64,000 bases of DNA, from assembly GCF_001399755.1 (NCBI RefSeq), contig NZ_LJCP01000011.1:124001-188000 (forward strand), in the 5' to 3' direction. The stretch comes from Thiohalorhabdus denitrificans. GTDB taxonomy: Bacteria; Pseudomonadota; Gammaproteobacteria; Thiohalorhabdales; Thiohalorhabdaceae. This document shows, piece after piece, positions 1 to 64,000 of this stretch (position 1 is the stretch's first letter; each line of letters starts with the position of its first letter). Position numbers and translations under genes: made by a program. The notes below the pieces were generated by a model. It worked only from the letters and a program-made list of their open reading frames with translations, searched no databases and was not told the origin of the DNA.

Positions 1-590
1 AGGTTCAGCAGCACGGCCACTCCGGGCCGGAAGCGGTCCAGGCCCTCGGCCTGGAAGCTGGAGACCTCCAGCACGTAGGCGTCGGGAGCGGCACCGTCCA
101 GGAGGTCCAGGGCAGGGGTCCCCAGGTTGCCGCCCACGCGCACCGAGCGGCCCGCCGCCTCGAACATGGCACCGACCAGGGTAGTCACGGTGCTCTTGCC
201 GTTGGAGCCGGTGATGGCCACCACCGGGGCCCCGGCGTAGCGACCGAACAGCTCCACGTCGCCGATCACAGGCACCCCCGCCGCCCGGGCCCGCTGCAGG
301 GCCGCCTCCGTCGGCGGGACGCCGGGGCTGGCCACCACCAGGTCCTGGGCCGCCAGAAGGTCGCCGTCGAGGCCGCCCAGGGACAGCCCCCCAGCCAAAA
401 CCTCGTTGCGGTCCAGACCCTCCAGCCCCGGGGGATCCTGACGGCTGTCGGTGAGCGCCACGCGAGCGCCCGCCGCCTGCAGGAAGCGCACGGCGCTCCG
501 GCCCGTGCTGCCCGCCCCCACCACGGCCACGCGCCACCCGGCCAGGTCGGCGCGGGCGGCGGCGGGAATCCGGGGGGCTTCGGCGGTCAT
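1..590 (-). CDS. murD: UDP-N-acetylmuramoyl-L-alanine:D-glutamate ligase, partial (N-terminal part)
   Basis: MurD adds D-glutamate to UDP-MurNAc-L-Ala in cytoplasmic peptidoglycan precursor synthesis, using ATP. The visible 196 residues begin with a Rossmann-like segment (VAVVGAG, about 21-27) and contain the Mur-ligase P-loop GSNGKST at about 128-134. The reading frame runs off the left edge of the window, so the C-terminal half is not seen. The ATG at 588-590 lies 16 bases after the mraY stop, which fits the mraY-murD order of dcw clusters. No frameshift is seen in the visible part. Confidence 0.93.
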   Translation of the reverse strand, partial: MTAEAPRIPAAARADLAGWRVAVVGAGSTGRSAVRFLQAAGARVALTDSRQDPPGLEGLDRNEVLAGGLSLGGLDGDLLAAQDLVVASPGVPPTEAALQRARAAGVPVIGDVELFGRYAGAPVVAITGSNGKSTVTTLVGAMFEAAGRSVRVGGNLGTPALDLLDGAAPDAYVLEVSSFQAEGLDRFRPGVAVLLN

Positions 591-606
591 GACGATCTCG
601 CGCTCC

Positions 607-1689
607 CTAGCGGATCTTCAGCGTGGACAAGGCCACCAGGACGAGGATCACCGTGATGATCCAGAACCGCACCACGATGCGCGGCTCCGGCCAGCCCTGC
701 AGCTCAAAGTGGTGGTGCAACGGCGCCATGCGGAACACCCGCCGGCCGGTGAGCTTGTAGGAGGCCACCTGGATCATCACCGACAGGGTTTCCACCACGA
801 AGATGCCGGCCATGATGACCAGCTCGATCTCCTGGCGGGCGACCACGGCCATCAGCCCCAGCGCGGCGCCCAGGGCCAGGGCCCCCACGTCGCCCATGAA
901 CACCTGGGCCGGGTAGGCGTTGAACCACAGAAAGCCCAGCCCGCCGCCGATCAGCGCCCCGCAGATCACCGCCATCTCCCCCGCGCCGTCCACATGGGGG
1001 ATCTGCAGGTATTCGGCGAATCCCAGGTGGCCCGTGACGTAGGCGAAGATCCCCAGGCCGAAGGCGATCATCAGGGCCGGGAAGATGGCCAGCCCGTCCA
1101 GACCGTCGGTGAGGTTTACCGCGTTGGAGGTCCCCACCACCACGAGCACGGTTAGCGGGATGTAGACGATCCCCAGCGGGATCAGGGCGTCCTTGATGAA
1201 GGGCAGCGCCAGGGCCGTGTCCACGGGGGCGTCGGCCAGGCTGTACATGTACACGGCGGCCGCCGTGGCCACCAGGAGCTGCCCCCCCATCTTGTTGGCC
1301 GCCCCGATGCCCCGAGGGTCCTGCTTGGCCAGCTTGAGGTAGTCGTCCACCAGGCCGATCACCCCGTAGGCCGCGGTGGCCAGCAGCACCACCCACACAT
1401 AGCGGTTGCTGAGGTCCGCCCACAGCAGCGTGGGCACCACCAGCGCCACCAGGATCAGGGTCCCTCCCATGGTGGGCGTTCCCGCCTTGGGCAGGTGGCT
1501 CTCGGGGCCTTCCTCCCGCACGGTCTGGCCGATGTTGTAGCGGCTCAGCCGCGCGATCATCCACGGCCCCACCAGGAAGGACAGGATCAGCGCCGTGAGC
1601 GTCGCCGCGATGGTGCGGAAGGTGATGAACTGGAACAGGGAGAAGCCGGGCAAGTCCCCCCATTGTTCGAATAGCAGGTGATACAGCAC
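607..1689 (-). CDS. mraY: Phospho-N-acetylmuramoyl-pentapeptide transferase
   Basis: MraY makes lipid I at the inner membrane by moving phospho-MurNAc-pentapeptide from UDP to undecaprenyl phosphate. The 360-residue protein has the family length and about ten hydrophobic segments. The loop [10 protein letters not shown] and the HHHFE motif near the C-terminus ([11 protein letters not shown]) are family signatures that include catalytic acidic residues and a His cluster. The start is a GTG placed directly against the murF stop codon, so translation of the two is probably coupled. It sits between murF and murD as expected. Confidence 0.96.
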
Positions 1690-3027
1690 CTAGTCGTCTC
1701 CCCTAAGGCGGGCCACCAGCCTCTCCAGCCGCATGGTCCGCGACCCCTTTACCAGCACCCGGTCCCCGCTCGCCGCCTCGGTCTCCAGGATGTCCGCGGC
1801 CTCCTCCCAGTCGGCGACGCTCCGCGCGGCCGCGCCGAAGCCCCGGGCGGCCTCGCCGGCGAGGGCGCCGACCCCGATGAGCGCGTCCACGCCGAGGGCC
1901 CGGGCCTGCTCCCCCGCCCGGTGGTGGTGCTCGGCCCCGGAGGGTCCGAGCTCCCCCATGTCCCCCAGGACCAGCCAGGTACGGCCCGGGCCCTCGGCGA
2001 GCACCTCCAGGGCCGCCTCCAGGGAGGCGGGGTTGGCGTTGTACGTGTCGTCCAGGACGGTAAGGCCCGCCCGGCCCCGGCGCAAACGCAGCCGCCCTTC
2101 CACGGGGGCGACCGTTTCGAGGGCGCGGGCCACGTCCGCCGCAGAAATGCCCAGGGCGGCGGCCGCGGCGGCCGCCGCCAAGGCGTTGCGCGCGTTGTGG
2201 CGGCCCGGCAGGGGCAGGCGGGCCTCCGCCTCCCCATCGGGCAGCCGCAGCCACAGGCGCCCGCCATCGCCCTCCGGCGCCCATTCCCCCTGCACCTCCG
2301 CCGGGGCCTCCAGGCCGAAACGCAGCACCGGTCCGGGCGCCGCGCGGGCCCACTGCTCCCCGAAGGGGGAATCGGCGTTCAGAACCGCCACCCCCTCGCG
2401 ACCCAGACCGTGCAGGAGACGGCCCTTCTCCTCCGCCACCCGCTCCAGGGACCCCAGGCCCTCCAGGTGTGCGGCGGCGGCGTTGGTGATGACCGCCACG
2501 TCCGGCCGGATCGCCGACGCCAAGCGGTCCATCTCCCCGGGCTGGTTGATGCCCGCCTCCACCACCGCGTAGCGGTGCTCCGGCCCCAGTCCGAACAGGG
2601 TCAGGGGCACGCCCACCGTGTTGTTCCAGTTGCCGGGGGTGGCGTGGCTCAGGCCCCCGGCGGCGCCCAGCACCGCCCCCAGCATCTCCTTGACCGTGGT
2701 CTTACCGCAGCTGCCGGTCACCGCCACCACCGAAGCCGGCAGACTGCGCCGCCAGCCGGCGGCCAGATCCAGCACCCCCTGGCCGGTGTCGGGCACCTCC
2801 ACCCGGGGCAGATCACCGGCCGCCGCGCCCCGTTCCACCAGGGCCGCCGCGGCGCCCGCCTCGCGGGCCGCGTCGAGGTGGTCGTGGCCGTCGAAGCGCT
2901 CCCCGCGCAGGGCCACGAACAGGGCCCCGGGCCGGAGGCGACGGGTATCGGTATCCACTTCCGACACCACGGCCTCGCCGTGGCGGCGACCGCCGGTCCA
3001 TTCCGCCACCTCAGCCAGATTCATCAT
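1690..3027 (-). CDS. murF: UDP-N-acetylmuramoyl-tripeptide:D-alanyl-D-alanine ligase
   Basis: MurF adds D-Ala-D-Ala to UDP-MurNAc-tripeptide, finishing the cytoplasmic precursor. The 445 residues are of normal length. The P-loop GSCGKTT is at about 105-111, followed by the Mur-ligase central-domain pattern (GNWNNTVGVPLTL) and the DDTYNANP motif typical of MurF. It overlaps murE upstream by 17 bases and its stop abuts the mraY start, so it is an internal gene of one transcript. It is more Ala/Arg-rich than its neighbours but shows no sign of decay. Confidence 0.96.
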   Translation of the reverse strand: MMNLAEVAEWTGGRRHGEAVVSEVDTDTRRLRPGALFVALRGERFDGHDHLDAAREAGAAAALVERGAAAGDLPRVEVPDTGQGVLDLAAGWRRSLPASVVAVTGSCGKTTVKEMLGAVLGAAGGLSHATPGNWNNTVGVPLTLFGLGPEHRYAVVEAGINQPGEMDRLASAIRPDVAVITNAAAAHLEGLGSLERVAEEKGRLLHGLGREGVAVLNADSPFGEQWARAAPGPVLRFGLEAPAEVQGEWAPEGDGGRLWLRLPDGEAEARLPLPGRHNARNALAAAAAAAALGISAADVARALETVAPVEGRLRLRRGRAGLTVLDDTYNANPASLEAALEVLAEGPGRTWLVLGDMGELGPSGAEHHHRAGEQARALGVDALIGVGALAGEAARGFGAAARSVADWEEAADILETEAASGDRVLVKGSRTMRLERLVARLRGDD

Positions 3028-4471
3028 GGCCCGCGGCCTCCCGGAAGCTCGCCAGCCAATGGCGGACCGCCTCTCGGTCGCTGAAGGGTATGCGGTGCCC
3101 GGCCAGCTCCTGCTCCCGCTCGTGGCCCTTGCCGGCGATCACCACCGCGTCTCCCGCGCCAGCCGCCTCCAGGGCGTGCTCGATGGCCGCCCCGCGGTCC
3201 GGGATCGCCACCGGCTCGCTCTCTCCCATTCCGGCCCGGATCGCCGCGATGATCCCCTCGGGGTCCTCGCCGCGCGGGTTGTCCGAGGTGAGCACCACCT
3301 CCTGGCAGAGGCGTGCCGCCACCGCGCCCATGGCCGGCCGCTTCTCCGTGTCCCGCTCCCCGCCGCACCCAAAGACGCACCACAGGGAGCCCTCCGTGAG
3401 CTCCCGGGCCCCCTCGAGGGTGCGCTCGAGGGCGTCGGCGGTATGGGCGTAATCCACCCAGATCCGGGCCCCGCGGGGCGTCGTACCCAGGTTCTCCATA
3501 CGGCCGGGCACCGGGGGCGCGACCGAGAGGCGCCGCCCCACCTCGGCGGGCTCCAGCCCCAGGGCGAGGCCGGCGGCCACCGCCGCGAGCAGGTTGGACA
3601 GGTTCACCCGGCCTACCAAGGCAGAGCGCACCGCAACCTCGCCTCGGGGGGTGGCGGCCCGCAGGCGGATCCCCTCCGGGCCGCACTCCGCCTGCTCCAT
3701 GCGCACGCCCCCCACCTCCAGGCCGTACCGCCAAAGGGGGACCCCGGGGGCCACCGCCGCGGCGAAGTCCCCACTCGCGGGGTCCTCGGCGTTGATCACG
3801 GCAAAGCTCAGCCCCGGACGCTCCAGCAGCCGCCGCTTGGCCGCCCGGTAGGCGCCCAGATCCCCGTGGTAGTCCAGGTGCTCCGGCGTCAGATTGGTCC
3901 AGACGGCCCCGGTCAGCGTGGTGCCGGCGAGCCGCTCCTGGTCGAGGGCGTGGGAACTGGCCTCCATGGCCACCCCCGTCACCCCCTCAGTACGCAGGTA
4001 GCCCAGGCGCTCCTGCAGGGTCACGGCATCCGGGGTGGTCTCCCCGGAGGGGTGCAGGGCGTCGGGCCGCCCCCAGCCGAGGGTGCCGATCACCGCCCCG
4101 TCGTCGAACAGGGCCGCCAGCAGCCAGGCCAGGGTGGTCTTGCCGTTGGTCCCAGTTACCCCCACCACCGGCAGGTCCCGGGACGGATGGTCCGCCAGGC
4201 GCGCCGCCGCCTCGCCCAGGAGCCGCCGGGCCCCGGGATGCACCGCCAGCGGCGCCTCCGGCGGCAGATCCACCGCGCGCTCCGCCACCACGCCCACCGC
4301 CCCGGCGGCGATGGCCTCGCCGATGTAGTCGTGGCCGTCGGCCGTCGTCCCCTGGAGGGCGAAGAACAGGGTGCCGGGGCGCACCGCGCGGCTGTCGGCG
4401 GCCACCGCCTCCACCGGGAGCCAGCCGGCGCCCTCGGCCACCGCCTCGGGGACCAGCTGTTCCCACCTCAT
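3011..4471 (-). CDS. murE: UDP-N-acetylmuramoyl-L-alanyl-D-glutamate:meso-DAP ligase
   Basis: MurE adds the third stem-peptide residue to UDP-MurNAc-L-Ala-D-Glu. The 486-residue protein has the P-loop GTNGKTT at about 107-113, the HLDYHG motif, and DNPR in the C-terminal domain near residue 397. DNPR is the established recognition motif for meso-diaminopimelate, so a meso-DAP type wall as in other Gram-negatives is expected. The ATG overlaps the ftsI stop in an ATGA tetranucleotide, indicating translational coupling with ftsI. Confidence 0.96.
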   Translation of the reverse strand: MRWEQLVPEAVAEGAGWLPVEAVAADSRAVRPGTLFFALQGTTADGHDYIGEAIAAGAVGVVAERAVDLPPEAPLAVHPGARRLLGEAAARLADHPSRDLPVVGVTGTNGKTTLAWLLAALFDDGAVIGTLGWGRPDALHPSGETTPDAVTLQERLGYLRTEGVTGVAMEASSHALDQERLAGTTLTGAVWTNLTPEHLDYHGDLGAYRAAKRRLLERPGLSFAVINAEDPASGDFAAAVAPGVPLWRYGLEVGGVRMEQAECGPEGIRLRAATPRGEVAVRSALVGRVNLSNLLAAVAAGLALGLEPAEVGRRLSVAPPVPGRMENLGTTPRGARIWVDYAHTADALERTLEGARELTEGSLWCVFGCGGERDTEKRPAMGAVAARLCQEVVLTSDNPRGEDPEGIIAAIRAGMGESEPVAIPDRGAAIEHALEAAGAGDAVVIAGKGHEREQELAGHRIPFSDREAVRHWLASFREAAGHDESG

Positions 4472-6198
4472 GACGCGGACCCCGACGCGGCGGCGGGCTC
4501 CCCGGTCCCGCGGGCCTGCCGCAACGGGGGCGGCGGTCCGCCCCCTTCCTCGCTGGGCCGCGGCGGGACCTGCCGCAGGCGCAGCCCCTGGGCGATGATG
4601 CGGCGGAAAGCGGGGGCCGCCACCTTGCCGCCGTAGTGCTCGCCCTGGGGCTCATCCACCATCACCACGGCCACCAGGCTGGGGTTGCTCACGGGAGCGA
4701 AGCCGGCGAAGGCCGACAGGTATTTGTCCTCCGCGTAGCCGCCCTTTTCCGGCTTCTGCGCGGTGCCGGTCTTGCCCGCCACCCCGTACCCCTCCAGGGC
4801 GGCGCGCTTGCCCGTTCCCCCGGGGCCCACCACCAGGCTCAGCATCTCCGCCATTTCCTCCGCCGTTTCCCGGCCGAGGACCCGCTTGCCCGGAACCACC
4901 TCATCGGGTCCCACCCGCCGCAGGGTGAGCGGCAGGCGCACCCCGCCATTGGCCAGCACCGCGTAAGCGCGCGCCACCTGCAGGGCGCTGGCGGTCATGC
5001 CGTGGCCGAAGCCTATGGTGGCCCGCTCGAAGCGGTTCCACTGGTAGGGGGGACGCAGCACCCCGCTGGCCTCCCCCGGGAAGCCCGTACCGGGCCGCAG
5101 CCCGAAGCCGAAGCCCCGCAGGTGACCCCACAGCTGCTGGTTGTCCTGATCGAGGGCGATCTTGGCGGCGCAGATGTTGCTCGATTTCTGGATCACCTCC
5201 TGCACGGGGACCTCGCCCATGGGATGGGCATCGTGGATGGCGTGGCCTCCCACGCGCATCAGCCCGTTCTCGCAGAACACCTCGGTATCCGGCCGCACCT
5301 GCCCTTCCTCCAGGGCGGCGGCCACGGTGAACGGCTTGAGAATGGATCCCGGCTCCATCGCGTCGGTGATGGCCCGATTGCGGCGTTTCGCGGCCCCGCC
5401 CTGCCCGCCGCGGCGGTTGGGATTGTACGAGGGGACGTTGGCCAGCGCGAGCACCTCCCCGGTATGGGGGTCCACCACCACCGCCATGCCCGCCTTGGCT
5501 TCGTACCGGGCCACCGTCTCCTTGAGGGCCTGGTAGGTCACGTACTGGAGCCGGCTGTCCAGGCTGAGGCGCAGGTCGTCGCCCCGCCGCACCGGCTTCT
5601 CCACCCGCAGGGTGCGCATGTCCCGCCCCAGGGCGTCCCGCTCCACCAAGCGCCTGCCGGGGGTGCCGCTCAGGGTCCGGTCGTAGGCCAGCTCCACCCC
5701 CTCCAGGCCGATGCCGTCCACGCCGGCGAACCCTACCACATGGGCCGCCACCTCACCCGCCGGGTAGTAGCGGCGGTATTCCTGCACCGTACCGATGCCG
5801 TTGATGCCGAGGGCCTGCACGGCCTCGGCCACGCTGGGCGGCACCTGCCGCCGCAAATAGACGAAGGGGCTGCTCCGCTCCAGGCGCTCGCGCAGGGCCC
5901 GGGGCTCCATGTCCAGGGCCCGGGCCAGCCGCTCCAGGTCTCCCCGCCCCGTGGCCACCTCGGGCGGGGCCGCGTACACCGACTTCACTGGGGTGCTCAC
6001 CGCCAGGGGGGCGCCGTTCCGATCCAGCACCGCGCCGCGGATAGCGGGCACCCGGACCTTGTGGAACGCCTGCTGCCGGGCCTTCTCCTGCAGGTCGGGG
6101 GCGCGCACCACCTGCACCCGGAGCAGCTGGACGGTGATGCCCAGAAACCCCATAAGCAGGAGGAAATATGCGAACCGTCCCCGCCAGGCGAGCTTCAT
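4468..6198 (-). CDS. ftsI: Septal peptidoglycan transpeptidase (PBP3)
   Basis: FtsI cross-links septal peptidoglycan in the periplasm as part of the divisome. The 576 residues begin with a short cytoplasmic stretch and one membrane anchor (about 10-30), then the dimerisation domain and the transpeptidase domain. The three penicillin-binding motifs are visible: SILK with the nucleophile at Ser285, SSN at 339-341 and KTG at 476-478. It overlaps ftsL upstream and murE downstream by four bases each (ATGA). The C-terminus ends in a low-complexity Pro/Gly/Ser tail, which is variable in this family. Confidence 0.96.
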   Translation of the reverse strand: MKLAWRGRFAYFLLLMGFLGITVQLLRVQVVRAPDLQEKARQQAFHKVRVPAIRGAVLDRNGAPLAVSTPVKSVYAAPPEVATGRGDLERLARALDMEPRALRERLERSSPFVYLRRQVPPSVAEAVQALGINGIGTVQEYRRYYPAGEVAAHVVGFAGVDGIGLEGVELAYDRTLSGTPGRRLVERDALGRDMRTLRVEKPVRRGDDLRLSLDSRLQYVTYQALKETVARYEAKAGMAVVVDPHTGEVLALANVPSYNPNRRGGQGGAAKRRNRAITDAMEPGSILKPFTVAAALEEGQVRPDTEVFCENGLMRVGGHAIHDAHPMGEVPVQEVIQKSSNICAAKIALDQDNQQLWGHLRGFGFGLRPGTGFPGEASGVLRPPYQWNRFERATIGFGHGMTASALQVARAYAVLANGGVRLPLTLRRVGPDEVVPGKRVLGRETAEEMAEMLSLVVGPGGTGKRAALEGYGVAGKTGTAQKPEKGGYAEDKYLSAFAGFAPVSNPSLVAVVMVDEPQGEHYGGKVAAPAFRRIIAQGLRLRQVPPRPSEEGGGPPPPLRQARGTGEPAAASGSAS

Positions 6199-6461
6199 GG
6201 CCGAAAGTCCCAGATCTCCCCGGGGTCGGGGGTGTGCATGTCATGCCGCTCGCGCGCCAGCTCCTCCACCCGGCTGCGGGCCCCGAGGGCGGCCCGCTCC
6301 AGCTGCAACCGTCCCCATTCCGTCTCCAGCGCCCGGACCCGGTCGCGGTGCTCCTGGATGGTGAGGTCCAGCTGCCGGGCCTCCTCCCGGACCCACACCA
6401 CGGCCATCGCGTTCGCCAGCACTAGGGCCACAAGGACCGCCACGGCGCCCGCCCGCCTCAC
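6195..6461 (-). CDS. ftsL: Cell division protein FtsL
   Basis: FtsL is a small bitopic divisome protein that works with FtsB and FtsQ to activate septal synthesis. The 88-residue product has a single N-terminal membrane helix (about 4-24) followed by a Glu/Arg/Leu-rich periplasmic coiled coil. The sequence is poorly conserved in the family, so the call rests on size, topology and position between rsmH and ftsI. The start is a GTG whose last two bases overlap the rsmH stop (GTGA), and its own stop overlaps the ftsI ATG. The longer upstream reading frame lies within rsmH and is not used. Confidence 0.88.
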   Translation of the reverse strand: MRRAGAVAVLVALVLANAMAVVWVREEARQLDLTIQEHRDRVRALETEWGRLQLERAALGARSRVEELARERHDMHTPDPGEIWDFRP

Positions 6462-7396
6462 GCCGCCAGCCGCTCCGCCACCCGGGCGATGGCGCTCCGA
6501 GCGCGGGGATTGACCTCCCGCTCCTCGGGCCCGGGACGCAGGGGCTTGCCCACCGGCCGCAGGCGCGCCGCCTTGTCGCAGCGGCATACCGGAAAATCGG
6601 GGGGACAGACGCAGTCTCGGGCCTCCTCGCGGATGAACCGCTTCACCATGCGGTCCTCCAGGGAATGGAAGGCGATCACCACCAGCCTTCCGCCCGGCCG
6701 GAGCACCTCCACCGCCGCCTCGAGGAAGGCCTCCAGCTCCCCCAGCTCGTCGTTGACCGCCATCCGCACCGCTTGAAAGGTGCGGGTGGCCTTGTCCTTG
6801 CCCGGCTCGCCGCGCCCCGGAACCGCCGCACGGACCACCTCCGCGAGGTCCCCGGTGGTAGCAAGGCGCTCCCGGGCCGCCAGGATGGCGCGCGCCACCC
6901 GCCGGGCGTGGCGCTCCTCCCCGTACTCCCGCAGGACCCGCTCCAGCTCGCCGGGGTCCACCTCCCGCAGCCATTCGGCGGCGCTGGGGCCCGCCCCGGG
7001 GTCCATCCGCATGTCCAGCGGTCCTTCCTCGCGGAAGCTGAAACCCCGGGCGGCGTCGTCCAGCTGCGGCGAGGAAACCCCCAGATCGGCCAGGATCCCG
7101 TCCACGCCCTCGGTCCAGCCCGCCTCCGCCACGGCCGGGCCGATCCGGGAAAAGGGGTGACGGAGGATCCGGAAGCGGGGGTCGGACGCGAATTCGGCAC
7201 GCCCATGGGCGACGGCCTCCGGATCCCGGTCCAGGGCCAGCAGCTCCCCGGTCTCGCCGAGCCTATCCAGGATCAGCCGCGCATGGCCGCCCCGCCCGTA
7301 GGTGGCGTCCACCAGACGGCGGTCCGGTCCCGGCCGGAGGGCGTCCACCGCCGCTTCCGCCAGGACCGGGAGATGTTGCCTCCCTTCCGCCGCCAT
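6458..7396 (-). CDS. rsmH: 16S rRNA (cytosine1402-N4)-methyltransferase
   Basis: RsmH (MraW) uses SAM to methylate N4 of C1402 in the ribosomal P site. The 312-residue protein carries the SAM-binding segment DATYGRGGHARLIL near the N-terminus, the GILADLGVSSPQLD motif, and the C-terminal block ending NPRARSAIARVAE, all diagnostic of the family. The ATG at 7396 is preceded three bases upstream by a GTG that is better spaced from a GGAGG ribosome-binding site, so either may be used. It is the second gene of the dcw operon. Confidence 0.95.
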   Translation of the reverse strand: MAAEGRQHLPVLAEAAVDALRPGPDRRLVDATYGRGGHARLILDRLGETGELLALDRDPEAVAHGRAEFASDPRFRILRHPFSRIGPAVAEAGWTEGVDGILADLGVSSPQLDDAARGFSFREEGPLDMRMDPGAGPSAAEWLREVDPGELERVLREYGEERHARRVARAILAARERLATTGDLAEVVRAAVPGRGEPGKDKATRTFQAVRMAVNDELGELEAFLEAAVEVLRPGGRLVVIAFHSLEDRMVKRFIREEARDCVCPPDFPVCRCDKAARLRPVGKPLRPGPEEREVNPRARSAIARVAERLAA

Positions 7397-7431
7397 CACC
7401 CAGTGCAGCCTCCATTCCCGGCCGGACCCGC

Positions 7432-7875
7432 TTACAGGCCCAGCTCCGCCAGGACCTCCATGGCACCTTCCATGGAATCCAGGCACTGCTGTTGCTGCTG
7501 GGACCACTGCTCCTGGTCCCAGATCTCGAACTTCTTGATCTGGCCGGCCACCACCACCTCGCGTTGCAGACCCGCGAAGCTCCGCAGGGTCTGCGGAACG
7601 AGGATGCGCCCCTGGCGGTCCAGCTCGCACTCCACCGCGTTGCCCACCAGAAAGCGCTCCAACTGGCGCACCTCCCGGCGCAGCATGGACATCTCCCCCA
7701 GGCGGGACTCGATGCTTTCCCATTCCGGAAAGGGGTAGGCGGCCAGGCAGCGGTCCGGGTCCACCGTTACCACGACCTGTCCGTGGCTGTTGGCCTCCAG
7801 CAGCTCTCTATACCGGGACGGAATGGACAAACGTCCTTTCTCGTCCATCGTATGCTCGAAGGCCCCACGGAACAT
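7432..7875 (-). CDS. mraZ: Transcriptional regulator MraZ
   Basis: MraZ is a ring-forming DNA-binding protein with two SpoVT/AbrB-like halves that represses its own dcw promoter. The 147-residue protein starts MFRGAFEH and contains DEKGRLSIPSRYR in the first repeat and DRQGRILVPQTLR in the second, the paired DXXGR motifs of the family. A six-residue upstream extension from a GTG is possible but would start inside the MraZ boxes, so the ATG at 7875 is preferred. The C-terminus is Gln-rich. It is the first gene of the dcw operon. Confidence 0.95.
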   Translation of the reverse strand: MFRGAFEHTMDEKGRLSIPSRYRELLEANSHGQVVVTVDPDRCLAAYPFPEWESIESRLGEMSMLRREVRQLERFLVGNAVECELDRQGRILVPQTLRSFAGLQREVVVAGQIKKFEIWDQEQWSQQQQQCLDSMEGAMEVLAELGL

Positions 7876-7876
7876 T

Positions 7877-7903
7877 GTCCCACCGTACCCCACTGCATCC
7901 CAC
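7877..7903 (-). promoter_or_regulatory. MraZ operator, three TGGG boxes
   Basis: Read on the minus strand there are three GTGGG(A/G) boxes at an exact 10-base period, ending just before the mraZ ATG. Direct TGGGN repeats separated by five bases are the established MraZ binding site in gammaproteobacteria. They lie downstream of the proposed promoter, as in E. coli. Confidence 0.88.
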
Positions 7904-7921
7904 TTTGTCCCCCTTCAGCGA

Positions 7922-7950
7922 ACTCTATTAAGGGCCTACCCCCCCGTCAA
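7922..7950 (-). promoter_or_regulatory. Sigma-70 promoter of the dcw cluster
   Basis: On the minus strand a -35 TTGACG (7950-7945) and a -10 TAGAGT (7927-7922) are separated by 17 bases. The start site would fall near 7915, about 12 bases before the first MraZ box. The -35 is near consensus and the -10 is weaker. Confidence 0.65.
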
Positions 7951-7997
7951 GGAAATTCCCCGGCCGCCCGGGATATCCGAATCCGCCATAAAACCAA

Positions 7998-8023
7998 ACA
8001 AAAAAGCCCGCCATCAGGCGGGC
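7998..8023 (-). terminator. Intrinsic terminator after rnpB
   Basis: On the minus strand a 7-bp GC stem (GCCCGCC/GGCGGGC) with a four-base loop is followed by six T residues. It lies about 35 bases past the RNase P RNA 3' end and separates it from the mraZ promoter. Confidence 0.92.
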
Positions 8024-8057
8024 TTGAGGACCTTCCGGTCTTTCCAGCAATGAATAG

Positions 8058-8430
<373 letters not shown>

Positions 8431-8453
8431 GCGGTTGGGACGGACGGGCCGTC

Positions 8454-8897
8454 CTACTTGATGACCTTCAGATGGCCGGCGCGCTTGCCCTCCCGGCCGG
8501 TGTCGTTGGAGGTGTCCTCCGAGGCGCCCTCGGTGTCCGCGGCGGCCTCCTCGGATCCGTCCTCACTGTCCGCGCCCTCCTGGACAGGGAACAGCCAGGC
8601 CAGCACCGCCGCCTGCTGGTCGGGATCGAACACCTGGACCACCGCCGACCAGGGCACCGCGCAGTTGAAGGCGCGCCCCCCGAAGCGGGTGGACACCTCC
8701 ACGCCCCATTCGTTGACCACCGGCACCTGGGTGGCCATGTTCAACGCCAGGGTGCAGCTGTCCCGGTCCAGGTACTCCGCGGGCAGGGCCGAGGCCTCTT
8801 CGCCCACTGAGGGAACCACGTGGACGAAGCACCGCCCCTGGCGCTCCAGGAGCGCTTCCACCATCAGACGTTTCATCTCGGCGATCTTGTCCGCCAT
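8454..8897 (-). CDS. sspB: SspB-like ClpXP specificity-enhancing factor
   Basis: SspB delivers ssrA-tagged proteins to ClpXP. The 147-residue protein has an N-terminal globular part of about 95 residues, with LPAEYLDRDSCTLALNM and VSTRFGGRAFNCAVPWSAV matching the SspB peptide-binding fold. A long acidic Glu/Asp/Ser/Thr-rich linker follows, ending in LKVIK. This layout (domain, disordered linker, C-terminal hydrophobic-basic ClpX-binding tail like LRVVK) is typical of SspB. Start ATG 8897 has a GGAGGGAG ribosome-binding site. It is not next to sspA, its usual partner. The overall sequence is divergent, so the call is probable rather than certain. Confidence 0.72.
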   Translation of the reverse strand: MADKIAEMKRLMVEALLERQGRCFVHVVPSVGEEASALPAEYLDRDSCTLALNMATQVPVVNEWGVEVSTRFGGRAFNCAVPWSAVVQVFDPDQQAAVLAWLFPVQEGADSEDGSEEAAADTEGASEDTSNDTGREGKRAGHLKVIK

Positions 8898-9013
8898 CTC
8901 TCCCTCCGGCCGAAGTGCGCCCGCGCGCCCCTCCGTGGCCGGGGCGACGCAGCGGGCCTGGATATTGGGCTCACACCCTCGCTGGAAGTTCCGCGCGTCC
9001 CGCAGCAGGGGGC

Positions 9014-10036
9014 TCAGGCTTGATCGTCCCGGGCGCTCAGGGGCTGCTCCGCCTTGGGACTGCGGTGCATCAGGCTGTGCAGGGCCTGCCGCGGATCCTC
9101 CCCCTCGTACAGGACGCGGTAGACCTGCTCGGTGATGGGCATCTCCACGCCGAGCTCGCGGGCCTTGGCGTGCAGGGCGCGGGCGGCCCGCACCCCTTCG
9201 GCCCGGCGCCACAGGGTGGCGGGCACACGGTCCACCGCGGTGCCGCGGCCCAGGGTTTCGCCTAGCTGGTGGTTGCGGGAAAGGGGCCCGGTGCAGGTGA
9301 GCACCAGGTCCCCCAGCCCGGTGAGGCCGGCGAAGGTCTCGGCCTGACCGCCCCAGGCCACCCCCAGCCGGCTCATCTCCGCGAGCCCCCGGGTGATGAG
9401 GGCCGCGCGGGCGTTGTAGCCGAGGCCCATGCCGTCGGCGATGCCGGCGGCGATGGCGATGACGTTCTTGACCGCGCCCCCCAGCTCCACCCCCACCGGG
9501 TCGTCGCTGGTGTAGACCCGCACGGGGTCGCAGCGGAACCAGGCGGCCATGGCCTCGGCGCGGCCGAGATCGGGCTGGGCCACGGTGATGGCGGTGGGCA
9601 GGCCCCGCCCCACCTCGTCGGCGAAGCTGGGCCCCGAGAGGACGGCCCAGCCGGCGGTGCGCTCGCCAAACACCTCTGTCAGGACCTCGTGGGCCAGCTT
9701 GCCCGACCCCTCCTCCAGGCCCTTGGTGGCGCAGACCACCCAGGACCCGGAATCCGCATGGGCGGCCACGGCCGTTGCCACGTCACGCAGCACGGCGCTG
9801 GGGACCGCCAGCACGAGGCGCCGGCAGCCCGCCACCGACGCCATGTCGGCGGTGACCGTCACCTCCTCGGGGAAGGGGACCCCGGGCAGGTAGTCCCGGT
9901 TCTCCCGGGCCTCCTGCATGGCCGCCGCCCGCTCGGGGCTCCGGTCCCAGAGGAGGACCCGGAAGCCGCACCGGGCCAAGTGGATGGCCAGGGCGGTGCC
10001 CCAGGCGCCCGCCCCCAGGACGGCGGCCCGCTCCAT
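9014..10036 (-). CDS. gpsA: NAD(P)H-dependent glycerol-3-phosphate dehydrogenase
   Basis: GpsA reduces dihydroxyacetone phosphate to sn-glycerol-3-phosphate for phospholipid synthesis. The 340-residue protein has the dinucleotide-binding motif VLGAGAWGTALA at the N-terminus, VCATKGLE and LSGPSFADEV in the middle, and the catalytic-domain block ELGGAVKNVIAIAAGI plus TGLGDLVLTC. The ATG at 10036 overlaps no gene but follows the SH3-protein stop by two bases. The order rhodanese-grxC-secB-(SH3)-gpsA is the E. coli yibN-grxC-secB-gpsA arrangement with one insertion. Confidence 0.96.
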   Translation of the reverse strand: MERAAVLGAGAWGTALAIHLARCGFRVLLWDRSPERAAAMQEARENRDYLPGVPFPEEVTVTADMASVAGCRRLVLAVPSAVLRDVATAVAAHADSGSWVVCATKGLEEGSGKLAHEVLTEVFGERTAGWAVLSGPSFADEVGRGLPTAITVAQPDLGRAEAMAAWFRCDPVRVYTSDDPVGVELGGAVKNVIAIAAGIADGMGLGYNARAALITRGLAEMSRLGVAWGGQAETFAGLTGLGDLVLTCTGPLSRNHQLGETLGRGTAVDRVPATLWRRAEGVRAARALHAKARELGVEMPITEQVYRVLYEGEDPRQALHSLMHRSPKAEQPLSARDDQA

Positions 10037-10038
10037 GC

Positions 10039-10491
10039 TCAGTCCCCCCACACCAGCGCGGCGTACACCCAGCCCTTCTCGCCGTCGGCATGCTGGACGT
10101 GCACCCAATTGTCCCGCTTGCCGAGGTAGCGCAACAGGACGTGCTGCTCCGCCTGGAAGACGATGTCGTGGCTCGTGTCCGGCCCCTCGCGGACGTTCAC
10201 CAGCCGCTTGGTCACCAGCACCGTGCGCCGATCGGACAGCAGGCGCTCGGCCACCCAAGCCACGTCGCCCTCGTAGTCCTCCACCCGGGCCCAGCCGTTC
10301 CGGGTCTCCAGGACCCGCACGGGATAGCCGTAGCTGACCACCCACTGCCGCGGGTGTTCCGTTCCGGGGCCGGCCCGCAGGTTCACCTTGCCCGCGTCGA
10401 TGGACTTGTAGGGGGCGGCCCCGGCGGGATTGCCCGCCAACAGGGCGAGTCCCGCCAGGACCGCAACCGCACCGACGCGCCATCCGGCCAC
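10039..10491 (-). CDS. Secreted bacterial SH3-domain protein
   Basis: The 150-residue product has an N-terminal signal peptide (hydrophobic about 6-22, cleavage after AGAA) and two SH3b domains: VNLRAGPGTEHPRQWVVSYG with VEDYEGDVAWV, and VNVREGPDTSHDIVFQAEQ with VQHADGEKGWVYA. Such domains bind peptidoglycan or peptides in the envelope, so a periplasmic role is likely, but the substrate is unknown. I chose the GTG at 10491, eight bases after a GGGGAG site at the end of secB. A TTG six bases upstream would overlap the secB stop. It is inserted between secB and gpsA. Confidence 0.75.
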   Translation of the reverse strand: MAGWRVGAVAVLAGLALLAGNPAGAAPYKSIDAGKVNLRAGPGTEHPRQWVVSYGYPVRVLETRNGWARVEDYEGDVAWVAERLLSDRRTVLVTKRLVNVREGPDTSHDIVFQAEQHVLLRYLGKRDNWVHVQHADGEKGWVYAALVWGD

Positions 10492-10493
10492 GA

Positions 10494-10961
10494 TCAATGC
10501 TCCCCGGCTTCCCCCGCCTGCTGCTGACGGGACTGCTCGTAGAGGGCCTGGAAGTTCACCGGATCCAGGAGGAGCTGCTGGAACCCGCCGTGGGTCACCA
10601 TATTGGAGATGGCCTCCCGGGCGTAGGGGAACAGGATGGTGGGGCAATTGATCCCCATGAGCTGCTCCAGCTGCTCATCGGGAACCCCCGACACCCGGAA
10701 CAGCCCCGCCTGCTGCACCTCGGCGATAAAGACCGTCCGGTCCTCATGGGTGGAGCGCACGGTCACCGTGAGCACCGATTCCACATGGCCCTGGTCGCTA
10801 ACCACCCTGCCCTGGGTCCCCAGCTCCACGTTCACCTGCGGCTGCCCCTGCCAGGTGAACACATCCGGCACGTTGGGGGATTCGAAGGAGACATCCTTGA
10901 CGTACACCCGCTCCAAGGCGAATACAGGCTGTTCCCCCGAGGCGCCCTGCTCTTCACTCAT
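10494..10961 (-). CDS. secB: Protein-export chaperone SecB
   Basis: SecB is a tetrameric cytoplasmic chaperone that holds preproteins unfolded and delivers them to SecA. The 155-residue protein contains FALERVYVKDVSFESPNVP at the N-terminus and INCPTILFPYAREAISNMVTHGGF with LDPVNF near the C-terminus, the most conserved stretches of SecB. Length is normal. It lies downstream of grxC, as in many gammaproteobacteria. Confidence 0.96.
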   Translation of the reverse strand: MSEEQGASGEQPVFALERVYVKDVSFESPNVPDVFTWQGQPQVNVELGTQGRVVSDQGHVESVLTVTVRSTHEDRTVFIAEVQQAGLFRVSGVPDEQLEQLMGINCPTILFPYAREAISNMVTHGGFQQLLLDPVNFQALYEQSRQQQAGEAGEH

Positions 10962-11020
10962 ACCCGCTCCCGTCGTCCGCGCGTGACCGTACCCACCGTT
11001 CCGGGCCCCAGGGAGGCCCG

Positions 11021-11293
11021 CTACTTTTCCGCGGCGGCCTCCGCCAGCAGGGGATCCAGCCCCCCCTTCTGGTCGAGGGCCTTCAGCTCGTCGAAACCGC
11101 CGATATGCTGGCCGTTGATGAAGATCTGCGGCACCGTGCGCCGTCCCCCCGAGCGCTCCAGCATGCGCGCGCGCTCCTCCGTATGGACGTCCACCAGGGT
11201 CTTCTCCGGCTCCACGCCCTTGGAGCGCAGGAGGGCATCGGCCATGCTGCAGTAGGGGCAGATCCGGGTGGCGTACATCTCGACTCGTGCCAT
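11021..11293 (-). CDS. grxC: Glutaredoxin 3
   Basis: GrxC is a small glutathione-dependent thiol reductase. The 90-residue protein has the active-site CPYC at residues 12-15, TVPQIFINGQHIGG (cis-Pro loop and glutathione-binding GG) in the middle, and a normal thioredoxin-fold length. It lies 19 bases downstream of the rhodanese gene and upstream of secB, the usual order. Confidence 0.94.
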   Translation of the reverse strand: MARVEMYATRICPYCSMADALLRSKGVEPEKTLVDVHTEERARMLERSGGRRTVPQIFINGQHIGGFDELKALDQKGGLDPLLAEAAAEK

Positions 11294-11312
11294 GATCGTC
11301 CTTCCTCGGGGA

Positions 11313-11732
11313 TCACTTCTCCAGCGGCATGCCGGCCTGCTGCCAGGCCATGGTGCCGCCGCTGAGGTTGTAGACGGACGTGAACCCGGCCTTGCGGAGG
11401 CGCAGCGCCGCGCTGGCCGAACGGTTGCCGGAGCGGCAGACCATCACCAGGGGCGTCTCGGACTGCTTGTAGCGCTCCAGCTCCGTAAGCCGGTCGGAGA
11501 TCTGGCCCAGCGGCACATGCACCGCGTTGGGGATGTGCCCCTGCTGCCATTCCTGATCCTCGCGCACGTCCACCACCTGGGCGCCCTCCTGGTTGACCAG
11601 GCGGACCGCCTCGGCCGGGTCCACCGAGCGGATTCCGGTGAGCCACATGGTGATGGGGCCCTTGAACATGATCCCGGCCAGCACCACGAGGCCGGCCACC
11701 AGAAGCCAGTTGTCCTGCAGAAATTCTACCAT
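11313..11732 (-). CDS. Membrane-anchored rhodanese (YibN-like)
   Basis: The 139-residue protein has one N-terminal membrane helix (about 8-30) and a single rhodanese domain with VVDVRE near 53-58 and the active-site loop CRSGNRS with Cys99. It should carry sulfane sulfur or act in thiol redox at the inner membrane. It heads the grxC-secB group exactly like E. coli yibN. The physiological sulfur donor is not evident. Confidence 0.9.
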   Translation of the reverse strand: MVEFLQDNWLLVAGLVVLAGIMFKGPITMWLTGIRSVDPAEAVRLVNQEGAQVVDVREDQEWQQGHIPNAVHVPLGQISDRLTELERYKQSETPLVMVCRSGNRSASAALRLRKAGFTSVYNLSGGTMAWQQAGMPLEK

Positions 11733-11758
11733 TCATCCCTCCCCAGACCGGCGCGGGC

Positions 11759-12805
11759 TCACTGATCCCGCCGGGCGGCGGCCCGGTATTTGTACAGATC
11801 GTCCATGGAGCGGTTCCGGTCGCCGATGTAGGTGGGCACCACCGCCTCCACGGGCTGCGGGTCGATCCCGAAGATCTCCGGGAAGGGTCCGTCGCAGACG
11901 TTGTCCTCGCCCAGGCTCAGGAGCTGGTCCCGGGTCAGGGGCTTCCCCGGAACCCGCTCCAGGAAGGCGGCCTGCACCCAGGCCAGCCAGTCCGGCATGG
12001 ACCACACGCGCCGGTTGACGCCCTCCAGCTCGGCGATGATGCGAATGATGTCGGCGAAGGCGTACTCATGGGGTCCGCACAGCTGGTAGGTCTCCCCGTG
12101 GGTGCGCGGGTCGCCGAGGGCCTTGGCGTAGGCCTCGGCCACATCCTCCACCCAGACCGGAGCGAAGCGGGTATCCCCCTTGGGCAGGGGGAACACCGCC
12201 GGCGTCCGCCGCAACAGCTTGGCGAAGCGGGTAAAGAAGCTGTCGCCCTCCCCGAAGATGATGCTCGGCTCGAAGATGGTGACGTCCAGGCCCTCGCCGC
12301 GGGTCATCTTGGGCCCGTTCAGCCAGGATTCCGGCAGCCCCTCGCTGCGCTCGCCGGCCTCCCGCATGATTCGGGCGCCCAGGCCCTTGGAGCGCTGGTA
12401 TTGGCTGGGGGCCAGCGGGTCCGCCCCGTTGGCGCTCATGTGCAGGACCCGGCGGATGCCCGCCCGCTTGGCCGCCTTGACCACCATGCGGGGCAGCTCC
12501 ACGTGGGCGGCGTGGAAATCGCCACGCCGCTCCGGCGGATAGTCCCGGCGTCCGGGCCGCTTCTCGGCGAGGATGCCCACCAGATTGATGACCGCGTCCA
12601 CGTCCCGGAAATGCCGGTCCAGATCGGCCTGGCGCAGGGGGTTGCCCGCCACCACCTCCACGCCGGGCATGACCCGCATGTCCTGATGGCGGGCGATATC
12701 GCGGGTGACCACCCGGGCCTCATAGCCGTGTTTGTGGAGACGGTGGACCACGTGGCGGCCCACGAACCCACTGCCGCCCAGCACACAGACCCGCTTGATG
12801 CTCAT
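11759..12805 (-). CDS. NAD(P)-binding protein of the complex I NDUFA9 family
   Basis: This is a 348-residue atypical short-chain dehydrogenase/reductase. The N-terminus has the Rossmann signature VLGGSGFVGRHVVHRL, followed by VINLVGIL and HMSANGADP. In eukaryotes the homologue NDUFA9 is an accessory complex I subunit. Bacterial members are annotated as NAD(P)H-binding proteins or quinone-biosynthesis-like epimerases, and their substrate is generally unknown. It is transcribed divergently from the aldehyde dehydrogenase and may be first in the transcript leading to the rhodanese-grxC-secB group, 26 bases away. Confidence 0.85.
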   Translation of the reverse strand: MSIKRVCVLGGSGFVGRHVVHRLHKHGYEARVVTRDIARHQDMRVMPGVEVVAGNPLRQADLDRHFRDVDAVINLVGILAEKRPGRRDYPPERRGDFHAAHVELPRMVVKAAKRAGIRRVLHMSANGADPLAPSQYQRSKGLGARIMREAGERSEGLPESWLNGPKMTRGEGLDVTIFEPSIIFGEGDSFFTRFAKLLRRTPAVFPLPKGDTRFAPVWVEDVAEAYAKALGDPRTHGETYQLCGPHEYAFADIIRIIAELEGVNRRVWSMPDWLAWVQAAFLERVPGKPLTRDQLLSLGEDNVCDGPFPEIFGIDPQPVEAVVPTYIGDRNRSMDDLYKYRAAARRDQ

Positions 12806-12943
12806 CCGTTTCTCCCCAGGCTTTTATGCTTGAAACTGTGGTCGGGCCCCGTCCGTCAGCCTGGAGCCCTTCGGGAGGGCATAGGGGAAGCCCCGTCACC
12901 CGCGCGGAAACGGGGCCCTTTATCCCTTGCTTGAAGGGAGTTT

Positions 12944-12972
12944 ATTCTCAAATGGGGCCTGCCTCCCGTCAA
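12944..12972 (-). promoter_or_regulatory. Candidate promoter for the NDUFA9-like to gpsA transcript
   Basis: On the minus strand TTGACG (12972-12967) and GAGAAT (12949-12944) are spaced by 17 bases. The start would lie about 130 bases before the NDUFA9-like gene. The leader contains a GCCCCGT/ACGGGGC stem near 12870-12920 that lacks a T-tract. Confidence 0.5.
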
Positions 12973-13028
12973 GGAGGCTCGGCGGCCGCCGCCCTCCCCC
13001 GCCATCCCACACAGCAGGAGCGGCAACC

Positions 13029-14393
13029 ATGGTGATGGAATCGATCAATCCCGCCACCGGGGAAGTCCTGGAGGTCTTCGAGGAGCTCACCGACCAGCAG
13101 CTGGAAACGGCCCTGGAGGCCAGCCGGGAAGGCTTCTCCGCCTGGTCCGCCACCACCTTCTCCCAGCGCCGCAAGGTGCTGCAGGCGGCCGCCGCCCTGC
13201 TCCGCCAGAACACGGGGGAATACGCCGAGCTCATCAGCCGCGAGATGGGCAAGCCCGTCAAGGAAGCGCGGGGCGAAGTGGAGAAATGCGCCTGGGCGTG
13301 CGACTACTACGCGGAGCAGGGCGAGCGCTTCCTGGCCTCGGAGCCCATCGACACGGACGCCAGCCGCAGCTACGTGCGCTACGCCCCGCTGGGCCCGGTC
13401 CTGGCGGTGATGCCCTGGAACTTCCCCTTCTGGCAGGTGTTCCGCGCCGCCGCCCCCACCCTGATGGCGGGCAACGCCATGCTGCTCAAGCACGCCTCCA
13501 ATGTCCCCGCCTGCGCCGCCGCCATCGAGGGGATCCTGGCGGAGGCCGGCCTGCCCCGGGGCACCTTCCAGAACCTGGCCATCGGCTCCGGCCGGGTGGA
13601 GGCGGTCATCAACGACCCGCGGGTCCGGGCCGTCACCCTCACCGGCAGCGAGGCGGCCGGTCGCAAGGTGGCCGCCACCGCCGGGGCGGCCATCAAGAAG
13701 ACCGTCCTGGAGCTGGGCGGCTCCGATCCCTTCCTGGTGCTCGAGGACGCCGACCTGGACGAGGCGGCCCGGGTGGCGGCCACCGCCCGCACCATCAACA
13801 GCGGCCAGAGCTGCATTGCCGCCAAGCGTTTCATCGTCGCCGACCGGGTGGCCGACGACTTCCTGGAGCGCTTCCGGGCGCACTTGGAGGAACTCCGTCT
13901 CGGCAACCCCGCCGAACCGGAAACCCACATCGGTCCCCAGGCCCGGCACGACCTGCGCGACACTCTGCACCGCCAGGTCCGGGACAGCGTCAAGGCCGGG
14001 GCCGACCTGCTCATGGGCGGGGAGATGCCCCCCGGGAAGGGCTACTACTATCCGGTCACCCTCCTCGACGGGGTCACCGAGGGCATGCCCGTGGCCGATG
14101 AGGAGACCTTCGGCCCGGTGGCCCCGGTCTTTCGCGTGCCCGACGACGAGGCTGCGGTAGCCCTGGCCAACCGCAGCCGCTACGGCCTGGGCGGCGCCGT
14201 GTGGTCCGCGGACCGCGAGCGGGCGGAGGCCGTGGGCCAGCGGTTGGAGGTGGGCTGCGTGTTCGTCAACGGCATGGTGAAAAGCGACCCCCGCCTGCCC
14301 TTCGGCGGGATCAAGGCCTCCGGGTACGGCCGCGAGCTCGGCCAGCAGGGCATCCGCGAGTTCACCAACGTCCAGAGCGTCTGGATCGGCTAA
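13029..14393 (+). CDS. NAD(P)-dependent succinate-semialdehyde dehydrogenase-like aldehyde dehydrogenase
   Basis: The 454-residue protein is a full-length aldehyde dehydrogenase: MPWNFPFWQVFRAAAP (cofactor region), VTLTGSEAAGRKV, the catalytic Glu in VLELGGSDPFLV and the catalytic Cys in NSGQSCIAAKR, ending with SGYGRELGQQGIREFTN. The motif set resembles bacterial succinate-semialdehyde dehydrogenases of the Sad/GabD type, but the substrate cannot be fixed from sequence. The ATG at 13029 follows an AGGAG site at good spacing. A longer frame upstream is not used. No GABA genes are nearby. Confidence 0.88.
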   Translation: MVMESINPATGEVLEVFEELTDQQLETALEASREGFSAWSATTFSQRRKVLQAAAALLRQNTGEYAELISREMGKPVKEARGEVEKCAWACDYYAEQGERFLASEPIDTDASRSYVRYAPLGPVLAVMPWNFPFWQVFRAAAPTLMAGNAMLLKHASNVPACAAAIEGILAEAGLPRGTFQNLAIGSGRVEAVINDPRVRAVTLTGSEAAGRKVAATAGAAIKKTVLELGGSDPFLVLEDADLDEAARVAATARTINSGQSCIAAKRFIVADRVADDFLERFRAHLEELRLGNPAEPETHIGPQARHDLRDTLHRQVRDSVKAGADLLMGGEMPPGKGYYYPVTLLDGVTEGMPVADEETFGPVAPVFRVPDDEAAVALANRSRYGLGGAVWSADRERAEAVGQRLEVGCVFVNGMVKSDPRLPFGGIKASGYGRELGQQGIREFTNVQSVWIG

Positions 14394-14404
14394 CTGCGCG
14401 GATC

Positions 14405-14632
14405 ACCGCCAAGGACGCCAAGAAGACCCAAGACGAGAGGTTTTCTGTCTACTGCCTATTCGGTTTAGTTCGGGAATTGGTTAAAGCCCCACCCCAGGCC
14501 GTATTGGGAGGGACTAGGCCAGCCACCCTTTTGGCTAATCGCGGCTGATAGCCGCTCCCACAACCACAGCTTCTGAGCTAACCGGATCGCCGGTTTCTGT
14601 TTTCCTTGGCGTTCTTTGCGCACTTGGCGGTT
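14405..14632. repeat. Intergenic element A with heptameric inverted arms
   Basis: This fills the gap of about 300 bases between the aldehyde dehydrogenase and the DUF255 gene, and no gene is seen in it. The left arm (14405-14432) repeats CGCCAAG with one-base variation. The right arm (14602-14632) is its inverted counterpart (CTTGGCG). Between them lies a REP-like palindrome at 14539-14562. Elements with the same architecture but other 7-mers recur at 16763, 21970 and 31361. Confidence 0.7.
14539..14562 (+). repeat. REP-like palindrome
   Basis: TCGCGGCTGATAGCCGCTCC is an imperfect GC hairpin with flanks like the extragenic palindromes at 43105, 46339 and 60846. It sits inside element A. Confidence 0.6.
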
Positions 14633-14698
14633 TTCTCACTTTTTGCATCTTGACCAATTTGGTAGGTTTTTCCTTTCCACCTACCGCAGGAGCCCATC

Positions 14699-16762
14699 AT
14701 GGCCGGCGAGGTGCTCACCGAAAACCGCCTCGGGGCCTGCTCCAGCCCCTACCTGCAGCAGCACGCCGACAACCCCGTGGCCTGGCAGCCCTGGGACGAG
14801 GCCGCCCTTCAGCTGGCGCGGGACCTGGAGCGGCCGATCCTGCTCTCCATCGGCTATTCCGCCTGTCATTGGTGCCACGTCATGGCCCATGAATCCTTCG
14901 AGGATCCCGACCTGGCCGAGCGCATGAACCGCCTGTTCGTTCCCATCAAGGTGGACCGGGAGGAGCGCCCCGACCTGGACCAGATCTACCAGCTCGCCCA
15001 TCAGCTTATGAACCAACGCGGCGGTGGGTGGCCGCTTACCGCCTTCCTGACCCCCGACCAACGGCCCTTCTTCATCGCCACCTACTTCCCGCGGGAGGCC
15101 AAGTACGGCATGCCGGGCTTCGGGGAGGTGCTGGAGAAGGTGGCCGAATTCTATCGGGATAACGGCGAGGCCGTGGCCCAGAACGGTGACGCCGTGGTGG
15201 AGGGCCTGCGGAGCATCAGTCCCGCCGGGGCGGAGCCCCTCGATGGCCAGGCGGTGCAGCGGCTGCGGGGCGACCTGGACGGCGACTACGACCCCCAGCA
15301 CGGCGGCTGGGGCGGGCACCCCAAGTTCCCCCACGCCGGGGAGGTGGTTTTCTGCCTGCGCCGGGAAGCCCTGGACGGCGACGTCCGGGCGGGAGGGATG
15401 GGCCGGCACAGCCTGCGGGCCATGGTGGACGGCGGCCTGTACGACCACCTGGGCGGCGGTTTCTTCCGCTACTGCGTGGACGCCGATTGGATCATTCCCC
15501 ACTTCGAGAAGATGCTCTACGACAACGCGCAGCTCCTCGGCGTGCTGGCCGACGCCCACGCCGGCACCGGGGAACGGCGTTACGCCGAGGCCATCGGCGA
15601 GACGGTGGGCTGGCTGGAGCGGGAGATGCGCCATCCCGAGGGGGCCTTCTACGCCACCCTGGACGCCGACAGCGAGGGGGTGGAGGGGGCCTACTACCTC
15701 TGGTCCTACGGGGAGGTATCCGCGCTCCTTGGGGAGGCGGAGCTGGCGGTGGCCACCCGGGTCTACGGGCTGAGCCGGGCCGGCAACTTCGAGGGCAGCA
15801 ACCACCTGAAGCGGATCCGCGAGCCGGAGGAGGCGGCGACGGAGCTGGGCATGGATGCCGAGCGGGCCCACCAGCTCCTGGCCACCGCCCGCGAGCGGCT
15901 GTTCACGGCCCGGCAGGACCGGACCTATCCCGGCCGGGACGAAAAGGTCCTCACCGCCTGGAACGGCCTGCTCATCGGCGGGCTCGCCCGGGCCGCCCGC
16001 GCCACCGGCGAGACCCGCTACGGCGCACTGGCCCGCGCCGCCGTGGACTTCATCCGCCAGCGGCTGTGGGACGGGGATCGCCTGCTCGCGGTGCACAAGG
16101 ACGGCGTCTCGCACCAGCCCGGCTACCTGGAGGACCACGCCTTCCTGCTTAACGGTCTCCTGGAGCTGCTCCAGGAGGACTGGCGGGACGCCGACCTTGC
16201 CTTCGCCCGCGAGCTGGCCGACACCCTGCTGGAACGCTTCGAGGACTCCGGCGAAGGCGGCTTCTTCATGACCGCCCACGACCACGAGGCCCTGATCCAT
16301 CGCCCCAAACCGGGCCTGGACCAGTCCCTGCCCTCCGGCAACGGCGCCGCGGCCCAGGGCCTGCTGGAGCTGGGCCACCTGCTCGGGGAGCCGCGCTACC
16401 TGGACGCCGCGGAGCGGGCCTTGCGCCTGTTCATGCCGGAGCTGAAGGCCCATCCGGGGGCCTACGTGGCGCTGATCACGGCCCTGGAGGACGCTGTCCA
16501 GCCGCCCACCCTGGCAACCCTCCGCGGTGGTGCAGCGGCCGCGGAATGGCAGCGTGCCGCCCGGACCGGCTATCATCCCCGCCGCCGCATCTACCGAATA
16601 CCGGAGGATGCGGCGGACCTGCCGGAGGCGCTGGGCAACCGCACGCCCCGCGGCGAAGTGACTGCTTACCTCTGCCACGGCACCGAATGCTCGGCCCCCA
16701 TCACCGACCGCCCGGCCTTCGAGGCGGCTCTGGCCGAGGGGCCGGAGCCAACGGGGGACTAA
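14699..16762 (+). CDS. Thioredoxin-like DUF255 protein (YyaL family)
   Basis: The 687-residue protein has an N-terminal thioredoxin-like DUF255 domain with the motif CHWCHVM (Cys56, Cys59) and [10 protein letters not shown], followed by an alpha/alpha-barrel related to N-acylglucosamine 2-epimerase and six-hairpin glycosidases. The family (YyaL; human SPATA20) is widespread but lacks a settled function; redox chemistry is suggested by the CxxC pair. Family length is normal and no signal peptide is seen. It is apparently monocistronic, between two repeat elements. Confidence 0.9.
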
Positions 16763-16884
16763 CCGCTGAGGCGCCGAGGACGCGGAGACCAAACAATAAC
16801 CGACCTGCGGCCCGTTTGGCCTCGTGCCGGGCTCCGCCCTGCCTCCTCACCGTCGTCCTCTGCGCCCTCCGCGTCTCTGCGGTA
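16763..16884. repeat. Intergenic element B with heptameric inverted arms
   Basis: The left arm (to about 16789) begins right after the DUF255 stop and is built from imperfect CGCNGAG/CGCGGAG units. The right arm (16856-16883) is the inverse (CTCTGCG, CTCCGCG). The arms flank about 65 bases. Its arm sequence is shared with element C. Confidence 0.7.
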
Positions 16885-16929
16885 CCATTCCCCGCCCACA
16901 TTGCACCAAGACCTTACCGAGGAACGACC

Positions 16930-17334
16930 ATGGCCAAGGCCCTGAAGGATTTCGTCACCGAAGCCCGCGGACGCATCCGTGAGATCGACCCGGACAGTGC
17001 CGAAGAGATCCTCGAGGATCGGGAGGAGGTCCTGATCCTCGACGTGCGGGAGCCGGACGAGTTCGCCATGGGCCACATCCCCGGTGCGGTCAACGTCCCC
17101 CGCGGCATCCTGGAATCCGCCGCCGACCCCGACTACAAGAACCCCCATCCCGTCCTGTGCCGGGCCCAGGAGCGCCCCATCCTGCTCTATTGCAAATCGG
17201 GAGGGCGCAGCGCCATGGCCACCGCCACCCTCCAGGAGATGGGCTTCGAGGAGGTCTACAACATCGCCGGCGGAGCGGCGGTGTGGATCGGGGACGACTG
17301 CTCGTGGGAGGGGGAGCTCAAGGAGGACGTCTGA
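16930..17334 (+). CDS. Single-domain rhodanese
   Basis: The 134-residue cytoplasmic protein has one rhodanese domain with ILDVREPDEFAMGHIPGA and the active-site loop CKSGGRSA (Cys88). An insertion of roughly 15 residues lies before the active-site strand. It probably transfers or accepts sulfane sulfur; nothing nearby shows the partner. The ATG at 16930 was chosen because the longer frame upstream lies in repeat element B and the previous gene. It converges with the diguanylate cyclase and overlaps its 3' end by 17 bases. Confidence 0.88.
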   Translation: MAKALKDFVTEARGRIREIDPDSAEEILEDREEVLILDVREPDEFAMGHIPGAVNVPRGILESAADPDYKNPHPVLCRAQERPILLYCKSGGRSAMATATLQEMGFEEVYNIAGGAAVWIGDDCSWEGELKEDV

Positions 17335-18283
17335 CCGGCCCCGGCAGCACCCCCATGCGGACCCGGTTCTTCCCCTCGGCCTTCGCCGCGTACAGGGCCC
17401 GGTCCGCCGCCGCCAGCAGGCACTCGCCGAGGGCCTCCTCCCTCCGGCCCAGGCCCGCGAGCTTACCCCCGGCCGTCCCGATGCTGACCGTCAGCACGGA
17501 TCCGGGGGCCGCTTCGGGGCCGGGCAGGGCAGCCCGCATGAGCCGTTCGCGGAATTCCTCCGCCTTGGCGCGGGCCGTTTCGGGGGCCGTGTGGGAGAAC
17601 AGGATCGCGAATTCCTCCCCACCCAGGCGGGCCGCGGTGTCCTCGCGGCGCACGAACCCCGCCAGGGTCTCTCCCACCGCCCGGAGAACCGCGTCTCCCG
17701 AAACGTGGCCCAGGCGGTCGTTGACCCGCTTGAAATCGTCCAGGTCCAGATAGGCGAGGCTGACGGGGTAGCCGTGCCGGCAGGAGCCGTCCACCGCGGC
17801 CCCCAGCCGCTCCCGGAAGCTGCGGCGATTGGGGAGGCCGGTCAGGTCGTCCCTGACGGCCGCGCGCTCCAGCCGCCGCAGGCGGCGCCCCTCGCTGGTG
17901 AGATCCACCACTCCCAGTAGGTCACCCTCCAGGCGGGGTATCGGCCCCCGATTACGCGTCACCCGGAACCAGCTGCCCCCCACCTCGCAATAGACAGGGC
18001 CAGCGGGAGTAGCGGCGTCCCCGGCCAGCAAGGGTCCGATCCAGGGCCCGATGGCGGGGTGGGCGCCCAGGGCCTCCAGCGGCCGCCCCAGCCAATGTTC
18101 CGGATGCAGGCCCCACCAATCCTGCAAGGCCTCACTGACCCAATGGATGGTCCGGCCCCGGTCCGTGAGCAGGCCGCCCGCCCCCAGCCCCTCCAGGATT
18201 CCCTCCAGGCAAGCCTCCGGTGGGCCGGCGTCCCGACAAGCGGGGCAGTCCCCGCACCCTGCGTTGCGCTCCTCTCCTGGCAT
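17318..18283 (-). CDS. PAS-GGDEF diguanylate cyclase with Cys-rich N-terminus
   Basis: The 321-residue protein should make cyclic di-GMP from GTP. The C-terminal GGDEF domain is intact: DDLTGLPNRRSF, the signature RLGGEEFAILF (GGEEF) and the closing ALYAAKAEGKNRV. The N-terminal part (about 25-140) looks like a PAS domain (GGLLTDRGRTIHWVSEAL). The first 26 residues hold four Cys (CGDCPACRDAGPPEAC), a possible metal or redox site. There is no membrane segment, so it is a cytoplasmic sensor. The ATG at 18283 follows the Ner-like gene by four bases, so the two are probably co-transcribed. Confidence 0.88.
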   Translation of the reverse strand: MPGEERNAGCGDCPACRDAGPPEACLEGILEGLGAGGLLTDRGRTIHWVSEALQDWWGLHPEHWLGRPLEALGAHPAIGPWIGPLLAGDAATPAGPVYCEVGGSWFRVTRNRGPIPRLEGDLLGVVDLTSEGRRLRRLERAAVRDDLTGLPNRRSFRERLGAAVDGSCRHGYPVSLAYLDLDDFKRVNDRLGHVSGDAVLRAVGETLAGFVRREDTAARLGGEEFAILFSHTAPETARAKAEEFRERLMRAALPGPEAAPGSVLTVSIGTAGGKLAGLGRREEALGECLLAAADRALYAAKAEGKNRVRMGVLPGPVRRPP

Positions 18284-18287
18284 TGGC

Positions 18288-18578
18288 TCATTCCCCCGGG
18301 GTGGTATCCTGCCCGCTGTCCCCATGGGTACAGGGGTCCGAGGGCCGCCTATCCGTCGCCTCCGGATCCTCGGGGTCTTCGGCCCCGTGAAGGCTGGGCC
18401 ATAGGTCCCGCGGTTCCAGGCCGAGCGTCTCGGCGATGAGCCGCTCCGCCCGCGGATAGGGGCGCCGCAGCGCATGCTTCAGGGCGTCCGACCGATAGCC
18501 ATGGGCAAAGCTCAGCCGCCGTAGCGACCATCCGGCCTTGTGCAAGGCAGCCACGATGTCCGCGGGGTCCCAGTCCAT
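18288..18578 (-). CDS. Ner/Nlp-like HTH regulator
   Basis: The 96-residue protein begins with a Ner-type DNA-binding domain (MDWDPADIVAALHKAGWSLR, then LSFAHGYRSDALKHALRRPYPRAERLIAETLGLEPRDLWPS), the family of the phage Mu Ner repressor and E. coli Nlp/SfsB. An acidic, disordered tail of about 30 residues follows. It is transcribed divergently from a CI-like repressor and upstream of the diguanylate cyclase. The pair resembles the Mu c/ner switch. The start could be one Met upstream (MGSGMDW). Confidence 0.82.
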   Translation of the reverse strand: MDWDPADIVAALHKAGWSLRRLSFAHGYRSDALKHALRRPYPRAERLIAETLGLEPRDLWPSLHGAEDPEDPEATDRRPSDPCTHGDSGQDTTPGE

Positions 18579-18605
18579 GCCGCTCCCATTTGGCAGCCCA
18601 TAACG

Positions 18606-18634
18606 CAAAAACGGTAGAAACATACCAAAAACGG
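18606..18634. promoter_or_regulatory. Candidate operator repeats between the ner-like and c-like genes
   Basis: CAAAAACGG occurs at 18606-18614 and again at 18626-18634, an exact 20-base (two-turn) period, in an A-rich stretch between the divergent regulators. Such spacing suits cooperative binding on one DNA face. The binding protein is inferred, not shown. Confidence 0.5.
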
Positions 18635-18673
18635 CACCACCAAACAAACCTATCCGACAGTCACCCCCAAGCA

Positions 18674-19354
18674 ATGAGCCCACCCGCCCCCGAAACGCCT
18701 CAGGACCCTACCCATGCCCCCCTGTCCGGATTGGGCGAGCGCATCGCCGCCCTTGCGGACAGGGTTGGGGGCAAGCGGCGCCTCGCCGCCAAGGCAGGCG
18801 TTCGCGAGAGCCAGCTCTTCCGGTACATCCGGGGCGACAACATCCCCTCCCTGGCCACCGCGGCGGCCCTGGCGGATGCGGGAGACGTCTCCCTCGAATG
18901 GTTGGCCTACGGCACCCCTCGAAGCGGGGGCCCCGGCCCGGGGGGGATCCGCGACGGCAACGGGGCCTACACCTCGGAATCGGAATGGGTCGCCCCTTCC
19001 CGGTTCGGCGACGGCATCGCCCCCCTGCGCTTCCAACGGACCTGGCTGGAATCCCAGCACCTGGACCCGGAATCCCTGCTGCTCGCCGAGAGCCCGGACG
19101 ACGCCATGGCCCCCACCCTCCAGCCCCGCGACCTCGTACTGGCCGACGCCCGGGCGACGCGCGTGGAGACCGCCGGGCTGTACCTCTTCCTGCTCGAGGG
19201 GATCGCCGTTCCCCGCCGCGCCGTCCCCCTGCCGGACGGCGCCCTGCGCGTGGGCTGCGACAACCCCGTCTATCCCGAGCTCACCATGCCCCGGGAGGAT
19301 CGCTCCGGGCTCCGGGTCCTGGGCCGGATCGCCTGGGCCGGCCGCCGGTACTGA
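18674..19354 (+). CDS. CI-like repressor with degenerate S24 domain
   Basis: The 226-residue protein has an N-terminal HTH (about 20-80, KRRLAAKAGVRESQLFRYI) and a C-terminal LexA/CI-like S24 domain (about 135-215; DDAMAPTLQPRDLVLAD and LRVGCDNPVYPELT). Functional S24 domains have Ser before MxPTL and a Lys in VKR. Here they read Ala144 and PRR, so self-cleavage should be lost and the repressor would not respond to RecA. No strong ribosome-binding site precedes the ATG. Probably a domesticated or non-inducible phage-type repressor. Confidence 0.8.
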   Translation: MSPPAPETPQDPTHAPLSGLGERIAALADRVGGKRRLAAKAGVRESQLFRYIRGDNIPSLATAAALADAGDVSLEWLAYGTPRSGGPGPGGIRDGNGAYTSESEWVAPSRFGDGIAPLRFQRTWLESQHLDPESLLLAESPDDAMAPTLQPRDLVLADARATRVETAGLYLFLLEGIAVPRRAVPLPDGALRVGCDNPVYPELTMPREDRSGLRVLGRIAWAGRRY

Positions 19355-19397
19355 CTCCCCCTCTTCACGGGACAACCCCCTGCCCCGGAAGCCGCAC

Positions 19398-19426
19398 AAA
19401 AAAAGCCCGCCCCTGGCGGGGCGGGC
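19398..19426 (-). terminator. Intrinsic terminator of the glycine-cleavage operon
   Basis: On the minus strand a 9-bp stem GCCCGCCCC/GGGGCGGGC is followed by seven T residues, 25 bases after the adenosine kinase stop. It may also slow plus-strand transcription from the c-like gene, where the T-tract is weaker. Confidence 0.9.
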
Positions 19427-19450
19427 CTTTTGGCTCGGGGGCGCCTCGGC

Positions 19451-20386
19451 CTAGAAGCTGCTGCCGAAGTTCTCCTCCATCCGGGCCTTGAACTCGTCGA
19501 TGGTGAACGAGTGGTTCTGGGGGCCCTTGGACTCGATCTTGTAGGCCCCCATCGTGGCGGCGATGCGCCCCGTGGTCTCCCAGTCGAAGCCGTTGGTCAG
19601 GCCGAACAGCAGGCCCGCGCGGTAGGCGTCGCCGCAGCCGGTGGGGTCCTCGATGGAGTTCGGCTTGGCGGTGGGCACGTGGACCATGCCGTCCTGGGTG
19701 TAGATCTCGGAGCCCTCGCCGCCCTTGGTGACGATCAGGGTGGAGACACGCTTGGACAGGTCCTCGGCGGTATGGCCGGTCTTGTCCTGCACCATCTGCC
19801 ACTCGTAATCGTTCACCGCCAGGATCTCAGCCTCGTCCACGCGCTCGAGCAGCTCGTCACCGGAGAACATGGGCAGGCCCTGGCCCGGGTCGAAGATGAA
19901 CGGGATGCCCGCCTCCTTGAACTGCTTGGAGTGCTCGATCATGGCGTCCTTGCCGTCCGGGCTGACGATCCCCCATTCCACCTTCTCGGTGACATCGGCG
20001 ATCTTCTGCTGGTGGGCCTCGCCCATGGCGCCCGGGTGGAAGGCGGTGATCTGGTTGTCGTCCTCGTCGGTGGTGATGAAGGCCTGGGCGGTGAAGTGCT
20101 CCGGGATCTCCTTCACGTACTTGCGGGAGATGCCGTGCTTGTCCATCCACTCGGCGTAGGGGCCGAAGTCGGTGCCCACCGCGCCCATGGCGATGGGGTC
20201 ATCGCCCAGCAGCTTGAGGTTGAATGCGATGTTGCCGGCGGTGCCGCCGAACTCGCGGCGCATGCTCGGCACCAGGAAGGCCACGTTCAGGATGTGGACC
20301 TTGTCCGGCAGGATGTGGTTCTTGAACTTGTCGTGAAACACCAGGATGTTGTCGAACGCGAAGGATCCGGCGATCAGGGCGCTCAT
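19451..20386 (-). CDS. PfkB-family adenosine kinase
   Basis: The 311-residue ribokinase-fold protein shows GGTAGNIAFNLKLLG near the N-terminus and the anion-hole/catalytic motif DPTGCGDAYRAG near residue 250, so ATP-dependent phosphorylation of a sugar or nucleoside is clear. Adenosine is the likely substrate: close bacterial relatives carry that name, and the locus adjoins S-adenosylhomocysteine metabolism, where AhcY releases adenosine. It is the last gene of the lipA-gcv operon, 53 bases after gcvPB, followed by a terminator. Sugar specificity cannot be excluded from sequence. Confidence 0.78.
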   Translation of the reverse strand: MSALIAGSFAFDNILVFHDKFKNHILPDKVHILNVAFLVPSMRREFGGTAGNIAFNLKLLGDDPIAMGAVGTDFGPYAEWMDKHGISRKYVKEIPEHFTAQAFITTDEDDNQITAFHPGAMGEAHQQKIADVTEKVEWGIVSPDGKDAMIEHSKQFKEAGIPFIFDPGQGLPMFSGDELLERVDEAEILAVNDYEWQMVQDKTGHTAEDLSKRVSTLIVTKGGEGSEIYTQDGMVHVPTAKPNSIEDPTGCGDAYRAGLLFGLTNGFDWETTGRIAATMGAYKIESKGPQNHSFTIDEFKARMEENFGSSF

Positions 20387-20439
20387 GGTTTACTCCTTCG
20401 TGGGGTTTTTCGGTAATCGGGCCGCAGGGGCCGGCTTGT

Positions 20440-21906
20440 TTAGCCGGCCGCCTTGCGCTCCCCGTTCCAGGCCAGGTCCAGCTCCTTGGCCGCGCGCACA
20501 TCGTCCAGGCGCTTCACGGGGAGGGTATAGGGGGCGTTCTTGACCGTCTCCGGCTCCGACTCGGCCTCCTGCCGGACCTTGGCCAGCACGTCGGCGAAGT
20601 GGTCGAGGGTCTCCTTCGCCTCGGACTCGGTAGGCTCCACCAGGAAGCACTCGGGCACCGACAGCGGGAAGTAGGCCGTGGGCGCGTGAACCCCGTAGTC
20701 GAGCATGCGCTTGGCCACGTCCATGGCCGCCACGTGGGCCTCGGACTTGGCCAGGTCCTCCAGGGTGAGGATGAACTCGTGCATGGCCCGCCGCTCCGGG
20801 TACGCCACCTTGTAGTGGGGCCGCAGCTTCTCCATCAGATAGTTGGAGTTGAGCACCGCGTGCTCGGCGATGCGCTCCATGCCCTCGCGCCCCACCATGC
20901 GGATGTAGGCGTAGGCGCGCAGGAGGACCCCGATGTTGGCGGGGAAGGCGGTCATGCGGCCAATGGTCTGCGGGCGCTGCTGCTCGTACTCCAGGAAGTA
21001 GGAGCCGTCCTCGCCCTCGGCCACCAGCGGCACGGGGACAAAGGGGAGCAGGCGCTCGCTCACGCCCACCGGCCCCGCGCCCGGTCCCCCGCCGCCGTGC
21101 GGCGTGGAGAAGGTCTTGTGCAGGTTGAAGTGCATGACGTCGAAGCCCATCTCGCCGGGCCGTACCTTCCCCAGGATGGCGTTGAGGTTGGCGCCGTCGT
21201 AGTAGAGCAGGCCGCCGGCATCATGGACCTTGTCGGCGATCTCCTTGATGCCCCGCTCGAACAGGCCGAGCGTGGAGGGGTTGGTGATCATCAGCCCCGC
21301 GGTGCGCTCCGACAGGGCCTCCTCCAGGCTCTCCAGGTCGATGTCGCCGTCGGGCTTGGTGGCGATCTCCACGGTCTTGAAGCCGCCCATGGAGGCGGTG
21401 GCCGGGTTGGTGCCGTGGGCGGAGTCGGGGACGATGATCTCGTCGCGGTCGTGGTTGCCGTGGGCCTCGTGGTAGGCCCGGATCATGGCCACGCCGGCGT
21501 ACTCGCCCTGGGCCCCCGCCGCCGGCGCCAGCGACACCGCGTGCATGCCGCAGATGTCGGCCAGCATCTCCTGCAGGTCGTAGAGCACGGAGAAGATGCC
21601 CTGGCTGAAGCGCGCCGGCGTCTCCGGATGGCGGTTCAGGAAGCCCGGCAGCATGGCGGCCTCGTTGGCGCCCCGCGGGTTGTACTTCATGGTGCACGAC
21701 CCCAGGGGATAGAACTGGGTGTCGATGGAGAAGTTCTGCTGCGACAGCCGGGTGTAGTGGCGGACCACGTCCATCTCGCTGGCCTGCGGGAGGCCCAGCC
21801 CGGAGCCGCGGCGCTGGCCCTCCGGCAGGTCGTCCAGGGCCACCTCCCCGCGGGGCATCTGCGCCCGGTTGGTCCGCTCCTCGCGGCTATGCTCGAAGAT
21901 CAGCAT
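20440..21906 (-). CDS. gcvPB: Glycine dehydrogenase (decarboxylating) subunit 2
   Basis: This is the PLP-binding subunit of the two-subunit glycine decarboxylase (P-protein). The 488 residues include SCTMKYNPRGANE, the PLP-phosphate and cofactor region DSAHGTNPATA, and NLHKTFSTPHGGGGPG with the Schiff-base Lys. The ATG at 21906 follows a GAGGAAG site; the longer frame upstream falls in repeat element C. Together with gcvPA it decarboxylates glycine and loads aminomethyl on GcvH. Confidence 0.95.
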   Translation of the reverse strand: MLIFEHSREERTNRAQMPRGEVALDDLPEGQRRGSGLGLPQASEMDVVRHYTRLSQQNFSIDTQFYPLGSCTMKYNPRGANEAAMLPGFLNRHPETPARFSQGIFSVLYDLQEMLADICGMHAVSLAPAAGAQGEYAGVAMIRAYHEAHGNHDRDEIIVPDSAHGTNPATASMGGFKTVEIATKPDGDIDLESLEEALSERTAGLMITNPSTLGLFERGIKEIADKVHDAGGLLYYDGANLNAILGKVRPGEMGFDVMHFNLHKTFSTPHGGGGPGAGPVGVSERLLPFVPVPLVAEGEDGSYFLEYEQQRPQTIGRMTAFPANIGVLLRAYAYIRMVGREGMERIAEHAVLNSNYLMEKLRPHYKVAYPERRAMHEFILTLEDLAKSEAHVAAMDVAKRMLDYGVHAPTAYFPLSVPECFLVEPTESEAKETLDHFADVLAKVRQEAESEPETVKNAPYTLPVKRLDDVRAAKELDLAWNGERKAAG

Positions 21907-21969
21907 GGATGCTTCCTCGTCGGTAATCGGGCCCCTCAGGGGTTCGGGGCGCTCGTAGGCAGCGGATTG

Positions 21970-22116
21970 ACCGCAGGGGCGCGGAGGAGGCTGAGGAAAA
22001 CAGCGCCGGCCTCCTTGGGGCCCGATCTGGCGGCTGTGGGGAAGCTTTCCGCACCCGCCTCGATTGGGCCCGGGCAAACTTCCGCCTTCCTCTGCGCTCT
22101 CCGCGTCTCCGCGGTT
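21970..22116. repeat. Intergenic element C with heptameric inverted arms
   Basis: It lies between gcvPA and gcvPB inside the operon. The left arm (21970-21999) holds CGCAGGGG and CGCGGAGG units; the right arm (22087-22116) is the inverse, CTCTGCG-CTCTCCGCG-TCTCCGCGG. The inner part is itself partly palindromic around GGGGCCCGATC and GATTGGGCCC. Confidence 0.7.
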
Positions 22117-22129
22117 CCTGCCCCTTGTT

Positions 22130-23473
22130 CTACAACACCGCCTTGAGGGCCTCGGCGAAGGCGTCCAGGTCGGCGTCGGTCTTGGTCTCGGTGGCGCACA
22201 CCAGCAGGGTGTCGTCCAGGCCGTCGTACTCCCGGCCCAGGTCGAAGCCCGCCAGGATGCCGTGATCCTGCAGCGCCTCCACCACCTTGCCGGCCGGTTT
22301 GGGCAGGCGCAGGGCCGCCTCGTGGAAGAAGGGCCCGTCGAAGCGCTGCTCCACGCCGTCGATGGCGGTGAGCCTGTCCACCAGCTTGCGGGTGTTGGTG
22401 TGGCTTACCCCGGCCGCCTGCTTGAGACCCTCTTCCCCCACCAGACCCATGTAGATGGTGGCCGCGGTCATGGCCAGGCCCTGGTTGGTGCAGATGTTGG
22501 ACTTGGCCTTGGCCCGGCGGATGTGCTGCTCGCGGGCCTGCAGGGTCAGGGCGAAGCCCTCCTTGCCATCGGTGTCCACCGTGCGCGCCACCAGTCGTCC
22601 GGGCATCTGCCGCACCAGCTTCTTGGTGGTGGCCATCAGGCCCAGATAGGGCCCGCCGCTGGACATGGGCAGTCCCAGGGGCTGGCCCTCGCCCACGGCG
22701 ATGTCCGCCCCCCACTCGCCCGGGGGCGTCAGCAGGGCCAGGGACATGGGGTTGACCACCGCGATCACCAGGGCACCGCGCTCCTTGGCCCAGGAGGCCA
22801 GGGCCTCGGCGTCCTCCAGCCGGCCGAAGAAGTTGGGCTGCGGTACCACCAGGGCGGCGTGCTCGTTGGCCTCCCCGACAAGGGCGCCGGGGTCCACGAC
22901 GCCGGTGGCCTCGTCATAGGGCACCGTCTCCAGGGTGATGCCCTGCGCCTCGCAGAAGCTGTGGGCCACCCGGCGGTAGGAGGGGTGCACGGTCTCGGGC
23001 ACCAGCACCTTGTGGCTCTTGCCCTTGTGGGCACGCACCGCCATGAGGATGGCCTCGGCCAGGGCCGTGCCGCCGTCGTAGAGGCTGGCGTTGGCGGCCT
23101 CCAGGCCGGTGAGGCCCGCCACCATGGTCTGGAACTCGTAGATGGTCTGCAGGGTGCCCTGGCTGGCCTCCGCCTGGTACGGCGTGTAGGCGGAGTAGTA
23201 CTCCCCGCGGGTGGCCAGCTCCCAGACCGCCGCGGGGATGTGGTGCTCGTAGGCCCCCGCGCCGACGAAGGTGCGCAGCCCCGCCTCGTCGCGGGCGGCC
23301 CGCTCGCGCATCAGGCGCATGAGCTCCATCTCGGAGAGCCCCTCGGGCACCTTCTCCAGAGGCTTGGCCCGGATGTTTTCGGGGATCTCCGCGAACAGCT
23401 CCTCCACGCTCGACACCCCGATGGTGTCGAGCATCTCGCGGACATCCGCCTCGGTGTGCGGAATGAAAGGCAT
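22130..23473 (-). CDS. gcvPA: Glycine dehydrogenase (decarboxylating) subunit 1
   Basis: GcvPA is the partner of GcvPB in the split P-protein. The 447 residues show [28 protein letters not shown] and the [32 protein letters not shown] and NICTNQG blocks typical of the N-terminal half of P-protein. The ATG lies three bases after the gcvH stop. The split form is common in thermophiles and many sulfur-oxidising and halophilic bacteria, unlike the single-chain GcvP of enterics. Confidence 0.95.
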
Positions 23474-23476
23474 GCG

Positions 23477-23866
23477 CTACTCCTCGGACTCGCACAGCTC
23501 CCGGTAGGCCTCGGGACCCATGAGCGCCTCCACCTCGCTCTGGTCGCTGGGCTTCATGCGGAAGATCCAGCCGCCGTCGAAGGGCTCCTCGTTGACCTTC
23601 TCCGGGCTATCCTCGAGGTCCTCGTTGGCGGCCACGATCTCGCCGGAGATGGGGGCGTAGATGTCGGAAGCGGCCTTCACGGACTCCGCCACCGCCACCT
23701 CGTCACCGGTGGCGACGGTGTTCCCGGTCTCGGGCAGCTCCACGAACACCACGTCGGAAAGCAGGTCCTGGGCGTAATCGGTGATCCCGATGGAGACCGT
23801 GCCGTCGCTCTCCTCCTTCACCCACTCGTGGCTCTTGGTGTAGCGGCGATCATCCCGGACATCCAT
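23477..23866 (-). CDS. gcvH: Glycine cleavage system H protein
   Basis: GcvH shuttles the aminomethyl intermediate on a lipoyl arm between P-, T- and L-proteins. The 129-residue protein has the lipoylation site in [20 protein letters not shown], with the Lys of ESVKA as acceptor. It is strongly acidic. LipA, which inserts the sulfurs of the cofactor, is encoded two genes upstream in the same operon. Confidence 0.96.
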
Positions 23867-23910
23867 GGCGTTCCCTCCTTGTACAGGGCTTGTTCGGCGG
23901 GGATTTGCAG

Positions 23911-25035
23911 TCAGATTTCGAAATTGGCCTGGCCGGCCTTCACGAACGGCGGCCGAACCAGCTTGGCGGGCAGCTCGCGGCTGCGCACCACCACCTTGGC
24001 CGCGCGGCCCGGCTCGGCGGCCGCCGCCGGGACCCGGACCAGGGCGATGCCGCGCTCCAGGGTGGGCGAGAAGGTACCGCTGGTGATCTCCCCCACCTCC
24101 TCGAGGCCGTCGAAGTGGACCTCCTGGTGGCTGCGCAGCACGCCCTTACCCTCCAGCACTAGGCCGATGAGCTTGCGCTGCGGGCCCTCGCTGCGCTGCC
24201 GCTCCAGGGCGGCGCGGCCGATGAAGTCGCGGTCCGCCGGCTCCCAGGCGACGGTCCAGGCCAGTCCCGCCTCCAGAGGGGTGGTCGTCTCGTCCATGTC
24301 GTTGCCATACAGGTTCAGACCCGCCTCCAGGCGCAGGGTATCCCGCGCTCCCAGGCCGGCCGGGCGGGCCCCCGCCTCCACCACGGCGTTCCAGAAAGCC
24401 ACCGTGTCGTCGTCGGGCAGGGCGATCTCGTACCCCGATTCCCCGGTATAGCCGGTCTTGCCGACGAACAGCTCGCCCAGCTCGCTGTCCACCACCGCCG
24501 CCTGGAACCCCTTGAGGGCGTTCACCGACTCGGCCGCGGCGGTGCCCAGCAGGGGCGGCAGGATCTCCTCGGCGCGCGGGCCTTGCACGGCGAGCAGGGA
24601 GAGGTCGTGGCGCTCGGTGATCTCCACCCCGGGATAGGCCTCGTCCCGGCGGGCCCGGATCCAGTCGGTGTCGGTCTCCCGGCGGCTGGAGTTGACCACC
24701 ATGCGGAACCAGTCCTCCCGCATGGCGTAGACGATGAGGTCGTCGATTACGCCGCCGTCGGCCGTGCACATGCAGGTGTACAGGGCCCGCCCTTCCCCAT
24801 CGTCCAGCTTGGCCACATCGTTGGCCAGCAGCCTACGCAGGAAAGGCCGGGCCTCGTTCCCGGTGAGGTCCACCACCAGCATGTGGGAGACGTCGAAGAT
24901 GCCGCAGGCCTGGCGCACCGCGTGGTGCTCCTCCACCTGCGAGCCGTAGTGCAGCGGCATATCCCAGTCCCCGAAGGGCACCATCTTGGCCCCGCTGGAG
25001 ACATGGGTGTCATACAGTGGCGTTCTCAGCCCCAT
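23911..25035 (-). CDS. gcvT: Aminomethyltransferase (T protein)
   Basis: GcvT moves the aminomethyl carbon to tetrahydrofolate, giving 5,10-methylene-THF and ammonia. The 374-residue protein begins [30 protein letters not shown], has [19 protein letters not shown] and [18 protein letters not shown], all T-protein hallmarks. The product feeds MetF, encoded across the divergent promoter region. Spacing to lipA (52 bases) and gcvH (44 bases) fits one operon. Confidence 0.95.
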
Positions 25036-25087
25036 GGTCGCTTTCCCTTGTTGCTTCCGTCGGGCCGCCGGAGCACCGGCGGCGCGC

Positions 25088-25978
<891 letters not shown>

Positions 25979-26020
25979 CGTGGCTTCCTCCCGTGTCGCG
26001 GGATCGGCCGTCATCGCCCA

Positions 26021-26060
26021 ATAAAAAAGGGGAGGACGGCACACCCGTGCCATCCTCCCC
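26021..26060 (-). terminator. Riboswitch-linked intrinsic terminator before lipA
   Basis: On the minus strand a GC stem of about 14 bp (GGGGAGGATGGCAC against GTGCCGTCCTCCCC, one mismatch) is followed by six T residues, then the lipA ribosome-binding site about 35 bases on. It begins at the last base of the second aptamer P1, so it is the likely expression platform. Confidence 0.88.
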
Positions 26061-26289
26061 TCTGTACTGGAAACCTGAGAGTTCACTTCGCCGCAAAATC
26101 CCTGCCCATGCGAAGGGCGATCAGGGAGTTTGGAGCGAAGCTACCCCTTCGGTGCCCTGCCGGCGCCCCGCACGGGAGCCACGGCCAGGTCTCTCCAGAG
26201 CCCCATCCCCCGATGGTCCTTTTGCCTGAGAGCTTCCGGGAGGAGTTTCCCCTTCGGCGCCCCGCCTACGGCGGGGTCTCTCCCATCGG
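26060..26289 (-). promoter_or_regulatory. Tandem glycine riboswitch
   Basis: Two glycine aptamers are visible on the minus strand. Aptamer 1 (26289-26210) has P1 CCGATGG/CCATCGG, GGAGAGACC, CGCCGAAGGGG and CTCTCAGGCAAAAGGACC. Aptamer 2 (26200-26060) has P1 CTCTG/CAGAG, GGAGAGACC, CACCGAAGGGG and ACTCTCAGG. These match the gcvT-type glycine riboswitch. By analogy with B. subtilis, glycine would prevent termination and switch on lipA-gcv-adenosine kinase; the direction of control here is inferred. Confidence 0.95.
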
Positions 26290-26333
26290 GATCGTCTGGG
26301 CCGCACAAATTTTCACTTCTTCTCGGCGAAAAC

Positions 26334-26361
26334 ATTGTATGGTGATTGGTGATGCTGTCAA
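26334..26361 (-). promoter_or_regulatory. Promoter of the riboswitch-lipA-gcv operon
   Basis: On the minus strand a perfect TTGACA (26361-26356) is followed after 16 bases by TACAAT (26339-26334). The start would lie about 40 bases before aptamer 1. Confidence 0.82.
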
Positions 26362-26471
26362 TGACCGACCCGGGCTTCACCCCGCCCGGGCGGGCCGGTC
26401 GGGAGGCCGGCCAATTCCCGGCAATGCCGCACCTTTTTCCGCAAATCCCCGCACTGGCGGGGGAAGCGCAT

Positions 26472-26500
26472 TTGGTCATGCTTGAAGTTGGTGATAGGAT
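26472..26500 (+). promoter_or_regulatory. Candidate distal promoter for the methyltransferase operon
   Basis: TTGGTC (26472-26477) and TAGGAT (26495-26500) are 17 bases apart. It would give a leader of about 345 bases before GSMT. A second, closer -10-like TATCAT at 26827-26832 lacks a good -35, so which start is used is unclear. Confidence 0.4.
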
Positions 26501-26506
26501 ACCGTG

Positions 26507-26851
26507 CAGTTCAAACCGAGCAGGCGACTTCTTGCTTCCTGACACCGCTTCGTGCTTTGCACACATCCCTGGCCGCCGACCGCTGGTCCCGCTCCAGGCT
26601 GCACCATCTTCCGAAGCCCGCGCCGGTGGATCCTCCGCCCCGCGCGGGCCGTCGTGCTTACCTCCGCACACCATCGCGAAGGCCGTTCGTGATTCGGCTC
26701 CCGCTCGCGCGCCCCGGGGTTCCGGGGCGCGCCGCACCCGTTACGCCCCTCGGGGCGACCACGCCCGGGCACTGCGCCAACCCGCCCTTCGCCCCTAGCG
26801 GCCGCCAGAATTCGCCAATATCCGTCTATCATCGAGGGAGGAGTTTCTCCT
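26507..26851 (+). other. Long GSMT leader with a strong hairpin, no gene seen
   Basis: This stretch separates the divergent gcv and GSMT operons. It contains an 11-bp perfect stem at 26707-26732 (arms starting GCGCGCCCCGG, loop GGTT) without a T-tract, a smaller CGCCCC/GGGGCG stem near 26752, and a GGGAGGAG ribosome-binding site before 26852. I found no convincing small ORF and no match to SAM or SAH riboswitch consensus. Confidence 0.5.
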
Positions 26852-27622
26852 ATGGGGATTCGAAACGAGAACACCGGGCTCGAGCATGAGCAGTACACCC
26901 CGGACTTCGCCGACTACTGGGACCACCTGGTCGGCTGGGAAAATCGTGAGGAGGGCGAAGGCGGCTTCTACGAGCGCCTGCTGGCGGCCTCCAACTGCGA
27001 GACCGTGGCCGATGTGGCCTGCGGTACCGGCTACCACGCCATCACCCTGGCCAAGAATGGCTTCAAGGTGACCGCCTCCGACGGCTCCGACAACATGGTC
27101 CGCAAGACCGAGGAGAACGCCAAGCAGGTGGGCGTGGACCTCGAGAGCACCAAGACCGTGGACTGGGTCAAGCTCTCCAAGGACCTCGGCGAGAACACCT
27201 TCGACGCCGTGCTCTGCCTCGGCAACTCCTTCACCCACCTGTTCGAGCACGAGGCCCGGCGGGACGCCCTGGAGGAGATGTTCAAGGTGGTGAAGCCCGG
27301 CGGCATGGTCGTCATCGACCACCGCAACTACGACTCCATGCTGGAGCACGGCTACAGCTCGAAGCACAACTACTACTACTCCGGCAAGGGCGTGGATGCC
27401 TACCCCGCGGAGCTGAACCGCTACCTGGCCCGTTTCGAGTACGTATTCCCGGACGGCGCCAAGTTCCAGCTCAAGATGTACCCGCTGCGGCAGGACTACG
27501 TCTCCCACCTGCTGGAAGACGCGGGCTTCATCAACGTAGTCCGTTACGGCGACTTCGAGAAGCCGTACGACCGCGACGAGGTGGACTTCATCCAGCAGGT
27601 GGCCTACAAGCCTCGCGGCTGA
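26852..27622 (+). CDS. gsmt: Glycine/sarcosine N-methyltransferase
   Basis: GSMT uses SAM to convert glycine to sarcosine and then dimethylglycine, the first two steps of de novo glycine betaine synthesis in halophiles. The 256-residue protein has the SAM motif VADVACGTGYHAI (about 52-64), LCLGNSFTHLFEHEARRDAL (about 121-140) and VIDHRNYDSMLEHGY with NYYYSGKGV (about 154-181), closely resembling Halorhodospira-type GSMT. The third-step dimethylglycine methyltransferase is not in the window. It lies upstream of metK-ahcY-metF-metH, which regenerate SAM. Creation of dimethylglycine only, or all three methylations, cannot be told from sequence. Confidence 0.9.
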   Translation: MGIRNENTGLEHEQYTPDFADYWDHLVGWENREEGEGGFYERLLAASNCETVADVACGTGYHAITLAKNGFKVTASDGSDNMVRKTEENAKQVGVDLESTKTVDWVKLSKDLGENTFDAVLCLGNSFTHLFEHEARRDALEEMFKVVKPGGMVVIDHRNYDSMLEHGYSSKHNYYYSGKGVDAYPAELNRYLARFEYVFPDGAKFQLKMYPLRQDYVSHLLEDAGFINVVRYGDFEKPYDRDEVDFIQQVAYKPRG

Positions 27623-27704
27623 TCCGGGTCACCCCGCCCCGTCCCGCCGGGGTATGTATCCCGGCATGAACGGGCGAGGCGGGCGGCGAGTTTCCTGTAG
27701 CACC

Positions 27705-27728
27705 GCGCGCCGGAGGGCTCCGGCGCGC
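27705..27728 (+). other. Strong hairpin between GSMT and metK
   Basis: A perfect 11-bp stem with arms starting GCGCGCCGGAG lies 82 bases after the GSMT stop and 53 before metK. It lacks a T-tract, so it may be an RNA-processing or stability element. It resembles the stem at 26707-26732 in the GSMT leader. Confidence 0.55.
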
Positions 27729-27781
27729 CCCAAAGATTTCATCAACCCTCAACTTTTTGCAACACGAGGAGCATTTCGGGT

Positions 27782-28948
27782 ATGGCACGCGAATATCTCT
27801 TCTCCTCCGAATCGGTTGGAGAAGGCCATCCTGACAAGGTGGCCGACAACGTCTCGGACGCCATTCTGGACGCCCTGCTTGAGCAGGACCCCATGTCCCG
27901 TGTGGCCTGCGAGACCATGGTGAACACCGGCATGGCCATCATCTCCGGTGAGATCACCAGCGGCGCCAACGTCGATTACACCGACGTGGTCCGCAAGACC
28001 ATCACCGACATCGGCTACAACAGCAGCGACATGGGCTTCGACGGCAACACCTGCGCCGTGCTCATCGGCCTGGACAAGCAGTCCCAGGACATCGCTCAGG
28101 GCGTGGACGAAGGCACCGGCCTCGACCTCGACCAGGGCGCCGGTGACCAGGGCCTGATGTTCGGTTTCGCTACCAACGAGACCGAAGACCTCATGCCCAT
28201 GCCCATCCAGTACGCCCACAAGCTGACCGAGCAGCAGAAGGTGCTGCGCAACAACGGCAAGCTTCCCTGGCTGCGTCCTGACGTGAAGTCCCAGGTGTCC
28301 GTGCGCTACGAGGGCAACACCCCCAAGGCCATCGACGCCGTGGTGATCTCCACCCAGCACGACGAGAGCGTCAGCCACGATGACCTCAAGGAGGCCATCC
28401 AGGAAGAGGTGATCAAACCGATCATCCCCTCCTCCATGCTCTCCGACGACACCAAGTACTTCATCAACCCGACCGGCCGGTTCGTGATCGGCGGCCCCGT
28501 GGGCGACTGCGGCCTCACCGGCCGGAAGATCATCGTCGACACCTACGGCGGCATGGGCCGTCACGGCGGCGGCGCCTTCTCCGGTAAGGATCCCACGAAG
28601 GTGGACCGCTCCGCCGCCTACGCCGCCCGCTACGTGGCCAAGAACGTGGTGGCGGCCGGCCTCGCCGACATGTGCGAGGTGCAGGTGGCCTACGCCATCG
28701 GCATCGCCAACCCGGTTTCCGTCCACGTCGAGACCTTCGGCACCGCCAAGATCGACGAGGAGAAGATCGAGCAGCTGATCCGGAAGCATTTCGATCTGCG
28801 GCCGAAGGGCATCGTGCAGATGCTCGACCTGCTGCGGCCGATCTACAAGAAGACCGCCTCCAACGGCCACTTCGGCCGGCCGGAGCCGGAATTCGGCTGG
28901 GAGAAGACCGACAAGGCCGAGGGCCTCAAGGCCGACGCCGGGCTTTAA
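27782..28948 (+). CDS. metK: S-adenosylmethionine synthetase
   Basis: MetK makes SAM from methionine and ATP. The 388-residue protein shows [21 protein letters not shown], the [10 protein letters not shown] hexapeptide region and the phosphate-binding [19 protein letters not shown], the canonical signatures at normal length. The preceding site is GAGGAG before the ATG at 27782. In this context its product supplies the downstream demand of GSMT, which needs two to three SAM per glycine. Confidence 0.97.
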
Positions 28949-28968
28949 GCTTCGCGGACGCCGCGGTC

Positions 28969-29000
28969 GCCCCGGCTGGCCCGGTCTAGCCGGGGCTTTC
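28969..29000 (+). terminator. Weak terminator or attenuator between metK and ahcY
   Basis: A 9-bp stem GCCCCGGCT/AGCCGGGGC with a ten-base loop is followed by TTTCTAA. The T-tract is short, so partial read-through into ahcY is likely. Confidence 0.5.
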
Positions 29001-29020
29001 TAACAGTTTGTCTTTTTGCT

Positions 29021-29052
29021 TCGCGAATTACGGCAACGGTTCCGTTTCGCGA
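29021..29052 (+). promoter_or_regulatory. Hairpin just upstream of the ahcY ribosome-binding site
   Basis: TCGCGAA pairs with TTCGCGA and, inside, ACGG with CCGT, forming an 11-bp interrupted stem ending seven bases before the GGAG site of ahcY. It does not match the known SAH riboswitch. A role in translational control is inferred from position only. Confidence 0.45.
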
Positions 29053-29071
29053 TATGAAGGAGCTTTAGAGA

Positions 29072-30361
<1,290 letters not shown>

Positions 30362-30382
30362 TCGGCGCGGTAGGCATCGGTA

Positions 30383-30449
30383 GGAGGAGGTCCGCCCTCC
30401 TCCCGAATGGGGTTCGTCCCCATTCGTAGGCCGTCCCGCCGGGGCGGCC
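30383..30449 (+). promoter_or_regulatory. Three back-to-back stems in the metF leader
   Basis: Stems at 30383-30403 (GGAGGAG/CTCCTCC), 30404-30426 (CGAATGGGG/CCCCATTCG) and 30429-30449 (GGCCGTCCC/GGGGCGGCC with one G-T pair) follow each other almost without gap between ahcY and metF. AATGGGGATTTTT follows and could compete with the second stem. I do not recognise a known riboswitch. Confidence 0.5.
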
Positions 30450-30515
30450 CACCAATGGGGATTTTTCGAAAGCGGCGAGGCCGCCAGGCATCTACCGCGA
30501 AGCGAGGATACGAAT

Positions 30516-31364
30516 ATGGGTTTCAAACGGGAAAATTACGAATTTTCCTTCGAGTTTTTCCCGCCCAAGAATGACGAGGGCGAGAAGCGGCTCCAGGAAG
30601 CGGTCCACGAGCTCAAGCCGCTGAATCCGGCCTATTGCTCGGTGACCTTCGGCGCCGGCGGATCCACCCGGGAGCGCACGTTCGACACGGTGGACTGGAT
30701 CCAGAAGGAGGCCGGGCTTGAGGCCGTCCCTCACCTGTCCTGCATCGGCTCGCGCAAGGAGGACATCCGCGAGATCCTGCAGCGCTACCAGGACTCCGGA
30801 GTTAAGCGGGTCATCGCTTTGCGCGGCGACATCCCCGAGGACGAGGAGGCCTTCAAGGAGGGCGGCTTCCGCTACGCCAACGAACTGGTGGAATTCATCA
30901 AGAGCGACTTCCCCTCCTTCGAGGTGGTGGTGGGCGCCTACCCCGAGTTCCACCCGGAGGCTCCCGACCCGGTCACGGACATGGAGAACTTCGTCCGTAA
31001 GGTAAAGGCGGGCGCCGACGTGGCCACCACCCAGTACTTCTTCACTAACCTGTCCTACTACAAGTTCGTGGACGATGTGCAGAAGATGGGCGTGGACATC
31101 CCCATCAAGGTGGGGCTGATGCCTATCACCAACTTCAAGCAGATCGACCGGTTCTCCCAGATGTGCGGCGCCGACATCCCGGCATGGATCCGCAAGCGCA
31201 TGGAGCACTTCGGCGACGACACCGAATCGCAGAAGGAGCTGGGGATCGACATCGCCACCCGGCAGGCCGAGGATCTGCTCGCCCAGGGCATCCCCGGCAT
31301 CCACTTCTACACTCTGAACAAGGCCGAGGCCACCAAGCGCATCTGGCAGAACTTGGGGCTGTGA
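30516..31364 (+). CDS. metF: 5,10-methylenetetrahydrofolate reductase
   Basis: MetF reduces methylene-THF, the product of the glycine cleavage T-protein, to 5-methyl-THF for MetH. The 282-residue FAD barrel protein begins FSFEFFPPKNDEGE, then SVTFGAGGSTRERT, IALRGDIP and GAYPEFHPEA, and ends GIHFYTLNKAEATKRIW, as in bacterial MetF. Length is normal. The gap to metH carries repeat element D. Confidence 0.96.
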   Translation: MGFKRENYEFSFEFFPPKNDEGEKRLQEAVHELKPLNPAYCSVTFGAGGSTRERTFDTVDWIQKEAGLEAVPHLSCIGSRKEDIREILQRYQDSGVKRVIALRGDIPEDEEAFKEGGFRYANELVEFIKSDFPSFEVVVGAYPEFHPEAPDPVTDMENFVRKVKAGADVATTQYFFTNLSYYKFVDDVQKMGVDIPIKVGLMPITNFKQIDRFSQMCGADIPAWIRKRMEHFGDDTESQKELGIDIATRQAEDLLAQGIPGIHFYTLNKAEATKRIWQNLGL

Positions 31365-31448
31365 GGAGCGAGGCGTGAGGGGTGAGGCGTAACCGCTTCT
31401 CACCCCCCGCATCGGTTTTCTCCTCACTCCTTACTCCTCACACCTCAA
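31361..31448. repeat. Intergenic element D with heptameric inverted arms
   Basis: The left arm (31361-31390, starting in the metF stop) is imperfect GTGAGGA/GCGAGGC units; the right arm (31421-31448) is the inverse (TCCTCAC, TCCTTAC). It fills nearly the whole metF-metH gap. Confidence 0.65.
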
Positions 31449-31469
31449 CGATTACTAGAGGAGCCTCTG

Positions 31470-34025
31470 ATGAGCCGTTTCATGGACCGACTCAAAGAGC
31501 GCGTGCTGATCCTGGACGGCGGGATGGGCACCGCTTTGATGGAATACGACCTGGACCTCGAGAAAGACTTCCTGGGTCTGGAAAACTGCTCGGAGATCCT
31601 TTGTGACTCCCGGCCCGACGTGGTTAAGGACATTCACCGTTCCTTCTACGAGGCCGGCTCCGACGCGGTGGAGACCAACACCTTCGGCTCCAACAAGCTG
31701 GTGCTCGCCGAATTCGACCTCACCGAGCGCACCCGCGAGCTGAACCGCATCGCCACCGAGCAGGCGCGCGAGGTGGCCGATGAGTTCGCCACCGACGACT
31801 GGCCGCGCTTCGTGGTGGGCTCCATGGGCCCGGGCACCAAACTGCCCAGCCTGGCCCATATCGACTACGACACCCTGGAAGACTCCTACGCGGAGCAGGC
31901 CCGGGGCCTGATCGACGGCGGCGTGGACGTGTTCCTGACCGAGACCTCCCAGGACCCGCTGCAGATCAAGGCCGCCATCAACGGCATCCGCCTGGCCCAG
32001 CGCGAGGCCGGCGTGGACCTGCCCATCATCTCCCAGGTGACCATCGAGACCGTGGGCACCATGCTGGTGGGCACCGAGATCCAGGCGGCGGCCACCATCC
32101 TGGACGCCATGGACGTGGACATGATGGGCATGAACTGCGCCACCGGCCCCGCGGAGATGTCCGAGCACGTCAAGTGGCTCGGCGAGAACTGGCCCAAGCC
32201 CTTCTCCGTGCTGCCCAACGCCGGCCTGCCCATGCTGGTGGACGGCAAGACCACCTATCCCCTGCAGCCCGCGGAGATGGCCGACTGGGTGGCCCGCTTC
32301 GTCGAAGAGGACGGCGTCAACCTGATCGGCGGCTGCTGCGGCACCACGCCGGAGCACATGAAGGCGCTGCGCGACAAGATCGGCTTCCAGGCGCCCAAGG
32401 ACCGCGGCGACGTCAAGCTGGAGCCCGCCCTGGCCTCGCTGTACAACCAGGTGCCCTTCCGCCAGGAGAACGCGGTAATGGCCATCGGCGAGCGCACCAA
32501 CGCCAACGGCTCCAAGCGGTTCCGCGAGCTCCTCAATGAGGAGGACTGGAACGGCATCACCCGCGTCGCCAAGGACCAGGTCAAGGAAGGCTCCCACACC
32601 CTGGACGTGTGCACCGCCTACGTGGGCCGCGACGAGGTCCGCGACATGACCGAGGTGATCTCCCGCTTCCGCGGCGACGTCACCATCCCGCTGGTGATCG
32701 ACTCCACCGAGACCCCGGTCATCGAGACCGCCCTGAAGCTCTACGGCGGCAAGGCGCTGATCAACTCCATCAACTTCGAGGAAGGTGAGGAGAAGGCCGC
32801 CACCGTGCTTGGCTATGCCAAGAAGTACGGTGCCGGGGTGATCGCCCTGACCATCGACGAAGACGGCATGGCCAAGGAAGTCGACGACAAGATGCGGATC
32901 GCCCGCCGTCTTTACGACTTCGCGGTAAACCAGCACGGCCTGCCGGCCCACGACCTGATGTACGACCCGCTGACCTTCACGGTCTGCACGGGTAACGAGG
33001 AAGACCGCAAGCACGCCATCAACACCCTGGACGCCATCGAGGCCATCGCCAACGAGATGCCCGAAGTCCAGATCGTGCTGGGCCTGTCCAACATCTCCTT
33101 CGGCCTGAAGCCGGCGGCGCGCCAGGTGCTGAACTCGGTGATGCTGCACCACGCCCAGCGCCGCGGCCTCACCGCCGCGATCATGCACTCCTCCGCGATC
33201 CTGCCCAAGCACAAGATCGACGAGGAGGAGTACAAGGTCGCCGAGGACCTGCTGTTCGACCGCCGCGAGGAAGGCTACGACCCGCTCCACAAGTTCATCG
33301 AGCTGTTCAAGGACAAGGAGGCCAAGGGCGGGCCGGAGAAGAAGAAGCCGGAGACCATCGAGGAGGTGCTCAAGGAGCGCATCGTCGACGGCGACCGCGA
33401 CGGCATCGAGGAAGATCTCGACAAGGCCATGGAGAAGTACGAGCCGCTGGAGATCGTCAACCAGCACCTGCTCGGCGGCATGAAGGTGGTGGGCGAGCTG
33501 TTCGGCGCCGGCGAGATGCAACTGCCCTTCGTGCTCCAGGCCGCCGAAACCATGAAGGCCGCGGTGGCCCACCTCGAGCAGTTCATGGAGAAGAAGGAAG
33601 GCGAGGAGAAGGGCACCATGGTCCTGGCCACGGTGAAGGGCGACGTCCACGACATCGGCAAGAACCTCGTGGATATCATCCTCACCAACAACGGCTACAA
33701 CGTGGTCAACATCGGCATCAAGCAGCCCTGCGAGGCCATCATCGAGGCCGCCGAGGAGAACAACGCCGACGTCATCGGCATGTCCGGTCTGCTGGTGAAG
33801 TCCACGGTGATCATGAAGGACAACCTCGAGGAGATGCGCGGCCGGGACATCAAGACCCCGGTGCTCCTGGGTGGCGCCGCCCTGACCCGCAACTTCGTGG
33901 AACAGGACTGCTCCGAGGCCTACGGCGACGGTGTGGTGGAGTACGCCAAGGACGCCTTCGCCGGGCTCCAGCTCATGGACCGCCTCACCGGCAACGCCCA
34001 GCCGGAGCAGGAAGAGGCCGAGTAA
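31470..34025 (+). CDS. metH: Cobalamin-dependent methionine synthase lacking the activation domain
   Basis: MetH transfers the methyl of 5-methyl-THF to homocysteine through cobalamin. The 851 residues comprise a homocysteine domain (about 1-325; zinc ligands in MNCATGP and GGCCGTTP), a pterin domain (about 335-600; IGERTNANGSKRF), a four-helix cap (about 620-710) and a B12 domain with DVHDIGKN (Asp725, axial His727). Usual MetH is about 1,230 residues; the C-terminal SAM-dependent reactivation domain is absent here and encoded separately at 34210. A strong terminator follows. The protein is very acidic. Confidence 0.95.
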   Translation: MSRFMDRLKERVLILDGGMGTALMEYDLDLEKDFLGLENCSEILCDSRPDVVKDIHRSFYEAGSDAVETNTFGSNKLVLAEFDLTERTRELNRIATEQAREVADEFATDDWPRFVVGSMGPGTKLPSLAHIDYDTLEDSYAEQARGLIDGGVDVFLTETSQDPLQIKAAINGIRLAQREAGVDLPIISQVTIETVGTMLVGTEIQAAATILDAMDVDMMGMNCATGPAEMSEHVKWLGENWPKPFSVLPNAGLPMLVDGKTTYPLQPAEMADWVARFVEEDGVNLIGGCCGTTPEHMKALRDKIGFQAPKDRGDVKLEPALASLYNQVPFRQENAVMAIGERTNANGSKRFRELLNEEDWNGITRVAKDQVKEGSHTLDVCTAYVGRDEVRDMTEVISRFRGDVTIPLVIDSTETPVIETALKLYGGKALINSINFEEGEEKAATVLGYAKKYGAGVIALTIDEDGMAKEVDDKMRIARRLYDFAVNQHGLPAHDLMYDPLTFTVCTGNEEDRKHAINTLDAIEAIANEMPEVQIVLGLSNISFGLKPAARQVLNSVMLHHAQRRGLTAAIMHSSAILPKHKIDEEEYKVAEDLLFDRREEGYDPLHKFIELFKDKEAKGGPEKKKPETIEEVLKERIVDGDRDGIEEDLDKAMEKYEPLEIVNQHLLGGMKVVGELFGAGEMQLPFVLQAAETMKAAVAHLEQFMEKKEGEEKGTMVLATVKGDVHDIGKNLVDIILTNNGYNVVNIGIKQPCEAIIEAAEENNADVIGMSGLLVKSTVIMKDNLEEMRGRDIKTPVLLGGAALTRNFVEQDCSEAYGDGVVEYAKDAFAGLQLMDRLTGNAQPEQEEAE

Positions 34026-34050
34026 CCGGCGGCTCCTGACCCGCAGTCAG

Positions 34051-34077
34051 GGGGCCGCCGGGCGCGGCCCCTTTTTT
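34051..34077 (+). terminator. Intrinsic terminator after metH
   Basis: An 8-bp stem GGGGCCGC/GCGGCCCC with a five-base loop is followed by six T residues, 25 bases after the metH stop. It separates metH from the split activation-domain gene. Confidence 0.92.
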
Positions 34078-34209
34078 AGGCGTAAAACCCGACAGATTTA
34101 CCCGGTTTTAACGGCCCCGCTACGCGGCTTTTGCCATTTTCCCGCCGACCTGATAGTGATTTAAGGTTGGACGAAAGGCGTGTACGCGGCGCCCAGCATA
34201 GGTAAGACC

Positions 34210-35049
34210 ATGACCGAACAAGTGATCCGTTCCGACGTCGCCACCGATAACCCCGTTCCCACCCCGCCCTTCTGGGGCACCCGCGTGCTCGAGCACATCC
34301 CGGTGCGCGCCCTGGTGCCCTACATCAACAAGACCATGCTCTACCAGTTCCAGTGGGGCTTCAAAAAGGCGGGGCGCAAGAAGGACGAGTACTGGCAGTG
34401 GGCCAAGCAGGAGGTGGACCCCATCTTCAACGACATGCTGGCCCGGGTGGAGCGGGAGCAGATCCAGACCCCCCAGGCGGTCTACGGCTATTTCCCCTGC
34501 CAGAGCGAGGGCAACGACATCGTCCTTTACACGGACCCCGACGGGAGCGAGGAGCTGCAGCGCTTCACCCTCCCGCGTCAGGACGGCAAGAAGAACCTCT
34601 GCATCGCCGACTTCTTCCGCTCCAAGGAATCCGGGGAGATGGACGTGATCGGCCTGCAGGTGGTCACGGTGGGTCAGCACGCCTCCGACGTGGCCCGCGA
34701 GTGGTTCAACGAGGACCGCTACACCGACTACCTGTACCTGCACGGCCTCAACGTGGAGACCACCGAGGCCCTGGCGGAGTGGGTGCACAAGCAGATTCGC
34801 GCCGATCTGGGCTTCGCCGGTGAGGACGACCGCGACCCGCAGGCGCTGATCAAGCAGGGCTACCGGGGCTCCCGCTATTCCTTCGGCTACCCGGCCTGCC
34901 CCAACCTGGAGGACCAGCGGCCCCTGCTGCAGATCCTGCAGGCGGACCGCCTGGGCATCACCATGGCGGACGAGCAGCAGATGCACCCCGAGGAATCCAC
35001 CTCCGCCATCGTCTGCCACCACCCAGAGGCCAAGTATTTCAGTGTCTGA
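34210..35049 (+). CDS. Free-standing methionine synthase reactivation domain
   Basis: The 279-residue protein matches the C-terminal activation domain of MetH, which binds SAM and lets a reductase rescue oxidised cob(II)alamin. Diagnostic is RYSFGYPACPNLEDQ (Arg222-Pro231 region), where the domain contacts SAM; PPFWGTRVLE and the PCQSEGND block also fit. A separate activation protein is known in Thermotoga maritima. Here metH ends with its own terminator, so expression may be uncoupled. A weak promoter (TTGCCA-17-TAGTGA, 34131-34159) precedes it. ATG 34210 is preferred to an upstream GTG at 34180. Confidence 0.9.
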   Translation: MTEQVIRSDVATDNPVPTPPFWGTRVLEHIPVRALVPYINKTMLYQFQWGFKKAGRKKDEYWQWAKQEVDPIFNDMLARVEREQIQTPQAVYGYFPCQSEGNDIVLYTDPDGSEELQRFTLPRQDGKKNLCIADFFRSKESGEMDVIGLQVVTVGQHASDVAREWFNEDRYTDYLYLHGLNVETTEALAEWVHKQIRADLGFAGEDDRDPQALIKQGYRGSRYSFGYPACPNLEDQRPLLQILQADRLGITMADEQQMHPEESTSAIVCHHPEAKYFSV

Positions 35050-35065
35050 CGGCCGGAGCGGGTAA

Positions 35066-35713
35066 GTGGCATCCCAGTCTTCCCACGGGGCGGACCGCAT
35101 CGCCCTCGCCTGGACCGGCGCCTCCGGCGCCGCCTACGGGCTGCGCCTCCTGGAGCAGCTCCTGGCCGCTGGCGTGCGAGTGGAGCTGATCGTCTCCAAG
35201 GCGGCCCAGGTGGTGCTGGGCCAGGAGACGGACCTGGACCTGCCCGCCCAGCCCGAGGCCATGCGCGAAGCGCTGGTGACCCACCTGGGATGCGGATCGA
35301 ACACCCTGCGGGTGTACGGCCGCGAGCAGTGGACGGCGCCGGTGGCCTCGGGCTCCAACGCCCCCCGGGCCATGGTGGTGTGCCCCTGCACCTCGGGCAC
35401 CGTAGCCGCCATCGCCAACGGCACCAGTGATAACCTGATCGAGCGGGCCGCGGACGTCACCATCAAGGAGCGCCGGCAGCTCGTGCTGGTGCACCGGGAG
35501 ACCCCGCTGTCCCTCATCCACCTGGAGAACATGACCCGGCTGGCGCGAATGGGGGTGACCATCCTGCCCGCCAACCCGGGCTTCTACCACCGGCCTGCCA
35601 CCGTGGAGGAGCTGGTGGATTTCGTGGTGGCGCGGGTTCTGGACCACCTGGAGGTGGACCACGAACTGGTCCCGCGCTGGGCCGCCGACGAGGAACGCCG
35701 TGAAGCCGACTAA
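35066..35713 (+). CDS. ubiX: Flavin prenyltransferase
   Basis: UbiX attaches a dimethylallyl group to FMN to make the prenylated cofactor needed by UbiD decarboxylases in ubiquinone synthesis. The 215-residue protein has [18 protein letters not shown] at the N-terminus, [26 protein letters not shown] and [14 protein letters not shown], which are the UbiX signatures. The GTG start is 16 bases after the previous stop; its 3' end overlaps ptsP by 14 bases. It is probably co-transcribed with the MetH activation gene. Confidence 0.95.
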
Positions 35714-38009
35714 CGTCCTCCGCACCCTGCACCGCATCACTCAGGAGGTGGGCCGCGCCCCCAACCTCCAGCAGGCGCTGGCCATCCTGGTGTCCGGCCT
35801 GCGCCGTGCCATGAGCACGGAGGTGTGCACCGTCTACCTCTCCGACCCGGAGGTGGAGGGCGGCTGGGTGCTGCGGGCCACCGACGGCCTCAATCCGGAG
35901 TCGGTGGGCCGGGTGCGCCTGGGCCCCGGGGAGGGGCTGGTCGGGCTGGTGGCCCGCGAGGAGGAGCCGGTGAACCTGGACAACGCCGGCCAGCACCCCC
36001 TGTTCCGCTACTTCCCCGAAACGGGGGAGGAGCGCTTCCCGGCCTTCCTCGGGGTACCCATCCTGCACCGCGGCGAGGTGCTCGGCGTCATCTCCGTCCA
36101 GGGGACCAAGTCGGAGCGCTTCGACGAGGAGCACGCCACGCTCCTGTTCACCGCCGCGGCGCAGCTGGGCGGGGTGATCGCCCACGCCCAGGTCCTGGAG
36201 CGCCTGGGGATCCGCTCCACCGCCCCCACGGAGGGCGGCGAGCAGGAAGGGACGCCCCGTGTCGAGGCCTTCCTGGCCGGACAGGGGGGCGCGCAGGGCA
36301 TCACCATCGGCACCGCCTGGGCGGTGTACCCGCCGGCGGACCTGTCCGCCATCGCCGACCGCCCCTGCGAGGACCCCGAGAGCGACAAGCGCGAGTTCCA
36401 GCGGGCCCTGAACGCAGCCGACCAGGAGATGGCGGAGCTGGGCGGCAACCTCAACGAGCGCATCGACGAGGAGGACGCCGACCTCATCCACGCCTACCTC
36501 CACATCCTCCGGGACAAGGGGTTCCAGCGCCGCGTGGAGGCCCGCATCGACGCCGGCACCTGGGTGCAGGCGGCGGTGCGCGACGTGGTCTGGGAGTACA
36601 TCGAGGCCTTCGAGAACATGGACGACCCCTACCTGCGGGAGCGGGCGGCGGACATGCGCGACCTCGGCAGGCGCCTCATCGCCCACCTCCAGCAGGGCAG
36701 CCATCGCCACGACGGCGAGCTTCCCTCGGACACGGTGCTGGTGGGCGAGGAGATCTCGCCGCTCAACATGGCGAGCGTCCCCGAGGGGCACCTCAAGGGG
36801 GTCATCAGCGCCACGGGATCGGGGGGCAGCCACGTGGCCATCCTCGCCCACGCCTTCGGAATCCCCGCCGTCATGGGCGTGGAGGACCTGCCCGTGGCCC
36901 TCATCGACGGCAAGCGCGTGGTGGTGGACGGCTACAGCGGAAGGGTGTACGTGGACCCCTCCCCCAAGATCCTCCAGGAGTACCAGCGCCTGGAGGCCGA
37001 GGAGGCGGCCCTCACCGAGCGCCTTGCCGTGCTGCGCGACCAGTCCGCCGAGAGCCCCGACGGCCGGGTCATTCCCCTGTACGCCAACACGGGGCTCCTG
37101 GCGGACCTGGATCCCGCCCTGCGCTCCGGGGCGGAGGGGATCGGGCTGTACCGCACCGAGCTGCCCTTCCTGACCCGGGACCGCTTCCCGGGCGAGGCGG
37201 AGCAGATCCGCATCTACCGCCAGGTGTTCGAGACCTTCGCCCCGCGGCCGGTGACCATCCGCACCCTGGACATCGGGGGGGACAAGCTGCTTCCCTACCT
37301 CCCCATCCAGGAGGACAACCCCTTCCTGGGCTGGCGGGGGCTGCGCCTGTCCCTGGACCACCCGGAGATCTTCCTCACCCAGCTCCGGGCCATCCTGCGG
37401 GCAGCCCCCTCGGGCAACGTCCGGGTGCTCCTGCCCATGGTCACCACCGTGGACGAGCTGGACGAGGCCCTGAGGCTCATCGAACGGGCCCGCAAGGAGC
37501 TGGCGGCCGTGGGTGAGTCGGCCCCGGAGCTTCCGGTGGGGGCCATGATCGAGGTGCCTTCGGCGGTCTTCCAGACCGCGGCCATCGCCCGGCGGGTGAA
37601 CTTCCTGTCCATCGGCACCAACGACCTGACCCAGTACCTCCTCGCCGTGGACCGCAACAACGCCCGGGTGGCCAGCCTGTTCGACTCCCTCCATCCGGCG
37701 GTGCTGCACGCCATCCGGACCGTGGTGGAGGAGGCTCACGGCGAGGGCCGCCCGGTCTCCGTGTGCGGCGAGATGGCCGCCGATCCGGTGGGCGCCCTGC
37801 TGCTCGCCGGCATGGGGGTGGACGATCTGTCCATGAGCGCCGGGGCCCTGCTGCGCATCAAGTGGGTCCTGCGCTCCTTTTCCACGACCCAGACCCGGGA
37901 GCTCGCCGAGCTGGCCCAGAGCGACGAGTGCCCCAGCTCCACCCGGACCCGGGTGGAGGGGGCCCTGCTGGACGCCGGACTGGGCAGCCTGATCCGCGCC
38001 GGCGACTGA
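35700..38009 (+). CDS. ptsP: GAF-domain phosphoenolpyruvate-protein phosphotransferase (EI-Ntr)
   Basis: PtsP starts the nitrogen PTS by passing phosphate from PEP to NPr. The 769 residues comprise an N-terminal GAF domain (about 1-165), the EI N-domain with phosphorylated His378 in [15 protein letters not shown], and the PEP-binding barrel ([10 protein letters not shown]-like [28 protein letters not shown] and CGEMAADP). Length fits EI-Ntr. It starts with GTG inside the ubiX 3' end. ptsN and ptsO are not in the window. Confidence 0.95.
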
Positions 38010-38020
38010 AAGGCCCCACC

Positions 38021-39832
38021 ATGGTAGACGAGGCACCGACGCAACCAGCCCTCGCCTCCTCCCCCCTGGAACGGATCCGGAACGCTTCCAACTTGGGGGC
38101 CGCCTTCCTGGACCGCGTTGCCGCCCACCCCGAGGCTACCGCCTGCCTGGAACCGGACGGGCACCGCTTCCATCCGGTCACCGCGCGGGCGTTCGCCGAG
38201 GAGGTAGTGGACATCGCGCGGGCCTTCGCCGGCTCCGGCCTGGTGGCCGGGGATCGGGTGGCCCTGATGGGGCCCAATGGCCGCTTCTGGGCCGCGGTGG
38301 ACTGGGCCGCCCAGCTGCTGGGCCTGGTGGTGGTGCCCCTCTACCAGGGCCAGCAGCCCACGGACCTGCGCTACCTGCTGGAGGATTCCGGGCCCTCCTT
38401 GATCTGCATCCAGGGCCCGAAGTCCCTGGCGGACCTGTCGGCGCTGACGGCGCGGAATTCCTACCTGCCCCCGGTAGCGGTCCGCGATCCCGGCGACCAG
38501 GCGCTGGAGCCGCCCTTCCGCAGCTGGGAAGCCTTCCTCTCTGCCGGGGAGGCGGTGGACCGGGCCACCGTCCGCATGCGCACCGACAGCATCCACCGGG
38601 ACCAGCTGGCCACGCTGGTCTACACCTCCGGGACCACGGGCTGGCCGAAGGGCGTGGAGCTCACCCACGGCAACCTGCTGGCCAATCTGGAGGGGATCCT
38701 GGAGGTGCTCTCCGTCGAGGAAGGCGACCGCTTCCTCTCCGTGCTGCCCCTGGCCCACATCTTTGAACGCACCACGGGCCACCTCCTGGCCTACCTCGCC
38801 GGGGCCGAGGTGGCCTATGCCCGGGGCCCCCAGTCCGTCGCCTCGGACCTGGCCACCGCCCGCCCCACCATCCTGCTCGCGGTGCCCCGGCTCTTCCAGC
38901 TGTTCCACGAGCGCGCCATGGCCCAAGCGGAGCGGAGCCGCCTGGCGGGCCTGACCCTGGCCTGGGCGGAGGGGGGCGGCCCCTTGCGGCGGGCCCTCGG
39001 CCGGCGTCTGCTGGGCGGACGACTGCGCAAGCGCCTGGGCGGCCGCGTCCGCCTGCTGGTGAGCGGCGGCGCCCCCCTGGCTCCAGAGGTGGCCGCGTTT
39101 TTCCGCTCGGCGGGGATCCCCATCCTGGAGGGCTACGGTCAGACGGAAACCAGTCCGGTGGTAAGCGTTAACCCACCCGAAGCCATCCGCCCGGGAACCG
39201 TTGGGCCCCCGCTGCCCAACGTGGAGGCGTGGGCGGCGGAGGACGGGGAGATCCTGGTCCGGGGGCCCTCCGTGATGCGGGGCTACTGGGGCAAGCCGGA
39301 GGAGACCGCGCAGACCTTCGCCGGAGACTGGCTGCGCACGGGGGACATCGGCGGGATGGACGAGGCCGGCTACCTGTACGTCACCGACCGCAAGAAAGAC
39401 CTCATCGTCACCTCGGGGGGCAAGAACATCCCCCCGCAGCGGGTGGAGCTGCGCCTAGGGGCCCAGCCGTTGATCCAGCAGGCGGTGGTGTTCGGGGACG
39501 GCGAGGCCTACCTCGGGGCCCTGATCGTGCCCAACTGGCAGCAGGTCACCGAGCAGCTGGGCGCCGATTCGCCGCCGGAGGACCCGGAGGACGGCGCGGT
39601 CACGCGCCTGATCCGCAGCGCCGTCCATAACGCCCTGCAGGACCTGCCCGCCTGGGAGCAGGTCCGGCGCTTCCGTGTGCTACCGCAGCCCTTCACCGAG
39701 GAAGCGGGCGAGGTAACCCCGACCCTGAAGATCCGGCGCAAGGTGGTGAAGGAGCGTTACCCCCGCGAGGTGGCCAGCCTGTTCGCCGACCGGGCGGACT
39801 CCGCGCGGGAAGCTGCGGGGACCGGGGACTAG
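38021..39832 (+). CDS. Long-chain fatty acid:CoA ligase (AMP-forming)
   Basis: The 603-residue protein activates a carboxylic acid, probably a long-chain fatty acid, through an acyl-AMP. The AMP-binding motif LVYTSGTTGWPKGVELTH, the LPLAHIFERT motif, EGYGQTETSPVV and the RTGDIGGMDEAGYLYVTDRKKDLIVTSGGKNI block are all present, as in the FAA1-like group. The ATG is 11 bases after ptsP, and a longer frame within ptsP is not used. It could use other hydrophobic acids. Confidence 0.88.
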   Translation: MVDEAPTQPALASSPLERIRNASNLGAAFLDRVAAHPEATACLEPDGHRFHPVTARAFAEEVVDIARAFAGSGLVAGDRVALMGPNGRFWAAVDWAAQLLGLVVVPLYQGQQPTDLRYLLEDSGPSLICIQGPKSLADLSALTARNSYLPPVAVRDPGDQALEPPFRSWEAFLSAGEAVDRATVRMRTDSIHRDQLATLVYTSGTTGWPKGVELTHGNLLANLEGILEVLSVEEGDRFLSVLPLAHIFERTTGHLLAYLAGAEVAYARGPQSVASDLATARPTILLAVPRLFQLFHERAMAQAERSRLAGLTLAWAEGGGPLRRALGRRLLGGRLRKRLGGRVRLLVSGGAPLAPEVAAFFRSAGIPILEGYGQTETSPVVSVNPPEAIRPGTVGPPLPNVEAWAAEDGEILVRGPSVMRGYWGKPEETAQTFAGDWLRTGDIGGMDEAGYLYVTDRKKDLIVTSGGKNIPPQRVELRLGAQPLIQQAVVFGDGEAYLGALIVPNWQQVTEQLGADSPPEDPEDGAVTRLIRSAVHNALQDLPAWEQVRRFRVLPQPFTEEAGEVTPTLKIRRKVVKERYPREVASLFADRADSAREAAGTGD

Positions 39833-39881
39833 ACCCGCCGGGCCGTGCCCCCACCGGGGTCCGGCCCGGTGATCCGGCGAC

Positions 39882-40232
39882 TCAGCCGAAGGTAGTGCGG
39901 TTGGTGCCCCAGAGGTGGCGCTCCACGTCCTGGAAATGGATGTAGATGCGCCCCGGTGGAACCCCTAGCCGGTCGTTCAGGACGTCGCACAGCCCCGCCG
40001 ACAGCTCCTGGGTCCGGTCCTGGGGCAAGCCCAGGCTAGCCAGCTCCACGTAGGCCGCCGGCTCGTCGCTGCCGCCGAACAGGACGTCCCGGCCCGTCTC
40101 CAGGGTGACCATCACGTAGCTCTCGGGCTTGCCCAGCAGCTCGGCGGTGCGCTCCGAGAGGGCGCCCAGCAGGCGGCGGCGCTCCTCGCTGGTGGACAGC
40201 TCCTGGTTGGTTACTACCCGCGTCAGGGGCAT
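39882..40232 (-). CDS. MIF-like tautomerase
   Basis: The 116-residue protein belongs to the tautomerase/MIF superfamily: Pro2 (catalytic Pro1 after Met removal) in MPLTRVVTN, KPESYVMVTL, and the MIF-type ending RIYIHFQDVERHLWGTNRTTFG. It may tautomerise phenylpyruvate or a related enol, but the natural substrate is unknown. MIF-type length (about 115) fits better than the 4-OT type. The ATG follows a GGAGGAG site. Confidence 0.88.
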   Translation of the reverse strand: MPLTRVVTNQELSTSEERRRLLGALSERTAELLGKPESYVMVTLETGRDVLFGGSDEPAAYVELASLGLPQDRTQELSAGLCDVLNDRLGVPPGRIYIHFQDVERHLWGTNRTTFG

Positions 40233-40273
40233 GGGCTCCTCCACGTTTTTGCCGTTCAAGCCTGGGCGGGAGA

Positions 40274-41104
40274 CTAGCCCTCCCCGCCCTTGCGGAAGCA
40301 CTGGACGCCGTCGATCCGATCCCGCTCGAACCGGCTGTCCATTCGCTGCGCGTCCTCTCCGGCCCCGGTGAACAGGTACCCGCCCGCCACCAGGCGTTGG
40401 TGGACCGTGTCCATGGCCTTCCGCCGACCCTCCTCGTCGAAATAGATGAGGACGTTGCGGCACAGGACCAGGTCGAACCGGGACAGGGGGAAATCGGCCT
40501 CCAGGACGTTCATGGTTCGGTAGCGGATCATGCTTCGGATCTCCGGCACCGGACGGTAGCCCCCCTCCACCGGCTCGAAATACCGGCGCCGTATGTCCGG
40601 GGGCAGGCCCCGCTGCATCTCCAGTTCGGAATAGACCGCGCTCTTGGCCCGGGAGATGGCCTTCTGGCTCACGTCCGTGCCCACCACCATGCACTGGTCG
40701 GCCCGCTCGGGCGGCAGGGCCTCCCGCAGGTTGATGGCTAGGCTAATGGCCTCCTGCCCCGTGGAGCAAGCGGCGCTCCATAGCTTGAGCTCCCGCCCGG
40801 CTCGCTCCTCGGCAATTGCCGGGATGACATGGCTCTGCAGCACCTCGAAGGGGCGGCCGTCCCGGAAGAAGCTGGTCTCCTTGATGGTCAGGGCGTTGAG
40901 AATGGCCTCCACCACCTCGGGATTGTGGCGCTCCCGGTACACGTGGCCCACCAGGTCGTTCAGGCCGTCATAGCCCCATTCGCGGGCCAGGGGCTGGAGC
41001 TTGGAGCGCAGGGAGTAGCTCTTCTCCGGCTTCAGGACGATCCCCGACTCCTTCTTCAGGAACCGCGCCAGGAGATCGAAGGAATACGGGCTGAGCTCGC
41101 TCAT
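40274..41104 (-). CDS. cheR: Chemotaxis protein methyltransferase CheR
   Basis: CheR methylates glutamates of chemoreceptors using SAM. The 276 residues have an N-terminal helical domain, LTIKETSFFRDGRPFEVL, the SAM-binding LWSAACSTGQEAISLA, and DLVLCRNVLIYFD near the C-terminus, as in CheR. It follows cheB by ten bases and is co-transcribed with it. No receptors or CheA/W/Y are present here, so it may serve a remote chemotaxis or surface-sensing system. Confidence 0.95.
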   Translation of the reverse strand: MSELSPYSFDLLARFLKKESGIVLKPEKSYSLRSKLQPLAREWGYDGLNDLVGHVYRERHNPEVVEAILNALTIKETSFFRDGRPFEVLQSHVIPAIAEERAGRELKLWSAACSTGQEAISLAINLREALPPERADQCMVVGTDVSQKAISRAKSAVYSELEMQRGLPPDIRRRYFEPVEGGYRPVPEIRSMIRYRTMNVLEADFPLSRFDLVLCRNVLIYFDEEGRRKAMDTVHQRLVAGGYLFTGAGEDAQRMDSRFERDRIDGVQCFRKGGEG

Positions 41105-41114
41105 GGGCGGGACC

Positions 41115-42221
41115 TCACGCCGAGGTGGCCCGGGAGAACAGCACCCGGTCCAGCAGGGCAGCGATCTCCCCCGGCTCCAGGACCGCGTCCGCCAGGCCCG
41201 CCTGGGCGATGGCCCCCGGCATCCCCCAGACCGCACTACTCCGCTCGTCCTGGACCACCACCATGCCGCCCGCCTCGCGGATCCGGCGCGCTCCCTCCAG
41301 GCCGTCCCGGCCCATGCCCGTCAGCACGATCCCCAGCACCCGCGTGCCCTGCAGCTCGGCGGCGGAGATGAACAGCGGATCCACCGCCGGGCGGCAGGAG
41401 TTTACCCGCTCCCGGTGATCCAGATGGACGGTCAGGCGCTTGGCGTCGCGGGAGACGCGCATGTGGTAGTCGCCGGGGGCCACGAGCCCGGCGCCCAGCG
41501 GGATCTTCTCGCCGTCCTCGGCCTCCCGCCACCGGAACGGCCCCCGGTCCCCGAGCCGCTGGGCGAAGGCCCCGGTGAAGCCCAGCGCCATGTGCTGGAC
41601 CAGCAGGACCGGCACCCGGACCGCCCCTTCCGGGTCCAGTTCCCCCAGGATGGCGTGCAGGGTCTGCGGGCCCCCCGTGGAGCTGCCGATCACCACCAGG
41701 TCCGGCTGGAACCCCGCGGGCATGCCCCCCTGCCCGGACGGGCTTTCCCGGGCCGCCTTTCCCCGGCGACCGCCCCCATCCGGGCCCGGCTCCCGCCGGG
41801 CCCGCACCAGCTCCCGGACCGTCCGGACCAGATCGTCCACGGTCTCCTCCAGGGGCTCGCGCATCCCCGTCCGGCCCGGGTCGGGCTTGTTGATGAACTC
41901 CTCGGCGCCCCGCGACAGGCACTCCACGGTGACCTCCGCATCCTGCTTGGACATGGAGCTGAACATGAGCACCACGGGGGCCCCCGCCTGCCCCGGCTGC
42001 AGGTGGTCCAGGAACTCGATGCCGGTCATCTCCGGCATGAGCACATCCAGGATCACCGCGTCCGGCCTCAGTGACCCCACCATCTCCAGGCCCTGGCGGC
42101 CGTTATGGGCGACACCGACCACCTCCAGGCCGCCGGCCTCCTCCAGCCCCTTCTTCAACACGGAGCGGACCACCGCCGAATCGTCCACGACCAGAACCCG
42201 AATGGGCTCCCCTGCTGCCAT
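41115..42221 (-). CDS. cheB: Protein-glutamate methylesterase/deamidase CheB
   Basis: CheB removes receptor methyl groups. The 368 residues contain a receiver domain (VLVVDDSAVVRSVL; phospho-acceptor Asp in AVILDVLMPEMTGIEF) and a methylesterase domain with the catalytic Ser in VIGSSTGGPQ, the His in LLVQHM and the Asp in LTGMGRDG. A Gly/Arg-rich linker joins them. It pairs with cheR downstream and is divergent from the TPR gene. Confidence 0.96.
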   Translation of the reverse strand: MAAGEPIRVLVVDDSAVVRSVLKKGLEEAGGLEVVGVAHNGRQGLEMVGSLRPDAVILDVLMPEMTGIEFLDHLQPGQAGAPVVLMFSSMSKQDAEVTVECLSRGAEEFINKPDPGRTGMREPLEETVDDLVRTVRELVRARREPGPDGGGRRGKAARESPSGQGGMPAGFQPDLVVIGSSTGGPQTLHAILGELDPEGAVRVPVLLVQHMALGFTGAFAQRLGDRGPFRWREAEDGEKIPLGAGLVAPGDYHMRVSRDAKRLTVHLDHRERVNSCRPAVDPLFISAAELQGTRVLGIVLTGMGRDGLEGARRIREAGGMVVVQDERSSAVWGMPGAIAQAGLADAVLEPGEIAALLDRVLFSRATSA

Positions 42222-42434
42222 CCGTTTCTCCTGCTGGGGGTTGGGGACCGGGGCCAGTGCGCCGCGGGGCGGACTGCCACTCGGACAAAGGCCACAGAAT
42301 AACCGCTCGGTCGCGCCCCGAATAGGCCTCCGAGCCCGGGAACCTTCCCCGCGCTCCGGCCTTCCAAAAAGAGTTCCCCTTTTCCCAAGAGCCTGCTATC
42401 CATGGCGGGCAATACCCGAGCACGGAGGTAAACC

Positions 42435-43082
42435 ATGGCCCATCGCTATCATCGCGAACCCCATCGGAGTGCGGGGTTCCGGGCCTTTCTGGTGGGCGGT
42501 GCCCTGCTGGGCACGCTCGGGGCCGCGGCGGCGACGGCGGCCGGGGTGGAACAGCCGGCGCCTCTCCGAGAGGAGGCCCGGACCTTCCTCAACCACGGCC
42601 AGGATTACGCGCGCAACCATCAGTGGGGGGCGGCCGTCGCCCTGTACCGGGACGCCATCGACATGGATCCCCGTCAGGCCGAAGCCCACCTGGAGCTCGG
42701 CGTGGCCCTCGCCCAGCAGGATCGCCCCCGGGCCTCGGCCCAGGCGCTGAAGCGGGCCACCGAGCTCCGGCCCGATTCGGCGAAGGCCTTCTACAACCTG
42801 GGGGTGGCCTACGCCCACAGCGGCGAGATCCAGAAGGAGATGGAGGCCTACAGGGAGGCCATCCGGTTGGACCCGGAGCACATCTCCGCCCACTACAATC
42901 TGGGCACCGCCCACTGGGGGGAGGGTCGGGACGGCGAGGCCTCGCGGGAGTTCTACGAGGCGGGGAAGCTCTACCAGGAGGCGGGCCACCCACGGATGGC
43001 GCGGCAGATGCTGCAGCTGATCCAGGAAATCGCCCCCGAGTCGGAATACCGGAACCGGTTGGAGCGGGTGATGGAGGAGTGA
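42435..43082 (+). CDS. TPR protein with N-terminal signal/anchor
   Basis: The 215-residue protein has a positively charged N-terminus and a hydrophobic segment (about 16-37) that is a signal peptide or anchor. Three to four tetratricopeptide repeats follow (such as AEAHLELGVALAQQDRPRASAQALKRATELRP and AKAFYNLGVAYAHSGEIQKEMEAYREAIRLDP). It probably scaffolds envelope proteins; the partner is unknown. It is a lone gene. Confidence 0.85.
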   Translation: MAHRYHREPHRSAGFRAFLVGGALLGTLGAAAATAAGVEQPAPLREEARTFLNHGQDYARNHQWGAAVALYRDAIDMDPRQAEAHLELGVALAQQDRPRASAQALKRATELRPDSAKAFYNLGVAYAHSGEIQKEMEAYREAIRLDPEHISAHYNLGTAHWGEGRDGEASREFYEAGKLYQEAGHPRMARQMLQLIQEIAPESEYRNRLERVMEE

Positions 43083-43104
43083 CTCGGGGCCCGGGCCCAG
43101 GATC

Positions 43105-43125
43105 GCCCGCTAAAGCGGGCTCCTA
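43105..43125 (+). repeat. REP-like palindrome
   Basis: GCCCGCTAAAGCGGGCTCCTA lies in the short gap between the convergent TPR and PyrK-like genes. It shares the stem and the CTCCTA flank with the copies at 46339 and 60846. Confidence 0.75.
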
Positions 43126-43140
43126 TGCAGAAAGACCGCA

Positions 43141-44016
43141 CTACGGTTCGGGGAAGACCCGCTCGGCGGGAAACACCGGGCCGTCCACGCACACCCGCCG
43201 CATGGCCGGACCGGTGGGCTCCTCCACGCGCACCGTGCATCCGGCGCACCCGCCCACGGCGCAGGCCATGTACTCCTCCAGGGAGACCCAGGTGGCCACC
43301 CCCAGCTCCCGACCCAAGCGGGCGGCCGCCGCCAGCATGGGCTCCGGGCCCACGGCGAAGATGGCCGCCCGGCGACGCTCGGCGGGGGCCAGGGGCTCCA
43401 GGTAGGCACGGGCCAGGTCGGTAACGTACCCCTCATATGCGCCGGGCAGGCCGGCCAGGGAGGCGAGGCGGCTGGGTACGCCCCAGTCCTCCAGGCGGGC
43501 GTCGGCATGGGTGGCCTCGGTCGGGAGGCCGGGCAGCTCCAGCTCCGAGGGGCGGGTCTCGAAGGGAAAGGGCACCTCGGAGCCGAGGAAGGCCGCCGGG
43601 GCCACATCGCTGCGGTCCTTGAGGGTCTCGGCCAGGAACACCATGGGCGGGATGCCCACCCCGCCGCCGATGAGCACCGGGTAGTGGACGGCCTCGTCCA
43701 CCCGGAAGGGCTGCCCGATGGGACCCATCAGGCTCAGGGCCTCGCCGGGCTCCCGCCGGGCCAGCAGGCGCGTGCCGTGGCCGAGGCGCTTGTAGAGAAA
43801 CTCCACCACCCCCGCCTCCGGCTCCACCCGCTGGATGGACAGGGGCCGGCGCATGGGCAGCTCGGGGGCGCAGCGCAGGTGGGCGAACTGCCCCGGCCGG
43901 GCGCGGGCGGCCGTCTCCGGCGCCCGCACCCGCAGCTCGAACTGCTCGCCCGGCCACGCCCGGTGGGCGAGGACCTCGGCGTCCTCGACGAAGATGGAGG
44001 CCTCGCGCCGGGTCAC
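43141..44016 (-). CDS. PyrK-like dihydroorotate dehydrogenase electron-transfer subunit
   Basis: The 291-residue protein is a ferredoxin-reductase-type flavoprotein: MRRPLSIQRVE (flavin), LIGGGVGIPPMVFLAETL (NAD-binding) and a C-terminal 2Fe-2S motif CAVGGCAGCTVRV with a fourth Cys 15 residues on, the PyrK pattern. PyrK passes electrons between NAD and class 1B dihydroorotate dehydrogenase. It starts with GTG overlapping the pyrC stop, so it is coupled to pyrC. No pyrD of class 1B is adjacent, so the partner is unknown. Confidence 0.82.
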   Translation of the reverse strand: MTRREASIFVEDAEVLAHRAWPGEQFELRVRAPETAARARPGQFAHLRCAPELPMRRPLSIQRVEPEAGVVEFLYKRLGHGTRLLARREPGEALSLMGPIGQPFRVDEAVHYPVLIGGGVGIPPMVFLAETLKDRSDVAPAAFLGSEVPFPFETRPSELELPGLPTEATHADARLEDWGVPSRLASLAGLPGAYEGYVTDLARAYLEPLAPAERRRAAIFAVGPEPMLAAAARLGRELGVATWVSLEEYMACAVGGCAGCTVRVEEPTGPAMRRVCVDGPVFPAERVFPEP

Positions 44017-45295
44017 TCGGCGTCCCCGAAGGGATACGCCAGCCGGCCGCCCACCAGGGTGTGGGTCACCCGGCCCCGCAGCCGCCAGCCCGCGAAGGGG
44101 GTGTTCACCGAGCGGCTGTACATGCGCTCCGGCTCCACCGTCCATTCGGTTTCCGGGTCGAACAGGCACACGTCCGCCACCTCGCCCACCCCGAGCCGGC
44201 CCGCCTCCAGGCCCAGCACCTCCGCGGGGCCGTTGGTGACCCGCGCCAGGGCGCTGGGCAGGTCCAGAACCTCCTCGTCCACCAGGCGCAGGGTCAGGCC
44301 CAACAGCGTCTCCAGGCCGGTGACGCCGTTGGCGCAGCAGGCGAAGGCCTCGCTCTTGGCGTCGGCCTCGTGGGGGGCGTGGTCGGTGGCGATGGCGGTC
44401 AGGGTGCCGTCGGCCACCGCCGCGCGCACCGCCGCGCGGTCCTCCGGGCTGCGCAGGGGCGGGGCCATCTTGGCGTGGCTGTCGAAGGCGCCCACGTCGG
44501 TGTCGGTGAGGAACAGGTGGTGGGGCGCGGCCTCGCCGGTGACCGGCAGGCCCCTGGCCTGGGCCTGGCGGATCAGCTCAACGCCGCCGCTCGTGGCCAC
44601 GTGGGCGATGTGGATGCGCCCGCCGGTGAGCTCGGCGAGGATCACGTCGCGGGCAATCATCACGTCCTCGGAGGCGTTGGGGATGCCGGGCAGGCCCATG
44701 CGGGTGGCGTGGGCCCCCTCGTTCATGGCGCCCCCCGCCGACAGCGCCCCCTCCTCCTCGTGCAGGATCAGCAGGTAATCGAAGGTGGCGGCGTACTCCA
44801 GAGCCCGGCGCATGATGCCGGCGTCGGGCACCGGACGGCCGTCGTCGGAGAAGGCCACGCAGCCCGCCCCGGCCAGCTCGTGCATCTCGGTGAGGGTCTC
44901 GCCGGCCAGGTCGCGGGTGATGGCGCCGATGGGATGCACCCGGCTCAGCCCCACCCGCTGGGCGGTGGACTTGATCTGCTCGGTCACGGAGCGGCGGTCG
45001 TTCACGGGCCGGGTGTTGGCCATGCAGGCCACCGAGGTGACCCCGCCCGCGGCGGCGGCGCGGCTGCCGCTCTCGATGTCCTCCTTCCACTCCTGGCCGG
45101 GCTCGCGCAGGTGGACGTGCATGTCCACGAGCCCCGGACAGACCACCAGGCCGTCGGCGTCGATGACCCGGTCCGCCCCGAAGTCCCCGGGGGCGTCGCC
45201 GATGGCCTGGATGCGGCCGTTGGCGATGGCGACGTCGGCCACCTCGTCGCGGCCGCTCGCCGGGTCGATGACGCGGCCGCCGCGGATCAGCGTTC

Positions 45296-45299
<4 letters not shown>
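44013..45299 (-). CDS. pyrC: Dihydroorotase (class I)
   Basis: PyrC cyclises carbamoyl-aspartate to dihydroorotate. The 428 residues retain the metal ligands: HVHLREPG (HxH) near residue 60, the SDDGRPVPD loop and ATDHAPH near the C-terminal third, so it is probably catalytically active, unlike the PyrX pseudo-enzymes that pair with some PyrB. The usual HCED motif reads HEEE here. It overlaps pyrB by four bases (ATGA) and the PyrK-like gene by four. Confidence 0.93.
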
Positions 45300-46261
<962 letters not shown>

Positions 46262-46338
46262 GAATGCGTCACACCTTGCGGGAGTGGTTTGGTTCGCTTG
46301 GGGGCGGTGGCCTCCTACCCCAGGGGGCCGAGCCCTTG

Positions 46339-46365
46339 CAGGAGCCCGCTGAAGCGGGCTCCTAC
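46339..46365 (+). repeat. REP-like palindrome
   Basis: A near-perfect palindrome, AGGAGCCCGCT/AGCGGGCTCCT, lies between pyrB and algH, the clearest copy of this family in the window. Confidence 0.8.
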
Positions 46366-46401
46366 GGGGGGTCCTTCAAGGGTCCGGACGCCGGCTATCC
46401 G

Positions 46402-46962
46402 CTACGCATGCCCGCCGTGCTGCACCAGCAGGCTCATGTCGATGCCCAAGGAACGGGCAGCGGCTTCGCGCAGATCGGTGAAGGGGGTCTCGAACAGCAG
46501 CGCGGGGCTGGCGGGCACGGTGAGCCAGGCGTCCTGCTGCAGCTCGCCCTCCAGCTGGCCCGCCCCCCAGCCGGCGTAGCCCAGCGTCAGCCGGAACCGC
46601 TCCGGGCCCTCGCCGCCGGCAATGGCCTCCAGGATGTCCCTGGAGCTGGTGAGGGCGCTGAACTCGTTCACCGGCAGGCTCTGGTCCCACAGGCGGTCCG
46701 GGGAATGCAGCACGAAGCCCTGCTCCGGCTGCACCGGACCGCCGGAGAACACCGGCTCCTCCTGCACCCCCAGGTCCGTGGGCGGGATCTCCAACTGGTC
46801 CAGGACCTGTCCCAGGGTCACCGTGGAGGGATGGTTGAGGATCACCCCCATGGCCCCATCGTCCCCGTGGTTACAGATGTAGACCACGCTATGCTCGAAG
46901 TTGGAATCCTGGAGCGTGGGCAGGGCGATCAGCAGGTGGCCCGTCAGGTCGGTGCTGTTCAT
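46402..46962 (-). CDS. YqgE/AlgH family protein
   Basis: The 186-residue protein has the family signatures GHLLIALPTLQDSNFEHSVVYICNH, GAMGVILNHPS and the FSGGPVQPEQGFVLH and GYAGWGAGQLEGEL blocks. The family's biochemical role is unsettled (AlgH was linked to alginate control in Pseudomonas). It usually sits upstream of ruvX and pyrR/pyrB; here ruvX and pyrR are missing and a REP copy takes their place. Confidence 0.92.
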   Translation of the reverse strand: MNSTDLTGHLLIALPTLQDSNFEHSVVYICNHGDDGAMGVILNHPSTVTLGQVLDQLEIPPTDLGVQEEPVFSGGPVQPEQGFVLHSPDRLWDQSLPVNEFSALTSSRDILEAIAGGEGPERFRLTLGYAGWGAGQLEGELQQDAWLTVPASPALLFETPFTDLREAAARSLGIDMSLLVQHGGHA

Positions 46963-47154
46963 GGTGCGGTTCCCGCGCTGGCTGCGGCCCCTTTCCCGGG
47001 GTGGATTTCCGCGTCACACTGGCTCCGGAAGCGGCCGCCCCCGGCTGCCAATGCGCATAGTATAGCGGACCCGCCCGCATGAAGACGAGGATGGAAGGCG
47101 CCCGTAAGGGCTCCGCCCCCGGTCCCGCCCCGGCACCCGGATACGGAGAGATCC

Positions 47155-49545
47155 ATGGACGAAATCCCCCACATCATCTGGTTCCAGGACCTGAGCATGG
47201 ACATGGTGGCCCAGGTGGGCGGCAAGAACGCCTCCCTGGGCGAGATCACGCGCAACCTGGCCGCGGCCGGGGTGCGGGTGCCCGGGGGCTTCGCCGTAAC
47301 CGCCAGGGGCTACCGCGCCCTGCTCGACCAGGCCGGGCTGCGGGAGCCGCTGCGCGAGCTGTTCCGGGACCTCGACATCACCAACCGCGCCGACCTCGCC
47401 TACGCCGGCGAGCGCGCACGCGGCTGGATCCTCGACGCCACCCTGCCCGAGGAGGTGGAGCAGGGCATCCGGGAGTCCTACCGGCAGATGTGCGCCGAGT
47501 CCGGGCTCGAGGACATGGCGGTGGCGGTGCGCTCCTCGGCCACCGCCGAGGACCTCCCCGACGCCAGCTTCGCCGGGCAGCAGGAGACCTACCTGCACGT
47601 GCGGGGCGCGGACAACCTGGTCCGCGCGGTGCACAAGTGCTTCGCCTCCCTGTTCACCGACCGCGCCATCTCCTACCGCACCAAGCGGGGCTTCGACCAC
47701 CTGGACGTGGCCCTGTCCGTGGGCGTGCAGCGGATGGTCTACGCCGACCACGGCGCGGCGGGGGTGATGTTCTCCATCGACACCGAATCCGGCTTCGAAA
47801 ACGCGGTGTTCCTGACCGCCGCCTACGGCCTGGGCGAGAACGTGGTCCAGGGGGCCGTGAACCCCGACGAGTACTACGTCTTCAAGCCCCTCCTGGAGCG
47901 GGGCAAGCCCGCCCTGATCCGGCGCAAGCTGGGGGACAAGGCCCTGCGCATGGTCTACGGGGAGGACGGGAACGCCTACAACGAGCGCGTGACGGCCCGG
48001 GAGCGCAACCGCTTCGTGCTCTCCGACGAGGAGGCCCTGACCCTGGCGCGCTGGGCGGTGGCCGTGGAGAAGCACTATTCCGCCGTGCACGGCAAGCCCA
48101 CCCCCATGGACATGGAGTGGGCCCGCGATCAGGACACGGGGGAGCTGTTCATGCTCCAGGCCCGCCCGGAGACGGTGCACGCCGGCAAGAAGCCGGGGCT
48201 TATGCGCGCCTACCGCCTGAACGAGACCGGCGAGGTGCTGGTGTCCGGCCGCAGCGTGGGGTCGGCCATCGCCACCGGGCCGGTGCGGGTGGTGGAGAGC
48301 CCCAAGGCCCTGAAGGAGTTCAACACCGGGGACATCCTGGTAACCGACATGACCGATCCCGACTGGGAGCCGATCATGAAACAGGCCGCCGGCATCATCA
48401 CCAACCGCGGGGGGCGCACCAGCCACGCCGCCATCGTCTCCCGGGAGCTGGGGATCCCGGCGGTGGTGGGGGCGGGCAACGCCACCGAGGTCCTGGATCC
48501 GGACCAGCGGGTGACCCTGTCCTGCGCGGAGGGGGACACGGGCTACATCTACGCGGGCGAGCTGGACTACACCGTCGAGGACCTGCAGGTCGACGAGGGG
48601 TCCCTGCCCGAGTCCGTGGGCCTGATGATGAATGTGGGCAATCCGGAGCGGGCGTTCACTTTCGCCCAGGTACCGAACCACGGGGTGGGCCTGGCGCGGA
48701 TGGAGTTCGTCATCAACAACGAGATCGCCGTCCACCCCATGGCGCTGCTCCACCCCAACCGCACCAGCAACCAGGACCGGGCGGAGATCCGCCGCCGCAC
48801 GGAGGGCTTCGCCGACAACCACGAGTTCTTCGTGCGCACCCTCTCCGAGGGCCTGGCCACCATCGCCGCCAGCTTCTGGCCCAAGGACGTCATCGTCCGC
48901 ATGTCCGACTTCAAGTCCAGCGAGTACGCCAACCTCATCGGCGGGCGGTACTTCGAGCCGGAGGAGGAGAACCCCATGATCGGCTTCCGGGGGGCCTCCC
49001 GCTACTACTCGGAGGCCTACCGGGAAGGCTTCGCCATGGAGTGCGAGGCCATCCGGCGTGCCCGCGATGAGCTGGGGCTCACCAACATGAAGATCATGGT
49101 GCCCTTCTGCCGCACCGTGGAGGAGGGCGAGAAGGTACGGGCCGAGCTGGCCGCCAACGGCCTCCGCCAGGGGGAGGACGGCCTCGAGGTCTACATCATG
49201 TGCGAGCTGCCCACCAACGTGATCCTGGCCGAGGAGTTCGCCGAAATCTTCGACGGCTTCTCCATCGGCTCCAACGACCTGACCCAGCTCACCCTGGGCG
49301 TGGACCGCAACTCGGCCCTGGTGTCGCCCCTGTTCGACGAGCGCGACGAGGCGGTAAAGCGCTTCATCGCCGAGGCCATCCGCAAGGTGAAGGCCAAGGG
49401 CCGCAAGATCGGCATCTGCGGCCAGGCGCCCAGCGACTATCCGGAGTTCGCCCAGTTCCTGGTGGAAGCGGGCATCGACACCATCTCCGTGAACCCGGAC
49501 GCCCTGGCGGTGACCGCCCGCTACCTAAAGGAGCACGAACGATAA
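47155..49545 (+). CDS. ppsA: Phosphoenolpyruvate synthase
   Basis: PpsA makes PEP from pyruvate and ATP, giving AMP and phosphate, for gluconeogenesis. The 796 residues include the ATP-grasp domain (VGGKNASLGEI, AVRSSATAEDLPDASFAGQQ), the swivelling domain with phospho-His424 in GGRTSHAAIVSRELGIPAVVG, and the PEP/pyruvate barrel ending IGSNDLTQLTLGVDR and CGQAPSDYPEFA. In an autotroph it links pyruvate to fixed-carbon pools. It is monocistronic. Confidence 0.97.
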   Translation: MDEIPHIIWFQDLSMDMVAQVGGKNASLGEITRNLAAAGVRVPGGFAVTARGYRALLDQAGLREPLRELFRDLDITNRADLAYAGERARGWILDATLPEEVEQGIRESYRQMCAESGLEDMAVAVRSSATAEDLPDASFAGQQETYLHVRGADNLVRAVHKCFASLFTDRAISYRTKRGFDHLDVALSVGVQRMVYADHGAAGVMFSIDTESGFENAVFLTAAYGLGENVVQGAVNPDEYYVFKPLLERGKPALIRRKLGDKALRMVYGEDGNAYNERVTARERNRFVLSDEEALTLARWAVAVEKHYSAVHGKPTPMDMEWARDQDTGELFMLQARPETVHAGKKPGLMRAYRLNETGEVLVSGRSVGSAIATGPVRVVESPKALKEFNTGDILVTDMTDPDWEPIMKQAAGIITNRGGRTSHAAIVSRELGIPAVVGAGNATEVLDPDQRVTLSCAEGDTGYIYAGELDYTVEDLQVDEGSLPESVGLMMNVGNPERAFTFAQVPNHGVGLARMEFVINNEIAVHPMALLHPNRTSNQDRAEIRRRTEGFADNHEFFVRTLSEGLATIAASFWPKDVIVRMSDFKSSEYANLIGGRYFEPEEENPMIGFRGASRYYSEAYREGFAMECEAIRRARDELGLTNMKIMVPFCRTVEEGEKVRAELAANGLRQGEDGLEVYIMCELPTNVILAEEFAEIFDGFSIGSNDLTQLTLGVDRNSALVSPLFDERDEAVKRFIAEAIRKVKAKGRKIGICGQAPSDYPEFAQFLVEAGIDTISVNPDALAVTARYLKEHER

Positions 49546-49728
49546 GAGCCCGCCCCCATGCTGTACGGATTGGCTTCGGGGACCGGGACAAGGGCCGTCA
49601 CAACCCTCACGGACCCGTTCGTGGCGGCGACCCTGGGGGCAAGCCCGGACCAAACAGGGCCGCTCGCCCCCCATTTAGGCTTTTCCCCCCTCGCGGATCA
49701 TCCGAAGGAACCGCTGATCCTATAGGTC

Positions 49729-49774
49729 TGGACGAGCTTTCCAGAAAAATTGGGTTTTTTCTGGAAATCGTCCA
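49729..49774. promoter_or_regulatory. Long inverted repeat upstream of the RiPP cassette
   Basis: Arms TGGACG...TTTCCAGAAAAA and TTTTTCTGGAAA.CGTCCA form 18 pairs around a six-base loop, 116 bases before the precursor gene. The rest of the 344-base gap from 49546 holds no gene that I can see. It may be an operator or an RNA stem; no clear promoter was found beside it. Confidence 0.6.
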
Positions 49775-49889
49775 GGGGTAGAGTGCGTATCAAGGGCTGA
49801 CCATTAGCGCACGGTCCTGACCCCTTCGCCCGCGCGGGCACAGCCGACCGGCGCGGAACGAAGGCCATTTCCAAACGGGAGGGCGAACC

Positions 49890-50219
49890 ATGACGGATGA
49901 GCGCAAGACCGGCAGCAACGGGTTCAATTACATGCTCGGGGCCACGGTGGCCGGAGGCCTCGCCCTGGGCTCGCTCGGCGCCCAGGCCGATACCAACCCC
50001 TTTCAAGTGGCCGACCTCGGCAGCGGCTACATGGTGGCCGAAAACCAGGCGGAGGGCCGGTGCGGCGGCGCCACCGACGACGATAAGAAAGGGGAAGAAG
50101 GCAAGTGCGGCGGCATGAGCGACTCCGACAAATCCAAGGGCGAAAAGGACAAGGCCGCCAAGGACAAGAAGGATGGCGGCGAAGGGAAATGCGGTGAGGG
50201 CAAGTGCGCCGGTGGCTGA
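49890..50219 (+). CDS. HvfA-like RiPP precursor with EGKCG motifs
   Basis: The 109-residue protein has a signal-peptide-like N-terminus (hydrophobic about 14-31, AQA before residue 34) and a Lys/Asp/Gly-rich tail with four Cys, each in an EG(K/R)C(G/A) motif: Cys58, Cys73, Cys101 and Cys106. In Haemophilus, HvfA EGKCG motifs are modified by an MNIO enzyme to copper-binding oxazolone/thioamide groups. The next two genes encode such an enzyme and its partner. A GGGAGG site precedes the ATG. Modification of all four Cys is an inference. Confidence 0.85.
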   Translation: MTDERKTGSNGFNYMLGATVAGGLALGSLGAQADTNPFQVADLGSGYMVAENQAEGRCGGATDDDKKGEEGKCGGMSDSDKSKGEKDKAAKDKKDGGEGKCGEGKCAGG

Positions 50220-51057
50220 CGGCCTCCCGACAGGAGGTTTGAACGGGGCGGGGCTCGGCCTGCGCCGGGCCCTAGTGGCCCCCCTCCTGGAGCAGCCGGG
50301 GGCCGACCTCGACTTCCTGGAGGTGACCCCGGAGAACTGGATCGGCGTGGGCGGCGCCCGCGGAAAGGACTTCCGCCGCGCGGTGGAGGGCCGCCCGCTG
50401 GCCGCCCACGGCCTGTCCCTCAACATCGGTGGCCCCGCCCCGCTCGACCACGCCCACCTCGACGCCCTCAAGGGCTTCCTGGACGGCCTGGACGTGGCCG
50501 TCTACAGCGAGCACCTCTCCTTCTGCGCCGACGACGGCCAGCTCTACGACCTGCTACCGATCCCGTTCACCGAGGAGGCGGTGCGCTACGTGGCCGGGCG
50601 CGTCCAGCGGGTCCAGGAGCACCTGGAGCGGCCCCTGGCCCTGGAGAACGTCTCCTACTACGCCGCGCCCGGACAGGAGATGGGCGAGGCGGAGTTCACC
50701 GCCGCCGTGGCCGAGGAGGCCGACTGCCACCTGCTGCTGGACGTCAACAACGTCTACGTGAACAGCGCCAACCACGGCTACGCCCCGATGGCCTTCCTGG
50801 ACGCCCTGCCCGCCGACCGCGTGGCCTACCTCCACATCGCCGGCCATCGCCGCGAGGCCCCGGACCTCCTCATCGACACCCACGGCGCGCCGGTGATCGA
50901 CCCCGTTTGGGACCTGCTGGACACCGCCTACCGGCGCTTCGGCCCGCTGCCCACTCTGCTGGAGCGGGACACCGAGATCCCGCCGCTTCCGGAGCTGCTG
51001 GAGGAGGTGGCCGCCATCCGCCGCGCCCAGGAGCGGCATGCGGAGGCCGAGGCATGA
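50212..51057 (+). CDS. MNIO-family (DUF692) RiPP maturase
   Basis: MNIO enzymes are multinuclear iron oxidases that modify Cys of RiPP precursors (MbnB, HvfB, BufB). The 281-residue TIM-barrel protein has the family order of metal-ligand motifs: AHGLSLNIG (His66), YSEHLSF (Glu100, His101), ALENVSYY, LLLDVNNVYVNSANHG, YLHIAGH, IDTHGAPV and LLERDTEIP. The GTG at 50212 overlaps the precursor 3' end by eight bases, and no better start with a good ribosome-binding site was seen, so the start is uncertain. It is coupled to the DUF2063 gene by ATGA. Confidence 0.9.
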   Translation: MADGLPTGGLNGAGLGLRRALVAPLLEQPGADLDFLEVTPENWIGVGGARGKDFRRAVEGRPLAAHGLSLNIGGPAPLDHAHLDALKGFLDGLDVAVYSEHLSFCADDGQLYDLLPIPFTEEAVRYVAGRVQRVQEHLERPLALENVSYYAAPGQEMGEAEFTAAVAEEADCHLLLDVNNVYVNSANHGYAPMAFLDALPADRVAYLHIAGHRREAPDLLIDTHGAPVIDPVWDLLDTAYRRFGPLPTLLERDTEIPPLPELLEEVAAIRRAQERHAEAEA

Positions 51058-51839
51058 GCCGGCGGGGCGGGGACGAGCCCGCGCCCCCGGCGGCCCTGCG
51101 CGAGCAGCAGGAGGCCCTCACCGCCCACCTGCGCGACCCGGACCGCCATCCGCCCCCACCGGGCCTCGACGAGCGGGGGCGCTCCGTCTACCGGCGCCTG
51201 GTATTCAACAACCTCCACGGCCTGCTCGCCTCCACCTTCCCCGTCCTGCGCCGGACTCTCGACGAGGAGGCCTGGCGGGAGCTGGTGGCGGACTTCCTCG
51301 CCGACCACCGCGCCGCCACGCCCTATTTCCCCCGGGTGGCCGAGGAATTCCTCGCCTACCTGGCCGAGGGGCGGGGCGAGCGGCCGGAGGACCCGCCCTT
51401 TCTGCCGGAGTTGGCCCACTACGAATGGGCGGAGCTTGCCCTGTACACGGCGGACGAGGACCCATCCGGCGTCCCCGCCGACCCGGACGGCGACCTCCTC
51501 ACCGGAACACCCGTGCGCTCGCCCCTGGCCTGGAGCCTCCGCTACCGCTCCCCCGTGCACCGCATCGGCCCCGACTTCCGGCCCGAGGAACCGCCGGGGG
51601 CGCCCACCTGCCTGGTGGTCTACCGCGACCGCGCCGATGCCGTCGGCTTCCTGGAGATCAACCCCGTCACCGCCCGCCTCCTGGAGCTGATGGAACAGGA
51701 GCCGGCCCCCGGAGCGGAGCTGCTGCGCCGCATCGCCGCCGAGATCGCCCACCCCGACCCTGAGCGGGTGGTGGCGTTCGGCGCGGACATCCTCGCCGAC
51801 CTGCGCCAGCGGGACGTGGTGCTTGGCACGTTCCCCTAG
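51054..51839 (+). CDS. DUF2063/HvfC-like partner protein
   Basis: The 261-residue protein starts with a DUF2063 domain (VYRRLVFNNLHGLLASTFPVLRRTLDEEAWRELV, then RVAEEFLAYL and LAHYEWAELAL) and a C-terminal domain typical of HvfC/MbnC-like partners. In characterised systems it binds the precursor leader and supports the MNIO enzyme. The ATG overlaps the MNIO stop (ATGA). The DoxX-like fourth gene of the Haemophilus operon is not present next to it. Confidence 0.88.
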   Translation: MSRRGGDEPAPPAALREQQEALTAHLRDPDRHPPPPGLDERGRSVYRRLVFNNLHGLLASTFPVLRRTLDEEAWRELVADFLADHRAATPYFPRVAEEFLAYLAEGRGERPEDPPFLPELAHYEWAELALYTADEDPSGVPADPDGDLLTGTPVRSPLAWSLRYRSPVHRIGPDFRPEEPPGAPTCLVVYRDRADAVGFLEINPVTARLLELMEQEPAPGAELLRRIAAEIAHPDPERVVAFGADILADLRQRDVVLGTFP

Positions 51840-51905
51840 CGGGGATCCAACGGCCGCCGACGCACCAAGCCGGTTTGGCGCCGGTCGCCCGAACCGGCCT
51901 CAACC

Positions 51906-52583
51906 CTATTCCCCCAGCACCCCCTCCACCCAGGCCAGCAGGTCCCCGGCCTCTTCCGCGTCGACGCCGTGGTCCAGCTCGTAAGGGTTCCAGGTGACGG
52001 ACCGGCAGCCGAGGGTCCGCAGGCGGTCGCGTGCGGTCTCCCCGAGGGGGAAGGGCACTACTCCGTCGTGGCGGCCATGGCCCAGGAAGATGGGTGTCTC
52101 CCGCTGGGCCTCCGCCAGCGGGGGATCGGCGGGCAGGTAGCCGGAAAGGGCCACGATGCCGGCCAGGGGGCGGGGCCGCCCGAGGCCCGTCCACAGCGCC
52201 AGCGCGGCGCCCTGGGAGAAACCGCCCAGAATCGTCCGCTCGGCGGGGATGCCCTCCCCCTCCAGCTCGTCGAGCAGCCCCCCAACCAGGGTGGCAGAGG
52301 CCCGGATCCCGTCCAGATCCTGCTCCGCGTCGGGCTCCAGGCTGACGATGTCGTACCAGGCCCGCATGCGCATGCCGCCGTTGAGGGTCACCGGGCGCTG
52401 CGGGGCGTGTGGCAGGACCACCCGCAGCCCGGGCAGGCGCTCCTCCACCCCCTGGAACAGGGGGGCGAAGTCGTGGCCGTCGGCGCCCAGGCCGTGCAGC
52501 CAGACCACGGCCCGGCTGGCCGAACCGCCATCCTCGGGCAGCGTGACCCGGGCCAGGGCGGACGCGCTCGAATCGCCTTGCAT
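51906..52583 (-). CDS. Alpha/beta-hydrolase carboxylesterase (phospholipase/carboxylesterase family)
   Basis: The 225-residue protein has the family pattern VVWLHGLGADGHDF, the nucleophile Ser in GGFSQGAALALW, the catalytic Asp in GHGRHDGVVPF and the His in YELDHGV. It resembles bacterial carboxylesterases related to acyl-protein thioesterases. The ATG at 52583 is chosen because a GGGGGA site lies eight bases upstream; a Met five codons upstream is also possible. The substrate is unknown. Confidence 0.88.
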   Translation of the reverse strand: MQGDSSASALARVTLPEDGGSASRAVVWLHGLGADGHDFAPLFQGVEERLPGLRVVLPHAPQRPVTLNGGMRMRAWYDIVSLEPDAEQDLDGIRASATLVGGLLDELEGEGIPAERTILGGFSQGAALALWTGLGRPRPLAGIVALSGYLPADPPLAEAQRETPIFLGHGRHDGVVPFPLGETARDRLRTLGCRSVTWNPYELDHGVDAEEAGDLLAWVEGVLGE

Positions 52584-52652
52584 GCTATTTTCCCCCATCA
52601 GCAGAACGGTTAAGGTCGTTTCCTCGGTCGGTCAACATATCGGAGGGACTCC

Positions 52653-53663
52653 ATGTCGCGAGCCATACGCCGCCACTGGTGGATAACGCTGTTCCTCGGC
52701 CTCGGCTTCCTCGCCCCCGCGGCGGGCGCGGAGTCGGTCTCCTGGGAGGACGTTTCCTACGCGGAGGCGGACATCTCCATGGAGCTGGAGCAGGCCGCCG
52801 AGGACGTCTACTACGTCATTGGCCGCAACGGGGTCCCCGATGCCGACAACCAGGGCTTCATGTCCAACGCCGGGTTCGTGGTCACCGAGCAGGGGGTGGT
52901 GGTCTACGACGCCCTGGGCACCCCCTCGCTGGGCTGGAAGCTCCTGGAGAAGATCCGCGGCGTTACCAAAAAGCCCGTGACGCACGTGGTGATCGGCCAC
53001 TACCACGCCGACCATATCTACGGCCTGCAGGCCTTCCAGGACCACACCGACGCCACCATCCTCGCCCACGAGACGGCGGAGCGCTACGTGAGCGGCCCGG
53101 GGGCGGAGGCCCGCCTGAAGCAGCGCCGGGAGGCCCTGTTCCCCTGGGTGGACGAGGACACCCGCATCGTGGGGCCCGACGAGACCTTCGGCGACCGCAA
53201 GGTGCTCGACATGGGCGACAAGCGCGTGGAGCTCGTCCACGTCGGCCCCGCCCACGCCCCGGACGACACCCTGATGATCGTCCACGGGCCCAACGTAGTC
53301 TTCTCCGGGGACATCCTCTTCGACGGCCGGATCCCCTTCGTGGGCGACAACGTGGACTCGGAGAACTGGCTGGCCGGCGTGGAGCGGGTGGCGGAGCTGG
53401 AGCCCGAGCCGCGGATGATCATTCCGGGCCACGGCCCCGCCGACAAGGACGCCGCCGCGGCCGTGGAATTCATGCGGGGCTACATCTCCAAGCTGCGCGA
53501 GCGCATGGGCGAGGCGGTGGAGAACCTCGTGCCCTTCGAGGAGGCCTACGCCGAGACCGACTGGTCCGAGTACGAGGGGCTGCCCGCCTTCGACGCCACC
53601 CACCGCCGCAACGCCTACAACGTCTACCTGGAGATGCAGGACCAGATGGGCGGCGGCTTCTGA
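52653..53663 (+). CDS. Periplasmic MBL-fold metallo-hydrolase
   Basis: The 336-residue protein has a signal peptide (hydrophobic about 9-25, cleavage near AGA/ES) and a metallo-beta-lactamase domain with GHYHADH (His116, His118, Asp120, His121), HVGPAHAPDD, FSGDILFDG and IIPGHGP. It is similar to the SoxH-like or quinoprotein-relay hydrolases of sulfur oxidisers, but no sox genes are near, so the substrate is open. It is convergent with the Nudix gene. Confidence 0.85.
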   Translation: MSRAIRRHWWITLFLGLGFLAPAAGAESVSWEDVSYAEADISMELEQAAEDVYYVIGRNGVPDADNQGFMSNAGFVVTEQGVVVYDALGTPSLGWKLLEKIRGVTKKPVTHVVIGHYHADHIYGLQAFQDHTDATILAHETAERYVSGPGAEARLKQRREALFPWVDEDTRIVGPDETFGDRKVLDMGDKRVELVHVGPAHAPDDTLMIVHGPNVVFSGDILFDGRIPFVGDNVDSENWLAGVERVAELEPEPRMIIPGHGPADKDAAAAVEFMRGYISKLRERMGEAVENLVPFEEAYAETDWSEYEGLPAFDATHRRNAYNVYLEMQDQMGGGF

Positions 53664-53694
53664 TCGGGCCGTGCGCCGGTGGGGAGCGGATCGC

Positions 53695-54108
53695 TCAGGG
53701 CAGCCGCGGCCGCTCCCCGGTCTCCAGGAAACGCCGATAGTCGGCGAGGATGGCGCCGTGGTCGAAGGCCGTCTCGGGCGGGTCGGCCAGCGGGAACCAG
53801 TCCAGGCTGGCGGCGTCGCTGGCCGCCCGCGCCTCGCCGGCAGGGCGGGCCACGTAGACCGTGGAGATGGTGTGGCCGCGGGGGTCGCGCTCCGGGGCCG
53901 AATAGGTTGCGAACTGGAAGAGCTCCTCCAGCTCCAGGCCGGTCTCCTCCCGGGCCTCGCGGCGCGCCGCCCCGTCCAGGGCCTCCCCGGGGTCCACGAA
54001 GCCGCCCGGCAGCGCCCAGCCGTGGGGCGGGTTGGCCCGCTCCACCAGCAGAACCCGGTCCCCCGGATCGTGGATGATGATGTCCACGGTGCAGCGCGGC
54101 TCCGCCAT
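53695..54108 (-). CDS. Nudix hydrolase
   Basis: The 137-residue protein has a complete Nudix box, GFVDPGEALDGAARREAREETGLE split over residues about 36-60, with the REAREET core. It begins with a strand pattern (CTVDIIIHDPGDRVLLVERANPPHGWALPGG) typical of ADP-ribose or nucleotide-sugar hydrolases. The real substrate cannot be set from sequence. Confidence 0.9.
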   Translation of the reverse strand: MAEPRCTVDIIIHDPGDRVLLVERANPPHGWALPGGFVDPGEALDGAARREAREETGLELEELFQFATYSAPERDPRGHTISTVYVARPAGEARAASDAASLDWFPLADPPETAFDHGAILADYRRFLETGERPRLP

Positions 54109-54186
54109 ATCCCCAGCCTCCTCTTCCGCCGTTCCGAAGGTCCAGTGTAGTTCCCGCTCCCCGGGCGGGAAGGGGGCCGGAGGCGG

Positions 54187-55236
54187 TCAGGCCGCCCGAA
54201 CGGACTCGGGGTTGTTGGCCTTGGTGAGCGCCTCCTCGGTGGTGACCACCCGGTTCTGGATAAGGCGCTGCAGGTCCTGGTCCAGGGTCTTCATGCCCAT
54301 CTGCTGGCCGGTCTGGATGGAGGAGACCATCTGGGAGATCTTGTTTTCCCGGATCAGGTTCTTGATGGCGGGGGTGCCGAGCATGATCTCGTGCGCCGCC
54401 ACCCGGCCGCCACCGTTCTTCTTCAGCAGGGCCTGGGAGATCACCGCCTGCAGCGACTCGGAGAGCATGGCGCGCACCATGTCCTTCTCCGCGGCGGGGA
54501 AGACGTCGATGATACGGTCGATGGTCTTGGGCGCAGAGCTGGTGTGCAGGGTGCCCAGCACCAGGTGGCCGGTCTCGGCGGCGGTGAGGGCCAGCTGAAT
54601 GGTCTCCAGGTCCCGCAGCTCGCCCACCAGGATGATGTCCGGGTCCTCGCGCAGGGCGCCGCGCAGGGCGTTGGCGAAGCTGTGGGTGTGGGCGTGCACC
54701 TCGCGCTGGCTCACCAGGCAGTTCTTGGTGGGGTGCACGAACTCGATGGGGTCCTCGATGGTGAGGATGTGGCCCTGCCGGGTCTCGTTGATGTAGTTCA
54801 CCATGGCGGCGAGGGTGGTGGACTTACCCGAGCCGGTGGGGCCGGTCACCAGGATCAGGCCGCGGGGCTTCTCGGCGATCTGCTGGAAGATGTCCGGGGC
54901 CTTGATGTCCTCAAGGGTAAGGATCTCCGAAGGGATGGTCCGGAAGGCCGCCGCCAGGCCCCGATCCTGGTGGTAGGCGTTGACACGGAAGCGGGAGACG
55001 TTGGGGACCTCCATGGAGAAGTCCGCCTCCAGCTCCTGCTCCAGGTTCTTCCGCTGGTCGTCGGTCATGATGTCGTAGATCAGGTCGTGGGCCTGCTTCT
55101 CGTCCAGGGCCGGGGCCTTGATCTTCTTGATATCGCCATCCACGCGGATCATGGGGGGCTCGCCGGCGGACACGTGCAGGTCCGACGCCCCGTGCTTGAC
55201 CGCGAAGGTCAGTAGTTCGGAAATGTCCATCGCCAT
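54187..55236 (-). CDS. pilT: Type IV pilus twitching motility ATPase
   Basis: PilT is the hexameric ATPase that retracts type IV pili. The 349 residues have Walker A GPTGSGKST (132-140), the Asp/His boxes (LTIEDPIEFVH and GELRDLETI), HTSSAPKTIDRIIDVFP, and the AIKNLIREN signature of PilT. The ATG at 55236 follows a GGGGGA site. It is divergent from yggS, as in E. coli and Pseudomonas. Confidence 0.95.
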   Translation of the reverse strand: MAMDISELLTFAVKHGASDLHVSAGEPPMIRVDGDIKKIKAPALDEKQAHDLIYDIMTDDQRKNLEQELEADFSMEVPNVSRFRVNAYHQDRGLAAAFRTIPSEILTLEDIKAPDIFQQIAEKPRGLILVTGPTGSGKSTTLAAMVNYINETRQGHILTIEDPIEFVHPTKNCLVSQREVHAHTHSFANALRGALREDPDIILVGELRDLETIQLALTAAETGHLVLGTLHTSSAPKTIDRIIDVFPAAEKDMVRAMLSESLQAVISQALLKKNGGGRVAAHEIMLGTPAIKNLIRENKISQMVSSIQTGQQMGMKTLDQDLQRLIQNRVVTTEEALTKANNPESVRAA

Positions 55237-55378
55237 CTGCGTCCCCCTTACGGTTTCCTGCTGACCGGTTCCGGGCAATCCTACCGTCTACGGGGACCCT
55301 CTGCATCCCCGCTTTGCCCGGACGCGGCGGGGGCCCATAATATTCCCCTTCCCGCGAAACGAGGCCCGGAGCAGGCGC

Positions 55379-56095
55379 ATGGACGAATCCTCCGCATACG
55401 GCAGGCGGGTGGCGGACATCCGCGAGCGGATCGCGGCCGCGGCCCGGCGCGGCGGCCGCGACCCCGGGGCGGTCACCCTGCTGGCGGTGTCCAAGACCTT
55501 CCCCGCCGAGGCCGTGCGCGCCCTCGCGGAGGCGGGCCAGAGGGCCTTCGCCGAGTCCTACGTCCAGGAGGCGGAGGCCAAGCAGGCGGAGCTAGCGGAC
55601 CTGTCGCTGGACTGGCACTTCATCGGCCCCCTGCAGAGCAACAAGGCCGGGCGGGTGGCCACGGCCTTTCCCTGGGTGCACTCGGTGGACCGGGCAAAGA
55701 TCGCCCGCGCCCTGGACCGCCACCGTACCGGCCAGCCGCCCCTGGACGTTTGCCTCCAGGTGAACATCAGCGACGAGGCCAGCAAGTCCGGCTGCGCGCC
55801 GGAGGAGGCCCCGGCACTGGCGACCCGGATCCGGGACGAATGCCCCCATCTCCGCCTGCGCGGCCTCATGGCCATCCCGGCCCCCGGTGCGACTTCGGAG
55901 GAATCGCGCCCCGCCTTCCGGCGCCTCGCCGGCCTGCTCGCCGAGCTGCGGGAGACGGTGCCGGGGCCGCCCTGGGACACCCTGTCCATGGGCATGAGCG
56001 GGGACTTCGAGGTGGCCGTGGAGGAAGGCGCCACCCACGTGCGGGTGGGCTCGGCCCTATTCGGCGAACGAACCTACCCCGGAAAGACGGACTAG
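55379..56095 (+). CDS. yggS: PLP homeostasis protein YggS
   Basis: The 238-residue protein of the PLPBP/COG0325 family binds PLP at Lys39 (LLAVSKTFP) and has FAESYVQEA, HFIGPLQSNKAG, VCLQVNISDEASKSGC and SMGMSGDFEVAVEEGATHVRVGSALFG. It has no clear catalytic reaction and maintains PLP and amino acid balance. It lies 15 bases before proC. Confidence 0.93.
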   Translation: MDESSAYGRRVADIRERIAAAARRGGRDPGAVTLLAVSKTFPAEAVRALAEAGQRAFAESYVQEAEAKQAELADLSLDWHFIGPLQSNKAGRVATAFPWVHSVDRAKIARALDRHRTGQPPLDVCLQVNISDEASKSGCAPEEAPALATRIRDECPHLRLRGLMAIPAPGATSEESRPAFRRLAGLLAELRETVPGPPWDTLSMGMSGDFEVAVEEGATHVRVGSALFGERTYPGKTD

Positions 56096-56110
56096 CCAAA
56101 GGAGAAGCCC

Positions 56111-56926
56111 ATGGCGGCGCAGACCCCCATCGCCTTCATCGGCGGCGGCAACATGGCGGCCAGCCTCATCGGCGGACTGGTGGACGCCGGCTGGCGGCCC
56201 GACCAGCTGGTGGTGGCGGAGCCCGACGCCGACCGTCGCGCCGACCTGACCGCCCGCTACCAGGTGCGCACCACCGCGGACAACGCCGAGGCGACCCGGG
56301 AGGCGGCGACGGTGGTGCTGGCGGTGAAGCCGCAGGTCATGGAGACCGTGGCCCTGGACCTGGGCCCCGTCCTGCGCGAGGCGCGGCCCCTGGTGATCTC
56401 CGTGGCCGCGGGCATCCCGTTGGCCAAGCTGGGGGCATGGCTGGGCATGGAAAGCCCCCTGGTGCGGGTCATGCCCAACACCCCCGCCCTGGTGGGCGCG
56501 GGCATCTCCGCCCTCTGCGCCGACGCGGAGGCTTCCGCCGAGCACCGGGACACCGCCCAGGCCGTCATGCAGGCGGCCGGCGAGGTGGTGTGGGTGGCCA
56601 AGGAGGAGCACATGGACATCGTCACCGCCGTCTCCGGCAGCGGCCCCGCCTACTTCTTCCTGATCCTGGAGGCCCTGGAGGAGGCGGCGGTGGCCGAGGG
56701 CCTGGACCGCGAGACCGCCCGCACCCTGGCGGTGCACACCGCCGGCGGCGCCGCCGCCCTGGCCCGGGAGACCGGCGACCCCAGCCCCGTGCTCAAGAGC
56801 CGCGTCACCAGCCCCGGCGGCACCACCGCCCGCGGCCTGGAGGCCCTGGAGCGCGGCGGCCTGCGCACCGCCCTCATGGACGCCGTGGCCGCCGCCGCCC
56901 GGCGCTCCCGGGAGCTGGGAAGCTGA
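56111..56926 (+). CDS. proC: Pyrroline-5-carboxylate reductase
   Basis: ProC makes proline from pyrroline-5-carboxylate with NAD(P)H. The 271 residues begin IAFIGGGNMAASLIGGLV, continue VVLAVKPQVM, and show VRVMPNTPALVGAGISAL and the C-terminal SRVTSPGGTTARGLEALE signature. Proline is itself an osmolyte, though synthesis here may be housekeeping. It is the second gene of yggS-proC-yggT-yggU. Confidence 0.96.
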   Translation: MAAQTPIAFIGGGNMAASLIGGLVDAGWRPDQLVVAEPDADRRADLTARYQVRTTADNAEATREAATVVLAVKPQVMETVALDLGPVLREARPLVISVAAGIPLAKLGAWLGMESPLVRVMPNTPALVGAGISALCADAEASAEHRDTAQAVMQAAGEVVWVAKEEHMDIVTAVSGSGPAYFFLILEALEEAAVAEGLDRETARTLAVHTAGGAAALARETGDPSPVLKSRVTSPGGTTARGLEALERGGLRTALMDAVAAAARRSRELGS

Positions 56927-57001
56927 ATTCTTGCCTCCAATGCTATCCTTCGTGAACCTCCTGTCCTCCGTGGGAAGTATCAACCCGTTCTAGGAGCACC
57001 C

Positions 57002-57295
57002 ATGGGATTCGCCGCCAATTTCATCGACGCCGTCGCCTTCCTGGTCAACGCCATCCTCCGGCTGGCCTTCTGGGTCATCCTGATCCGGGTGCTCATGTCC
57101 TGGGTGAGCCCGGACCCCGCCAACCCCCTGGTCCGCGCCCTGACCCAGATCACCGACCCCATCCTGCGCCCCGCCCAGCGCCTCATCCCCCCCGTGGGTG
57201 GCCTGGACCTTTCCCCCATCGTGGTCCTGCTCGGCATCGAGTTCCTGCGCATCCTCGTGGTAAGCAGCCTGCAGCAGCTCGCCTACGGGATGTAG
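57002..57295 (+). CDS. YggT family membrane protein
   Basis: The 97-residue protein has two membrane helices (about 10-32 and 70-92) separated by LMSWVSPDPANPLVRALTQITDPILRPAQRLIPPVGGLDLSPIV, the family signature. Its role is not well defined. It is between proC and yggU, the standard order. Confidence 0.9.
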   Translation: MGFAANFIDAVAFLVNAILRLAFWVILIRVLMSWVSPDPANPLVRALTQITDPILRPAQRLIPPVGGLDLSPIVVLLGIEFLRILVVSSLQQLAYGM

Positions 57296-57304
57296 GCCCG
57301 CGCC

Positions 57305-57610
57305 GTGGCGGAGCAGGCCTTCTTCCGCTGGGACGGCGAGGACCTGATCCTGCGCCTGCGCGTGCAGCCCAAGGCGGCCCGGGACCAGGTCGCCGGCCTT
57401 CACGGCGGGGCCCTCAAGGTGCGCACCACCGCCCCGCCCGTGGAGGGCGCCGCCAACAAGCACCTCGCCCAGTTCCTCGCCAAGGAGCTGGGCCTCCCCA
57501 AATCCGCCGCCAGCGTGGAGCGGGGCGCGAAGGGCAAGGACAAGGAGCTGCGCCTCGCCGGGGCCGACCCGGAGGCCTTCGCGGCCGCCCGGGAGCGCTG
57601 GGGCCTCTGA
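57305..57610 (+). CDS. DUF167/YggU family protein
   Basis: The 101-residue cytoplasmic protein has LRLRVQPKAARDQVAGLHGGALKVRTTAPPVEGAANKHL, the DUF167 hallmark. The function is unknown. It starts with GTG ten bases after yggT and ends the operon. Confidence 0.9.
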   Translation: MAEQAFFRWDGEDLILRLRVQPKAARDQVAGLHGGALKVRTTAPPVEGAANKHLAQFLAKELGLPKSAASVERGAKGKDKELRLAGADPEAFAAARERWGL

Positions 57611-57670
57611 GCTCCCGGCGCTCCCGCCCCGACGGCCCCGCTACCGGCCCATGGCAGCCTACCGGCAACC

Positions 57671-58684
57671 CTAGGACCGCCCTTCCGGCCCTGGGGGCTC
57701 ACGATCCGCGGCAGGGCCCACCGGCCACCCTCCCTGGGGCGAGCGCGGGATCTCCGAGACCCCCGACTCCGCCATGCGCGCCCCTTCGGCCAGCAGGTAG
57801 TCCATAAAGGCCCGGGCGGCGACGGACAGCTGCTTGCCCGCCGGATAGACCAGGTACCAGTGGCGCTCGATGGGGAAGCCCTCCAGGTCGAGGACCGCCA
57901 CCTCCTCGCCCCCGCCCGCCAGAGTGTGCTCCGAAAGCACCGATACCCCCATGCCCGCGGCCACGCTCTGCTTGATTGCTTCGTTGCTGCCCAGCTCCAT
58001 GCGCACCCGGAGCGTTACCCCGTGCTCGTCGCACAGGCGCTCCACCGCCAGGCGGGTTCCGGAACCGGGCTCGCGGGCCAGGAACGGGTACTCCCCCAGC
58101 TCGGCCAGGGGCACCCCCGCCCGGCCCGCCAGCGGGTGGCCCGGCGGGGCCAGGGCCACCAGGGGATTGCGCAGGAAGGGCACCGCCTCCACGTCCACCC
58201 CCGCCGGCGGCTGGCCGAAGATGTAGAGGTCGTCCTCGTTGCTCTGCAGCCGCTCCAGGACGCGCTCGCGGTTGGTCACCTTCAGCGAGGCGTCCACCCC
58301 GGGGTAGCGCTCGCAGAATCCCCCCAGCAGACGCGGCGCGAAGTATTTGGCGGTGGTCACCACCCCCAGCCGCAGGCGCCCCTGCGTGAGCCCCTTCATG
58401 TTGGCCACGTCCATCTCGAAGCGCTCCAGGCTGCCGAACATCTCCCGGCAGCTCTCGTACAGGGAGCGCCCCGCATCGGTGAGATAGACGCGCTTGCCCA
58501 CCTGCTCGAAAAGCGGCATGCCCACCGCCTCGCTGAGCTTCCGGATCTGCATGGACACCGTGGGCTGGGTCACGTGCAGCGTCTGCGCGGCGCGCTTGAA
58601 GCTGCCCAGCCGGGCGATGGCCTCGAAGACCTCCAGCTGGCGCAGGCTCGCGTGCCGGCGCAGGTTCATGGTCGGCCGCTCCAT
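57671..58684 (-). CDS. cbbR: LysR-type regulator of CO2 fixation (CbbR)
   Basis: CbbR activates the Calvin-cycle operon in response to metabolites. The 337-residue protein has a LysR HTH (LRQLEVFEAIARLGSFKRAAQTLHVTQPTVSMQIRKLSEAVG) and a substrate-binding domain (RLRLGVVTTAKYFAPRLLGGFCERYPGVDASLKVTNRE). It is divergent from cbbL, the classical arrangement. The Met at 58684 has a GGAGGG site; one at 58669 is also possible. The C-terminal 25 residues are Pro/Gly-rich. Confidence 0.92.
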   Translation of the reverse strand: MERPTMNLRRHASLRQLEVFEAIARLGSFKRAAQTLHVTQPTVSMQIRKLSEAVGMPLFEQVGKRVYLTDAGRSLYESCREMFGSLERFEMDVANMKGLTQGRLRLGVVTTAKYFAPRLLGGFCERYPGVDASLKVTNRERVLERLQSNEDDLYIFGQPPAGVDVEAVPFLRNPLVALAPPGHPLAGRAGVPLAELGEYPFLAREPGSGTRLAVERLCDEHGVTLRVRMELGSNEAIKQSVAAGMGVSVLSEHTLAGGGEEVAVLDLEGFPIERHWYLVYPAGKQLSVAARAFMDYLLAEGARMAESGVSEIPRSPQGGWPVGPAADREPPGPEGRS

Positions 58685-58754
58685 GGTCGGTCCCTCCGCG
58701 GATCCATAGACCCGCATCTAAGGAATGGCAAAAACATTTCGACTGTTAGCTATG

Positions 58755-60331
<1,577 letters not shown>

Positions 60332-60343
60332 GGAGGCGACACC

Positions 60344-60790
60344 ATGGCAATGACCAATCCCGGCAGCCGGATCACGCAGGGGACCTTCTCCTTCCTGCAC
60401 GATCTAACCGACGAGGAGATCAAGAGCCAGGTGGAGTACTGCCTGGCCAACGGCTGGGCGGTGAACGTGGAGTTCACCGACGACCCCCATCCCCGCAACA
60501 CCTACTGGGAGATGTGGGGCATGCCCATGTTCGACGTGAAGGACCCGGCGGCCGTCCTGTACGAGATCAACGAGTGCCGCAAGGCCTTCCCCAGCCATTA
60601 CATCCGGGTGACGGGCTTCGACTCCAACCGGGGCTGGGAGACGCCGCGGCTGTCCTTCATCGTCAACCGGCCCACCGAGGAGGAGCCGGGCTTCCGGCTG
60701 GTCCGCACCGAGGACGAAGGGCGCACGATCCGCTACACGATCCAGCCCTACGTCACGCAGGACCGGCCGGAGGGCGAGCGATACCGCTGA
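60344..60790 (+). CDS. cbbS: RuBisCO small subunit, red-type
   Basis: The 148 residues start with [56 protein letters not shown] and end in the beta-hairpin extension ([22 protein letters not shown]) that marks red-type small subunits and fills the central solvent channel. It carries a few extra N-terminal residues before the conserved start. A hairpin follows, so cbbX is probably expressed at a lower level. Confidence 0.96.
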
Positions 60791-60801
60791 GGCACGGCCG
60801 A

Positions 60802-60825
60802 GGGGCCGGGCGCCGCCCCGGCCCC
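60802..60825 (+). terminator. Stem after cbbS, probable attenuator
   Basis: A 9-bp stem GGGGCCGGG/CCCGGCCCC with a short loop is followed by CTTCTG rather than a T-tract, 11 bases past cbbS. It could protect the cbbLS message or partly end it before cbbX. Confidence 0.5.
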
Positions 60826-60845
60826 CTTCTGCGCCGCAATACCGG

Positions 60846-60972
60846 TGTAGGAGCCCGCTTCAGCGGGCGAATCCGAATCGGACCCCGTCGCCTATTCCGG
60901 CAATCGCCCGCTGAAGCGGGCTCCTGCACCTAATGGCTGAAGGGCGTAGTAGGAGCGACGGCCCCCGTCGCG
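60846..60972. repeat. REP-like pair in the cbbS-cbbX gap
   Basis: GTAGGAGCCCGCTTCAGCGG (from 60846) and its inverted copy (60904-60928) face each other about 33 bases apart. A third REP-type palindrome with another stem, GTAGGAGCGACGG...GTCGCGA, follows at 60948-60972. Together they fill most of the gap. Confidence 0.8.
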
Positions 60973-61075
60973 ACCGCCTTTCGCCCGGGCCGCACCCCAG
61001 GACCGCGTACCGCAAGGGCCCCAGGCCCTTCCGGGAACCAGGCTGACCCAGCACTCTTTCGAGGAGTATCCACCC

Positions 61076-62044
61076 ATGCAGGAAGTAAACCCGGAAGATC
61101 TGCCCGAGAACCAGGAAGCGGGGCCGTCCGGCGGGGAACCGCCCGACGACACCCCCATCGACCTGGAGGCGGAGTTCCACGCCTCCAACGTGCAGGAGGT
61201 GCTCGACAAGCTCGACCACGAGCTGGTGGGCCTGGAGCCGGTCAAGCAGCGCATCCGGGAGATCGCCGCCCTGCTGCTGGTGGACCGGGCGCGCAAGCAG
61301 ATGCAGCTCACCACCGAGACGCCCACCCTGCACATGTGCTTCACCGGCAACCCGGGCACCGGCAAGACCACCGTGGCCATGCGCATGGCCGAGATCCTGC
61401 ACCGCCTGGAGTACGTGCGGCAGGGGCACCTGGTGGCGGTGACCCGGGACGATCTCGTCGGCCAGTACATCGGCCACACCGCGCCCAAGACCAAGGAGGT
61501 GCTCAAGAAGGCCATGGGCGGGGTGCTGTTCATCGACGAGGCCTACTACCTGTACCGCCCCGAGAACGAGCGGGACTACGGCCAGGAGGCCATCGAGATC
61601 CTGCTGCAGGTCATGGAGGACAATCGCGACGATCTGGTGGTGATCCTGGCCGGCTACGCGGACAAGATGGACCGCTTCTTCCAGAGCAACCCGGGCATGC
61701 GCTCCCGCATCGCCCACCACCTGGACTTCCCCGACTACTCGGGGGGCGAGCTGATGGAGATCGCGCGGATAATGCTGGGCGACCTCAACTACGACTTCAG
61801 CCTGGAGGCCGAGGAGGCCTTCCAGGAATACATCGAGCGGCGCATGGCGATGCCGCACTTCGCCAACGCCCGCTCCATCCGCAACGCCATCGACCGCGCC
61901 CGGCTGCGCCAGGCCAACCGCCTGTTCGCCGGCGACACCAACCTCACCAAGGCCGACCTCAAGACCATCAAGGCGGAGGACATCCGGGCGAGCAGCGTGT
62001 TCGAGCAGGGGGTGCCCGATGCGGATCCAGCGATGAATCGCTGA
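61076..62044 (+). CDS. cbbX: Red-type RuBisCO activase CbbX
   Basis: CbbX is the AAA+ hexamer that pulls the large-subunit C-terminus to release inhibitory sugar phosphates from red-type RuBisCO. The 322 residues have an acidic N-terminal tail, Walker A GNPGTGKT (91-98), Walker [12 protein letters not shown] (150-160), and the sensor and arginine-finger regions [14 protein letters not shown] and [20 protein letters not shown]. Its presence fits the form IC CbbL. It is downstream of cbbS across a REP-rich gap. Confidence 0.95.
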
Positions 62045-62091
62045 GCCGCGCGGACACGGACCGGAAGCCGGGACCGGTGGAGGGTGGGGCC

Positions 62092-62451
62092 GTGAGCGAG
62101 ATCCTCGAGGGACTGACGCCGCTACGCGTGCGGCCGAAGCGGATCGATGCGGAGTGCTACAACCGCATCCGGGTGCGGCTGATGCGCAGCCGGCGCCTGC
62201 CGGTACGGGTCAACGTCCCCGACCATCCGGGCCTGGAGATGATTTTCACCGACGACGCCTGGCTGGGGGTGGACGCCGCCCGGCACGACCTACCGATCAT
62301 CTCCTGGAGCGAGTTCGAGGCCAAGGCGCGCACGGGCCTGCACGAGCCCGTAAGGTGCCGGATGGGCCTCTATCACACCCATGCGGGGCTCATCATGGGG
62401 AGCGTGTTGGAAGCCTTGGCGGACAACGAGTGGGAATATTCCTACCGGTAG
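62092..62451 (+). CDS. Conserved-looking protein of unknown function next to cbbX
   Basis: The 119-residue product from the GTG at 62092 is preceded by a GGAGGG site and lies 47 bases after cbbX, so it belongs to the cbb operon by position. I do not recognise a family. It is soluble and basic in the first half (VRPKRIDAECYNRIRVRLMRSRRL), then acidic (FTDDAWLGVDAARHDLPIIS) with a C-terminal GLYHTHAGLIMGSVLEALADNEW segment. No membrane helix or signal is seen. A role in RuBisCO or carbon regulation is a guess only. Confidence 0.6.
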   Translation: MSEILEGLTPLRVRPKRIDAECYNRIRVRLMRSRRLPVRVNVPDHPGLEMIFTDDAWLGVDAARHDLPIISWSEFEAKARTGLHEPVRCRMGLYHTHAGLIMGSVLEALADNEWEYSYR

Positions 62452-63178
62452 GCCTGCCATGGGCCCTTCGGGGGTTTCACTCAAAACGCAATTCCCACCC
62501 CCAGCGAAAGACCCCCAACAAGCGTCAAACACCATTCCTGGCCGGGGCCCGAGCCTGCCCCTATCACGGACCTCCGTAAGGCGATGCCAGGGGGGAGTTC
62601 GCCAATCCCCCCCGTACCAAGTGGTAAGCCTGGCCTCCCCAACTCTAGCGTTCAGGCCCTCGAAAACGGATGTACTCCGTCTTCACTCCCGGGCCGCCCG
62701 AGGATTCAGCCCTTCCTGCCATTTTTCTTTTTTAAGCCCCCATAACCCTTATCTTTCCGCGGTCCCCGTACCATATAAAAAATTCAATAACTTGTGCCTA
62801 TTTTTTGCTCCGTGGAGGTTCGCACCCAGAACCCACTCCGATAGACAATGCCCGGACAAAATTTGAAAAGTGTCCGAAGCGGCTTTAAACTCCGTTTTCT
62901 CTGGTGGGGGGGGGATACCGGGATCATCTCCTGGGATCAGATTAGCTGTTTGCCCTAGCGGGCTTTTTCGTCCCCCTACCGAAATTCCGGCCCGTCGGCA
63001 CAAACGGGAATCCCGCTTTTCCGGGAACCGCCGGCGACTCCCAGCGGGAAGCCTTTTGCAAGGCTGGCTTTCCCTGCTGAATCCACAGCTTAAGGCCTTT
63101 GGAACCGCCTGGTTTAAGCTGGTCTCGGTGGAAGGGGACAAGATTTTTTGTCTTTAAACCTCTTCCAACGGGAACTCC
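62452..63178. other. AT-richer intergenic stretch, no gene seen
   Basis: About 730 bases between the cbb operon and the next gene have longer A/T runs than the rest of the window. I see only short, unconvincing frames, a weak 4-bp stem with five T residues at 62952-62968, and no tRNA, riboswitch or REP pattern. Confidence 0.5.
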
Positions 63179-64000
63179 ATGCCAAAACGCATCAACCTGA
63201 CCCTCCTCGTACTGCTCTTCACCACCCCTGCCTGGGGCGCTCCGAACATCATTGAAAAGCTCAGTGTCTGGGTGGAATCCGGACAGCCTGAGAGGGCCTA
63301 CGAATTAGGCCTTGAATATCGCCATCAATACGAGGGAACCCCCCGGTTCGACTTCTACTACGGGGTGGCTGCGGTCGACACCGGCCATTACACCGAGGGG
63401 ACCATGGCCCTCGAGCGGGTTCTCCTCCGCCAGCCGGACCTCGATCGGGCGCGCCTCGAACTGGCGCGGGCCTACTACCTCATGGGCGAGGACCGCCGGG
63501 CCGAGGAGGAGTTCGAGACCCTCGACGACAAGGACACCCCGCCGGAGGTGGCGGAGGCCGTGGACGGCTACCTCGCCGCCATCCGCTCCCGCGACCACAA
63601 GCGGCACACCGATTTCACCGGCCACATCGAGCTGGCCGGCGGCCACGACTCCAACGTCAACAGCGCCACCGCCGATGACTCGGTGACCATCATGGACGGC
63701 CTTTTGGCCCTGCAACTGGACGACGAGTCCAAGGCCATCGACGACAACTTCGGGCAAGTCCGGGCCGGACTCGGACTCACCGTCCCCACCACGCCGTACC
63801 GGGGTTTCTTCCTCCAGGTGGACGGCTCCCGGACCATGCACGCCGAGGCGACCCCGTACGACACCGCCCTCGGGGCCGCCCAGTTGGGCGCGCAGTGGTG
63901 GGTGGGGCCCGTGGACATTCGGCTCGGCGCCTCCGGACGCCGGTTCTACCTCGACAGCGAGCCCTACCAGGACGCCTACGGGGTCTTCTTTGATGGGAAG
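63179..64000 (+). CDS. TPR/beta-barrel outer-membrane protein, partial (SLAM-like, DUF560)
   Basis: The first 274 residues are visible and the frame runs off the right edge. It starts with a signal peptide (INLTLLVLLFTTPAWGA), followed by TPR-like repeats (about 25-130; FDFYYGVAAVDTGHYTEGTMALERVLLRQPDLDRARLELARAYYLMGE) and the start of a beta-barrel (ELAGGHDSNVNSATADD, then alternating strands). This layout matches surface lipoprotein assembly modifiers and related DUF560 proteins. The cargo is unknown. Confidence 0.8.
   Translation, partial: MPKRINLTLLVLLFTTPAWGAPNIIEKLSVWVESGQPERAYELGLEYRHQYEGTPRFDFYYGVAAVDTGHYTEGTMALERVLLRQPDLDRARLELARAYYLMGEDRRAEEEFETLDDKDTPPEVAEAVDGYLAAIRSRDHKRHTDFTGHIELAGGHDSNVNSATADDSVTIMDGLLALQLDDESKAIDDNFGQVRAGLGLTVPTTPYRGFFLQVDGSRTMHAEATPYDTALGAAQLGAQWWVGPVDIRLGASGRRFYLDSEPYQDAYGVFFDGK

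Follow-up and report, generated by a model that had tools for sequence, protein, structure and literature searches.

Three overlapping genes on the forward strand of a Thiohalorhabdus denitrificans contig (positions 49890-51839 of the window, by which we mean the whole 64,000-nucleotide stretch analysed) encode a precursor peptide, an MNIO enzyme (DUF692) and a DUF2063 partner protein. They very probably constitute a minimal hvfABC-type cassette (captophorin / Buf_EGKCG-oxazolin) that would make a Sec-exported, Cu(I)-binding 5-thiooxazole peptide, a reading to which we give a probability of about 0.88. A preliminary description of this DNA had proposed overlapping genes for a secreted Cys-motif peptide, a DUF692 enzyme and a DUF2063 partner, and the open reading frames and profile scores bear this out. 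It had also taken the host to be an autotroph, in agreement with four matches to the RuBisCO large subunit in the genome, one of them within the window (59336-60259).

The heterocycle of HvfA is now assigned as 5-thiooxazole, and 5-thiooxazoles are installed by FonBC, HvfBC and NgoBC, the products of which bind copper. From these characterised homologues we infer the 5-thiooxazole chemistry, the Sec export, the copper binding and the modification of all four precursor cysteines. The best-supported reading of the product is accordingly a predicted one, a periplasmic Cu(I)-binding peptide that would carry 5-thiooxazoles.

Enzyme, partner and family assignment

The MNIO gene (50212..51057, + strand, 281 residues) most likely starts at the GTG at 50212, overlapping the precursor gene by 8 nt, and its end overlaps the start of the partner gene by 4 bases (ATGA). 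The enzyme scores 396.8 bits against the HvfB model NF003818, above the cut-off of 360, and 341.7 bits against PF05114 (MbnB_TglH_ChrH); its nearest solved structure is PDB 3BWW (E 1.2e-71). The partner (51054..51839, + strand, 261 residues, starting with the ATG at 51054) scores 305.1 bits against the HvfC model NF050145, of PME-type 1, for which the cut-off is 142. Its DUF2063 and NGO1945_C / RRE domains (PF09836 and PF22106) are both above cut-off, and its nearest solved structure is PDB 3DEE (E 1.6e-9). Both 3BWW and 3DEE have been assigned in the literature to the MNIO/partner family. The genome as a whole holds only this one MNIO.

Residues known from the iron site and the catalytic centre of 5-thiooxazole MNIOs have their equivalents in the window enzyme. 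By our own mapping of HvfB residues through 3BWW, Asn179, Asp222 and His224 align with HvfB N175, D242 and H244, which are required for activity, and the aspartate that acts as catalytic base is kept as D253, equivalent to FonB D249. None of these four residues varies across 140 aligned loci, in which a few genomes are counted twice, and the same holds for His66, His101, Glu145, Asp177 and His208.

Two other families of copper peptides were considered and rejected. The Buf1 and Buf2 bufferins, for example those of Caulobacter vibrioides, are likewise RiPPs of the MNIO-DUF2063 type; they are exported by Sec and use thiooxazoles to handle copper, but they have other precursor families; the window MNIO reaches 271.8 bits against the BufB model NF050167 (cut-off 310), and the precursor has no Pfam match, to DUF2282 or to any other family. 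A methanobactin cassette (MbnABC) is excluded by a score of 39 bits against an MbnB cut-off of 325 and by a partner of the DUF2063/HvfC type. The closest characterised systems are instead of the Hvf and Fon type. The hvfABC(X) locus of Haemophilus influenzae (oxazolin) shares the EGKCG-motif precursor, for which a Sec signal is predicted in the window cassette, the HvfB-type MNIO and the HvfC-type partner, whereas its operon contains a DoxX gene that has no counterpart near the window cassette, and HvfA carries six cysteines in three AEGKCGEGKCG pairs rather than four in two solitary motifs and one pair. The fonABC locus of Fontimonas thermophila (fontiphorin) is, like the window cassette, a minimal three-gene gammaproteobacterial cassette with EGKCG motifs, but its product has seven modified cysteines.

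The precursor and its relatives

The precursor gene (49890..50219, + strand) runs from the ATG at 49890 to a stop codon ending at 50219 and encodes 109 residues. On inspection, its N-terminus has a basic start, a hydrophobic stretch and an AxA site, indicating a predicted Sec signal peptide of residues 1-33 (49890..49988, + strand), probably cleaved after AQA; this region aligns with that of 68 family precursors in an N-terminal profile. Directly after the predicted cleavage site lies the segment DTNPFQVADLGSGYMVAE (NPF...SGY; 49989..50042, + strand). Of 85 family precursors, 70 have a segment of the NPF...G(Y/F) type, in most precursors directly behind the signal peptide, and the term NPF is absent from the family papers searched for it. 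The peptide contains exactly four cysteines, all of them inside EG(K/R)C(G/A) motifs. Two motifs are solitary, namely EGRCG around Cys58 (50052..50066) and EGKCG around Cys73 (50097..50111), and two form the terminal pair EGKCGEGKCA with Cys101 and Cys106 (50181..50210), all on the + strand. These are the four motifs, including EGRCG and EGKCA, that had been read from the sequence before. The pattern is more than chance, since none of 1000 shuffles of the peptide contained more than one EG[KR]C[GA] motif.

Family precursors were gathered from the neighbourhood of homologous enzymes and partners. When a profile of 83 such precursors from other genera, the window's own genus being left out, is searched against the 645 open reading frames of the window, the precursor ranks first at 79.3 bits (E 8.7e-24), the next frame reaching 7.8 bits. 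An N-terminal profile lacking the Cys core also places it first (41.2 bits, E 3.7e-12), with 4.7 bits for the next frame and 5.5 bits for the best shuffle. Because the enzyme and partner pass their cut-offs and this profile matches, membership of the HvfA / Buf_EGKCG / captophorin family stands, and the earlier suggestion of an HvfABC-like, probably copper-binding MNIO RiPP is well supported as far as the family is concerned.

The precursor falls under both NCBIfam cut-offs for the HvfA family, with 14.4 bits against 19.5 for NF050137 and 15.5 against 95 for NF050188. The congener precursor of genome G001 clears NF050137 at 19.8 bits, and ordinary family precursors with three and four pairs are also under the cut-off of NF050188, the HvfA equivalog model. 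Some sparse precursors beside intact MNIO genes (L130, L135 and L006) miss the two cut-offs as well. Both models are thus narrow, and for this reason the missed cut-offs are not weighed against membership. Such a cut-off is an annotation threshold that stands outside the published definition of the family. As a separate observation, six family precursors (L039, L044, L106, L089, L112 and L114) show by eye an EF-hand-like stretch between EGKCG motifs; PMC12452194 describes a fusion of a related type.

The cassette occupies the same place in the window and in the congener G001, in the order ppsA, hvfABC, an esterase gene and a gene for an MBL-fold protein. The congener cassette (L145) shares the layout of two solitary motifs and a terminal pair, an MNIO that is 78% identical, and the identical EGKCGEGKCA end. 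All four cysteines and the second solitary motif are kept; the first motif reads EGKCG in place of EGRCG, and the linkers vary. Over 106 codons, the two precursors differ with dN 0.27 and dS 0.91. In a third congener (L099, G002:C54:1-2300), the gene for an HvfC-type partner follows ppsA directly, and the 155-base gap between them (412-568) holds no precursor, no MNIO and no recognisable remnant of either; no MNIO was found in this genome, which is an 82% complete draft.

Upstream of the precursor, a perfect 12-base inverted repeat, TTTCCAGAAAAA / TTTTTCTGGAAA, with a 6-base loop lies at 49738-49767. That it might be a repeated element was rejected, as it occurs once in the genome and is not seen upstream of the G001 cassette. 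Rfam gives no match to a known structured RNA in the cassette or close to it up to E 1, and a consensus scan at the cassette finds no sigma-70 promoter and no terminator.

Motif spacing and the fate of the cysteines

In the proposed mechanism, the signal peptide of the precursor may serve as, or contribute to, the leader, which the RRE domain of the partner would hold so as to bring the core to the MNIO. A mixed-valent Fe(II)/Fe(III) diiron site in the enzyme would then use O2 to convert the cysteine of each EG(K/R)C(G/A) motif into a 5-thiooxazole, with a mass change of -4 Da each, and the modified peptide would leave through Sec to bind and buffer Cu(I) in the periplasm. The two motif variants are plausible substrates, since published substrate scans show that FonBC tolerates Arg as the third and Ala as the fifth motif residue. 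Among the 85 precursors compared, EGRCG occurs in 8 and EGKCA in 6.

The motif spacing had been regarded as unusual, a view that does not survive comparison. With layout classes that depend on the chosen start codons and on the grouping of cysteines at most 6 residues apart, solitary motifs are found in 50 of the 85 family precursors, 4 of which are wholly solitary, and at least two solitary motifs followed by a terminal cluster in 12. The exact 1-1-2 layout, for which genome mining had been proposed, recurs in the congener and at L132, which belongs to an unrelated genome within the class.

Modification of the two solitary motifs is uncertain, because FonBC modified a two-repeat FonA substrate and left a one-repeat substrate unmodified. 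The same machinery might thus convert only the terminal EGKCGEGKCA pair, with Cys58 and Cys73 staying as thiols or forming disulphides. The identity of the terminal pair in the congener, against the variation of motif 1 and the linkers, fits this idea. The one-repeat FonA substrate was also shorter, however, and precursors with solitary motifs alone exist beside intact MNIO genes (for example L006, L075 and L120), an arrangement hard to explain if the enzyme never acts on a solitary motif. We consider restriction to the pair to be improbable, though the most credible of the alternatives, and modification of all four cysteines to be the preferred reading.

Physiological role and the Thr254 position

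Neither a copper gene nor a DoxX gene adjoins the cassette, and the neighbours are housekeeping genes, which weighs against the main reading; the genome has one DoxX gene, on a different contig. A search of the genome for further precursors with the motif pattern gave two single matches on another contig. The lack of adjoining copper genes, together with the published linkage of MNIO-PME1 clusters to oxidative stress and to metal stress in general (PMC12668002), would be consistent with a peptide whose main physiological role concerns not copper but a different metal or oxidative stress. The characterised 5-thiooxazole peptides nevertheless bind Cu(I), and we hold such a role to be unlikely.

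Residue 254 of the MNIO (codon 50971-50973) is Thr at the site of FonB Phe250, which is a substrate contact in Lys-Cys-type MNIOs. Phe occupies this site in 122 of the 140 aligned loci, and Thr is restricted to the window, the congener G001 and L109. Perhaps the genus has retuned its MNIO in step with a precursor whose motifs are isolated, the enzyme then handling single, widely spaced cysteines or leaving some as thiols. We regard this as unlikely, but if true, the product would be a copper peptide with four sparse sites, in contrast to oxazolin with its dense pairs. A correlation of Thr254 with Cys-Ala motifs was rejected, as such a motif occurs not only in both Thr254 lineages but also in 6 of 70 Phe254 genomes, and a test would need more than two Thr254 lineages. 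That the loss of the conserved Phe might signal a different modification of the precursor cysteines, such as oxazolone/thioamide, is very improbable, given that FonB F250A and F250D still formed 5-thiooxazole and that the enzyme and partner are of the HvfB/HvfC type.

The product had been called probably undescribed, which stands for the individual peptide and fails for its family, of which about 2,000 HvfA / Buf_EGKCG / captophorin precursors have been collected (PMC12452194) and which sits among more than 24,000 MNIO-PME1 loci (PMC12668002). The cassette is well supported as an ordinary new member of this large and recently described bacterial family of copper-binding peptides, to which it adds one low-copy member, and it illustrates that some precursors with sparse motifs escape both of the current NCBIfam models for HvfA. 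With two solitary and two paired cysteines, the precursor is a compact substrate of natural origin with which to ask whether 5-thiooxazole MNIOs need adjacent repeats, and, with its own enzyme, it is also suited to asking whether the Phe/Thr position governs that need.
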